A stretch of 37,867 bases of DNA from Desulfurellaceae bacterium (lineage in GTDB: Bacteria; Campylobacterota_A; Desulfurellia; Desulfurellales; Hippeaceae): assembly GCA_015486965.1 (NCBI GenBank), contig WFQQ01000073.1, positions 1-37,867 of the forward strand, in the 5' to 3' direction. The notes under the pieces are model-generated. The model searched no databases. It had not been told where the DNA came from and was given only the letters and a program-made list of their open reading frames with translations. The position numbers were made by a program, and so were the translations under genes. Position 1 is the first letter of the stretch; every line of letters begins with the position of its first letter. This document shows positions 1 through 37,867 of the stretch, piece after piece.

Positions 1-742
1 CGTGGCTCATGAACAGGGGAACCTTTATGCCGAGCTGTTTAACCTCTTTTGCCACAGATGCTGGTCCGGGATTTGTTCCCCAGCAAACAATGGCCTGAAC
101 GCCTTTGGTGTTTTTTATCTTAATTAATTGTGAAGTCATGTTTGTGTCTGCTGCCCCAAATGTCTCCTTATCAAGGATTTTAATGCCATATTTTTTCGCT
201 AACCTTTCCAACTCCTCTTTTCCACTTTCCCCAAAGCCAGTTTCAGCGGTTATTATTGCTATGTTCTTAATTCCTTTGTCCTGCATGTAGCTGTATATTC
301 TTTCCACAGCAAGGCTATCCGATGGAGCTGTTTTAAATACCCATTTTTTAACAGGCGATGTGATTTTATGGCTTGCTGCCATGGAAATGAGAGGAACTTT
401 AGCCCTTTGAACGAGGGGAATAATGGCAAGTGTTGAACCACTTCTTGTTGGTCCGATTATGGCAGAAACCCTGTCCGAGTAGATGAGCTTTCTTGCAAGT
501 ATTACCGTAGCCCCTGGCTGACCTTTTGTATCATAGATAATGAGTTTTATTTTATCTCCGTTTATCCCTCCGTTTTTATTAATCTGGTTAACTATCATCT
601 CAAGTGTGTTCTTTTCAGGCTGACCCAAAAACGATGTAGGACCAGTGACCGAAACCAAAGCTCCAACCTTAATTACACCAGCAAAGGATGAAAAAGAAAA
701 CAGCAATAGCCCTGCTACAACTCCTAAAATAACTTTTTTCAT
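1..742 (-). CDS. Branched-chain amino acid ABC transporter substrate-binding protein (LivK-like), partial
   Basis: Reading the minus strand from an ATG at 740-742 gives an open frame of 247 codons that runs off the left edge, so the C-terminus is missing. The protein starts with a lysine-lysine n-region and a hydrophobic stretch ending near SSFAG, a secretory signal peptide. It continues with IKVGALVSVTGPTSFLGQP, typical of periplasmic binding proteins of the LivK/Peripla_BP_6 family, followed by the family-typical IIGPTRSGSTLAI and AAS blocks. Such proteins capture amino acids or other small ligands in the periplasm for a LivHMGF-type importer; the permease and ATPase genes probably lie outside the window. 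It is the last visible gene of the grx-paaK-ACT transcript. Uptake of an amino acid catabolised via an acyl- or aryl-CoA is a reasonable guess from context; the ligand cannot be read from sequence. Confidence 0.9.
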   Translation of the reverse strand, partial: MKKVILGVVAGLLLFSFSSFAGVIKVGALVSVTGPTSFLGQPEKNTLEMIVNQINKNGGINGDKIKLIIYDTKGQPGATVILARKLIYSDRVSAIIGPTRSGSTLAIIPLVQRAKVPLISMAASHKITSPVKKWVFKTAPSDSLAVERIYSYMQDKGIKNIAIITAETGFGESGKEELERLAKKYGIKILDKETFGAADTNMTSQLIKIKNTKGVQAIVCWGTNPGPASVAKEVKQLGIKVPLFMSH

Positions 743-761
743 AGCCTCCCCCTTATAAAAA

Positions 762-1196
762 TTAGATTTCTCTTATCTCTTCTTGACTCAACATTTTTAT
801 ATTGTGTTCTTTCAGGATTTCCTGAGCTTTCTCTGTTTCTGAGAACTTAAACACCATAACAGCTTTACCTTCAACGGGTGATGCGAAACCGTACATATAC
901 TCAATGTTAATCTGGTTTTCTGCCAGAGTCCTCAAAATACTTGCCAAGGAGCCGGGTTTATCATCTATCATACATGCGATTATTGCTGTTTCGCTAACTG
1001 TGAAGCCGTTCTCTTTTAGAACCCTTATTGCCTCATCTACACCTTTTACCACAAGCCTGACTATCCCGAAATCACTTGAATCTGCAAGAGATAGCGCCTT
1101 TATGTTGATATTGTGTTTGCCTAAAAGATCCACAACCTCTAACAGCCTTCCCGGTCTATTTTCCACAAATACTGAAATCTGCCTAATTCTTTTCAT
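762..1196 (-). CDS. Tandem ACT-domain protein
   Basis: This 144-residue protein has two ACT domains in tandem, roughly residues 3-70 and 71-140. Each begins with the usual beta strand and a PGRL or PGSL turn (ENRPGRLLEVVDLL; DDKPGSLASILRTL). ACT domains bind small ligands, usually amino acids, at subunit interfaces. Stand-alone double-ACT proteins are commonly found next to phenylacetate-CoA ligase genes, as here: paaK ends only 9 bases upstream and livK starts 19 bases downstream. A ligand-sensing partner for PaaK or for the transporter is inferred from position and has not been shown. There is no catalytic domain and no DNA-binding domain. The start is the ATG at 1196, giving MKRIRQISVFVENRPGR, which fits the family. 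Confidence 0.9.
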   Translation of the reverse strand: MKRIRQISVFVENRPGRLLEVVDLLGKHNINIKALSLADSSDFGIVRLVVKGVDEAIRVLKENGFTVSETAIIACMIDDKPGSLASILRTLAENQINIEYMYGFASPVEGKAVMVFKFSETEKAQEILKEHNIKMLSQEEIREI

Positions 1197-1205
1197 AGCA
1201 AACTC

Positions 1206-2507
1206 CTAAATTTTCCTTTTATCTATAACCCTTTTTGCCTTACCTTCAAATCTCTGCAGGGTTTTTGGTTCTGCAAGTGTAACCTTTACAGAAATACCGT
1301 ATAAATCTTTAATATCCTTTTCTATCTGTTCTTTGAGCCTCTGGAGGTGTTTTATCTCGTCTGAGAATATCTTTTCGCTAACCTCTACCTTAACCTCCAT
1401 TGTGTCTAAGTTGTTAACCCTATCAACAATAATTTGATAGTGAGGCTCAACGCCTTCGGTTTCCATAAGCAGCGATTCGATCTGGCTTGGGAATATGTTT
1501 ACGCCTCTTATTATCAACATGTCATCTGTTCTTCCCTTGATACGCTCAATTCTCCTGTGTGTCCTACCACACTTGCACGGCTCTTTGATAATCCTTGTTA
1601 TATCCCTTGTCCTGTATCTTAGAAGTGGTATGGCTTCTTTTTGAATTGTGGTTATTACAAGCTCTCCCTCTTCACCATCTGGCAAGACCTCACCTGTTTC
1701 TGGATCGATAATTTCAGGGATAAAGGCATCCTCCCATATATGCAACCCCTTCTTGGCTTCTATACACTCTATTGCGACACCGGGACCCAGTATCTCGCTC
1801 AAGCCGTAGATATCTATTGCGTCGATACCGAGTTTTTCCTCAATGGCGTTTCTCATCTCCTCACTCCACGGCTCAGCACCAAGAATACCAACCCTAAGTT
1901 TTAACTCTTCCCTCTTTACACCCATGTCGTGTATAGTTTCTGCAAGATAGAGGGTATAGGATGGTGTTGCAGTAAGGACTGTGGAGCCAAAATCCTTCAT
2001 AATCATAATCTGCTTTTTGGTGTTTCCACCTGAGATAGGTATTACCGTTGCTCCCAGCCTTTCTCCACCGTAGTGTGCTCCCAAACCCCCTGTAAACAGG
2101 CCGTATCCATAGGCGTTCTGGATTATATCCCCTTTTGAAACACCAGCAGCAGCCAGTGAGCGTGCCATAAGATCAGACCAGATGTCGATATCACGCTTGG
2201 AGTAGCCTACAACGGTGGGTTTCCCTGTAGTTCCACTCGATGCGTGCACCCTTACTACCTGTTCTAAAGGTATTGTGAATAGTCCAAAGGGGTAGTTGTC
2301 CCTCAAATCCTGTTTTGTTGTGAAAGGTAGCCTTTTTAAGTCATCAAGGCTTTTGATGTCTTCTGGTTTAACATTGACCTTGTCCAGTTTCTTTCTGTAG
2401 AACGGAACAAGGTTGTAAACCCTCTCCACCGTGTTTTGCAGTCTCTTAAGCTGTAAAGCCTGAAGTGCCTCACGAGGCAAGGTTTCAAGTTCATCATCGT
2501 AAATCAT
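1206..2507 (-). CDS. paaK: Phenylacetate-CoA ligase (PaaK-type adenylate-forming enzyme)
   Basis: A 433-residue enzyme of the ANL adenylate-forming superfamily at the normal PaaK length. The phosphate-binding loop is SSGTTGKP at residues 90-97. The central adenylation motifs are YGLSE and YRTRDI, and a CKCGR motif is followed by [19 protein letters not shown], the hinge to the C-terminal lid domain. PaaK converts phenylacetate, ATP and CoA to phenylacetyl-CoA in the cytoplasm. In anaerobes the homologues often act with indolepyruvate or aryl-pyruvate ferredoxin oxidoreductases in aromatic amino acid metabolism, so the exact aryl acid is uncertain. It lies 8 bases downstream of the glutaredoxin-like gene and 9 upstream of the ACT gene, clearly one operon. 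Confidence 0.93.
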
Positions 2508-2515
2508 AAATCACC

Positions 2516-2773
2516 TCACAACCCCAGATATTTATCAATTTTAACCTTATCAAACCCAACCACTGCCTTTGAACCTATTAAAATAACGGGAACGCCCGTC
2601 TGCCCTGTTCTTCTGACCATATCCTCTGCAGCCCTTCTATCCCTTGATACATCTACATCTTTGAACTTTATACCCCTCTGCCTTAAATATTGCTTTACCC
2701 TGTTACACCATGGGCAGCTTGGAGTGGAGAATACCACAACTCTCGGTTGTTTTTTCGGTTTTTTCTCAGCCAT
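2516..2773 (-). CDS. Glutaredoxin-like thiol-disulfide protein
   Basis: An 85-residue thioredoxin-fold protein with a glutaredoxin-type active site CPWC (Cys20 and Cys23), preceded by VVVFSTPS. It also has the cis-proline segment TGVPVILIG and a C-terminal VVGFD motif, which in glutaredoxins contacts the thiol substrate. The lysine-rich N-terminus (MAEKKPKKQP) is a short extension with no signal peptide, so the protein should be cytoplasmic. It resembles NrdH or the glutaredoxin-like proteins of anaerobes, probably a small dithiol reductant. Strong ribosome binding site AGGAGGAG seven bases ahead of the ATG. It is the first gene of the grx-paaK-ACT-livK operon. A functional tie to PaaK is not evident. 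Confidence 0.88.
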   Translation of the reverse strand: MAEKKPKKQPRVVVFSTPSCPWCNRVKQYLRQRGIKFKDVDVSRDRRAAEDMVRRTGQTGVPVILIGSKAVVGFDKVKIDKYLGL

Positions 2774-2810
2774 TTAATCTCCTCCTGAAGCAGTAATTTT
2801 CGCAGTAATC

Positions 2811-2838
2811 AATTTAATCATCTCACATTTTGTGTCAA
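2811..2838 (-). promoter_or_regulatory. Probable sigma-70 promoter for the grx-paaK-ACT-livK operon
   Basis: On the minus strand TTGACA (2833-2838) is followed after 16 bases by TAAATT (2811-2816). A TTAAAT register with a 15-base spacer is also possible. It sits between the ilvA stop codon and the glutaredoxin start, where a new transcript is expected. The -35 is perfect and the -10 is weaker. Confidence 0.5.
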
Positions 2839-2845
2839 CCTTTTG

Positions 2846-4357
2846 CTAAAGGAAAAGTCTGCATGCAATGTTTGTTGTCTCTTCCACATAGTCATAGTTT
2901 ATCTTGTTTAAGAACTGTTCAAACTCTCCCTTTTCATTTTTAGGTATTTCAAACCCTATAAATACCCTACCAAACTCACCTCCGTGCCTTCTGTAGTGAA
3001 AGGCTGTGATGTTCCATCTCTCCTTCATGTTGTTGAGAAATTTCATCAGTGCTCCCGCCTTTTCTGGGAATCTAAAGTCGTAAAATATTTCATTCTCTAC
3101 AAGGGGGGATTTTCCGCCTATCATATACCTTATGTGGTCTTTTATCAGCTCGTTGTGGGTTACATCCATGGCGTAGTAACCCTCTTTTCTCATTCTGTTT
3201 AAGATTTCCTGATTCTCCTTTTCGTAATCTATCGTTAATCCAACAAGAATGTACGCCTCTTTTCTGCTCGTTAGTCTATAATGAAACTCTGAAACATTTT
3301 TATCCTGCACAACCCTTTGGCAAAACTTTTTAAACTCTCCTGGTTTCTCTGGAACTCTCACGGCGTAAAGACCCTGCTGCATCTCACCTATAATTGCCCT
3401 TTCTGCCACATAGCTGAGCCTATCGAAATTCATATTTGCACCTGAGTTTATTGCAACGAATGTTTTGTTCCTATCGCCTGTTTGCTTTATGTATTTCTTT
3501 ATGCCTGCTAAAGCTAACGCTCCTGCTGGCTCCACAATATGGCGTGTATCGTAGTATATGTCTTTTATGCTTGAGGCAATCTGGTCTGTGTTTACCAATA
3601 TTACATCATCCACATACTGCTTTGTTTTTTCAAATGTTATTTCCCCGACCTGTTTAACTGCCACACCATCTGCAAATATGCCAACTCTATCAAGAACAAC
3701 CCTTTTGTTGGCTTTTATTGATAAAAACATTGCATTGCTCTCTATCGGCTCAACGCCTATTATTTTAATATTAGGGTAGACATTCTTTACAAATGTAGCA
3801 ATCCCTGCTATCAAACCACCACCACCTATGGGTACAAAAATGGCATCGGGAATATTCTTTGTTGTTTGCCTAACTATTTCATGTCCTATTGTTCCCTGGC
3901 CGGCTATAACAAGCTCGTCATCAAAAGGGGGTATATATACAAGTCCACTCTCTTTTATTAGCTGTTTGCAATACTCATACGCTTCTGAATAGTTATCACC
4001 TTTAAGGACTACTTGAGCACCGTACCTTTTAACGGCATTTACTTTGATTTGAGGGGTTGTCTCTGGCATCACTATTGTTGCCCTGATACCAAGAACTTTT
4101 GACGATAGTGCTACCCCTTGTGCATGGTTGCCAGCACTTGCTGCTATAACCCCTTTCCTTTTTTCCTGTTCGCTAAGGTTTACAATTTTGTTGTAGGCGC
4201 CCCTTATTTTAAAGGAAAAGACATCCTGCAGGTCTTCCCTTTTAAGAAGTATTTTATTGTTGAGTTTTTTTGATATATTTGGTGCATAGTCAAGGGGTGT
4301 CTCTTTTATTATGTCATACACTCTTGCCGTCAGTATCAGCTTGAATATGGTATCCAT
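2846..4357 (-). CDS. ilvA: Threonine ammonia-lyase (threonine dehydratase), biosynthetic type
   Basis: A 503-residue, PLP-dependent fold type II enzyme that deaminates L-threonine to 2-oxobutanoate, the entry step to isoleucine. The PLP lysine lies in FSFKIRGAYN (Lys50), and the phosphate-binding loop is the glycine run in PIGGGGLIAG. The catalytic domain spans about residues 1-325. The C-terminal 170 residues contain two ACT-like regulatory units, each with a PEKPGEF- or PEKAGAL-type turn, as in allosteric, isoleucine-inhibited IlvA; length matches the long biosynthetic form. The ATG follows a GGGGGGAGG stretch with a very short gap of two bases, but no alternative start fits the family N-terminus better. 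The gene begins 15 bases after the tRNA-Ala 3' end, and one promoter appears to serve both. Confidence 0.95.
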   Translation of the reverse strand: MDTIFKLILTARVYDIIKETPLDYAPNISKKLNNKILLKREDLQDVFSFKIRGAYNKIVNLSEQEKRKGVIAASAGNHAQGVALSSKVLGIRATIVMPETTPQIKVNAVKRYGAQVVLKGDNYSEAYEYCKQLIKESGLVYIPPFDDELVIAGQGTIGHEIVRQTTKNIPDAIFVPIGGGGLIAGIATFVKNVYPNIKIIGVEPIESNAMFLSIKANKRVVLDRVGIFADGVAVKQVGEITFEKTKQYVDDVILVNTDQIASSIKDIYYDTRHIVEPAGALALAGIKKYIKQTGDRNKTFVAINSGANMNFDRLSYVAERAIIGEMQQGLYAVRVPEKPGEFKKFCQRVVQDKNVSEFHYRLTSRKEAYILVGLTIDYEKENQEILNRMRKEGYYAMDVTHNELIKDHIRYMIGGKSPLVENEIFYDFRFPEKAGALMKFLNNMKERWNITAFHYRRHGGEFGRVFIGFEIPKNEKGEFEQFLNKINYDYVEETTNIACRLFL

Positions 4358-4372
4358 ATCCTCCCCCCACTT

Positions 4373-4448
4373 TGGTGGACGGTAGGGGAGTCGAACCCCC
4401 GACCTCTACCGTGCGAAGGTAGCGCTCTCCCATCTGAGCTAACCGCCC
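4373..4448 (-). tRNA. tRNA-Ala (anticodon CGC)
   Basis: The minus strand folds into a complete 76-nt cloverleaf. The acceptor stem GGGCGGT pairs with ACCGTCC and includes the G3:U70 wobble, the main identity element for alanyl-tRNA synthetase. The D-arm contains TAGCTCAGATGGGAGAGC, the anticodon stem is CTACC/GGTAG with loop TTCGCAC (anticodon CGC), and the T-arm contains GGTTCGACTCC. Discriminator A and the CCA end are encoded (4373-4376). It lies immediately upstream of ilvA on the same strand, so it is probably processed from a tRNA-mRNA precursor. Confidence 0.97.
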
Positions 4449-4459
4449 GTATATGGTGA

Positions 4460-4488
4460 AATATAAATAATAGCCATACCAATGTCAA
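4460..4488 (-). promoter_or_regulatory. Sigma-70 promoter for tRNA-Ala and ilvA
   Basis: On the minus strand a perfect TTGACA (4483-4488), a 17-base spacer and TATATT (4460-4465) stand 11 bases ahead of the mature tRNA 5' end. Spacing and sequence are near consensus. No other promoter is visible in the 15 bases between tRNA and ilvA, so ilvA most likely depends on this one. It is back-to-back with the plus-strand promoter at 4530-4557. Confidence 0.75.
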
Positions 4489-4529
4489 TAAATACAGAGG
4501 TGCTAAAAGTAAATAATCTAAGTAATAAA

Positions 4530-4557
4530 TTGACATAACAAAATTTGGTGTTATAAT
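4530..4557 (+). promoter_or_regulatory. Sigma-70 promoter for the exported protein at 4588
   Basis: TTGACA at 4530-4535, a 16-base spacer and a perfect TATAAT at 4552-4557. A strong ribosome binding site, AAGGAGGT (4574-4581), follows, with the ATG at 4588. Consensus elements with this Shine-Dalgarno sequence suggest high constitutive expression. Confidence 0.8.
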
Positions 4558-4587
4558 TTTAAAAAAAATTGTTAAGGAGGTAGGTGT

Positions 4588-5463
4588 ATGAAGAAGTTGT
4601 TAGTGGTGGTGGCGTTGATTATGCTTTTTGCCAATGTCTCACTGGCAGATTTGAGAACCTTTGAACTTGTGGGGAGCGTCTCAAATCCAGACCATACAGC
4701 TGTGGTTAAGTCTGTTGAGGGTGCTCTTTCGGGAAATTTCAAGGTTTTAACGAGCTATAACCCTGGAAACATCGAGGATTTAACTGTGTTGATTGTGGAG
4801 TATAAACCTTATTTTGATGCCATTGAGAAGGTTGGAAGGTATGCCTTTTATGCTGCCCCTTTGAGAGTAGGTGTTCAGAAAAAGGGTGATGTTAACAATG
4901 TAATGTTTGTGAATCCTGTGTACCTTGTTGATGCATTTGCAAGCGGTAAGAGCAAACTTGAAAAGGTCGCAGAGAAAACGAAGAAGGCTTTAGAACAGGC
5001 ATTATCAAAGGTTAGCGGAATTAAAGTAGTAAACAAACCTTTCGGCTACTCAACAACTCCAGATGAGATTGGAAACTGGCAGATGATGGGGCAGAGCATA
5101 TACACGATTTACGAGGTTGGTCATAAATACGGCTCTGTGGATAAGGCTTTAGAGGCACTCAATCAGGCTTTGGATAAGGGTGTTAATGGGTGGAAAAAAG
5201 TGTATGAGGTTAAGTTTAGTGGTGCTGCAGTTGTGGGCATTTCAAATCCAAAATACGAGAAAGAGGCTTTTGAAATAGGTGGTGATGATCACCTCTGCGC
5301 TTTCCCTATTGAGCTTGTTGTTTACAAAGATGGAGAGATAAAAGCATTACCTGAGATGTACAGAATGTCTTTATATTTCATGGATGCTGGAATGTCGGCA
5401 TTTGCAGCTCACATGTCCATGCCTGGCGAGATTGACAGCTCTATAAAAGGGCTGTTAAAATAG
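4588..5463 (+). CDS. Exported protein of unknown function, monocistronic
   Basis: A 291-residue protein with a clear Sec signal peptide (MKKLLVVVALIMLFANVSLA, cleavage after SLA). The mature part has no transmembrane segment and only a single cysteine, in a DDHLCAF motif near residue 236. The N-terminal half (about 20-145) and C-terminal half (about 150-291) both look like alpha/beta units. The second contains FPIELVVYKDGEIKALPEMYR and ends in an alanine/methionine-rich helix. This layout is loosely reminiscent of DUF302-type periplasmic proteins, but no motif is strong enough to assign the family. A perfect-looking promoter, strong ribosome binding site and rho-independent terminator make it a self-contained, probably abundant periplasmic protein. 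I do not recognise its function. Confidence 0.85.
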   Translation: MKKLLVVVALIMLFANVSLADLRTFELVGSVSNPDHTAVVKSVEGALSGNFKVLTSYNPGNIEDLTVLIVEYKPYFDAIEKVGRYAFYAAPLRVGVQKKGDVNNVMFVNPVYLVDAFASGKSKLEKVAEKTKKALEQALSKVSGIKVVNKPFGYSTTPDEIGNWQMMGQSIYTIYEVGHKYGSVDKALEALNQALDKGVNGWKKVYEVKFSGAAVVGISNPKYEKEAFEIGGDDHLCAFPIELVVYKDGEIKALPEMYRMSLYFMDAGMSAFAAHMSMPGEIDSSIKGLLK

Positions 5464-5474
5464 CAAGATTGTTT

Positions 5475-5506
5475 GAAGGAAAGCAGATGCTTTCCTTCAT
5501 TTTTTT
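5475..5506 (+). terminator. Rho-independent terminator after the exported protein gene
   Basis: GAAGGAAAGC (5475-5484) pairs perfectly with GCTTTCCTTC (5489-5498) around a four-base loop and is followed by a run of seven T (5500-5506), then more A/T. It begins 11 bases after the stop codon and separates this gene from the pil operon. Confidence 0.9.
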
Positions 5507-5548
5507 AATTTTAAAAAGGGAATATTAATTGCTAAAAAATAATAGTGT

Positions 5549-5576
5549 TTGACATTTGTTAGTTTTTTGTTTAAAT
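5549..5576 (+). promoter_or_regulatory. Probable promoter of the pilMNOPQ operon
   Basis: TTGACA at 5549-5554 and TTAAAT at 5571-5576 with a 16-base spacer lie about 32 bases ahead of the pilM start and downstream of the terminator at 5475-5506. The -35 is perfect, the -10 moderate. No other clear promoter was found downstream as far as smpB. Confidence 0.6.
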
Positions 5577-5608
5577 TTTGTTAATAACTTTTTTGTAGGG
5601 GTTTTGGG

Positions 5609-6661
5609 GTGTTCGGAAAAGTCGGTCTTGTGGGTGTCGATGTTGGACACTATTATACAAAGGTTGTTGAGTTTGAGAGAAAAAAGGGTGTCGTCTCACT
5701 TGTGAAGGTATTTAAAGAGAGAACCCCTGAGGGTGTTCTGAGTGCAGATGGATGTGATGAAGTTGTTTTGAGCGAGTTTCTACGCTCTATTTTTTCAGAG
5801 CACAAGGTTAAAAACAGGAATGTGGCTTTCAGTATAAACAGCTCTTTTGTTATAACAAAAACATTAAAAATGCCGCTTGTTGTGGACGAGGAGATTGAGC
5901 AGGCCGTAATGTGGGAGGCTGAGCAGTATGCGCCTGTAGGGATTGAAGAGGTAAATGTAAGTTATCAGGTTTTGGGTAAGGATGAGAATAAGAAAGAGAT
6001 GGTTATACTGATTGCCATAACCAAAAAGGGTATTATAGAGTCCTATAAGTCAGCATTTAAAAGGGCTAAATTGAAACTTGAAATTGTTGATGTTGATGTT
6101 TTTTCAACTTCTAATGCTTTTCTCTTTTCTAAACCAAAAGCTAAAGATCAACACAACCTTATAGTTGACCTTGGTTATTTATCTACAAAGCTTGTTTTTC
6201 TTAAGGATGGATTACCCACATTTACAAGGTATATGGATTTTAACTTTTCTCATATTTTAAAGGAAGCCAAAGATGTTTTTAATGTGAAAGAAGAGGATGT
6301 CGAGATTATCTTAAGTGGGGAGCAGAGTGAGAAGAAAGAGGGTTTGGTGAATTTCTTTAATGAAAAGCTGTTTGTTCTGTATACTCAAATAAGGAATTCG
6401 ATAACATTTTACAATACCAGTATTGTTGATATAGAGGAGCCTATAAACAATATTGTTTTTACAGGCGTTTTAGGTGTTCTTTATGAATATTTAAGTATAG
6501 AAAGGATCAGAGATATATTGAATGGTGATGTTATTCAGTTCAACCCTTTCGATTTTGCGTCTAAAGATAATATAGAAAACCTTGATGAGGTCTCAAAAGG
6601 TACAAGTTCCCTTTACTGTGTGGCAAGTGGACTATCGTTAAGAGGGGTTGGAAGTGATTGA
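5609..6661 (+). CDS. pilM: Type IV pilus assembly protein PilM
   Basis: A 350-residue actin/FtsA-like protein. The N-terminal phosphate-1 motif is VGVDVGHYYTKVV, and a second nucleotide-binding strand is IVDLGYLSTKLVFL near residue 185. PilM is the cytoplasmic member of the type IV pilus alignment complex, binding the N-terminus of PilN and linking the motor to the inner-membrane PilN/PilO pair. The start is a GTG at 5609 behind a weak TAGGGG purine stretch; it is chosen because it is the only start that keeps the beta strand before the phosphate loop. The 3' end overlaps pilN by 8 bases, consistent with translational coupling. Pilin, PilB, PilC and PilT genes are not in the window. Confidence 0.92.
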   Translation: MFGKVGLVGVDVGHYYTKVVEFERKKGVVSLVKVFKERTPEGVLSADGCDEVVLSEFLRSIFSEHKVKNRNVAFSINSSFVITKTLKMPLVVDEEIEQAVMWEAEQYAPVGIEEVNVSYQVLGKDENKKEMVILIAITKKGIIESYKSAFKRAKLKLEIVDVDVFSTSNAFLFSKPKAKDQHNLIVDLGYLSTKLVFLKDGLPTFTRYMDFNFSHILKEAKDVFNVKEEDVEIILSGEQSEKKEGLVNFFNEKLFVLYTQIRNSITFYNTSIVDIEEPINNIVFTGVLGVLYEYLSIERIRDILNGDVIQFNPFDFASKDNIENLDEVSKGTSSLYCVASGLSLRGVGSD

Positions 6662-7253
6662 AATAAACCTTTTGGAAGAGAAGGGAAAAGCAAAATCCTC
6701 TAAAAGAAAAAAAAGAAGAAAAGTAAGTATAAATCTCCCCGGTAGTATTACAATTATTATCTTTCTTGTGGCAATAGAGATTGTGACTCTGTTTTATGTT
6801 AGCTATTCGATGAACAGAACAATACAAGATTTGAAGAGAAAGAGAGACAGACTCAGTGCAATTGAGAGACAGGTTAGACGAATAAGGATAAAAATCAGGG
6901 AAGTAAGAAATATGGTCAACGCTGTTAAGAAGCTTGAGAAAGGCAGGGGTAGGGCTGCTAAGATTCTTGAAGAGGTAGCAGATGCAATCCCTAAAGGTAC
7001 ATCCATTTCCAATGGTGGCGTTGTTACTGTCAGCGGCAGTTTATGGCTAACCCGTCTTACAAAAAAAGGCAGTATATTATATATAGAGGGTAAGAGCTTT
7101 TCCGCTGAGTCTGTAGCGGATTATATGATGAATCTTGAAGCCCTTAAAGATGTGGCGAAGGTGAGGTTTTCGAGTAGTGGGCTCAGAAAAGTATCATCTA
7201 AGGGTGGTGTTGATGTGTATGCGTTTTCTATAACAGTAACGCTTAAAGGTTGA
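6654..7253 (+). CDS. pilN: Type IV pilus assembly protein PilN
   Basis: About 199 residues with the PilN plan: a short cytoplasmic N-terminus beginning (M)IEINLLEE, the PilM-binding motif; a lysine-rich stretch; one transmembrane helix (ITIIIFLVAIEIVTLFYV); a long coiled coil (about residues 55-105); and a C-terminal alpha/beta ferredoxin-like periplasmic domain. I prefer the GTG at 6654 over the TTG at 6648. The purine stretch AGAGGGG ends at 6647, giving six bases to the GTG and none to the TTG, and the GTG start gives the canonical EINLL N-terminus. The gene overlaps the pilM stop and is followed three bases later by pilO. Confidence 0.88.
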   Translation: MIEINLLEEKGKAKSSKRKKRRKVSINLPGSITIIIFLVAIEIVTLFYVSYSMNRTIQDLKRKRDRLSAIERQVRRIRIKIREVRNMVNAVKKLEKGRGRAAKILEEVADAIPKGTSISNGGVVTVSGSLWLTRLTKKGSILYIEGKSFSAESVADYMMNLEALKDVAKVRFSSSGLRKVSSKGGVDVYAFSITVTLKG

Positions 7254-7256
7254 GGT

Positions 7257-7799
7257 ATGTCTGAACTTGACAGCAAAAAGGCGCTATTGGTGGCGTTGGT
7301 TCTTTTGGTTTTGATTGCTTTTGCTTGGTATAATTTTTTCTATAAAGACAAATCTGAAGAGATTAATAGGTTGAGGGGAAAGATAGAAGAACTTTCAAAA
7401 TACAAAAGGGAGCTTCCTGTTTTGCTCGTAAAATACAAAAAGGCTCAGAAAGAGTTTAAGGTATATTCAAAGAGACTGCCTTTGAAAGAGGAAATTCCGA
7501 GCCTGCTTGTTAAGCTAAATGGTATAATAAAGAGACAGGGTGTTGATCTTATATCTTTCAAGCCAAGGAAAGCTTATCTTGCAAAGAATGGTTTGTATTA
7601 CATAAAACCTATAAATATATCGATTAGAGCTACCTATGTTAAGTGTGGTAGAGTGTTTGAAAAGGTTGCAAGGATGAAAAGGCTCTTCAGAGTTGTTGAT
7701 TTTACGCTGGATAATCCTAAGATTGTGGGAACTAACAGGGTGCTCATAAATGTGAATTTCTCTGCGGAAACCTACTATTTTAAAAGGAAAGTTCGATGA
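7257..7799 (+). CDS. pilO: Type IV pilus assembly protein PilO
   Basis: A 180-residue bitopic inner-membrane protein with a short N-terminus, one transmembrane helix (about residues 9-27, ALLVALVLLVLIAFAWYNFF), a coiled coil (about 33-75) and a small alpha/beta periplasmic domain with the RQGVDLISFKP segment usual in PilO. It forms the heterodimer with PilN that spans the periplasm and connects to PilP and the secretin. Its last four bases overlap the start of the next gene (ATGA). The sequence is less conserved than PilM or PilQ, so the name rests on topology plus position. Confidence 0.87.
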   Translation: MSELDSKKALLVALVLLVLIAFAWYNFFYKDKSEEINRLRGKIEELSKYKRELPVLLVKYKKAQKEFKVYSKRLPLKEEIPSLLVKLNGIIKRQGVDLISFKPRKAYLAKNGLYYIKPINISIRATYVKCGRVFEKVARMKRLFRVVDFTLDNPKIVGTNRVLINVNFSAETYYFKRKVR

Positions 7800-8203
7800 A
7801 AAGGTTGTTGTTACTTATTTTGGGAATAACCTTTGCTATGGAAAGTGTGGTTTTTGCATTTCACATTAACCTTGGAAGGGATCCCTTTATGGATTTGTTA
7901 GCTTTGCAGGAATTAAAGAGAAAAGAGTTTAAGAAAGCTGTCAAACAGAGGGTAAATAAACTCCAGAAAGAGATAGAGGCTTTACTTTCTTCTTTGAAGG
8001 TAACTATGGTAGTGTCAAGCAAAAATGATCCTTCAATGAAAGCCGCCTTAATTGTTGGACCTTCAGGTATTCCTATGGTTGTGGTTAAGGGTCAACAGTT
8101 GAAGCAGGGTGTATATGTTAGTGATATTAATAACAGTGGTGTTGAGTTAACTGTGGAGTCAGGCAAGGTTGAGAAGAAAATTTTCCTAAAAATAGCTCAA
8201 TAA
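7796..8203 (+). CDS. PilP-like pilus assembly protein (by position and RDPF motif)
   Basis: A 135-residue protein with an N-terminal signal sequence (MKRLLLLILGITFAMESVVFA) lacking a lipobox cysteine, followed by NLGRDPFMDLL. RDPF segments are typical of PilP, where they precede the secretin-binding beta domain. A charged helical stretch (about 43-68) leads to a small beta-rich domain with GPSGIPMVVVKGQ and a strand-rich C-terminus. PilP normally is a lipoprotein linking PilN/PilO to PilQ; this one would be secreted or membrane-anchored without a lipid. It sits exactly where pilP belongs, between pilO and pilQ. Overall similarity to standard PilP is weak by eye, so I leave the symbol empty. 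Confidence 0.7.
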   Translation: MKRLLLLILGITFAMESVVFAFHINLGRDPFMDLLALQELKRKEFKKAVKQRVNKLQKEIEALLSSLKVTMVVSSKNDPSMKAALIVGPSGIPMVVVKGQQLKQGVYVSDINNSGVELTVESGKVEKKIFLKIAQ

Positions 8204-8216
8204 GGGTGGTGGGATA

Positions 8217-10343
8217 ATGAGAAGAATAAAAGTTTTAATTCTACTAATTTTAGGGTTCGCTTTAACTACCTGGGCTGGGACAATAATGAGTGTAAAGATA
8301 GAAAATGGTAGATACCTGGTTAGGTACAGTGGAGATATTTCCTGCAAATCGTTTAAGCTGGACAACCCAAACAGGTTTGTAGTTGACATTGTTGGCGTGG
8401 ATAATTGCAGTATCTGTGATGGCAAGAGCTATTTTACAGAAAATGAGGGCGTTCAAATAAAACAGTGCTGGCATAGAAAAGGAAGTGATGGGATAAGCAA
8501 GCTATACGATAATAACACCTTTAGGGTTTCTTTTGTTGGTATTAATTTTAAGGATGTAAGCTGCGAAAACGATAGGAAGCATTCATTGGTCGTTATAACT
8601 TTTAAAAAACAGAGCTCTCAGGTTGGGATAGAAAAAAACAATAGCACTAATAAAGAGAGTGCAGGTTTGAATGTTGTTGAAAGGATTTCTCTTAGAAAAT
8701 TTAAAAACTATGAAATGGTTGTTGCCCTGCTCAAAAGCAAGCCTAAGTATAATGTAAGAACGGTTGGAGATGAGCTGCTCCTAACAATAAACAACTCAAG
8801 TGCTGTGGCTTCTGCTTTAATAAAGCAGGATTTGAGTGGTGAATCTCAAGCCATTAATTCAATAGAGCCTGTAAAAGCGAGCTCAAATTCGGTTCGCTAT
8901 GTGATAACTTTGAAGAACGGTGTAAAATTGGGTAAATATTACGCAGATGAAAGGCATGTGTATTTGATTTTCCCTGTGAAAAGCCCTTCTCCTGTACAAA
9001 AAGTTGAAAACTCAAGTGAAAAGGGTGAGAAGAAGGTAACAAAAAACAAGAAGATATTGAATATAGACAAACCCATCTCGTTTGATGTTCGTGATGCAGA
9101 GCTTAAAGATATTTTCAGGGTTTTTGCCCAAATCAGTGGTCTAAACTTTATTGTTGGAAATGATGTTAAGGGAACGCTTACTATGAAGTTAAAGGATGTT
9201 CCACTGGATCAAGCATTGAATTTGATTTTGCAGCAGGAGGGTCTTGTAGCAGAAAGGCATGGAAATGTAGTTGTTATAATGACGGCAAGAAAGTATCAAA
9301 TGGAGAAGAATCAGCAGCTTAAGGCACTTCAGGAGAAGAACAGGCTTGAGAGACTTAAGAATTCCATAACAAAAGTTATAAACCTGAACTATGTAACGCC
9401 TGATTATGCTGTGAGCATTATTAATAAATTGCTTTACAATTCACAGAAGGGTGTTAGCGGTTTTGTTGTGTCAGATGTTAAAAACAACTCCATTATATGT
9501 CACGATACACCTGAGAATATAAAAAAGATTGAAAGAATTGTTAGGATGATAGACCACAAAAAGAAAGCCGTAGAAATAGATGCAAGGATTGTTGAGATAA
9601 GTAAGACATTTGAAAGGCAGCTTGGTATTCAATGGGGCGGGACTTTTGAGAACTACTATAACGCCCCTGCAACTACTAAAACATTCATTGCTGCAGGTAA
9701 TGGCGATAACTTGCCGAGCAACCCTTTTAATCCCGATTTAACAAAACCTGGCGATGATTTCATAGTGAATCTTCCAACAACACTGAGTGATGCTCCTGTG
9801 GCTGCTAATCTTGGTCTTTTGATTGGAAGGGCAGATTACAATATTGACTTAAAATTAACCGCTGGAGAGATAGAGGGCTATACCAAGATTATCTCATCAC
9901 CTAAGGTTATAACCCTTGACAATCAACCCGCAAAGATAGAGAGTGGTCAACAGATACCTTATCAAGAAACTGCAGGTGCGAGCGGTGCTACAAGTGTTAG
10001 CTTCAAAGATGCTACACTGTCGTTAGAGGTTACCCCGCACATCACAAATGATAATCAGATCATATTGAAGGTCAAAGTGAGCAAGAACTCGGCTGACTTT
10101 GCACACGCAGTCAACGGTGAGCCCCCAATAAATACAAATACAGTTCAAACTACAGTGATTTTATCAAACGGAGAAACACTTGTTCTTGGTGGATTGGTTC
10201 AGAAGACAAACTTGAAGACAACAAGTGGTGTTCCGGGTTTGATGAGGATACCTCTTTTAGGGTGGTTATTTAAGACAAAGAGGTATTACAATCCAGAAAA
10301 TGAGCTGTTTATTTTCGTAACGCCTAAAATAATAAATAAGTAG
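8217..10343 (+). CDS. pilQ: Type IV pilus secretin PilQ
   Basis: A 708-residue outer-membrane secretin. Order: signal peptide (1-20); a beta-rich AMIN-like region (about 22-125) with several cysteines; a second AMIN-like region (about 150-255); a linker; an STN/N0 domain beginning ISFDVRDAELKDIFR (about 285-355); a secretin N1 domain (about 380-460, VINLNYVTPDYAVSIINKLL); and the C-terminal secretin barrel with SSPKVITLDNQPAKIESGQ and the signature VPGLMRIPLLGWLFK. It forms the gated pore through which the pilus, or DNA during uptake, crosses the outer membrane. Its N-terminal cysteines (SCKSF, NCSICDG and others) are unusual for PilQ and may form disulfides. The gene lies 13 bases after the PilP-like gene, and a lipoprotein gene starts 8 bases after its stop. 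Confidence 0.95.
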   Translation: MRRIKVLILLILGFALTTWAGTIMSVKIENGRYLVRYSGDISCKSFKLDNPNRFVVDIVGVDNCSICDGKSYFTENEGVQIKQCWHRKGSDGISKLYDNNTFRVSFVGINFKDVSCENDRKHSLVVITFKKQSSQVGIEKNNSTNKESAGLNVVERISLRKFKNYEMVVALLKSKPKYNVRTVGDELLLTINNSSAVASALIKQDLSGESQAINSIEPVKASSNSVRYVITLKNGVKLGKYYADERHVYLIFPVKSPSPVQKVENSSEKGEKKVTKNKKILNIDKPISFDVRDAELKDIFRVFAQISGLNFIVGNDVKGTLTMKLKDVPLDQALNLILQQEGLVAERHGNVVVIMTARKYQMEKNQQLKALQEKNRLERLKNSITKVINLNYVTPDYAVSIINKLLYNSQKGVSGFVVSDVKNNSIICHDTPENIKKIERIVRMIDHKKKAVEIDARIVEISKTFERQLGIQWGGTFENYYNAPATTKTFIAAGNGDNLPSNPFNPDLTKPGDDFIVNLPTTLSDAPVAANLGLLIGRADYNIDLKLTAGEIEGYTKIISSPKVITLDNQPAKIESGQQIPYQETAGASGATSVSFKDATLSLEVTPHITNDNQIILKVKVSKNSADFAHAVNGEPPINTNTVQTTVILSNGETLVLGGLVQKTNLKTTSGVPGLMRIPLLGWLFKTKRYYNPENELFIFVTPKIINK

Positions 10344-10351
10344 GAGGAGCC

Positions 10352-12094
10352 ATGAGGAGTATAAATAGGGTTAGAGCTGCATTTGTTCTTTTGATCTCTT
10401 TTCTCGTGCCATTATTACTTTACAGCTGTGGTGGAGCAGGTGGGGGCGGTAGCTTGCTCGAAAATCCAGCAGATAATCCTGCTTCTGTCCAAATTCGAGT
10501 GCCCGATGCATTGCAAACAGTTGAGCCAGATGGTAAGGCGGTAATTCCCATAGCGGTTTCAGTTTACAACAAGAATGGACACCTTTTGGGTGATGTTACC
10601 GCTGAGGTTTCCTTAGATCCCGACATTGGAACGCTTGATGCAGCCTCAAAAGAGGTGAAAACTGGCACTGTTACTTTTTATTATACCGTTCCAAACTATG
10701 ACACAGTTGAATCTGAAGATACAGATTATGTTACTATAAATGTTACTGCTACCAATTACGACACAGGCGTTTCTGTTAGCACAACAAGAAAGATATACTT
10801 TGAAGTCTATCCTTCAAAAATAGTTGCTTTAATTCCCGATAACTCGACCATCTTGCCTGCAGATGGAAAGACAGTGGTTCCTGTGACGGTTTATGCCTTC
10901 AGGGGTGATGGCAAGCCTCTTACAAATGCTGTAATCTATGCTTATGCTTCTCCAGATGTTGGAAGTTTTGATGCTGTTTCAAAACAGACAGATGACACAA
11001 CTGGTGTTGCTACATTTAATTATACAATTCCTTCTAAAGATGAGCTTTTAATGGCTCACAGCAATAGTGTTACTTTATCATTTAAAGATGAAACTGGGAA
11101 AGCAGTTGATTCGGTAGTTATCCATTTCAGTAATGTCAGTGTGGGAAACGGTGTACCCGCAGCTGTTATGCTTAAGAGTCAGCCATCTTCTATCTTTTCT
11201 TCCAATGTACCTACGGGTCCCAAAACCAGTCAGATTATAGCAAATGTTGTGGATAGCTCTGGTAGCCCAGTAAATGGATATAAGGTTAGGTTTACTCTTG
11301 TGAAAAAGCCCAATGGTTCATATCTGACCACCAGCGAAGCCGCTGTTAATAATGGTTATGCCATAACAGATTTCGTTTCTGGGGATGTGAGTGGTGTTGC
11401 TCTGATTAAAGCTGAGGTTGAAGGCGTAACAGGTGTGTATAGCTATGTTCCAGTTTATATAGAGGGTGGACAGGCGAGCTCGATTACACTGTTGACAAGT
11501 GGAACGGTTCAAGCCAACGATGATAATGGAACGAGGACGCTACAGGTATTTGCCTTTGTTAAAGATTCAAGTGGCAATCCTGTAGCCGATGGCACTGTAG
11601 TCAATTTCTCTGTAGATGATAGTTGCGGAGGTATGATTTCAAGTTCAGCTACAACTAAATCTGGTGTTGCACAGGCCACCCTAACATACCCAGCTGTTTG
11701 TATATGGAAACCCTACAGGATTACAGCAAGCTCCCAGAGTGGGATTGTGGCTACTCTGAACGGTGGTTATCCAGCTGTTGATCCTGTTAAGCTCACGCTT
11801 GCTGGTCCAACAACTGTGGGAGCTAATGGTGGCGTTATAAATATATCCCTTGAACTTAAAGATGAAAACGGAAGCGGTTTGCCCATTTATGGGGCAGGTG
11901 TTAGGATGTACTCATCTTTGGATAATGTAACTTTCAATCCATCTATTGTAACTACAGATATTTATGGTCAAGGGCAAACTACAGCGATAATACCAGCTAA
12001 TAATGATAATAACTCCGAGCAAAGGACATTCACCATAACAGGTCAGGTTGGAACAGCCATAGGTAGCATAACAATAACACAGGAAGCTCCTTAA
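10352..12094 (+). CDS. Lipoprotein with about five bacterial Ig-like (Big/invasin-type) domains
   Basis: A 580-residue protein with a type II signal peptide ending in a lipobox-like LLYSC (Cys26), then a glycine-rich linker (GGAGGGGS). The rest is a string of about five roughly 100-residue beta-sandwich repeats. Repeat signatures are GKAVIPIAVSVYNKNGHLL, GKTVVPVTVYAFRGDGKPL, TSQIIANVVDSSGSPV and TLQVFAFVKDSSGNPV, each followed by a GVATFNYTIP-like strand, the pattern of Big_1 domains in invasins and intimins. Almost no lysine clusters or catalytic motifs are present, so a structural or adhesive role at the outer membrane is likely. It follows pilQ by 8 bases with a strong AGGAGGAG ribosome binding site, so it may be a pilus-associated or secretin-stabilising surface protein; that link is inference. 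Confidence 0.85.
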   Translation: MRSINRVRAAFVLLISFLVPLLLYSCGGAGGGGSLLENPADNPASVQIRVPDALQTVEPDGKAVIPIAVSVYNKNGHLLGDVTAEVSLDPDIGTLDAASKEVKTGTVTFYYTVPNYDTVESEDTDYVTINVTATNYDTGVSVSTTRKIYFEVYPSKIVALIPDNSTILPADGKTVVPVTVYAFRGDGKPLTNAVIYAYASPDVGSFDAVSKQTDDTTGVATFNYTIPSKDELLMAHSNSVTLSFKDETGKAVDSVVIHFSNVSVGNGVPAAVMLKSQPSSIFSSNVPTGPKTSQIIANVVDSSGSPVNGYKVRFTLVKKPNGSYLTTSEAAVNNGYAITDFVSGDVSGVALIKAEVEGVTGVYSYVPVYIEGGQASSITLLTSGTVQANDDNGTRTLQVFAFVKDSSGNPVADGTVVNFSVDDSCGGMISSSATTKSGVAQATLTYPAVCIWKPYRITASSQSGIVATLNGGYPAVDPVKLTLAGPTTVGANGGVINISLELKDENGSGLPIYGAGVRMYSSLDNVTFNPSIVTTDIYGQGQTTAIIPANNDNNSEQRTFTITGQVGTAIGSITITQEAP

Positions 12095-12104
12095 AGTTTT
12101 ATAA

Positions 12105-12551
12105 ATGAGAGAGATAGTTAACCGCAAAGCCCGCCATGACTATGACATCCTGGAGACCTACGAGGCGGGCATTGCCCTCAAGGGCAGCGAAGTTAAAGCA
12201 ATAAGGATGGGCTCTGCTAATTTGAAGGATAGTTATGCAGAGATTAAAAATGGAGAAGTCTACCTCAATAACTTTCACATAAGTCCATACAAGTTTGCCT
12301 CTAAACACACAAATCACGACCCTTACAGAAAAAAGAAGCTTCTCTTGCACAAATATCAGATAAGAAAACTGATAGGTAAAGTTAAAGAGAAAGGACTTAC
12401 GCTGATTCCTTTGAGAGTCTATTCTAAAAATGGGAAGATTAAGGTTGAGCTTGCCCTTGCAAAGGGTAAGAAGCTGTACGATAAGAGAAAGGATATAAAA
12501 GAGAGAGACCTGGCAAGAGAGGCAGAGAGGGAGCTCGCACGCTTTAGATAA
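12105..12551 (+). CDS. smpB: SsrA (tmRNA)-binding protein SmpB
   Basis: A 148-residue protein of normal SmpB length. It has the conserved N-terminus ([20 protein letters not shown]), the KGSEVKAIR motif that contacts tmRNA, the HISPYKFA segment and the basic C-terminal tail ([29 protein letters not shown]), which inserts into the empty mRNA channel of stalled ribosomes. It works with tmRNA in trans-translation to rescue ribosomes. No tmRNA gene is seen in the window. The ATG follows the lipoprotein stop by 10 bases and has no strong Shine-Dalgarno sequence, suggesting coupling to upstream translation or a low initiation rate. Confidence 0.97.
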
Positions 12552-12617
12552 TCTTTGAAATAAGAGCAGAAATGTATAAAATGGTTTGATATTTATGTGA
12601 ACTAAGGGGAGAACTTT

Positions 12618-15600
12618 ATGCCAAAACGGAAAGACCTTAAAAAGATAATGATTATAGGCTCAGGTCCAATTGTGATAGGTCAGGCGTGTGAGTTTGATTA
12701 CTCTGGAACCCAAGCGTGTAAGGCTTTAAAAGGAGAAGGGTATGAAATTGTGCTTGTAAACTCAAACCCTGCCACAATTATGACAGATCCGATGCTTGCC
12801 GATAGGACATACATTGAGCCCATAACTGTGGATTTCCTTGAGAAGATAATAAGAAAAGAAAGACCTGATGCCATACTACCGACTCTTGGTGGGCAGACAG
12901 CTTTGAACGCTGCTATGGATCTGTATAATCACGGGATTTTGAAAGAGTACGGTGTAGAGCTTATTGGTGCTGATGCTCAGGTTATAAAGAGGGCTGAGGA
13001 TAGGGAAGAGTTTAAAAGGGCGATGGAGGAGATTGGCTTGAAGGTTCCCGCATCTGGAGTTGCTCATAATTTGCAGGAAGCCATAAATGTTGTTGAGAAA
13101 ATAGGCTTTCCAGTTATTATAAGGCCATCTTTTACCCTTGGCGGTACGGGAGCTGGTGTCGCTTACAACAGAGAGGAGTTTGAAGAGGTTGTCAAGTGGG
13201 GTTTGGAGCAAAGTCCTGTAAGTGAGGTTTTGATAGAGCAGTCCGTTTTAGGATGGAAAGAGTATGAGCTTGAGGTAATGCGTGATAAAAAGGATAATGT
13301 GTTTATTATATGCTCCATTGAGAACTTTGACCCTATGGGTATCCATACTGGTGATTCCATAACCGTTGCCCCTGCCCAGACCCTTTCCGATAAAGAGTAT
13401 CAGATCTTGAGGGATGCGGCTATTGACATAATAAGAAAGGTTGGGGTGGAAACCGGTGGCTCAAATATCCAGTTTGCTGTAAACCCTGAAAACGGCGAGT
13501 TTGTTGTTATAGAGATGAACCCAAGGGTTTCAAGGTCTTCGGCTTTAGCAAGCAAAGCAACGGGTTTCCCTATCGCCAAGTTTGCCGCACTTTTGAGTGT
13601 TGGATACACATTGGACGAGATTCCTAACGATATAACAAAAAAAACGCCTGCAAGCTTTGAGCCCGTTCTTGACTATGTTGTGGTTAAGATTCCTCGCTTT
13701 ACATTTGAGAAGTTCAACACCCCCGATTTTCTTGGAACTCAGATGAAGAGCGTTGGGGAGGTAATGGCTATTGGGAGAACTTTTAAAGAATCACTCCAGA
13801 AAGCGTTGAGGTCTTTGGAGTACGATTGGGATGGCTTTGTAGAGACTAACTGCTCCGATGACGAACTGAAAAATAGACTTATAAACCCCAACTCAAAGAG
13901 ACTTTTGTATATAGGTGAGGCTTTCAGGCGCGGTTATAGTGTGGATTATGTTTATGAGCTTACCTACATAGATAGGTGGTTTCTGTTTAATATAAAGCAG
14001 ATTATTGATAAAGAGGAAGAGATAAAGAGGAACCCGGAACTTTTGGATAAAAAGATGAGACAGCTTAAACAGTATGGATTTTCTGACAAGAGACTTGCCT
14101 TTCTTTCGGGAAGAGATGAGAAAGAGATAAGGGACAGGAGAAAGGGGATCGGGATTTCGAGTGTTTATAAGATGGTTGACACATGTGCTGGTGAATTCGA
14201 GGCTTATACACCTTACTTCTACTCAACCTATGAGGATGAGAATGAGTCGATCCCATCAAAAAACAGGAAGGTGGTTATTCTTGGAAGCGGTCCCAATAGG
14301 ATAGGGCAGGGTATCGAGTTCGACTATACATGCGTTCACGGCGCTCTGGAGTTAAAAAGCGAGGGCTACGAAGCAATTATGGTTAATTGCAATCCAGAGA
14401 CCGTATCAACAGATTATGATATATCCAACAGACTCTACTTTGAACCGCTTGTTTTCGAAGATGTAATGAACATTATAGAGAATGAGAAACCCTACGGTGT
14501 TATTGTGCAATTTGGGGGTCAAACACCTTTAAAACTGTCTTTGCCATTGAAAGATGCAGGAGTTAAGGTGCTGGGCACAGACCCGAAGAGTATAGATATT
14601 GCAGAGGATAGAGAGCTTTTCAGGGATTTGATAAACAGGCTGAGGTTGGTTCAACCTGAGAGCGGAATTGCACATTCCAAGGAGGAAGCCATTAATGTTG
14701 CGAGTATGATAGGTTATCCTGTTCTTGTTCGTCCATCTTATGTGTTGGGCGGTCGTGCTATGATGATAATATTCAACGAAGAGCAACTTAGGGAGTATGT
14801 TGACGAAGCTGTTGAAGTAAGTGGAGAGCACCCCTTGCTTGTGGATAAGTTTTTAGAGGATGCCATAGAGGTTGATGTGGATGCTGTTAGTGATGGTGAT
14901 GATTGTGTTGTTGCCGCTGTTATGGAGCATATAGAGGCTGCTGGTGTTCACTCTGGTGATTCGGCATGCTCCATACCACCGAGAACATTGAAACGGGAGA
15001 TTGTTGAGGAGATAAAAAGGGAGACACGACTACTTGCAAAGGAGCTTAAAGTTGTGGGTTTAATCAATATACAGTTCGCCGTAAAGAATGATACCGTCTA
15101 TATACTTGAGGTTAATCCGAGGGCATCGAGAACGGTTCCCTTTGTAAGCAAGGCTACAGGGGTGCACTGGGCTAAAGTTGCAACCCAGCTAATAATGGGA
15201 AAGAAGATAAAAGAGCTTGGGATTAAAGAGGCTGAGCCCGATTATTACGCAGTTAAGGAGTCGGTGTTTCCCTTTGTTAAATTTCCCGATGTTGATGTCA
15301 CGCTTGGTCCTGAAATGCGCTCCACGGGTGAGGTTATGGGCATAGCTAAGGAGTTCCCAATAGCATATTACAAAGCTTTACTCGCAAGTGGAATGAGACT
15401 TCCCACTCAAGGAAATGTATTTTTATCCCTTTCAGACAGGGATAAGCCGCAGGGTGTCTCTTTAGCTTCCCAGCTGCTTGGGCTGGGATTTAATGTGTTT
15501 TGCACAAAAGGAACCTATGAGTATTTGAAGAGAGAGGGGGTTGGGGTTCAGCTTGTAAAAAAGGTTAGCGAGGGTAGGCCAAATATACTTGATAAAATGA

Positions 15601-15818
15601 AAAATAATAATATAAATTTTGTTATAAATACGCCCTCTGGTAGGCGTTCAAGGACAGACTCTTTTTATATTAGAAGAACGGCTCTTATGATGAATATACC
15701 GTATTGCACAACCATTGCTGGAGCTCATGCGGCCGTTCAGGCTATAGAGGCTATAATTAAAGGAAAGGAGTTGGAGGTTGCGCCTATACAGGATTACTAC
15801 AAGAAAGAGGTGGATTAA
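12618..15818 (+). CDS. carB: Carbamoyl-phosphate synthase large subunit
   Basis: A 1066-residue enzyme at the usual CarB length. It holds two homologous ATP-grasp halves: the first opens with [20 protein letters not shown], the second with [18 protein letters not shown] near residue 553. The oligomerisation segment lies between, and a C-terminal MGS-like allosteric domain begins near residue 935 ([15 protein letters not shown]). It makes carbamoyl phosphate from bicarbonate, ATP and ammonia supplied by CarA, feeding pyrimidine and arginine synthesis. carA is not in the window. The start has a good AAGGGGAG ribosome binding site. The greA ATG directly abuts the CarB stop. Grouping with pyrK and pyrD suggests a pyrimidine-leaning operon, with greA inserted between. 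Confidence 0.97.
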
Positions 15819-16289
15819 ATGGGAGAGAAGATATTGATTACCCCACAGGGGTATAAAAAGCTGCTTGAGGAGATGGAAGATTTACAAAAGCGGCAGAGAC
15901 CTGCGATAATAAAGGAGATTGAAGAAGCAAGGGCGAAGGGTGATTTGAGCGAGAACGCCGAGTACCATGCAGCAAAGGAGAAGCATGCTTTGATTGAGAA
16001 TAGGATTTCTGAGCTGTCTGAGAAGATTAACAATGCTCAGATAGTTGATCCATCTACTGTGCCCAAGGATAGGGTAAACTTTGGGTGTACCGTTGTGCTT
16101 TACGATATAGACAACGACGAGGAGATTGAATACACCATAGTGGGCGAAGATGAATCCGACCCAAAGGGTGGTAAAATCTCTGTAAACAGCCCCATAGCAC
16201 GAGCTCTCCTTGGTAAGGAGGAGGGGGATGAGGTTGAGGTTCGGGTGCCTGCTGGAACAAGAAGGTTTGAGATTGTGGAGATAAGGTGA
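15819..16289 (+). CDS. greA: Transcription elongation factor GreA
   Basis: A 156-residue protein. The N-terminal antiparallel coiled coil (about 10-75) carries the conserved tip motif ARAKGDLSENAEYHAAKE with the acidic residues that enter the RNA polymerase secondary channel and trigger transcript cleavage. The C-terminal FKBP-like domain ends VRVPAGTRRFEIVEIR. It rescues backtracked RNA polymerase. The start codon directly follows the carB stop (TAAATG), with GAGGTGG as ribosome binding site inside carB. The stop overlaps the GTG start of pyrK by four bases. Confidence 0.97.
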   Translation: MGEKILITPQGYKKLLEEMEDLQKRQRPAIIKEIEEARAKGDLSENAEYHAAKEKHALIENRISELSEKINNAQIVDPSTVPKDRVNFGCTVVLYDIDNDEEIEYTIVGEDESDPKGGKISVNSPIARALLGKEEGDEVEVRVPAGTRRFEIVEIR

Positions 16290-17017
16290 GATTAAAAATA
16301 GTTGAGAATAAAAAGATAGCCAAGGATACCTTTATTCTTAAAGTAGAAAATCCAGCACTTTTTGAGATTTTACCCGGTCAGTTTTTTATGATTAAAATTA
16401 ACGAATTCAACTATCCCCTTTTGAGGAGGCCTTTTAGTGTTGCAGGTTTCTCAAACACCATAGATATTATTTATCGCATTGTGGGCGAGGGAACAGCCAT
16501 ACTGTCTAAAAAAAGAGAGGGTGAATTTCTGGATTTTTTGGGTCCTTTAGGAACTGGCTTTAAGATTAACTCTGCCAAGAGGTTGATTTTGGTTGGGGGC
16601 GGTGTAGGAGTTGCCCCACTGCTCTATCTGAAAGATGTGATTGAAAATATATATAAAATAGTGTGCGAAGCGTATTTTGGTTTTAACAGCAGGGATGAAG
16701 TGTTTACAGATGATGGGTTTATCTCAACAATGGATGGAAGTTTGGGGTTTAAAGGAACGGCAGTTGATATGGTTCAGGATAAGTTGGATGAAGATTCGCT
16801 TATTTTTGCGTGTGGCCCTGTTCCTATGATGAAGAAACTTGCTCTTCTCTCTTTTGAGTATGGGTGCAGTATGCAGGTTTCACTGGAGTCGAGAATGGCT
16901 TGTGGTATCGGTGTGTGTTTGGGCTGCGTTGTTGAGACTGTTGATGGAGACTTCAAAAGGGTGTGCGTGGAAGGTCCTGTTTTTGATTTTGAGGAGATAC
17001 AGTGGCAGGAAATGTAA
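16286..17017 (+). CDS. pyrK: Dihydroorotate dehydrogenase B, electron-transfer (FAD/[2Fe-2S]) subunit
   Basis: A 243-residue ferredoxin reductase-type protein. The FAD-binding barrel includes LPGQFFMIKI and the RRPFSV flavin motif, the NAD-binding domain begins LVGGGVGVAPLLYL, and the C-terminal iron-sulfur motif is CGIGVCLGCVVE with a later Cys in FKRVCVEGPVF. These four cysteines bind the [2Fe-2S] cluster of PyrK. With PyrD it forms the heterotetrameric, NAD-linked class 1B dihydroorotate dehydrogenase, the form common in anaerobes. It starts at a GTG overlapping the greA stop (GTGA) and overlaps pyrD by 16 bases. Confidence 0.95.
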   Translation: MRLKIVENKKIAKDTFILKVENPALFEILPGQFFMIKINEFNYPLLRRPFSVAGFSNTIDIIYRIVGEGTAILSKKREGEFLDFLGPLGTGFKINSAKRLILVGGGVGVAPLLYLKDVIENIYKIVCEAYFGFNSRDEVFTDDGFISTMDGSLGFKGTAVDMVQDKLDEDSLIFACGPVPMMKKLALLSFEYGCSMQVSLESRMACGIGVCLGCVVETVDGDFKRVCVEGPVFDFEEIQWQEM

Positions 17018-17922
17018 ATCTTACCGTTAAGTTGGGAAGTTTAATATTTAAAAACCCTGTTTTAACCGCATCGGGGACATTTGGTTACGGCGTTGAGTTT
17101 GAGAGGTATGTGGATTTAAACAGGCTCGGTGGTTTTGTGGTAAAGGGGTTAAGTTTACATGAAAAGAGAGGAAATAGACCACCGAGAATTGTTGAGACAC
17201 CGTGTGGAATGTTGAATGCTATTGGTTTACAAAATGTTGGCATTGATAGGTTTTTAGAAGAGAAGCTCCCGAAACTTGCAGGCTTGAATACTCACATTAT
17301 TGCAAATATATATGGAACTGAAATTGAGGAATTTGTCAGATTGGCGGAGATTCTTGAAGGGGTGCCAGAAATTTCTGCTTTGGAGGTCAATGTATCGTGT
17401 CCCAATGTTTCTAAAGGAGGGGCTTTGTTTGGAAAGGACCCGGATATGGTGTATGTGCTGACTGCCTCAATAAAAAAGGTTTCGAATAAGAGTGTAATAA
17501 TCAAGTTGACGCCCAATGTTGATGATGTTGCATTTATCGCACAGGCAGCCCAGTCTGGAGGGGCTGATGCTGTGAGTTTGATAAATACCATAACGGGCAT
17601 GGTTATAGATGTTAAAGAAAAAAAACCCCTGCTTGCCAATAAAACAGGGGGTCTTAGTGGGCCTGCCATATACCCTGTGGGTGTTAGAATGGTGTATGAA
17701 GTGTATGAAAAGGTTAAGATACCAATTATTGGCGTTGGTGGTATTTATAACATAGATGTTGCTTTGCAGTATATAATGGCAGGGGCAACCTTGATAGAGA
17801 TAGGCACTGCAAATTTTGTTGACCCAACTATATCGGTTCAAATAATAAAAGGGCTTGAGGAGTTTGTGATTGAAGAAGGTTTGGATAGTATTTCTGAGCT
17901 TGTGGGTATCGCTCACGGTTAG
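17002..17922 (+). CDS. pyrD: Dihydroorotate dehydrogenase, class 1B catalytic subunit
   Basis: A 306-residue FMN TIM-barrel enzyme that oxidises dihydroorotate to orotate in pyrimidine synthesis. Visible family signatures are the N-terminal LIFKNPVLTASGTFGYG, LEVNVSCPNVSKGG around the catalytic cysteine, VIIKLTPN, and the phosphate-binding IPIIGVGGIYN near the C-terminus. A catalytic Cys (NVSCPN), as opposed to Ser, marks class 1, and the adjacent PyrK marks class 1B. The start is a GTG at 17002 inside the pyrK 3' end. Its own last 53 bases encode, in another frame, the signal peptide of the next gene. Confidence 0.96.
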   Translation: MAGNVNLTVKLGSLIFKNPVLTASGTFGYGVEFERYVDLNRLGGFVVKGLSLHEKRGNRPPRIVETPCGMLNAIGLQNVGIDRFLEEKLPKLAGLNTHIIANIYGTEIEEFVRLAEILEGVPEISALEVNVSCPNVSKGGALFGKDPDMVYVLTASIKKVSNKSVIIKLTPNVDDVAFIAQAAQSGGADAVSLINTITGMVIDVKEKKPLLANKTGGLSGPAIYPVGVRMVYEVYEKVKIPIIGVGGIYNIDVALQYIMAGATLIEIGTANFVDPTISVQIIKGLEEFVIEEGLDSISELVGIAHG

Positions 17923-18406
17923 CTCTTTTGCTTTTGATATTAACGATATATTCAATGTTTATAGGCATAAAAGTATAAAGCTGTGTTTCACACAGCTATC
18001 AATAAATGGAATGACGGGTCAGTCTATTGAAAGAAAGGGTATAATGACCATTGTAGCCAACAGTAGAATGGAGTTTGAATATCCCGATGAAAAGATTGTT
18101 ATAAACAACTTTCAGGCTGTGGATGTGAAAAATGGCAAGAGGCGTGTTTACAAACTTTCGGGTTTCAATAGGGTTCTTTTTGATATGTTTTTGGGCAGGA
18201 AAAATATCAAAGAGCTGTTTGATGAAAGAAGGATTGATAACTCAACTTATCAGCTTTTACCCAAATACGAAAGCAACATTGCCTCGGTCTATGTTTATAT
18301 TTCTAATGATAGGGTTAAAAAGATAAAAATCGTGGATATTTACGCCAATAGAACCGTTTACACTTTTTATGATTTTCCTTGCAAGCGAGCACAAAGGGGA
18401 AGTTGA
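17870..18406 (+). CDS. LolA-like periplasmic lipoprotein-carrier protein
   Basis: A 178-residue protein with a signal peptide (about 1-22: KKVWIVFLSLWVSLTVSSFAF), followed by a beta-rich domain in the LolA/LolB style: RKGIMTIVANSRMEFEYPDEKIVINN, where LolA proteins typically carry the strand-turn-strand that lines the lipid cavity. LolA ferries lipoproteins from the inner to the outer membrane. The start is a TTG at 17870, preceded seven bases upstream by GAGGAG, and lies wholly inside pyrD, so the signal peptide is encoded in the overlap. A later start would lose the signal peptide. The 3' end overlaps the next gene by 38 bases. LolA is inferred from the fold pattern; the match is weak, so a symbol is not given. 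Confidence 0.72.
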   Translation: MKKVWIVFLSLWVSLTVSSFAFDINDIFNVYRHKSIKLCFTQLSINGMTGQSIERKGIMTIVANSRMEFEYPDEKIVINNFQAVDVKNGKRRVYKLSGFNRVLFDMFLGRKNIKELFDERRIDNSTYQLLPKYESNIASVYVYISNDRVKKIKIVDIYANRTVYTFYDFPCKRAQRGS

Positions 18407-20027
18407 GCCCCTCTTTGACCACTTTCCATTCAGGAAACAGTCCGATTACTATTTATATGAAAATTTAATTTTATATATTAACCACGGAAAGGGTGGTTTG
18501 CAATTAGCATTCAAAAGTGTTGATATTAGCCAGAAGCACGATATATCTTTTGCTGTTCTTTTTGGATATGCTGGTTGTGTTTCTGGGTGCGGTTTGGGAG
18601 AGATTGTTTCTATTTCAAAGGTTAAACTTCTGGATAATTCTTTAAAACCCGTTTTTAATCCTGTTAAGGTAAAAAGGGTGGATGGATTTAAATGTCTTGA
18701 ATTGATAACCCTTCTTGGTGGTTTCAGCTTTGATAATGATTACCTTAAACTGTTTGGAGAGTTGGTTGATAGGGAGGCTTACTTTTTTGCAAAGGCATTT
18801 AAAGCTATTGATAAACCGTGTTTTATATTCAAACTTGTGAGTGATCTTAATACAAACGAGAGCCTGGTTTCTTTTAATAAAGAGCAGTTCAGCATTGATA
18901 GGTTTGTTGAGTTCTTGAAGGTTGCTTTGTGGCTCGATAAAGATGAACTGTTGAGAGAGATATTTGTTAACACTGGAATAACAGAGAGTAAGGTTTTAGA
19001 GGGTTTAAAGAAGTTGATAGAAATGAAGCGCTACACATTCACAGAGAGGCAGAATCTGTATAAAAGGTTGACGGTGAACAGAGAAAAACCAAAAGGCAAA
19101 CCTTTCAAGTTGGATGCCGTTTTTATAGAGGAAGGAGTTGATAAGGCCTTTCTAAGCTTAGATTTAGAAAAAGGGAGTTATCTTATTCGTGATTATACAT
19201 CGTATTTTCACAATCTAAAGGATAGAGTGGCTATTATTTTAGCGAACAAAAAGGGTGAACTTTTGAGAAAAACTCCAGATGGATACACCCCAAACGGTGG
19301 CAGTGGCTATTCAATCCTTGCCAGTTATAACTGCATATATGACTGTTCCTACTGTTTTTTAAAGGGATATTTTAAAAGCTTCAACCCTGTTATCTTTGCT
19401 AATTTGTCAGATTATTTCAAAGCTCTTGAAGGTGTTATTAAAAGCGATTTAAGAAGGCCTCTGTACTTCTACCTTGGAACTTTTTCAGACCCAATTGCTC
19501 TTTCCGCTTATGGTAATTTTGTTGAACAGTTTATATGGTTTTTTGAAAATATTGATGATGAGGTGTTCCTTGAGATAAGAACTAAATCTGTCAGGATTGA
19601 GAGGCTCTTGGAACTTGAGTCACCTAAAAATGTTATTTTTGCCTTTTCACTTTCACCCCAGAGCGTTATTGAAAAGTATGAGTTTTTTACGCCACCCCTT
19701 GCAAGCAGAATTAAAGTGATCAAAAAGTTGGACAGCAAGGGTTTTAAGGTGGGTGTTAGATTTGATCCAGTATTTATCGATAAAATTGAGGATTATAAGC
19801 CCATCGTTGATTTTATTAATACGATAAAAAATCTACACTCTGTTGAGGTTGGTTTCTTAAGGTTTGATAAAAATGACTATAAGAATATGCTTGACAAGTC
19901 TCCATCTGTTTTGAGGGGATTAGAGTTTACAAGGGGAATGTATAGGTATCCAGATGATAAAATCAAAAATGCCATAGAATTTTTCAAGAGGGAGTTAAAA
20001 GAGTTCTATTTAAGCATGGAGTATTGA
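18369..20027 (+). CDS. Fusion: MTA/SAH nucleosidase-like domain + spore-photoproduct-lyase-like radical SAM domain
   Basis: A 552-residue protein with two enzymatic modules. Residues 1 to about 165 resemble the nucleoside phosphorylase/MTA-SAH nucleosidase fold: N-terminal ASEHKGEVEPL, a glycine-rich AVLFGYAGC...GLGEIV, LVDREAYFFAKA (Glu136, matching the catalytic Glu of VDMEA) and LVSDLN (Asp159, matching the catalytic Asp). Residues about 165-245 are helical. Residues about 250-552 match the spore photoproduct lyase (SPL) family: ILANKKGE, then the radical SAM cluster motif CIYDCSYC (Cys322, Cys326, Cys329), LKGYF and the GTFSDP block. Radical SAM enzymes release 5'-deoxyadenosine, a substrate for MTA/SAH nucleosidases, so the fusion may clear its own by-product. 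The substrate of the SPL half is unknown; DNA-photoproduct repair is only one option. It overlaps the LolA-like gene by 38 bases and ends one base before btuF. Confidence 0.85.
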   Translation: MIFLASEHKGEVEPLFDHFPFRKQSDYYLYENLILYINHGKGGLQLAFKSVDISQKHDISFAVLFGYAGCVSGCGLGEIVSISKVKLLDNSLKPVFNPVKVKRVDGFKCLELITLLGGFSFDNDYLKLFGELVDREAYFFAKAFKAIDKPCFIFKLVSDLNTNESLVSFNKEQFSIDRFVEFLKVALWLDKDELLREIFVNTGITESKVLEGLKKLIEMKRYTFTERQNLYKRLTVNREKPKGKPFKLDAVFIEEGVDKAFLSLDLEKGSYLIRDYTSYFHNLKDRVAIILANKKGELLRKTPDGYTPNGGSGYSILASYNCIYDCSYCFLKGYFKSFNPVIFANLSDYFKALEGVIKSDLRRPLYFYLGTFSDPIALSAYGNFVEQFIWFFENIDDEVFLEIRTKSVRIERLLELESPKNVIFAFSLSPQSVIEKYEFFTPPLASRIKVIKKLDSKGFKVGVRFDPVFIDKIEDYKPIVDFINTIKNLHSVEVGFLRFDKNDYKNMLDKSPSVLRGLEFTRGMYRYPDDKIKNAIEFFKRELKEFYLSMEY

Positions 20028-20028
20028 T

Positions 20029-20844
20029 ATGAAAAAGGTTTTTTTTCTGCTTCTATTGTTGTTTGGCTTTTACAGTAATGCTTTTGGTTTAAGGATTGTA
20101 TCACTGTCCCCTGTCGTTACCGAGGAGATATTTTTACTTGGAAAAGAGAAGTATCTGGTGGGTTGCAGTAGCTATGCACTTTTGCCAAAGGGATTTAGGG
20201 TTAAAAAGGTTGGAACCTTAGTGAATGCAAATATTGAAGAGATTTTTAGACTGAAACCAGACTATGTCTTTGTTAGCGGAATGATGAACCCTATGGCTAT
20301 AAGAAAGATGAAATCTTTACACTTGAGGGTGGTTTACTTTGGTTATCCAAAGAGTTTTGATGATATATGTAATCAGTTTTTAAAGCTTGCAAAATATGTT
20401 GGTGGAGAAAGGTTGGCAAGAGAGATTGTTAAAAAAGCTAAAACTGAAGTGAAGAAGATTTACGACGAAACCAAGAACTTGAGCAAACCAACTGTTTTTG
20501 TTGAATTGGGGGCACACCCCATTTATACAGCCACAAAAGACTCTTTTGTTAATGATTTTATAAAGCTTGCAGGGGGTATAAATATTGCTGCTAATTCTAA
20601 GAGCAGTATGTATTCAGTTGAGGAAGTTTTGAGAAAAAACCCAGATGTTATAATCATCTCGCAGATGGGGTTTAATGGCTATAAGGAGAAAAAGAGATGG
20701 GAAAAGTTTAAATTTTTGAAAGCCGTTAAAAATCACAGGGTATTTGTTTTAAATGACTACAGCCTGTGCAGTCCAACGCCACTCACTTTTGTGGAAACTC
20801 TAAAAAAAATAGCTCACTTTTTGCATCCAGGGGTAAAGTTTTGA
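20029..20844 (+). CDS. Cobalamin/metal-chelate ABC transporter substrate-binding protein (BtuF-like)
   Basis: A 271-residue periplasmic binding protein of the class III (BtuF/FepB/FhuD) type. It has a signal peptide (MKKVFFLLLLLFGFYSNAFG), then RIVSLSPVVTEEIFLLG, the family opening strand-loop, IEEIFRLKPDYVFVSG, a long bridging helix around residues 115-145 and LAGGINIAAN in the second lobe. It delivers its ligand to the FecCD permease encoded next. Cobalamin is preferred as ligand because the convergent TonB receptor is under a B12 riboswitch; a siderophore or haem cannot be excluded by sequence. The last four bases overlap the permease start. Confidence 0.85.
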   Translation: MKKVFFLLLLLFGFYSNAFGLRIVSLSPVVTEEIFLLGKEKYLVGCSSYALLPKGFRVKKVGTLVNANIEEIFRLKPDYVFVSGMMNPMAIRKMKSLHLRVVYFGYPKSFDDICNQFLKLAKYVGGERLAREIVKKAKTEVKKIYDETKNLSKPTVFVELGAHPIYTATKDSFVNDFIKLAGGINIAANSKSSMYSVEEVLRKNPDVIIISQMGFNGYKEKKRWEKFKFLKAVKNHRVFVLNDYSLCSPTPLTFVETLKKIAHFLHPGVKF

Positions 20845-21812
20845 GGGCAAGACTTTTTGTCTTTTCTATTTTTGTACTATTATCAATTTTTTTGAGTTTG
20901 TGTACTGGCTCTGAAGGTTTTTCCTTTCATGCTTTGATTAATTCACTGGCTGTTAACGGTGTGGATAGAGAGATATTTATAAATTTGAGAATTCCAAGGG
21001 TTGTTGTGGGTTTTTGTGTCGGTGGGATTCTGAGTGTTGCAGGAGCCATACTTCAAGCTCTGTTTAAGAATCCTCTTGTTGAGCCATACACTTTGGGCAT
21101 CTCTGGTGGTGCAGCTTTAGGTGTTGTCACCGGAATGGTTTTAAACCTGTCCTTTGTTTTGTGGCTTCCAATAACAGGTTTTTTGGGTGCTGTTTTTGTA
21201 ATGGTTGCTGTGTACTTTTTTAGCCTGAAGCGAGGATTTATTGCTTTAGATAAAATGCTTCTTATTGGAGTTATGACAAGCTTTATATCCTCATCTTTAG
21301 TTCTTTTTGTTGAAGCCTTAGTTTCACCGTCAAAGTTGAGTAGCATTGTTTACTGGATGATGGGAAGCCTACAGTGGATATCAAAAGAGGGGTTGGATGT
21401 TATAGCTGCTTCATCTTTGGTTATTCTGTTTGTCTCTTTTGGTTTAAGTGTATCTTTAAATGCTATCTCTTTTGGTGAAGAGGATGCTATACATTTGGGC
21501 ATTGATGCTGAAAAAGTAAAGAGAATGGTGTTTCTTGTGGCTTCGCTTGCAACAGGTCTATCCGTTGCTTTTGTTGGTGTTATTGGGTTTGTAGGTCTTG
21601 TCGTTCCTCATTTCTTCAGGATTACATTTGGAAGGGATTACAGGTTGCTGATACCTCTATCGTTTTTTGGCGGTGGAAGTTTTTTGATACTCTGCGATGC
21701 TGTTGCAAGGAGCATAGTCTCGCCCATCGAGCTTCCCGTTGGTGTAATAACGGGTATAATAGGTGGAACCACATTTATCTATGTGCTTTCGAAAAATAGG
21801 GGTATGGTGTGA
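20841..21812 (+). CDS. FecCD/BtuC-type ABC transporter permease
   Basis: About 323 residues with the FecCD pattern of some ten membrane segments. Signatures are NLRIPRVVVGFCVGGILSVAGA, GxxLQALFKNPLVEPYTLGISGGAALG, the helix pair with YWMMGSLQW, and the coupling-region VGLVVPHFFR. I take the TTG at 20841 as start, because it forms a TTGA overlap with the btuF-like stop and has GGGG seven bases upstream. A longer in-frame option from the ATG at 20766 would add an atypical polar N-terminus lying inside the upstream gene. It pairs with the flanking binding protein and ATPase for import across the inner membrane. Confidence 0.87.
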   Translation: MRARLFVFSIFVLLSIFLSLCTGSEGFSFHALINSLAVNGVDREIFINLRIPRVVVGFCVGGILSVAGAILQALFKNPLVEPYTLGISGGAALGVVTGMVLNLSFVLWLPITGFLGAVFVMVAVYFFSLKRGFIALDKMLLIGVMTSFISSSLVLFVEALVSPSKLSSIVYWMMGSLQWISKEGLDVIAASSLVILFVSFGLSVSLNAISFGEEDAIHLGIDAEKVKRMVFLVASLATGLSVAFVGVIGFVGLVVPHFFRITFGRDYRLLIPLSFFGGGSFLILCDAVARSIVSPIELPVGVITGIIGGTTFIYVLSKNRGMV

Positions 21813-22591
21813 TTAAAGTTCTGGACTTAAAGTTCTCTTTCGGTGCAAGGCAGGTTTTGAAAGGGATTTCTTTTTCTGTTAAAAGGGGTGAGTTTTTCTG
21901 TATAGCGGGAAGAAATGGAGCTGGTAAGAGCACTCTTTTGAAGTTATTGTCAAGGATTTATAGACCGCAAAGAGGCGTGATTAAGCTTGACGATATTGAC
22001 ATCTGGAGCTATAAACGCAAAGAGTTTTCGCAAGTAGTAGCCTTTGTCTCACAATCACCTTCTTATGACTTTGTTAAAGTGGAAGAGTTTGTTGGTTTGG
22101 GAAGGATACCTCACTTTGGAAAATTTCAGTTATTTGAGAGTAGGGTGGATAGAAAAAAGGTTTCAGAGGCTCTAAATCTTTGCGGAATAGGGGACTCGAA
22201 GGGAAAATATCTAACTGAGCTAAGTGGAGGCGAACGACAACTTGTTTTTATAGCTCGTGCTTTAGCTTCTGAACCCAAACTTTTACTTTTAGATGAGCCT
22301 TTGATTAATTTGGATGTTAATCATCAAGAGCGCATAATCAGGTTGCTGGTTAGACTAAAAAGCAATTTGGATTTGACCATTGTTTCGGTTTTACACGATT
22401 TAAATATAGCAAGTGAATTTTGTGATAGGTTGCTGCTTTTGAAAGATGGAGTTGTCCTATCTGTTGGTAGACCCGAAGACATTGTAAATGAAGAGAATCT
22501 TAAAAAGACTTTTTTGGTTCAGAATCCTGTTATTTTTAAAAACCCGATCTCTTCTAAGCCATTTTTTTGTATTTGTGGTGTTAAGAGATGA
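21809..22591 (+). CDS. BtuD/FepC-type ABC transporter ATPase
   Basis: A 260-residue ABC ATPase. Walker A is GRNGAGKST (34-42), the Q-loop is VSQSP, the signature is LSGGERQ, Walker B is LLLLDEP and the switch histidine is in VSVLHDLN. The C-terminal extension is short. It drives the FecCD permease upstream, overlapping it by GTGA at its GTG start. It ends the long plus-strand gene array and is followed by an inverted repeat shared with the convergent TonB receptor gene. Confidence 0.9.
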   Translation: MIKVLDLKFSFGARQVLKGISFSVKRGEFFCIAGRNGAGKSTLLKLLSRIYRPQRGVIKLDDIDIWSYKRKEFSQVVAFVSQSPSYDFVKVEEFVGLGRIPHFGKFQLFESRVDRKKVSEALNLCGIGDSKGKYLTELSGGERQLVFIARALASEPKLLLLDEPLINLDVNHQERIIRLLVRLKSNLDLTIVSVLHDLNIASEFCDRLLLLKDGVVLSVGRPEDIVNEENLKKTFLVQNPVIFKNPISSKPFFCICGVKR

Positions 22592-22600
22592 TTTAAAGAT

Positions 22601-22631
22601 AGCCGCTGCGCGCAGGACAAACGCAGCGGCT
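22601..22631. terminator. G+C-rich inverted repeat between convergent btuD-like and btuB-like genes
   Basis: AGCCGCTGCG (22601-22610) and CGCAGCGGCT (22622-22631) are perfect 10-base arms around an 11-base loop, midway between two convergent genes. Flanking T runs are short on both strands (ATCTTT on minus, TTAAGTTAT on plus), so intrinsic termination would be imperfect. A bidirectional terminator is the likeliest role. Confidence 0.6.
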
Positions 22632-22660
22632 TAAGTTATAGAGAGAAAATTGGAGGGTGG

Positions 22661-24583
22661 CTAAAAAAATCTATATGAAACAGTGGCGAACACCGACCTT
22701 GGCAGCGTTGAATACCCATATACCTCTTCGTAAAATCTATCGAAAATGTTTTTAACTGTAAGGGATGCGGATAGATTTTTGTTTACCTCATAGCTTGCTG
22801 TGAAGTCAAAAACTGCATACTTGCCTGTCTGTTTCAGGTGTTTTCTGTCATCGTATCTCTTGCCAATGTATCTTCCTGTGAGTGTTGCATTCAGCCTTTT
22901 GTTAAGTCCTGTAAGTGTAACAAATCCTGTATATACCCTTAAGGGCACCCTCGCTGCCTGAATTCCCGTTTCAGGGTCTTTACTTGCTGTATAGGTGTAG
23001 TTAGCCCCTATTGTCAGGAATTTCAGAGGTTTAGCACTAATTCCCAGTTCAACTCCATCTGTAACCGTTTTGCCTTTTGCATTTCTGTAGGTTGATTGCC
23101 AGGTTGTGTAGTCTGTGTAGTATGTAATTCTATCTTTGATTATATTTTTAAAGTATGTGAAGCTAATTTTAATGTTGTTGGGTATGAGTTGTATAAACCC
23201 AAAATCCCAGCTTTTCGCTTTCTCTGGGTCTAAATCTTTGTTTCCACCCAGGAAATACCATGATGGGATGGGTGGAGCGTATAGTTCATAAATGCTTGGG
23301 GCTCTGAATCCAGTTCCGAAGTTTGCTTTAAGTATGGTGTGTGTTTTTTCAAGTAGGTAGTTTGCCCCCAATTTGTATGTAAAATGTTTTCCAAATGTTT
23401 TGAAGTCGTCTTCTCTTGCTGTAGCCTGCAGTTTGATATTTCCAATTTTTTGAAGCAACTCCAAAAAGCCTGCGTAGTTGTATCTCAACTTCTTAAAGGG
23501 ACTTGAATCCTCATATTTATCCATTTTTCCAGTAGCACCAGCTGTTATTTTTGTACGGTTTATTTTGTATGTTATTAAGATGTTTGAACCCCATCTTCTG
23601 CCTTTGTAGTTGTTCCATCCAGGTGCAGATTTGAAGTATCTAAATGTGTGGGTGTAATACCCGTTTAAATTAATTTTCAGGTTTCCTATCTGTTTGGTTA
23701 TGTAGAGTTTTGATAAAAGAAAGTGTTTGTTTACTCTTAAACTTTTAGCCGTTGGAGTATTGTTAGTAGGTGCGTTATCGTCAGGAAAGTAGTGGTAATC
23801 AGGTGTAACATACCATCCATTGTCTAAGTAGTTCCTCGTTTTGTACCATTTTAACACAAGACCGAGCTTTGAGAGAGAGCCGAGCTCGTATTCCAGTCTT
23901 GTAGAAAAAGCTGTTTGGTGATATGAGTCGTCTTCGTCTCCCTTTGAGTATGAGTGGTCAGTGGGGTTGTATTTGTCCATTTTTGAAATACCGTCTGTGT
24001 CCAATCTGAGTGCGTTGATGTAAAAGCTCAATCCATTTGAAACACCACCTGCCTCAGCTGACTCTTTAAATGTAGAGTCAGAACCTAACTCCTCTTTCAC
24101 TATTACATGGGGTTTGCCAGAGCCTCTCTTTGTTATGATATTTATAACACCTCCAACGGCATTTGCTCCATACAGTCCGCTCTGTGCACCCTGAACCACC
24201 TCAATCCTGTTTATGTCGTCTGGTAATAGGTCTGCAAAATCGTAGTACGGCTGAATTAGGGTAGGGTCTGAAACATCCACCCCGTCCATTAAGGTTTTAA
24301 TATATCTGCTGGAAAGTCCCCTCATAAAAACTGTTGTTGTACCGCCAAAGGCTCCATTTGATACAATAGAAAGCCCAGGCACATATTTTAGCGCCCCTTT
24401 TGTAAAAATAGCTCCATCCTTCTCTATCTGTTTTTGTGTTATAACATTTACCTGCGAAGGAGTGTTTAGTATGTTTGACTCTGTTCTCGTTGCCGTTACA
24501 ACAATTACATTATCCTGTGCGTGTGCGTAGGTGCTCAACATAGCCAATGCACACCCAAGAGCAAGAAGTTTTTTTAGTTTCAT
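22661..24583 (-). CDS. btuB: TonB-dependent outer-membrane receptor, BtuB-like
   Basis: A 640-residue receptor. It has a signal peptide ending in AHAQ, a TonB box-like segment (NVIVVTATRTESN) and the plug domain (about 35-155) with VNVITQKQIEKDG, VFMRGLSSRYIKTLMDGV and GAQSGLYGANAVGGVINI. The beta-barrel ends in a phenylalanine (VSYRFF), as outer-membrane barrels do. Size and plug resemble BtuB, and the gene lies 9 bases behind nrdG in the transcript headed by a cobalamin riboswitch, so vitamin B12 is the likely substrate. AGGAGG ribosome binding site. The matching periplasmic and inner-membrane importer genes lie convergently just beyond the inverted repeat. TonB/ExbBD are not in the window. 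Confidence 0.9.
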   Translation of the reverse strand: MKLKKLLALGCALAMLSTYAHAQDNVIVVTATRTESNILNTPSQVNVITQKQIEKDGAIFTKGALKYVPGLSIVSNGAFGGTTTVFMRGLSSRYIKTLMDGVDVSDPTLIQPYYDFADLLPDDINRIEVVQGAQSGLYGANAVGGVINIITKRGSGKPHVIVKEELGSDSTFKESAEAGGVSNGLSFYINALRLDTDGISKMDKYNPTDHSYSKGDEDDSYHQTAFSTRLEYELGSLSKLGLVLKWYKTRNYLDNGWYVTPDYHYFPDDNAPTNNTPTAKSLRVNKHFLLSKLYITKQIGNLKINLNGYYTHTFRYFKSAPGWNNYKGRRWGSNILITYKINRTKITAGATGKMDKYEDSSPFKKLRYNYAGFLELLQKIGNIKLQATAREDDFKTFGKHFTYKLGANYLLEKTHTILKANFGTGFRAPSIYELYAPPIPSWYFLGGNKDLDPEKAKSWDFGFIQLIPNNIKISFTYFKNIIKDRITYYTDYTTWQSTYRNAKGKTVTDGVELGISAKPLKFLTIGANYTYTASKDPETGIQAARVPLRVYTGFVTLTGLNKRLNATLTGRYIGKRYDDRKHLKQTGKYAVFDFTASYEVNKNLSASLTVKNIFDRFYEEVYGYSTLPRSVFATVSYRFF

Positions 24584-24592
24584 CTGTTCCTC

Positions 24593-25279
24593 CTACCTAA
24601 TTACGCATTGTTTAACATACCTATCACATAGTTTTTTTAGTTCGCTAAGTTCATTCTTTCCAAAGCTTTCCCTGTTTAAATAGTGAGTGTCTAAAGTTTT
24701 TGTTTTGCTGAAATTTTGTATGCAGTAGAGTCTTGCACCTTCAATTATTTTTAAGATATTCTCAATATCTTTTTGGGTCAGTAATCCCTTCACTACTGTT
24801 GTTCTAAACTCGTATTCAATGTTGGAATTCATAATTATCGCTATACTTTTTTCGATCTGCTTTTCATCTATGTTGGATTTTGTTAGTAAGCGATATTTGT
24901 TCAACGGCGCCTTTATATCCATTGCAATGTAGTTTAAAAGTTTTTGCCCAATCATATGTTTAATGAGCTCTGGGTTTGAGCCATTTGTGTCTAATTTCAC
25001 TTTAAAACCCATCGATCTCACTTTTTCCACAAAATTTACAAGTTGAGCGCCGTGTAGAGTGGGCTCTCCACCTGTGACGGAAACCCCTGTGAGCTTGCCA
25101 ACTCTCCTTTTTAAGAAGCTTAAAACATAACTCTCGTCAATTTTTCTTGCTGTGCCGTAAACCAGCTCTGGGTTGTGGCAGTAGGGACACCTAAAGTTAC
25201 ATCCCACCGTGAAAACTAAGGCTGCAAGCTCTCCAGGGTAGTCTATTAAGGAGAATTTCTGGAGCCCTCCAAATATCAT
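24593..25279 (-). CDS. nrdG: Anaerobic ribonucleotide reductase activating enzyme (radical SAM)
   Basis: A 228-residue radical SAM enzyme. The cluster motif is CNFRCPYC (Cys27, Cys31, Cys34) followed by HNPEL, then VTGGEPTLH and KLDTNGSNP, all typical of the NrdG/PflA group. It reduces SAM at a [4Fe-4S] cluster and abstracts hydrogen from a glycine of class III ribonucleotide reductase. Its start codon overlaps the stop of the 58-residue glycyl-radical gene by four bases (ATGA), so the activator is translationally coupled to the very peptide that carries the target glycine. Confidence 0.93.
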   Translation of the reverse strand: MIFGGLQKFSLIDYPGELAALVFTVGCNFRCPYCHNPELVYGTARKIDESYVLSFLKRRVGKLTGVSVTGGEPTLHGAQLVNFVEKVRSMGFKVKLDTNGSNPELIKHMIGQKLLNYIAMDIKAPLNKYRLLTKSNIDEKQIEKSIAIIMNSNIEYEFRTTVVKGLLTQKDIENILKIIEGARLYCIQNFSKTKTLDTHYLNRESFGKNELSELKKLCDRYVKQCVIR

Positions 25280-25452
25280 GATATCTTAAATGTTCTTCTC
25301 TCTCTGAATTCTTCCTGTTTGCCGTCGTTCCATTGTTGAACAGGTCTCAGATATCCAACCACCCGTGAATAGACCTCACACTTCTCGCCCCTCACATCCA
25401 TTTTTGCCTTCTCAAGCTCCTCAATTCTTTTCAAAATTTCCTCTCTTGTCAT
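25276..25452 (-). CDS. Detached glycyl-radical C-terminal module of class III ribonucleotide reductase (58 aa)
   Basis: This 58-residue gene is too short for most ORF lists. It contains the C-terminal glycyl-radical segment of NrdD: CEVYSRVVGYLRP followed by WNDGKQEEFRER, with Gly33 in the RVVGY motif as the predicted radical site. Residues 3-18 (REEILKRIEELEKAKM) look like an amphipathic helix. It lies four codons after the nrdD TAA and in the same frame. It has its own ribosome binding site (GGAGGTG, five bases before the ATG) and overlaps nrdG by ATGA, which argues for a real gene and against decay. It should associate with the large NrdD protein, which lacks this motif, and be activated by NrdG. 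A 743-residue read-through product is an alternative. Confidence 0.9.
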   Translation of the reverse strand: MTREEILKRIEELEKAKMDVRGEKCEVYSRVVGYLRPVQQWNDGKQEEFRERRTFKIS

Positions 25453-25464
25453 AATGCACCTCCA

Positions 25465-27507
25465 TTAACTTGCCTCTTTAAGTTCTTTTTTTAGCTCTTT
25501 TATCTTTTTTTCTATCTCCTCCACTCTCTCTGCTTTGCATATTGGGCACTCTGCATGTTCTCCAGCTATATATCCATGTATGGGACAGATGGAAAATGTT
25601 GGTGTTATAGTCAGATATGGAAGCCTGTAGTTCTCAAAGATGTTTTTTATCAGCAGTTTTATGCTTCTTGTATCCGTTATTTTTTCTCCGACAAATATAT
25701 GCAGAACAGTTCCGCCTGTGTAGCTTGATTGCAGTTCATCTTGCAGCTCTAAAACTTCAAATACATCGTCTGAATAGTTCACTGGTAGTTGGGAAGAGTT
25801 TGTGTAGTAAGGTCTTTTTGTTCCAGCTGTTATTATCTCTGGATATCGTTTCTTATCCAGAAGGGCGAGCCTGTAGCTAACTCCCTCTGCAGGTGTTGCC
25901 TCGAGATTGTAGTTGTTTCCTGTCTTTTGTTGAAACTCCACAAGTTTTTCCCTCATAAATCTCAATGTTTTCAATGCGAATTCCTGTCCAACTTGTGAGG
26001 TTATTGGCTCTCCAAGAAGGTTGAGACATGCCTCATTCATTCCAACGAGCCCTATGGTGGAAAAATGATTTTTCCAGTACTCCCCGAACCTTTCCTTGAT
26101 CGTTGTTAGATAGAACTTTGAATATGGGTAGAGACCTGAATCTGTAAAACCTTCCAACACCTTTCTTTTGATTTCCAAACTCTCTCTTGCAAGTTCCATG
26201 AGTGAGGTTAGTCTTGTGAAAAACTCGTCTGTTGGTCTATCGCTTGGCTTTGAGAGAAACGCTATTCTTGGAAGGTTTATCGTAACTACACCTATAGAGC
26301 CTGTTAAAGGGTTTGAGCCAAACAATCCTCCGCCCCGAGTTCTCAACTCCCTTGTGTCTAACCTTAGCCTGCAGCACATTGAACGGGCATCTTCTGGCTT
26401 CATGTCGGAATTGATGAAATTTGCGAAGTAGGGTATGCCATATTTTGCAGTGGCTTGCCATAGGGGTTCTAAGTTTGGATTATCCCAGTCGAAATCCTTT
26501 GTAATGTTGTATGTGGGAATGGGGAATGTGAATACCCTTCCATCTGCATCGCCCTCACTCATAACCTCCATGAACGCTCTGTTTATCATATCCATCTCTT
26601 TCTGGAACTCTCCGTAAGATGAATTCACCGTTTTTCCACCAATGATTACAGCTTGGTTTTGCATAAACTGTGGAACTTTCAGGTCTAATGTGAGGTTTGT
26701 GAACGGGGTTTGAAAACCCACTCTCGTGGGAACATTGATATTGAAAATAAACTCTTGCAGCGCCTGTTTAACCTCATAGTAAGAGAGGTTGTCATAGGCC
26801 ACAAAAGGGGCAAGGTATGTGTCAAAATTTGAAAATGCCTGTGCGCCTGCGGATTCACCCTGAAGGGTGTAAAAGAAGTTTACTATCTGCCCCAAAGCAC
26901 TCCTGAAATGTTTTGCTGGTCTGCTTGCTACTTTTCCCTTTACACCCCTGAAGCCTTTTATGAGTAAGTCTTGCAAGTCCCACCCCACGCAGTAAACGCT
27001 TAAGGAGTTTAAGTCGTGAATATGGAAATCTCCGCTTAAGTGGGCATCCCTAATCTCTTTGGGATAAATCTTATTCAACCAGTATGTTTTTGTTATGGCA
27101 GATGAGACATAGTTATTCAGCCCTTGAAGGGAGTAGCTCATGTTTGAGTTCTCTTTCACTTCCCAGTCAAGTTTGTCCAGGTAGTTGTCAACCAATTCCA
27201 CATCGGCTTTGTTTTTCAGTTTTCTAATTTGTGCGTGCTGTTCCCTGTAGAGAATGTAAGCTTTTGCCGTTTTCTTGAATGTTGAGTTTAAAAGAACCTC
27301 TTCAACTATATCCTGTATCTCCTCAACTGTTGGGTTTCTATCCCCTATGAGCCTATACGCTAAGTCCAGAACCCTTATGGTGAGTCTTTTTGCTGCCTCA
27401 TAATCGAATTCCCCTGTTGCCTTGCCAGCTTTAGCTATGGCATCTGTAATTTTTGAAGGGTTAAACTCAACAACCCTTCCGTCCCTTTTAATAATTGATG
27501 AGAACAC
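25465..27507 (-). CDS. nrdD: Class III (anaerobic) ribonucleotide reductase large chain, lacking the glycyl-radical domain
   Basis: A 680-residue protein. An ATP-cone (about 1-95, IIKRDGRVVEFNPSKI) senses ATP/dATP, followed by the ten-stranded barrel of class III reductases with SVYCVGWDL and RSMCCRLRLDTREL, the two regions that hold the active-site cysteines in T4-type NrdD. A C-terminal zinc ribbon has CPIHG and CPIC. It then ends in a charged helix (RVEEIEKKIKELKKELKEAS) where the RVxGY glycyl motif should follow; that motif is encoded by the next gene. It reduces ribonucleotides without oxygen or B12. The start is a GTG at 27507 with AGGGGG five bases upstream. A cobalamin riboswitch precedes it. 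Confidence 0.93.
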   Translation of the reverse strand: MFSSIIKRDGRVVEFNPSKITDAIAKAGKATGEFDYEAAKRLTIRVLDLAYRLIGDRNPTVEEIQDIVEEVLLNSTFKKTAKAYILYREQHAQIRKLKNKADVELVDNYLDKLDWEVKENSNMSYSLQGLNNYVSSAITKTYWLNKIYPKEIRDAHLSGDFHIHDLNSLSVYCVGWDLQDLLIKGFRGVKGKVASRPAKHFRSALGQIVNFFYTLQGESAGAQAFSNFDTYLAPFVAYDNLSYYEVKQALQEFIFNINVPTRVGFQTPFTNLTLDLKVPQFMQNQAVIIGGKTVNSSYGEFQKEMDMINRAFMEVMSEGDADGRVFTFPIPTYNITKDFDWDNPNLEPLWQATAKYGIPYFANFINSDMKPEDARSMCCRLRLDTRELRTRGGGLFGSNPLTGSIGVVTINLPRIAFLSKPSDRPTDEFFTRLTSLMELARESLEIKRKVLEGFTDSGLYPYSKFYLTTIKERFGEYWKNHFSTIGLVGMNEACLNLLGEPITSQVGQEFALKTLRFMREKLVEFQQKTGNNYNLEATPAEGVSYRLALLDKKRYPEIITAGTKRPYYTNSSQLPVNYSDDVFEVLELQDELQSSYTGGTVLHIFVGEKITDTRSIKLLIKNIFENYRLPYLTITPTFSICPIHGYIAGEHAECPICKAERVEEIEKKIKELKKELKEAS

Positions 27508-27561
27508 AACAACCCCCTTATAATTTTTTCATGCTTTCGTATTGTTATGGATATGGGGATG

Positions 27562-27588
27562 TCATGTTTTGGTGGGGAATTTAATCAT
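27562..27588 (-). CDS. Possible 8-codon leader peptide between riboswitch and nrdD
   Basis: Just after the hairpin that follows the aptamer, an ATG (27586-27588) opens an eight-codon frame reading MIKFPTKT and ending in TGA. It is preceded by GGGAGG, which lies inside the hairpin loop and 3' arm. If the riboswitch hides this ribosome binding site, translation of the leader could be the regulated step. It may also be chance: nrdD has its own GGGGG ribosome binding site 55 bases further on. Confidence 0.3.
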   Translation of the reverse strand: MIKFPTKT

Positions 27589-27590
27589 AT

Positions 27591-27605
27591 CGAACCTCCC
27601 GTTCG
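27591..27605 (-). promoter_or_regulatory. Regulatory hairpin 3' of the cobalamin aptamer
   Basis: On the minus strand CGAAC and GTTCG pair around GGGAG. The position, a few bases after the P1 stem closes, is where cobalamin riboswitches place the hairpin whose loop docks with loop L5. The purine loop overlaps a Shine-Dalgarno-like GGGAGG, so it may also be the expression platform. The docking partner was not resolved. Confidence 0.5.
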
Positions 27606-27611
27606 TTTTTT

Positions 27612-27794
27612 GTCGGGCAAGTCTCCTGACTCGGCTTCATCCTACTCCCCTCAGCCTTCCCATCGGGCGACCCTTCTGCTTAAAAGAGCCTCTCCCAACA
27701 GTGGCTGCCCCTTTTTAAAGGGCTAAAGAGGGTTTCGTCAGCCTCACAGTTGCGGGGGCAGTGCCGGATTTTCACCGGACTTCCTTAACCCGAC
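27612..27794 (-). ncRNA. Cobalamin riboswitch aptamer
   Basis: On the minus strand the RNA starts and ends with the P1 arms GTCGGG and CCCGAC. Between them are the hallmark blocks in order: AAGGAAG and GGTGAAAATCCGGC, then GCCCCCGCAACTGTGAGG, GCAGCCACTG, GGGAGAGGCTC, GATGAAGCCGAG and the B12 box GTCAGGAGACTTGCC. This is a textbook class I cobalamin aptamer. It lies about 100 bases upstream of nrdD and downstream of its own promoter, so it controls nrdD, the glycyl-radical module, nrdG and btuB. Adenosylcobalamin binding normally represses. Whether control acts on translation or transcription is unclear; no obvious intrinsic terminator is seen on this strand. Confidence 0.96.
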
Positions 27795-27801
27795 TAAAAA
27801 T

Positions 27802-27830
27802 TTTATATAATTATTTTTAATAGTTGTCAA
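27802..27830 (-). promoter_or_regulatory. Sigma-70 promoter of the riboswitch-nrd-btuB transcript
   Basis: On the minus strand a perfect TTGACA (27825-27830), a 17-base spacer and TATAAA (27802-27807) precede the aptamer by eight bases. The -35 box lies inside the last codons of pgeF (Val-Asp-Asn), so the new transcript starts immediately behind the upstream operon. Confidence 0.8.
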
Positions 27831-28535
27831 CTAACATTATTCCGCCCATGTTCCTTCCGCAGAGCTTGTCCCTTCTGTATGAGAAAAAATCTTCGTTCTC
27901 AAATGTGCAGATGTTCAAATCTTTAATATTTTCTTCTGGAACGCCCATCTCTTTGAACTGCTCTCTGTTGGCTAAAGAGAGGTCTAAAAATGTCTTGCCG
28001 TTTTTAGAGTTGATGAACATGCTGCTGAATTTTGATGCAACATCCTCTTTTACCTCATAGCAGTGTTTACATATATGAGGTCCTATCGTAATAATAATAT
28101 TTTTGGATTTGCAACCAAACGATAGTAGTTTTTCTAAAGCATTTTTAGATATTTTTAGGTATGTTCCCTTCCATCCTGCATGAATGGCCATTATTATTTT
28201 TTTCTCCACATCCATAAGTGCAATAGGCAGGCAGTCAGCAAACTTTATGGCAAGGAAGATTCCTCTCTTATTTGTGAAGATTCCGTCAGCTTTTTCTTGG
28301 TTTTCACCATATTCTACTATTCTGTTTGAGTGAATTTGGTTTACCGTTTTTATCCTGTCTACTCCAACTGCTCTTCTTGCTATCTCGAAGTTTTTATTAA
28401 CATTTTCTGGGCTATCCCCCACAGTTGTGCTAAAGTTCAAGGATGAGTAAGGTTCAGGGCTTACCCCGCCATGTCTGTTGAAAAAGATACACCTTGCTCC
28501 GAACTGTCTAAACCTTATATCTTCAACAAAACCCA

Positions 28536-28536
<1 letters not shown>
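27817..28536 (-). CDS. pgeF: Peptidoglycan editing factor / purine nucleoside phosphorylase-like multicopper-fold protein (YfiH family)
   Basis: About 239 residues of the YfiH/DUF152 family, formerly called laccase-domain proteins. Metal or catalytic residues are visible in NQIHSNRI (His), ADCLPI (Cys) and AIHAGWKG (His); IGPHICKHCYEV is the usual C-terminal cysteine/histidine block. Family members have been shown to act on purine nucleosides, and E. coli YfiH helps keep L-Ser out of peptidoglycan stems; which role applies here is unknown. I take the ATG at 28536, which overlaps the serS stop as TGATG; a GTG three bases upstream is equally possible. It ends the glcD-glcF-galU-serS-pgeF gene run. 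Confidence 0.88.
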
Positions 28537-30644
<2,108 letters not shown>

Positions 30645-30655
<11 letters not shown>

Positions 30656-31910
30656 CTTTTGCCTCCAGAGCTTCATTAATTACCTCAAGCAGATGTTTTA
30701 TCTTAATATGGTTTTTGTTTTCAAGGTTGAGAATGTCTGCAAGCTGCATAATACAGGCACTGCACGATGTAATGAGGTATTCAGCTTTAGAGTTAACTAT
30801 GCCTTTTACCTTTTTTGAAGCTATCTTTAGGGATGTTTCTCTATAGTCAAGACTGAATGTTCCACCGTTTCCACAACATCTATCTGCATCTTTCATCTCT
30901 TTAAAGTCTGTTGTTAATAGCAGAAACTCTCTCGGTTCCTTCTTTATTTTTAATGTTCTTTTTAAATGGCATGGATCGTGATATGTGGTCTTTATGTTGA
31001 GTTTCTTCAATTTTCCTAAAAGCTCATCTTTCGAATATAAAAAGCTTATAGGGTCGGTAATCTTTTCAGCCACTGCCCTTGATTTGTTTTCCCACTCTCT
31101 ATCTTCAAAATACATGAATAACTTGGGGTAGTCTATCTTTATCATGCTGGCGCAAGTGGGCTCCAATACAACAATCTTGTCAACATCTAAGCTCAAAAAT
31201 AACTCTATGTTCCTTTTGGCCAAAAATTGAGCATCTTCAAAGTTGCCTGAGAAATATATGGGCGCACCGCAGCAGAGTTGTGTAGCGGGAACTGTGTATG
31301 GAATATCTAACTTCCTCAAAATTTCCATAAAGGCGTCGCCTATTTCAGTGTAGGTGTAGTTTATCAGGCATCCGGGAAACACTGCTATCTCACCCTTTTT
31401 TTTATCTGAACCGTATTTTTCAAGGAAGGTTTTTCTGGAGAGTGGCGGTAAGACCCTGTTTTTATCGATGCCTTTTACGGGAAACTTTAATCTAATTCCT
31501 TTTCTTGGAAGCTCTGTGCTGTTTGTGAAATAACCTGAAAATGCTGAAGCGCTTTTGAATGCAAAATCCATTAGTTTCCTGCTTTTCAGTAGCTTGGACA
31601 TGACCTTTTTGTATGTGGGTAGGCCATGTTTCTTTATAACCTCATGGCGAGCTATTTCTACAATGGTGTCTGTTTCTGAGTTGTTTGGGCATGACTCAAC
31701 ACAGGTTGTGCATAGCAGGCATTTGTATAGGTAATCCTTGGATGTCTCTTCATCAAAGTCTATATTGCCTTTTATGAACTCACTCAAAAGTGTAATATGG
31801 CCTCGAGCAACATACGGTTCTGATTTTTCTTCTTTGAAGACGGGGCAGACGCTTCTGCATATTCCACACTTGACGCAAGACTCCCATGTTTCGTAAAGTC
31901 TTTTATCCAT
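30645..31910 (-). CDS. glcF: Glycolate/D-lactate oxidase iron-sulfur subunit (GlcF-like)
   Basis: A 421-residue protein with two N-terminal [4Fe-4S] motifs (CVKCGICRSVCPVF and CLLCTTCVESCPN) and two CCG domains (LCCGAPIYFSG near 230; RCCGNGGTFSLD near 350) that ligate further iron-sulfur centres. This is the GlcF/heterodisulfide-reductase-D-like electron-transfer partner of the FAD subunit encoded 4 bases upstream. Together they oxidise glycolate or D-lactate and pass electrons to quinone or another carrier. Substrate choice cannot be decided from sequence; D-lactate is at least as likely as glycolate in an anaerobe. Confidence 0.9.
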
Positions 31911-31914
31911 TAGA

Positions 31915-33291
31915 CTAAAGCCTCATCTTGTTGGGATTCAATATGTTGTTTGGGTCAAAAGCCCTTTTTATACTTTTAAGAAGCTCCACCTGCCTTGTTC
32001 CAAGCTGTTTTTCTAAAAAATCCTGTTTTGTTATTCCGACACCGTGTTCACCCGTTATTGAACCTCCAAGCTTTATGCACTCTTCAAAAACCTCGTTCAT
32101 TGCAAGGTGAGCCTTCTTTGATTCTTCCTTATTATCTGTGTGGTACATGATGTTCACATGTATGTTTCCATCTCCAGCGTGGCCAAAGTTTACAATGGGC
32201 AGTCCATATTTCTTTGAGATTTTTTCAAGTTTCTCTATCATATCCGCAAGTTTTGAGCGGGGAACTACTATATCTTCGTTGAGCTTCCCATCGGCTATTC
32301 TTTTTAGCGTTGGAGATATGGTTCTCCTTGCAAACCAGACCTCTTCAGCTTCCTTTTCGTCTTTTGCCACCTTAAAGGATATAATGGAGCTGTTTTTCTT
32401 AGCCAATTCTTCTATTTTTTTACTGTCAAGTTCAACCTCTGCTTTGCTTCCATCTACCTCTACAATCAGGATAGCATCTGCATCGGGTAAGTCCACTCCT
32501 GTTGCCTCTTTTACGGTTTTGATAGAAAATCTATCTACAAACTCTATGGCAACGGGTATAACCCCGTATAAGATGATTTTATTTACCATTGCTGCAGCCT
32601 CTCTCATACTGTTGAAGATGAGTTGCATGGTTTTCTTTGCCTCAGGGATAGGGTGAAGTTTGAGGAGTGCCTTTGTTACAACCGCAAGCGTTCCCTCGCT
32701 TCCCACTATCAAATCAACAAGGTCATAGCCCGCCACATCTTTGATGTTCTTTGAGCCTATGTTTAAGACTGAACCGTCCGCAAGGACTATTTCGAGACCT
32801 TTAACCCAATCTTTCATCACGCCGTACTTTACAGCTCTCGGTCCCCCTGCGTTTTCTGCTATGTTTCCTCCTATGGTTGAGAACTTCCAGCTTGATGGGT
32901 CGGGAGGGAAGAATAGCCCGTAAGGTTTTACATGCTCCTGAAGGTCGTAGTTAACCATTCCTGCCTGAACCCAGACCATAAGATTATCAAGGTCAAGCTC
33001 AAGGACTTTGTCCATCTTTTCAAGGGAGAGGCAAATTCCTCCGTTAACATTCAGTGCACCGCCAGTAAAACCACTTCCCCATCCCCTTGGAACTACAGGT
33101 ACACGAAATCTATTTGCTATCTCCATTACATATGAGACCTCTTCTGTGTTTTCTGTAAGAATAACCATATCTGGTGGAAACATCATCTGGGTTGCATCGT
33201 AGGAGTATTGGACAAGACTAAGCCTATCCGTCAGGCATCTATCCTTAAACCGCTTTTTAAGAGCCTTATACACCTTTTCTTTTGCCTTCAT
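31915..33291 (-). CDS. glcD: FAD-linked 2-hydroxyacid dehydrogenase (GlcD-like)
   Basis: A 458-residue FAD-binding type 4 (VAO-family) oxidoreductase. The FAD loop is VPVVPRGWGSGFTGGALNVNGG, continued by STIGGNIAENAGGPRAVKYG. The C-terminal FAD-oxidase domain has NFGHAGDGNIHVNIMY and GEHGVGITKQDF. It matches glycolate oxidase GlcD and bacterial D-lactate dehydrogenases. The ATG at 33291 has no Shine-Dalgarno sequence, and a promoter-like -10 ends only eight bases upstream, so the mRNA could be leaderless. A GTG at codon 7 is a possible alternative start. Confidence 0.92.
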   Translation of the reverse strand: MKAKEKVYKALKKRFKDRCLTDRLSLVQYSYDATQMMFPPDMVILTENTEEVSYVMEIANRFRVPVVPRGWGSGFTGGALNVNGGICLSLEKMDKVLELDLDNLMVWVQAGMVNYDLQEHVKPYGLFFPPDPSSWKFSTIGGNIAENAGGPRAVKYGVMKDWVKGLEIVLADGSVLNIGSKNIKDVAGYDLVDLIVGSEGTLAVVTKALLKLHPIPEAKKTMQLIFNSMREAAAMVNKIILYGVIPVAIEFVDRFSIKTVKEATGVDLPDADAILIVEVDGSKAEVELDSKKIEELAKKNSSIISFKVAKDEKEAEEVWFARRTISPTLKRIADGKLNEDIVVPRSKLADMIEKLEKISKKYGLPIVNFGHAGDGNIHVNIMYHTDNKEESKKAHLAMNEVFEECIKLGGSITGEHGVGITKQDFLEKQLGTRQVELLKSIKRAFDPNNILNPNKMRL

Positions 33292-33299
33292 GGGAAAGC

Positions 33300-33328
33300 A
33301 TTATACGAAAAGATTTTTCTCTTAACAA
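33300..33328 (-). promoter_or_regulatory. Promoter of the glcD-glcF-galU-serS-pgeF operon
   Basis: On the minus strand TTGTTA (33323-33328), a 17-base spacer and a perfect TATAAT (33300-33305) stand eight bases before the glcD ATG. Transcription would start at or within a few bases of the start codon. Confidence 0.65.
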
Positions 33329-33533
33329 GGGGAAGTATGTCCTAAAAAAGAAAGAAATAATCAGCTTTCTATTTGCAGAACTATGAAGTTGGGTTATAGA
33401 GAGCTATGGTTCAAGGTTATAATGGAGTGTGGCCAGAGCTTGTGTAGCAGGTTAGGTTGTTTATAAGCTTTCATCTTGGGCTGCCTCTGTTATTCTTTTG
33501 TGAGTCAGTGTTTAAATTACATTGAGGGTAATG
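33329..33533. other. Intergenic stretch without a supported gene
   Basis: This A+T-rich stretch holds no ORF with a plausible start and composition. A plus-strand TATAAT at 33418-33423 lacks a good -35. It could be the upstream part of a plus-strand transcript leading into the structured segment at 33537-33655, but nothing proves this. Confidence 0.4.
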
Positions 33534-33536
33534 CGT

Positions 33537-33655
33537 TGCGGAAATCTGGAGTCGTCGAAGGCGATTTGGGTAAGGGTTGAGAGCCCGGACCAGGTCCCTG
33601 CTTGTTAGTCGAACTAAAGGGCGAGCCTGCGGAAGTAGGTGAAGAGTTCCGCACC
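33537..33655 (+). ncRNA. Unidentified structured RNA-like segment next to the restriction endonuclease gene
   Basis: About 120 bases, clearly more G+C-rich than the flanks, fold into a closed multibranch. UGCGGAA (33538-33544) pairs with UUCCGCA (33648-33654). Inside are short hairpins: AGUCGUC/GGCGAUU with loop GAA, GGGUU/AGCCC, GGAC/GUCC, UAGU/ACUA, and GCCUGC/GUAGGU with a GGAA (GNRA) tetraloop. Several pairs are G-U on the plus strand and would be A-C mismatches on minus, so the RNA is probably plus-strand, opposite to the neighbouring genes. UUCCGCA could also pair with a second UGCGGAA at 33629-33635, giving an alternative fold. It matches no RNA family I can recall (not tRNA, tmRNA, RNase P, SRP, 6S or riboswitch). 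Confidence 0.5.
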
Positions 33656-33665
33656 ACACCTATTC

Positions 33666-34532
33666 CTAATCATAATATCTCCTCAGTCTTTCCGTTAATA
33701 ATCTTTCAAGGTTTCTATAAGGGGTTGATTGTTGTTGTCTGAAAAATTCCAAAATTAATCTGAGAGTTTCTCTATTTCTAAACAAAACGTGGATTATCCC
33801 TTCTTCCCATAACTTGTCATTTTGCAGGATTTTCCTCCAGTATCTGATTTCTAATTCTTTAATTTCTTCAAAGCTTTCTTCTGGATTTTCGTCAAAATTT
33901 ATTTCTGGTAATTCCGGCAGTTCATCTTTCCATCTTTTGAGCCACTGTATCAAATCGTCCCATACTTGAGGGCTATCGAAATACTCAAACAACTCACGAC
34001 CATAGAATAGATGAAGTTCCACACCATAAAAATCAGAAAATTCTCTAAGTTTCTCAATATAGAAATTCTGATTCTTCCTTAAATCTGGGTCTATAAAATA
34101 CATAATACCAATCAAATTCCCGCCATGGGAGTTATGTAGGACTTCTAATTTTTTCTCAAAATTGTTTATTTGACCTCTTTTCTTTGTAGAGTCATGATCA
34201 TCCCTTACTTTTTGCTCAATGAAATAATATGTGTTTTCATTAGTAAAATACTGGTCAATAGAAAGTGTTTCTCCCTCACTATTTCTGATATTTTTAGGAA
34301 GATTTCTATAACCTAAATCTTCAATAATTTCTGTGATTAGTTCTTCCATTGCATCTCCAAACCTTATTTCATGAGATTGTAAGAGATGTTGTAGTATTTT
34401 AGCACCTGGTTTAGTAGGTCTAAACAAGCCTATGAAACGCTCAGGTCTTTCGGCCAATTTTTTCAAAAGATCTATTTTTTCTCCTTTAAAAATGTGTCTA
34501 TTTAAAATCTCTTTAAATCTCTCATAGTTCAT
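33666..34532 (-). CDS. Type II restriction endonuclease, PD-(D/E)XK fold, probable GANTC specificity
   Basis: A 288-residue protein. A PD-(D/E)XK active site is visible: Asp93 in LSIDQYF, then Glu106-Gln-Lys108 in YYFIEQKVRDDHDS, spacing typical of the fold, followed by STKKRGQINNF. An N-terminal helix GDAMEELITEIIEDLGY supplies the usual core-helix glutamates. It ends the cassette methyltransferase - EVE/PUA-nuclease - this gene, and its start overlaps the previous stop by ATGA. Because the methyltransferase is CcrM/M.HinfI-like, the expected recognition sequence is GANTC (as for HinfI and HpyAIV); specificity is inferred from the partner. Codon and base use are more A+T-rich than in the operons to the left, suggesting acquisition. 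Confidence 0.75.
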   Translation of the reverse strand: MNYERFKEILNRHIFKGEKIDLLKKLAERPERFIGLFRPTKPGAKILQHLLQSHEIRFGDAMEELITEIIEDLGYRNLPKNIRNSEGETLSIDQYFTNENTYYFIEQKVRDDHDSTKKRGQINNFEKKLEVLHNSHGGNLIGIMYFIDPDLRKNQNFYIEKLREFSDFYGVELHLFYGRELFEYFDSPQVWDDLIQWLKRWKDELPELPEINFDENPEESFEEIKELEIRYWRKILQNDKLWEEGIIHVLFRNRETLRLILEFFRQQQSTPYRNLERLLTERLRRYYD

Positions 34533-35584
34533 ACTACCACCTTTAGATCTATTTGCTTTGTACTACTATTAAAGGAATATTTGATCAATCGTATAGGACG
34601 TTCTCTATATCTTTCTCTGCCTTTAACAAAATCTATAACATCTTTATTAAAATTATAGGCAATACCAACTGGATGAACTTGAAGAGGGGTTTCTGCCTTG
34701 GTTTCTATGAACCATTTCTCATAATCAATGAGACGCTGTAATTCACCCATAGTAAATGTAGATGACTTTAACTCTAAGATTTGATACCACACTATTTCAT
34801 CCCCATCATATTTTATTAAAAGAATGTCTATTTCCTTCCGTGAGCCTGTTGGGACATAATGAATAAACTCATCATAATCTCCAAAAATCTCTTTGTGTTT
34901 TCCATCAGCAAAATCATCTAACATTAAAGATTCTAAGACTGCTTCATAATGTAATTGTCCAGTTCTATCCTCTTTAAAGTTTAAAGGTAACTCTTGTTTA
35001 TTTATATTTGTTAAACCTAACCCTACTCTTTTAGAGAGATAATCGGGTGGTGCTGCTTCAGTAAGATTATTGGCAACAAACAACCTGTTTATGATTTCTG
35101 CTTCTAATTTTGTAATACCAATGCACGCGTGTACTCCAACGGCATCCCCTCTGCTTTGTTGCAATGTCCAGATTTTTCCTTTGTCTTTTAAAATCCAAAT
35201 TTCATCTATATTTATTGGATTTTTAAAATTATGCAAGCATTCGAATTCTATTCTAAATGGTAAATTCTCTTTTACATAAATTGCCCCTTGATATAATGAA
35301 CTAGGATCGTAATATGCTCTTGAAGTGGCTTTATAAATCCCCAAGAGCTCCGGTGGATGCTCTTTACTACCCATCCTGTTAAAATAAATAACATCACCAG
35401 GCCGTATTCCTGAAACTTCAGATATTGCGCCTTGTCTTGCTTTAGGGATTATTTCTCCCTTTTTGTAGGTTTTGCTATCTTTCTTAGCGATTCCATCATT
35501 AATCCCCGCAATTCCCACCTTATTATGTTCATTCCATGTGTTGTCATTTACTATGAATATTAAATGTCTTACCATCTTACTCAC
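34529..35584 (-). CDS. Predicted EVE/PUA-like reader plus C-terminal PD-(D/E)XK nuclease
   Basis: A 351-residue two-part protein. Residues about 1-150 resemble EVE/PUA-like base-reading domains: RHLIFIVNDNTWNEH at the start, then ISEVSGIRPGDVIYFNR and LLGIYKATSRAYYD. Residues about 205-350 resemble NucS/DUF91-like nucleases: Glu214 in a helix, Asp253 in RKEIDILLIKYDGDE, Glu271-Leu-Lys273 in QILELKSS, then Gln283 in MGELQRLIDYEKWF. EVE-family domains often bind modified cytosine or adenine in DNA, so a nuclease that senses modification state is plausible. It overlaps the methyltransferase by 8 bases and the restriction gene by 4, so all three are co-translated. Its role beside a complete restriction-modification pair is unknown; family assignments are by eye. 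Confidence 0.65.
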   Translation of the reverse strand: MSKMVRHLIFIVNDNTWNEHNKVGIAGINDGIAKKDSKTYKKGEIIPKARQGAISEVSGIRPGDVIYFNRMGSKEHPPELLGIYKATSRAYYDPSSLYQGAIYVKENLPFRIEFECLHNFKNPINIDEIWILKDKGKIWTLQQSRGDAVGVHACIGITKLEAEIINRLFVANNLTEAAPPDYLSKRVGLGLTNINKQELPLNFKEDRTGQLHYEAVLESLMLDDFADGKHKEIFGDYDEFIHYVPTGSRKEIDILLIKYDGDEIVWYQILELKSSTFTMGELQRLIDYEKWFIETKAETPLQVHPVGIAYNFNKDVIDFVKGRERYRERPIRLIKYSFNSSTKQIDLKVVV

Positions 35585-36548
35585 CTAAATTGAGATATTC
35601 CTGGATTTTTCTTTGTTTTTTCTGCGATATGTTTAAATTAATGTTTAATGGTTTTTGAAATCTCTTTTTAATACCTCCTACATATTTTGGATTGATTTCT
35701 ATCATTATAAAATTCCTGTTAAGTGCTTTAGCAATATATCCAGTTGTCCCTACGCCTGCTACAGGATCCAAAATAACATCTCCCTCTTTTGTAGAAGTTA
35801 ATATAACTCTTTTCAAAAGCTCAATAGGTTTTTGGGTAGAGTGTAATTTTTTACCTTTTTCATCTTTTAATCGCTCTTTCCCATTACATATCGGGAGAAC
35901 CCAAACATTAGCACCTACTTTTCCTATTCCAAATTTCTTTGCCCATTCTTTATTAAATGTGTATTTCTTTGCTTTTTTATCTTTTACTGCCCAAATTAAT
36001 GTTTCTGTTGCATTTGTAAATCTAACTCCCAACCAATTAGGCATAGGATTTGTTTTTACCCAGTGAACATCGTTAAGTATCCAAAACCCCAAATCCTGCA
36101 TAATTTTACCAATTCTAAAAATACTATGATATGTGGCAATCACCCAAATAGTAGCATTGGGTTTCATTACTCTTTTAAGCTCTGTTAAGATATTTTTAAT
36201 GAAATTATCATATTCTTCAAATGATTCAAATTTATCCCAATCATCATTTACGGCATCAACTTCTGTTTTGACGGTCCAACGCCTTAGTTTTTTATTTGGT
36301 AGTTGCAGAAAATAGGGTGGATCCATGAAGATCATATCTACAGATTCTTCAGTTAATTTTTTAAGAACCTTTAAGGCATCACCTAGAATCACCCTGTTTA
36401 AAACACCATCTAAGGAATATTTCTTAATATCAGGTTTATCTTCAATCACCAAATCATCGGTTATTTTTAGAGCATTTTCGTTCATGGTCTTACCTAACGT
36501 TTCACTACTAAATAACTTTTCTTGAATTCTAACATCTCCGTTTGTCAT
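35577..36548 (-). CDS. DNA adenine-N6 methyltransferase, CcrM/M.HinfI-like (predicted GANTC)
   Basis: A 323-residue beta-class methyltransferase. Motif IV DPPYFLQL (from residue 76) precedes motif I DPVAGVGTTG (261-270), the beta-class order. Long stretches match the CcrM/M.HinfI pattern: VDAVNDDWDKFESFEEYDNF, WVIATYHSIFRIG, QDLGFWILNDVHWVKTNPMPN and HSTQKPIELLKRVILT. That group methylates adenine in GANTC. Oddities are an N-terminal extension of about 45 residues, no long C-terminal domain of the CcrM type, and Val-Ala in motif I where Phe-x is usual. The ATG has a strong AAGGAGG seven bases upstream. The partner endonuclease lies two genes downstream, so it is protective, not a lone cell-cycle enzyme. 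Confidence 0.88.
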   Translation of the reverse strand: MTNGDVRIQEKLFSSETLGKTMNENALKITDDLVIEDKPDIKKYSLDGVLNRVILGDALKVLKKLTEESVDMIFMDPPYFLQLPNKKLRRWTVKTEVDAVNDDWDKFESFEEYDNFIKNILTELKRVMKPNATIWVIATYHSIFRIGKIMQDLGFWILNDVHWVKTNPMPNWLGVRFTNATETLIWAVKDKKAKKYTFNKEWAKKFGIGKVGANVWVLPICNGKERLKDEKGKKLHSTQKPIELLKRVILTSTKEGDVILDPVAGVGTTGYIAKALNRNFIMIEINPKYVGGIKKRFQKPLNINLNISQKKQRKIQEYLNLGE

Positions 36549-36591
36549 GTATATTCCTCCTTATTTGGTTTTTAAAGGGTGTGATATAAAT

Positions 36592-36603
36592 TGTTATATA
36601 ACA
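36592..36603. promoter_or_regulatory. Perfect palindrome upstream of the methyltransferase gene
   Basis: TGTTATATAACA is a perfect 12-base palindrome 44 bases upstream of the methyltransferase start, in A+T-rich sequence that could hold -10 elements on either strand. It could be an operator for a regulator of the cassette. No controller gene is seen in the window, and A+T-rich palindromes also arise by chance. Confidence 0.3.
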
Positions 36604-36618
36604 TGTGTAGATAAAAAA

Positions 36619-36730
36619 CGGTTTGCAAGGTAAACTGCGGATGAGTGTAAGCGAGACGTTTATCCCCTTGTCATCAGGCCTAGATAAAGGCAAGGTGTAA
36701 AGCACCGCAGAGTCGTGGCGGAAGGATGAT
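36619..36730 (+). ncRNA. Second unidentified structured RNA-like segment, upstream of the methyltransferase gene
   Basis: A G+C-rich island in A+T-rich surroundings. On the plus strand it folds as: a hairpin CGGUUU/AAACUG (36619-36637), or instead an outer stem CUGCGG/CCGCAG (36635-36640 with 36705-36710); a 10-pair hairpin GGAUGAGUGU/ACGUUUAUCC (36639-36665) with loop AAGCGAG; a stacked hairpin CCUU..GCCU/AGGC..AAGG (36666-36695); and GGUG/CACC (36694-36706). The 10-pair hairpin uses four G-U pairs that fail on the minus strand, so the RNA is probably plus-strand, antisense to the flanking genes. It ends AGUCGUGGCGGAAGG, recalling GGAGUCGUCGAAGG in the first segment. No known family was recognised. 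A weak 71-codon minus-strand frame crosses it but looks non-coding. Confidence 0.5.
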
Positions 36731-36740
36731 GATATTTCTT

Positions 36741-37867
36741 TCATTTGGTTTCCCCCTTTTTAGGGCTTTCACACCTAAGATCAGGACACCTCAATATTTT
36801 TGAATCTCTAAAGTATTTTAAGAACTTTCCACATTTAGGGCATAAAAGAGCCTCGTGAAGATCACGTACTGCTCTACAAAAAGATTTAACTTCCTCAATG
36901 GATAAGTTTTCTATTTCTGGGTTATCGTGAGAAAGTAGATTTCCCATAAATGAGGTGGCTCTCAAATTTTCAAATTTCCCCAAAAGTTCATTCTTTAATT
37001 CATTTTCTTTTAATTTCTCTTTTATTCTTTTTTCTGCAGGGTCAAATAAGTCTATTACTGTATATTTTCCACTTTGCTTATAAGGAATATGGACCTCTAA
37101 TTGCTCGCAAATTTCTTTTAATAACCACTCTAAATATACCCGACATTGGTTACCGGCTCCAGTTTTGTCATGGTTTCTCAACTTATCCTGTATCTTTTCC
37201 CATTGGAGCTTAAATGATTTGATTATTGGACCAGTATCTACACTCCACGCTATAATTTCCATATCTTTGAAATTGCCTTGTACATTTAATGCTCTTTGCA
37301 TATTTACAAGTTGTTCATACCAAATCCCATCATGAGTAGTAACAATAAGCTGATAATCTCCGAACTCTTTTAGCAGTAGTTCGGCTAGTTTATGTCTATG
37401 GGAGGCATCTATTGTAGTTACTACATCATCCAAAATAACCAGCGGGCAGCCCTTGTTAAACTTTTTAATAAATGAGAGAAATATACACAACCCTAAAGAA
37501 TCGAGATGCCCTTCACTTGTTAAAGCTCTAGGATCTTCTCCAGATCGTCCGAACGATTTAATCTTCAACTCGGTGCTTGCCCTTCTGCCAAATGCAACCA
37601 TAAGTCTTATATTTCTGTGAGGTTCGTTGGGATGGAGCATTAAGTAAAATTTTTCTATGTCTCCTTGTATAGTATTGTATATCTCCTGAATTTTTGATTT
37701 TTTTGTATCTGAAAATGTGGTATATATTTTCTCAGAGTATTCTAAATATCTTTGATAGATTCGAAGTTCAGAACTAACTTTTAGTAAATCTTGCACCTTA
37801 CTCATTACCTGTTCGATTAAACGAATAACTTCTAATATTTTCTTTTCATCGTCTGTAAGCCCTATTT
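36741..37867 (-). CDS. SMC/RecF-like ATPase with C-terminal helical domain and zinc ribbon, 5' end beyond the window
   Basis: The open frame continues without a stop past an internal ATG at 37805 to the right edge, so this is the C-terminal part of a larger ATPase. Numbered from that ATG, an ABC-type signature (LTSEGHLDSLGLCIFLS, about 95-111) and Walker B with D-loop (PLVILDDVVTTIDASHR, 121-137) show the second half of an SMC/RecN-like head, with VTTHD as the switch histidine. The N-terminal part seen is helical, probably coiled coil; Walker A must lie outside. After the head comes a helical region (about 215-320, with YLEWLLKEICEQL and NLLSHDNPE) and a zinc ribbon with CPKCGKF and LRCPDLRC. 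Such ATPases occur in anti-phage and DNA-repair systems; the exact system cannot be named. It reads toward the restriction-modification genes. Confidence 0.8.
   Translation of the reverse strand, partial: IGLTDDEKKILEVIRLIEQVMSKVQDLLKVSSELRIYQRYLEYSEKIYTTFSDTKKSKIQEIYNTIQGDIEKFYLMLHPNEPHRNIRLMVAFGRRASTELKIKSFGRSGEDPRALTSEGHLDSLGLCIFLSFIKKFNKGCPLVILDDVVTTIDASHRHKLAELLLKEFGDYQLIVTTHDGIWYEQLVNMQRALNVQGNFKDMEIIAWSVDTGPIIKSFKLQWEKIQDKLRNHDKTGAGNQCRVYLEWLLKEICEQLEVHIPYKQSGKYTVIDLFDPAEKRIKEKLKENELKNELLGKFENLRATSFMGNLLSHDNPEIENLSIEEVKSFCRAVRDLHEALLCPKCGKFLKYFRDSKILRCPDLRCESPKKGETK

Follow-up and report, generated by a model that had tools for sequence, protein, structure and literature searches.

The window, by which we mean the whole 37,867-nucleotide stretch of DNA analysed here, very likely encodes an obligate two-chain class III ribonucleotide reductase whose detachable radical subunit is activated by NrdG, although no biochemistry is available for it. 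The separate gene for the radical motif, its conservation, the selection acting on it, the complementary domain coverage of the two products and the lack of any other NrdD in the genome are shown. The two-protein form of the enzyme is met in the present heat-loving anaerobe and also in numerous other anaerobic microbes. As far as was found in the open-access literature, no class III reductase with the radical on its own chain had been reported before.

Anatomy and predicted cobalamin control of the locus

The following features, all on the minus strand, make up the locus.

27599..27808 (-): cobalamin riboswitch 5' of nrdD (Rfam RF00174, 92.4 bits, gathering threshold 31.5, E 7.3e-22)
25465..27507 (-): nrdD large chain, GTG start, 680 aa, with ATP-cone, class III barrel, Zn ribbon and C-terminal helix
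25468..25536 (-): amphipathic C-terminal tail (residues 658-680) of the large chain, proposed as one half of a coiled-coil dock
25465..25467 (-): TAA stop of nrdD, read from the sequence; the splits of relatives lie at other distances and in other frames
25457..25463 (-): Shine-Dalgarno sequence GGAGGTG of the small gene, read from the sequence
25276..25452 (-): gene of the 58-aa glycyl radical subunit, TGA at 25278-25276, supported by Pfam NRDD, purifying selection and the 27-row alignment A2
25381..25452 (-): amphipathic helix at the N-terminus of the small chain (residues 1-24), proposed to form the other half of the dock
25354..25356 (-): codon for Gly33 of RVVGY, the predicted radical glycine, invariant in alignment A2 and aligned with the end of the NRDD model
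24593..25279 (-): nrdG activase (TIGR02495), with an ATGA overlap with the small gene
22661..24583 (-): TonB-dependent receptor, an ORF 10 nt past nrdG

The glycyl radical motif RVxGY is absent from the 680-aa nrdD product, whose reading frame stops past the Zn ribbon and a charged helix. The same-chain C-terminal loop that is standard for NrdD was not found in the large chain, and the motif occurs only on the 58-aa ORF. Four in-frame codons, TGG AGG TGC ATT (WRCI), separate the TAA from the ATG of the small gene at 25452. The original prediction had described this anatomy (the TAA, the four codons, the 58-codon gene with its GGAGGTG and the ATGA overlap), and it held exactly in the sequence and its ORFs. 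Pfam NRDD matches the large ORF over model positions 1-535 with 630 bits and the small ORF over positions 531-562 with 41.2 bits (cut-off 26.2, E 1.1e-10); therefore the two pieces together make up one NRDD domain.

The large chain additionally matches the Pfam ATP-cone (84 bits) and NF006126 (1066 bits), and the nrdG product matches TIGR02495 NrdG2 with 214 bits against a cut-off of 131. Thus the ATP-cone and NRDD barrel, the active-site residues and a co-encoded NrdG expected of a class III system are all present at the locus. The predicted barrel resembles solved NrdD structures, among them the P. copri NrdD fold. Residues C173, C378, C379 and E492 do not vary over 71 alignment rows, whether the barrel is split or fused. 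They are inferred to be the active-site residues of the subfamily, with no assignment of the thiyl-radical cysteine.

Riboswitches of the cobalamin type turn their operon off when B12 is plentiful, and by analogy with this established logic the class III operon is expected to be off under such conditions. The TonB-dependent receptor is likely BtuB-like and part of the same riboswitch operon, as inferred from its sequence and the adjacent ABC uptake genes. Together, the riboswitch and the downstream receptor and uptake genes suggest that the class III enzyme is controlled by B12 scarcity. The genome of the window also encodes a class II-type barrel (PF02867, at G000:C176), which we read as a B12-dependent NrdJ rather than a class I enzyme. 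The function of the split enzyme in this organism is therefore not forced by essentiality.

The presence of NrdJ, together with a riboswitch that would silence the operon at plentiful B12, is what speaks for nrdD being a broken remnant or an assembly error in a cell relying on the B12-dependent enzyme. This explanation is very unlikely, however, since neither piece nor nrdG is damaged, and all three are under purifying selection and conserved across genomes, single-contig ones included. Moreover, no further ribonucleotide reductase barrel was seen in several split genomes, with the reservation that these are drafts. A class I or II barrel was not found in 14 of the 23 split genomes outside the window's class, nor in G019 and G023 within it; in draft assemblies such absence is weak evidence. 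Because of this lack, the split enzyme may possibly be the sole reductase there. A second intact nrdD, which had been named as a possible refutation, was sought in the organism's own genome (1.79 Mb, 94% complete), and neither it nor another radical domain was found, the two NRDD matches described above being the only ones.

Conservation of the split and the junction helices

Within the genus and family of the window, every genome with a detected NRDD match except G001 has a barrel ending at about model position 533-540 and a separate radical-motif match, although in some draft assemblies of the family the barrel itself is interrupted by contig ends. The exception belongs to the same genus as the window and carries a fused NrdD without the helices. 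The split arrangement is also found in relatives of the same class. Among the Elusimicrobiota, 28 of 60 sampled genomes were split and 14 of 60 fused by our row count. Helix-free splits occur in Patescibacteria, Chloroflexota, Diapherotrites, Micrarchaeota and others. The possibility that relatives are always fused is thus ruled out, many of them being split.

Comparable pairs of genes were measured in 48 cases drawn from relatives of the Hippea type, from Elusimicrobiota and from a scatter of other phyla. Relative to the nrdD stop, the small gene starts at -86 to +355 nt, and every frame is represented; in some Elusimicrobiota the start picker passed over the likely ATG for one further on, so that the distances there are upper values. 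The small gene shares the nrdD frame in only 14 of the pairs, about the one third expected by chance. GGAGG or AGGAG sequences resembling a Shine-Dalgarno site precede the starts in many relatives, and in the window's family the protein is fixed at 58 aa from a conserved ATG. Substitutions relative to the small gene of the window amount to pN 0.11-0.22 and pS 0.74-1.03, and the closest usable pair of the genus (L007-L024) gives dN 0.067 and dS 0.687. The small gene is under strong purifying selection. Since the same arrangement is met in many genomes and selection maintains it, a chance break is excluded.

Read-through of the TAA had been put forward as a second possibility, in which the working enzyme would be a fused chain of 743 residues. 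In its favour, the two ORFs of the window share one frame and are only four codons apart. Against it, the in-frame pairs are no more frequent than chance and the gaps reach 355 nt, and the small gene comes with a conserved ATG and a Shine-Dalgarno sequence of its own and has a fixed length in the window's family. Taken together, the distances, frames and selection favour a real, separately translated protein, and read-through is very unlikely: the small gene of relatives usually lies out of frame with nrdD or at a distance of tens to hundreds of bases. The claim of a separate radical subunit, on the other hand, gains support from its conservation in several phyla, from the selection on the gene and from the way the two NRDD matches complement each other.

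On the barrel tree of 112 rows, parsimony requires at least 9 changes between split and fused states, with 3 for the helix type alone and 6 for helix-free splits. These counts rest on a quick tree with some weak or long branches, from which the mislabelled row L086 was left out. In an earlier tree still including that row, the starred branches force at least 6 changes. As separate observations, the nrdD genes of L118, L130 and L131 contain intein-like insertions after RVGFQ, beginning with C[LM]SEDT, and the gene of L130 carries at least one further insertion.

Only a few residues separate the Zn ribbon from CEVYSRVVGY in fused relatives, and window-type splits have about 20 extra residues on each side of the break. 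In the large-chain tail of 23 relatives the hydrophobic fraction is 0.74-0.96 at columns 5, 8, 12, 15 and 19 and near 0 at most others. In the small-chain head of the same number of relatives it is 1.0, 1.0, 1.0 and 0.83 at 4-3-(7) spacing, with nearly all other columns polar. This complementary 3-4 heptad spacing at both cut ends makes a two-helix coiled-coil dock likely, which remains an inference without structural evidence. L130 joins both segments through a short turn in a single chain, and its relative L131 is split. Docking through the helical segments on both sides of the break, as the original prediction supposed, is therefore probable on the strength of the heptads and the L130 fusion, while not shown structurally. 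When the read-through chain was modelled with AlphaFold, the barrel and both junction helices were predicted and the loop had a pLDDT below 50, a value that carries no information because MAFFT had misaligned the fused loop onto the tail helix; in a naturally fused control, L004, the radical domain reached a pLDDT of 82-95. The coiled coil is not universal among splits, because helix-free ones exist in other lineages.

The proposed mechanism can be outlined as follows. The two chains would be translated separately off one riboswitch-controlled operon, the large one retaining the ATP-cone, barrel, catalytic cysteines and Zn ribbon and the 58-residue one providing the glycyl radical loop. The C-terminal helix of the large chain and the N-terminal helix of the small chain would form a coiled coil, and this dock would bring Gly33 to the active site. 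NrdG would install the radical on the small chain, whether free or tethered. Because the oxygen-sensitive residue would sit on a part that is detachable and inexpensive to make, a radical subunit that has been damaged may in principle be swapped. The coiled coil, the activation by NrdG, the exchange of damaged subunits and ribonucleotide reduction by the glycyl radical are all inferred from sequence alone.

Relation to known split and spare-part systems

In solved class III NrdD the barrel chain itself carries the radical glycine close to its C-terminus (PMC11226230). The enzymes of T4, P. copri, T. maritima and S. thermophilus share with the window the ATP-cone (most of them), the NRDD barrel, the Zn ribbon, a loop of the RVxGY type and NrdG, whereas here the radical glycine is found on a separate 58-aa chain. 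An NrdD whose radical sits on a chain of its own was not described in the open-access literature searched, subscription papers being outside the scope. Phage nrdD genes are known to be interrupted by introns, inteins and homing endonucleases (PMC3653736). Those are intervening sequences or fragments; the window has no intervening element, and its break is conserved between two structural units.

A split reductase is known from Pseudomonas aeruginosa, where class II NrdJa and NrdJb are two essential chains of one operon (PMC4520616); according to that paper, no split reductase other than NrdJ had been found in a non-viral organism. NrdJab is, however, a B12 enzyme whose small chain serves disulfide exchange and not the radical, while the barrel of the window is NRDD and not B12-dependent. 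Free-standing small glycyl radical domains serving a barrel are represented by GrcA/YfiD and the phage-borne T4 Y06I (PMC8683613). GrcA/YfiD is of the pyruvate formate-lyase type and takes the place of the damaged end in an enzyme that is otherwise a single chain, whereas the barrel of the window has no radical domain of its own. The 58-aa protein had no match to the pyruvate formate-lyase-type glycyl radical model; among the glycyl radical models in Pfam and NCBIfam it matched only NRDD/NrdD.

It has been suggested that pyruvate formate-lyase may not be the only glycyl radical enzyme with spare-part proteins (PMC8683613). The split class III system makes this suggestion testable and hints at its exploitation by phages. 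As a natural two-part system, it would also allow glycyl radical installation, transfer and repair to be studied apart from the barrel.

Free-standing radical domains in stress clusters and phages

Extra copies of the helix type are present in oxygen-defence clusters of the window's class (L217:2733-2951 and L218:3920-4102), together with a Fur-family regulator, a ferritin-like protein and a desulfoferrodoxin; the L217 cluster additionally holds a flavodiiron protein and a peroxiredoxin. In Elusimicrobiota with a fused NrdD, radical-domain proteins of 100-109 aa (L230:2964-3266, L231:2479-2808 and L232:1779-2081) are accompanied by an Rrf2 regulator, and the L230 cluster also includes a hybrid-cluster protein. 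GrcA/YfiD restores an oxygen-cleaved barrel; for a class III counterpart, the stress-cluster context of the relatives is only suggestive.

Among the best 80 hits of a virus-contig scan, 61 were free-standing radical domains without a barrel in the locus and 19 were fused. When whole virus records were searched, the radical domain was alone in all 32 free-standing cases out of 32, though the records may be fragments. Copies in L208 and L188 sit among terminase, portal and head genes, and that of L136 is 0.9 kb from an endolysin gene. The docking heptad is kept in most of the listed helix-type extra and phage copies. The cultured phage collection gave three matches, with no free-standing copy identified (one record is unannotated); the Oceanotoga match falls under one CDS annotated as a class III reductase. 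PHROGs, Pfam and NCBIfam contain no dedicated family for the small proteins, the matches being mainly to the NrdD tail, and caution is needed as family models label small radical proteins as whole reductases.

By analogy with YfiD/GrcA, the free-standing copies are inferred to fit exchangeable or spare radical subunits, and the original comparison with that system is strengthened by their occurrence in phages and stress clusters. The rival here, which concerns only the exchange part, is neutral fission: a permanent heterodimer without any meaning for exchange, repair or regulation. The recurrence of splits (at least 9 changes) and the joined segments of L130 could mean that the junction simply tolerates breaks, and the helix-free splits of other lineages point the same way. 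Against it stand the extra free-standing copies, which are met within the same genomes as well as in phages and oxygen-stress clusters and some of which keep the docking heptad; we consider neutral fission less likely than not. Returning to exchangeable subunits, a bolder version supposes a general class III spare-part system of permanent partners, replacements under oxygen or nitrosative stress, and phage-borne copies sustaining or restarting the host dNTP supply. The present data leave that version evenly balanced between acceptance and rejection.

Some further forms of the domain were observed. Free-standing NrdD-type radical proteins of about 41-157 aa, judged by ORF lengths, occur without a barrel in the virus contig in L208, L188, L136, L148, L152, L175 and others. 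In L110:4119-4433, L077 and L238:2797-3120 a standalone radical domain has its own Cys-rich N-terminal domain, and NrdD is fused there. L223:3068-3790 encodes a phage virion structural protein (phrog_6121, E 3.9e-16) that carries a fused radical domain at its C-terminus.

Follow-up and report, generated by a model that had tools for sequence, protein, structure and literature searches.

The window, by which we mean the whole 37,867-nucleotide stretch analysed, carries near its end a series of minus-strand genes and two structured elements. From beyond the contig end, the order is an SMC/RecF-like ATPase gene, a first element (site A below), a DNA methylase gene, an EVE-domain gene, an endonuclease gene, a second element (site B) and a glcD-like gene of ordinary metabolism. 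Only the 3' part of the ATPase gene is present (36741..37867, cut by the contig end); its product matched PF02463 under the cut-off and gave an LmuB-like match in PADLOC, and is a putative defence protein. The genes between the two elements span 36548 to 33666 and encode a CcrM-like adenine DNA methyltransferase (35577..36548; PF01555, 190 bits; CcrM model, 341 bits, under its cut-off of 830), an EVE-like domain protein (34529..35584; weak PF01878 match just below cut-off; UPF0310 structures 2p5d and 1wmm) and an HpyAIV-family type II restriction endonuclease (33666..34532; NF045832, 266 bits against a cut-off of 160; PADLOC REase_II). Given a CcrM-like methylase and an HpyAIV-family endonuclease, the three genes probably form a GANTC restriction-modification set. 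The two enzymes resemble those of HinfI/HpyAIV-type (GANTC) type II systems, from which the window differs in the EVE-domain gene in the middle and in the arrangement as a single cassette between putative attC sites. EVE domains are known from other systems to bind modified bases, and the protein encoded here (34529-35584), between methylase and endonuclease, might conceivably act in methylation sensing.

The ATPase stop and the methylase start are separated by a 192-nt gap that holds a G+C-rich island (45.5% G+C, against 33.4% for 33666-37867; the rest of the window has 40%). The initial annotation had placed a structured, RNA-like element at 36619-36730, with a 10-pair hairpin containing four G-U pairs. 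The element is real, G+C-rich and favours the plus strand, but its coordinates fall about 23 bases short, since an R' box and L' arm occupy 36596-36618; the hairpin lies at 36639-36665 and has 3 G-U pairs rather than four. Compared with shuffled sequences, the element gave z -2.14 on the plus strand and -0.32 on the minus strand, a modest excess of stability given that 4 of 200 shuffles folded equally well. The second element (33530-33660) likewise prefers the plus strand (z -1.78 versus -0.77), so the preference proposed as common to both was borne out. A GAGUCGU...GGAAG-like end, also proposed as shared, was rejected as homology because the GAGTCGT copies lie at non-corresponding places, at 33549 in the L'-side half of site B and at 36710 in the 5' extension of site A. 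When the two elements are aligned together, the genuine homology is the whole attC architecture on the minus strand. Searches of Rfam 15 at gathering and permissive thresholds returned chance matches only at either element, with none above the gathering threshold.

A family of attC-like sites in bacteria and archaea

BLAST of the 36619-36730 element over 61 genomes recovered only a short core, some 25 bases long, around GGCAAGGTGTAAAGCACCGCAGAG. The family was reached via a relative in a genome of the same genus (G007) and then with a degenerate pattern, which, applied to the set of bacterial and archaeal genomes, matched 24 stretches. These came from WOR-3, Aerophobetes, Thermodesulfobacterium, Calescamantes, KSB1, Desulfofervidaceae, Thermodesulfovibrionales, Archaeoglobus, Methanosarcinales, Methanophagales, Thermoplasmata, DHVE2 and others. 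One match, in Lentzea, was unsupported by the covariance model described below and was taken as chance. Viral contigs, searched for exact words taken from the window and the family, gave no matches, nor did the plasmid and phage records searched. Read on the strand opposite to that of the initial annotation, the family consensus is ACTCTGCGGTGCTTCGCACCTTGCCCCTATCGGGGTC - ACTTAACA - GG.GGATATGTGG...CACATATCC..GG - AACGTTAGGC. The boxes of integron attC sites are RYYYAAC (R'') and GTTRRRY (R'); the ACTTAAC of the family matches the former and its GTTAGGC the latter. The boxes of intact relatives conform to both motifs, and a crude automatic count found AAC in 48 of 70 sites and GTT in 58 of 70. 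The attC layout is described in PMC8946536.

We built a covariance model (R1) on 18 relatives, excluding both window elements. Its matches in the window were exactly two, sites A and B, which at E 0.001 were also its sole hits in the window's genome; at the same threshold 51 of the 61 genomes lacked any site. All 22 genomes reached via the pattern have at least one site, with a maximum of 18.

Site A with its 5' extension covers 36596..36729 in the canonical direction on the minus strand (R1, 59.5 bits, E 5.5e-15). Alignment to R1 and comparison with L126, a complete relative sharing its stem type, place its attC core, from R'' to R', at 36596..36675. By sequence and alignment, the R'' box (36669..36675) is damaged, reading GATGACA against CTTAACA in the family. 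The R' box, GTTATAT (36596..36602), carries the G^TT crossover predicted from its sequence and from the crossover point of relatives, and is the predicted 5' boundary of the restriction-modification cassette. Between the ATPase gene and the attC core, alignments and pair counts delimit a conserved 5' extension with two small hairpins (36676..36713). Site B with its extension covers 33526..33663 on the minus strand (R1, 26.9 bits, E 4.6e-6); its R'' is CTAAC (33604-33608), and its R' region, GCATTAC (33529-33535), is damaged and has lost the GTT. Thus site A retains GTT next to an R'' of GATGAC, and site B retains CTAAC with no R' GTT. Both sites fold weakly under DNA parameters, the L''/L' stem being weak in each, and they are spaced 2.93 kb apart. 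About 220 non-coding bases between site B and the glcD-like gene (33300-33525) contain CCTAAC and ATAACC words on the minus strand and could represent a decayed further site; the covariance search of the window returned no site there.

At E up to 0.1, 72 sites were collected within the fetched stretches. Adjacent sites lay on the same strand in 38 of 38 pairs, forming tandem arrays in bacteria and archaea alike. The longest ORF between neighbours ran in the sense direction in 29 of these 38 gaps; in the other 9 it was antisense, or there was none of note. The genes enclosed are mutually unrelated and include methylases and NucS-like, STAND NTPase, ApeA-like, HEAT-repeat and redoxin proteins. 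A second two-site array in the genus of the window (L145:2996-5704, in G007) has a DNA methylase gene between its sites, so methylase cassettes recur in the genus.

In the 72-row alignment we counted 187 both-sided changes against 63 in shuffles (equalled in 0 of 500), and pairing fell from 89% to at most 49% when the structure was slid, counts that lean towards structure because the alignment was fitted to the model. The L''/L' stem shows both-sided changes in 8 of its 9 pairs, with 90% of cells paired. Under DNA parameters, 50 of 56 sites folded more stably as the bottom strand (p 1e-9). This known bottom-strand bias of attC sites accounts for the plus-strand preference of the window elements, which is then not evidence of RNA. 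In some sites (L027:5040-5175, L047:3950-4084 and L048:6768-6908) the L'' and L' arms belong to different stem types, for example GGATATGTGG with CAGATACGCTC. Such sites resemble mosaics that arose inside the hairpin, a result that integrase crossover at R' would not give.

Cassette breakpoints, integrases and alternative readings

Homologous cassettes in different genomes allowed us to locate their ends. In a first set, cassettes of L126 (WOR-3), L047 (Aerophobetes) and L148 (the genus of the window) all begin at the TT of R', with junctions ...CCAAACG|TTAAGTGAAATCG, ...AAATGA|TTAAGTGAAATCG and ...CTCTTT|TTAAGTAAAAT, respectively. A second, independent set also begins at the TT of R' (L131, ...AACGAG|TTGTCCGAAATCAGCC; L141, ...AAGCCG|TTGTCCGAAATCAGCC). 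The sequence to the left of the breakpoints is unrelated. The two independent sets represent five genomic places. The TT breakpoints provide the strongest single argument for integron-type site-specific recombination, and the family members are most likely recombination sites. For the cassettes of the window itself, we found no further copy whose 5' end could be seen.

We therefore consider it very probable (roughly 0.9) that the element at 36619-36730 belongs to an integron attC site and that this site and the one at 33526-33663 delimit a cassette of several genes in an array lacking an integrase, or CALIN. A CALIN is defined by two or more attC sites spaced by less than 4 kb, with no intI alongside; the window has two sites within this distance and no intI beside them. 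The suggestion in the initial annotation that the elements might be scars of a mobile element was thus right in kind, the mobile units being integron cassettes and the elements their recombination sites. The family shares with attC sites (59-base elements) and CALINs the R''/R' boxes of its intact members, an imperfect stem, a variable terminal part, bottom-strand bias, same-direction arrays, the G^TT crossover and, without intI, two sites at a distance below 4 kb. It differs in that many members have a two-hairpin 5' extension and that the window sites are damaged; the window cassette also has three genes, whereas attC cassettes usually have one.

According to this model, a cassette on the minus strand would consist of its gene or genes, the 5' extension and then R''-L''-hairpin-L'-R'. 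The bottom strand (plus in the window) would fold when single-stranded, an IntI tyrosine recombinase, acting in trans or before its loss, would cleave R' at G^TT, and the cassette would be excised or inserted as a whole. We infer IntI as the agent, uptake of cassettes from the environment, and a present weakening of both window sites by core-box damage. If both arrived as cassettes, this would explain why a restriction-modification set stands beside a putative defence ATPase, and two unexplained RNA-like islands would become recombination sites.

In the window's genome (about 94% complete, this contig stopping at 37867) no IntI scored over the family cut-off. A genome of the same class has a broken IntI (G022:C14:32253-33195; 240 bits) with an internal stop and the IntI-specific segment, and one of the same genus has an IntI fragment that includes the start of this segment (G005:C162:4-282); the two broken-integrase stretches are those listed as L051 and L157. 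A true IntI is present in a Thermodesulfovibrionales genome (G066). Since one core box is damaged in each window site, the array looks like a decaying one that formerly received cassettes through an integrase since lost or now acting in trans.

The alternative that fares best, though we regard it as improbable, is that the sites are substrates of another tyrosine recombinase, Xer-like and without the IntI segment, and hence integron-like without being integrons. Recombinases lacking the segment score above ordinary XerD in four site-bearing genomes (G007, G062, G072 and G081), and G005:C129 has a fragment of such a recombinase at about 1 kb from two sites. Archaeal Xer-type enzymes are, however, expected in any case, true IntI genes or relics occur in G066, G022 and G005, and the sites have the architecture and the crossover of IntI substrates.

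The initial annotation had also raised a regulatory RNA or an RNA part of the defence system, and a structured plus-strand RNA serving the restriction-modification/ATPase system would fit a fold that beats shuffles on that strand (z -2.14), in a G+C-rich island located in a defence cassette. We find this reading very hard to sustain: the relatives flank unrelated genes in tandem arrays, cassettes break at the TT of R', the fold bias is that expected of attC bottom strands, and neither element matches Rfam. The view that two such elements mark one restriction/SMC system, with restriction or SMC-like ATPase genes always adjoining, was not supported either, as the neighbours in other genomes are unrelated and no homologue of the window restriction-modification cassette was seen beside the ATPase gene on an archaeal contig that shares it (see below). 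Conversely, neither an endonuclease homologue in G024 (54%) nor an ATPase homologue in G079 (44%) has a family site nearby, so that these genes are not tied to the element. A non-autonomous, MITE-like repeat copied between genes by chance would explain short copies scattered over many genomes, but is already contradicted by a stem kept while its sequence varies, by neighbouring copies all in one direction, and by genes that move with their sites and break at the box rather than at element ends.

An ATPase cassette shared with an archaeon and the 5' extension

Over 1180 bases, the ATPase gene and its extension share 95.5% DNA identity with a contig from a DHVE2 archaeon. There, the ATPase gene adjoins a different, textbook-like attC stem, followed by two small ORFs that, by eye, look like HicB and HicA. 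The HisRS encoded on the DHVE2 contig has 1wu7, presumably the Thermoplasma enzyme, as its best solved relative (399 bits, against at most 154 for bacterial-looking entries), which makes a bacterial misbin of the contig unlikely. We take the identity as sequence evidence that a bacterium and an archaeon have recently shared an integron cassette gene in nature, and as pointing to a cross-domain cassette pool.

The kind of array is already known. A 2022 study reported archaeal integrons, most of them CALINs, that carry restriction-modification and toxin-antitoxin genes and show evidence of cross-domain exchange (Ghaly et al., PMC9668308), and CALINs have been listed for vent organisms (PMC10295459). 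The present lineage resembles the archaeal integrons of Ghaly et al. in the prevalence of CALINs, cross-domain sharing and cargo. It differs in spanning both domains, chiefly through lineages that are known from hot environments, and in the near-identical cassette gene that links a bacterium with a DHVE2 archaeon.

Comparison of L142:1547-1664 with 36596-36729 of the window showed the same ATPase and extension followed by different attC stems, with the switch just past the conserved extension. This suggests that stems were exchanged by homologous recombination through the shared extension. Because the ATPase cassette has different stems in the window and in the archaeon, we also considered the extension itself as a recombination point; the TT breakpoints of two other cassettes disfavour this as the main mechanism, and homologous recombination is the simpler account.

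The conserved extension lies 5' of R'', between gene and attC, and comprises two hairpins, the first of which is paired in 90% of cells with letters and shows both-sided changes in 5 of 5 pairs. It is clear in a minority of the listed sites, a share that is inflated because the extension served as bait in the search that opened the family. It is not part of the textbook attC, and we found no description of a conserved extension 5' of R''; as such it offers a concrete, testable feature. It is tempting to speculate, although we hold this only tentatively, that a distinct and widely shared attC lineage with the extension exists in bacteria and archaea of hot environments, in which the extension plays a functional role in the cassette, such as host-independent termination, mRNA 3' end protection, or assistance to recombination or stem exchange as an accessory site.

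Elsewhere in the window, a cobalamin riboswitch (27599-27808, minus strand; 92.4 bits) lies just upstream of an NRDD gene (25465-27507) for an anaerobic (class III) ribonucleotide reductase, an arrangement that may serve to switch between reductases according to B12 supply.
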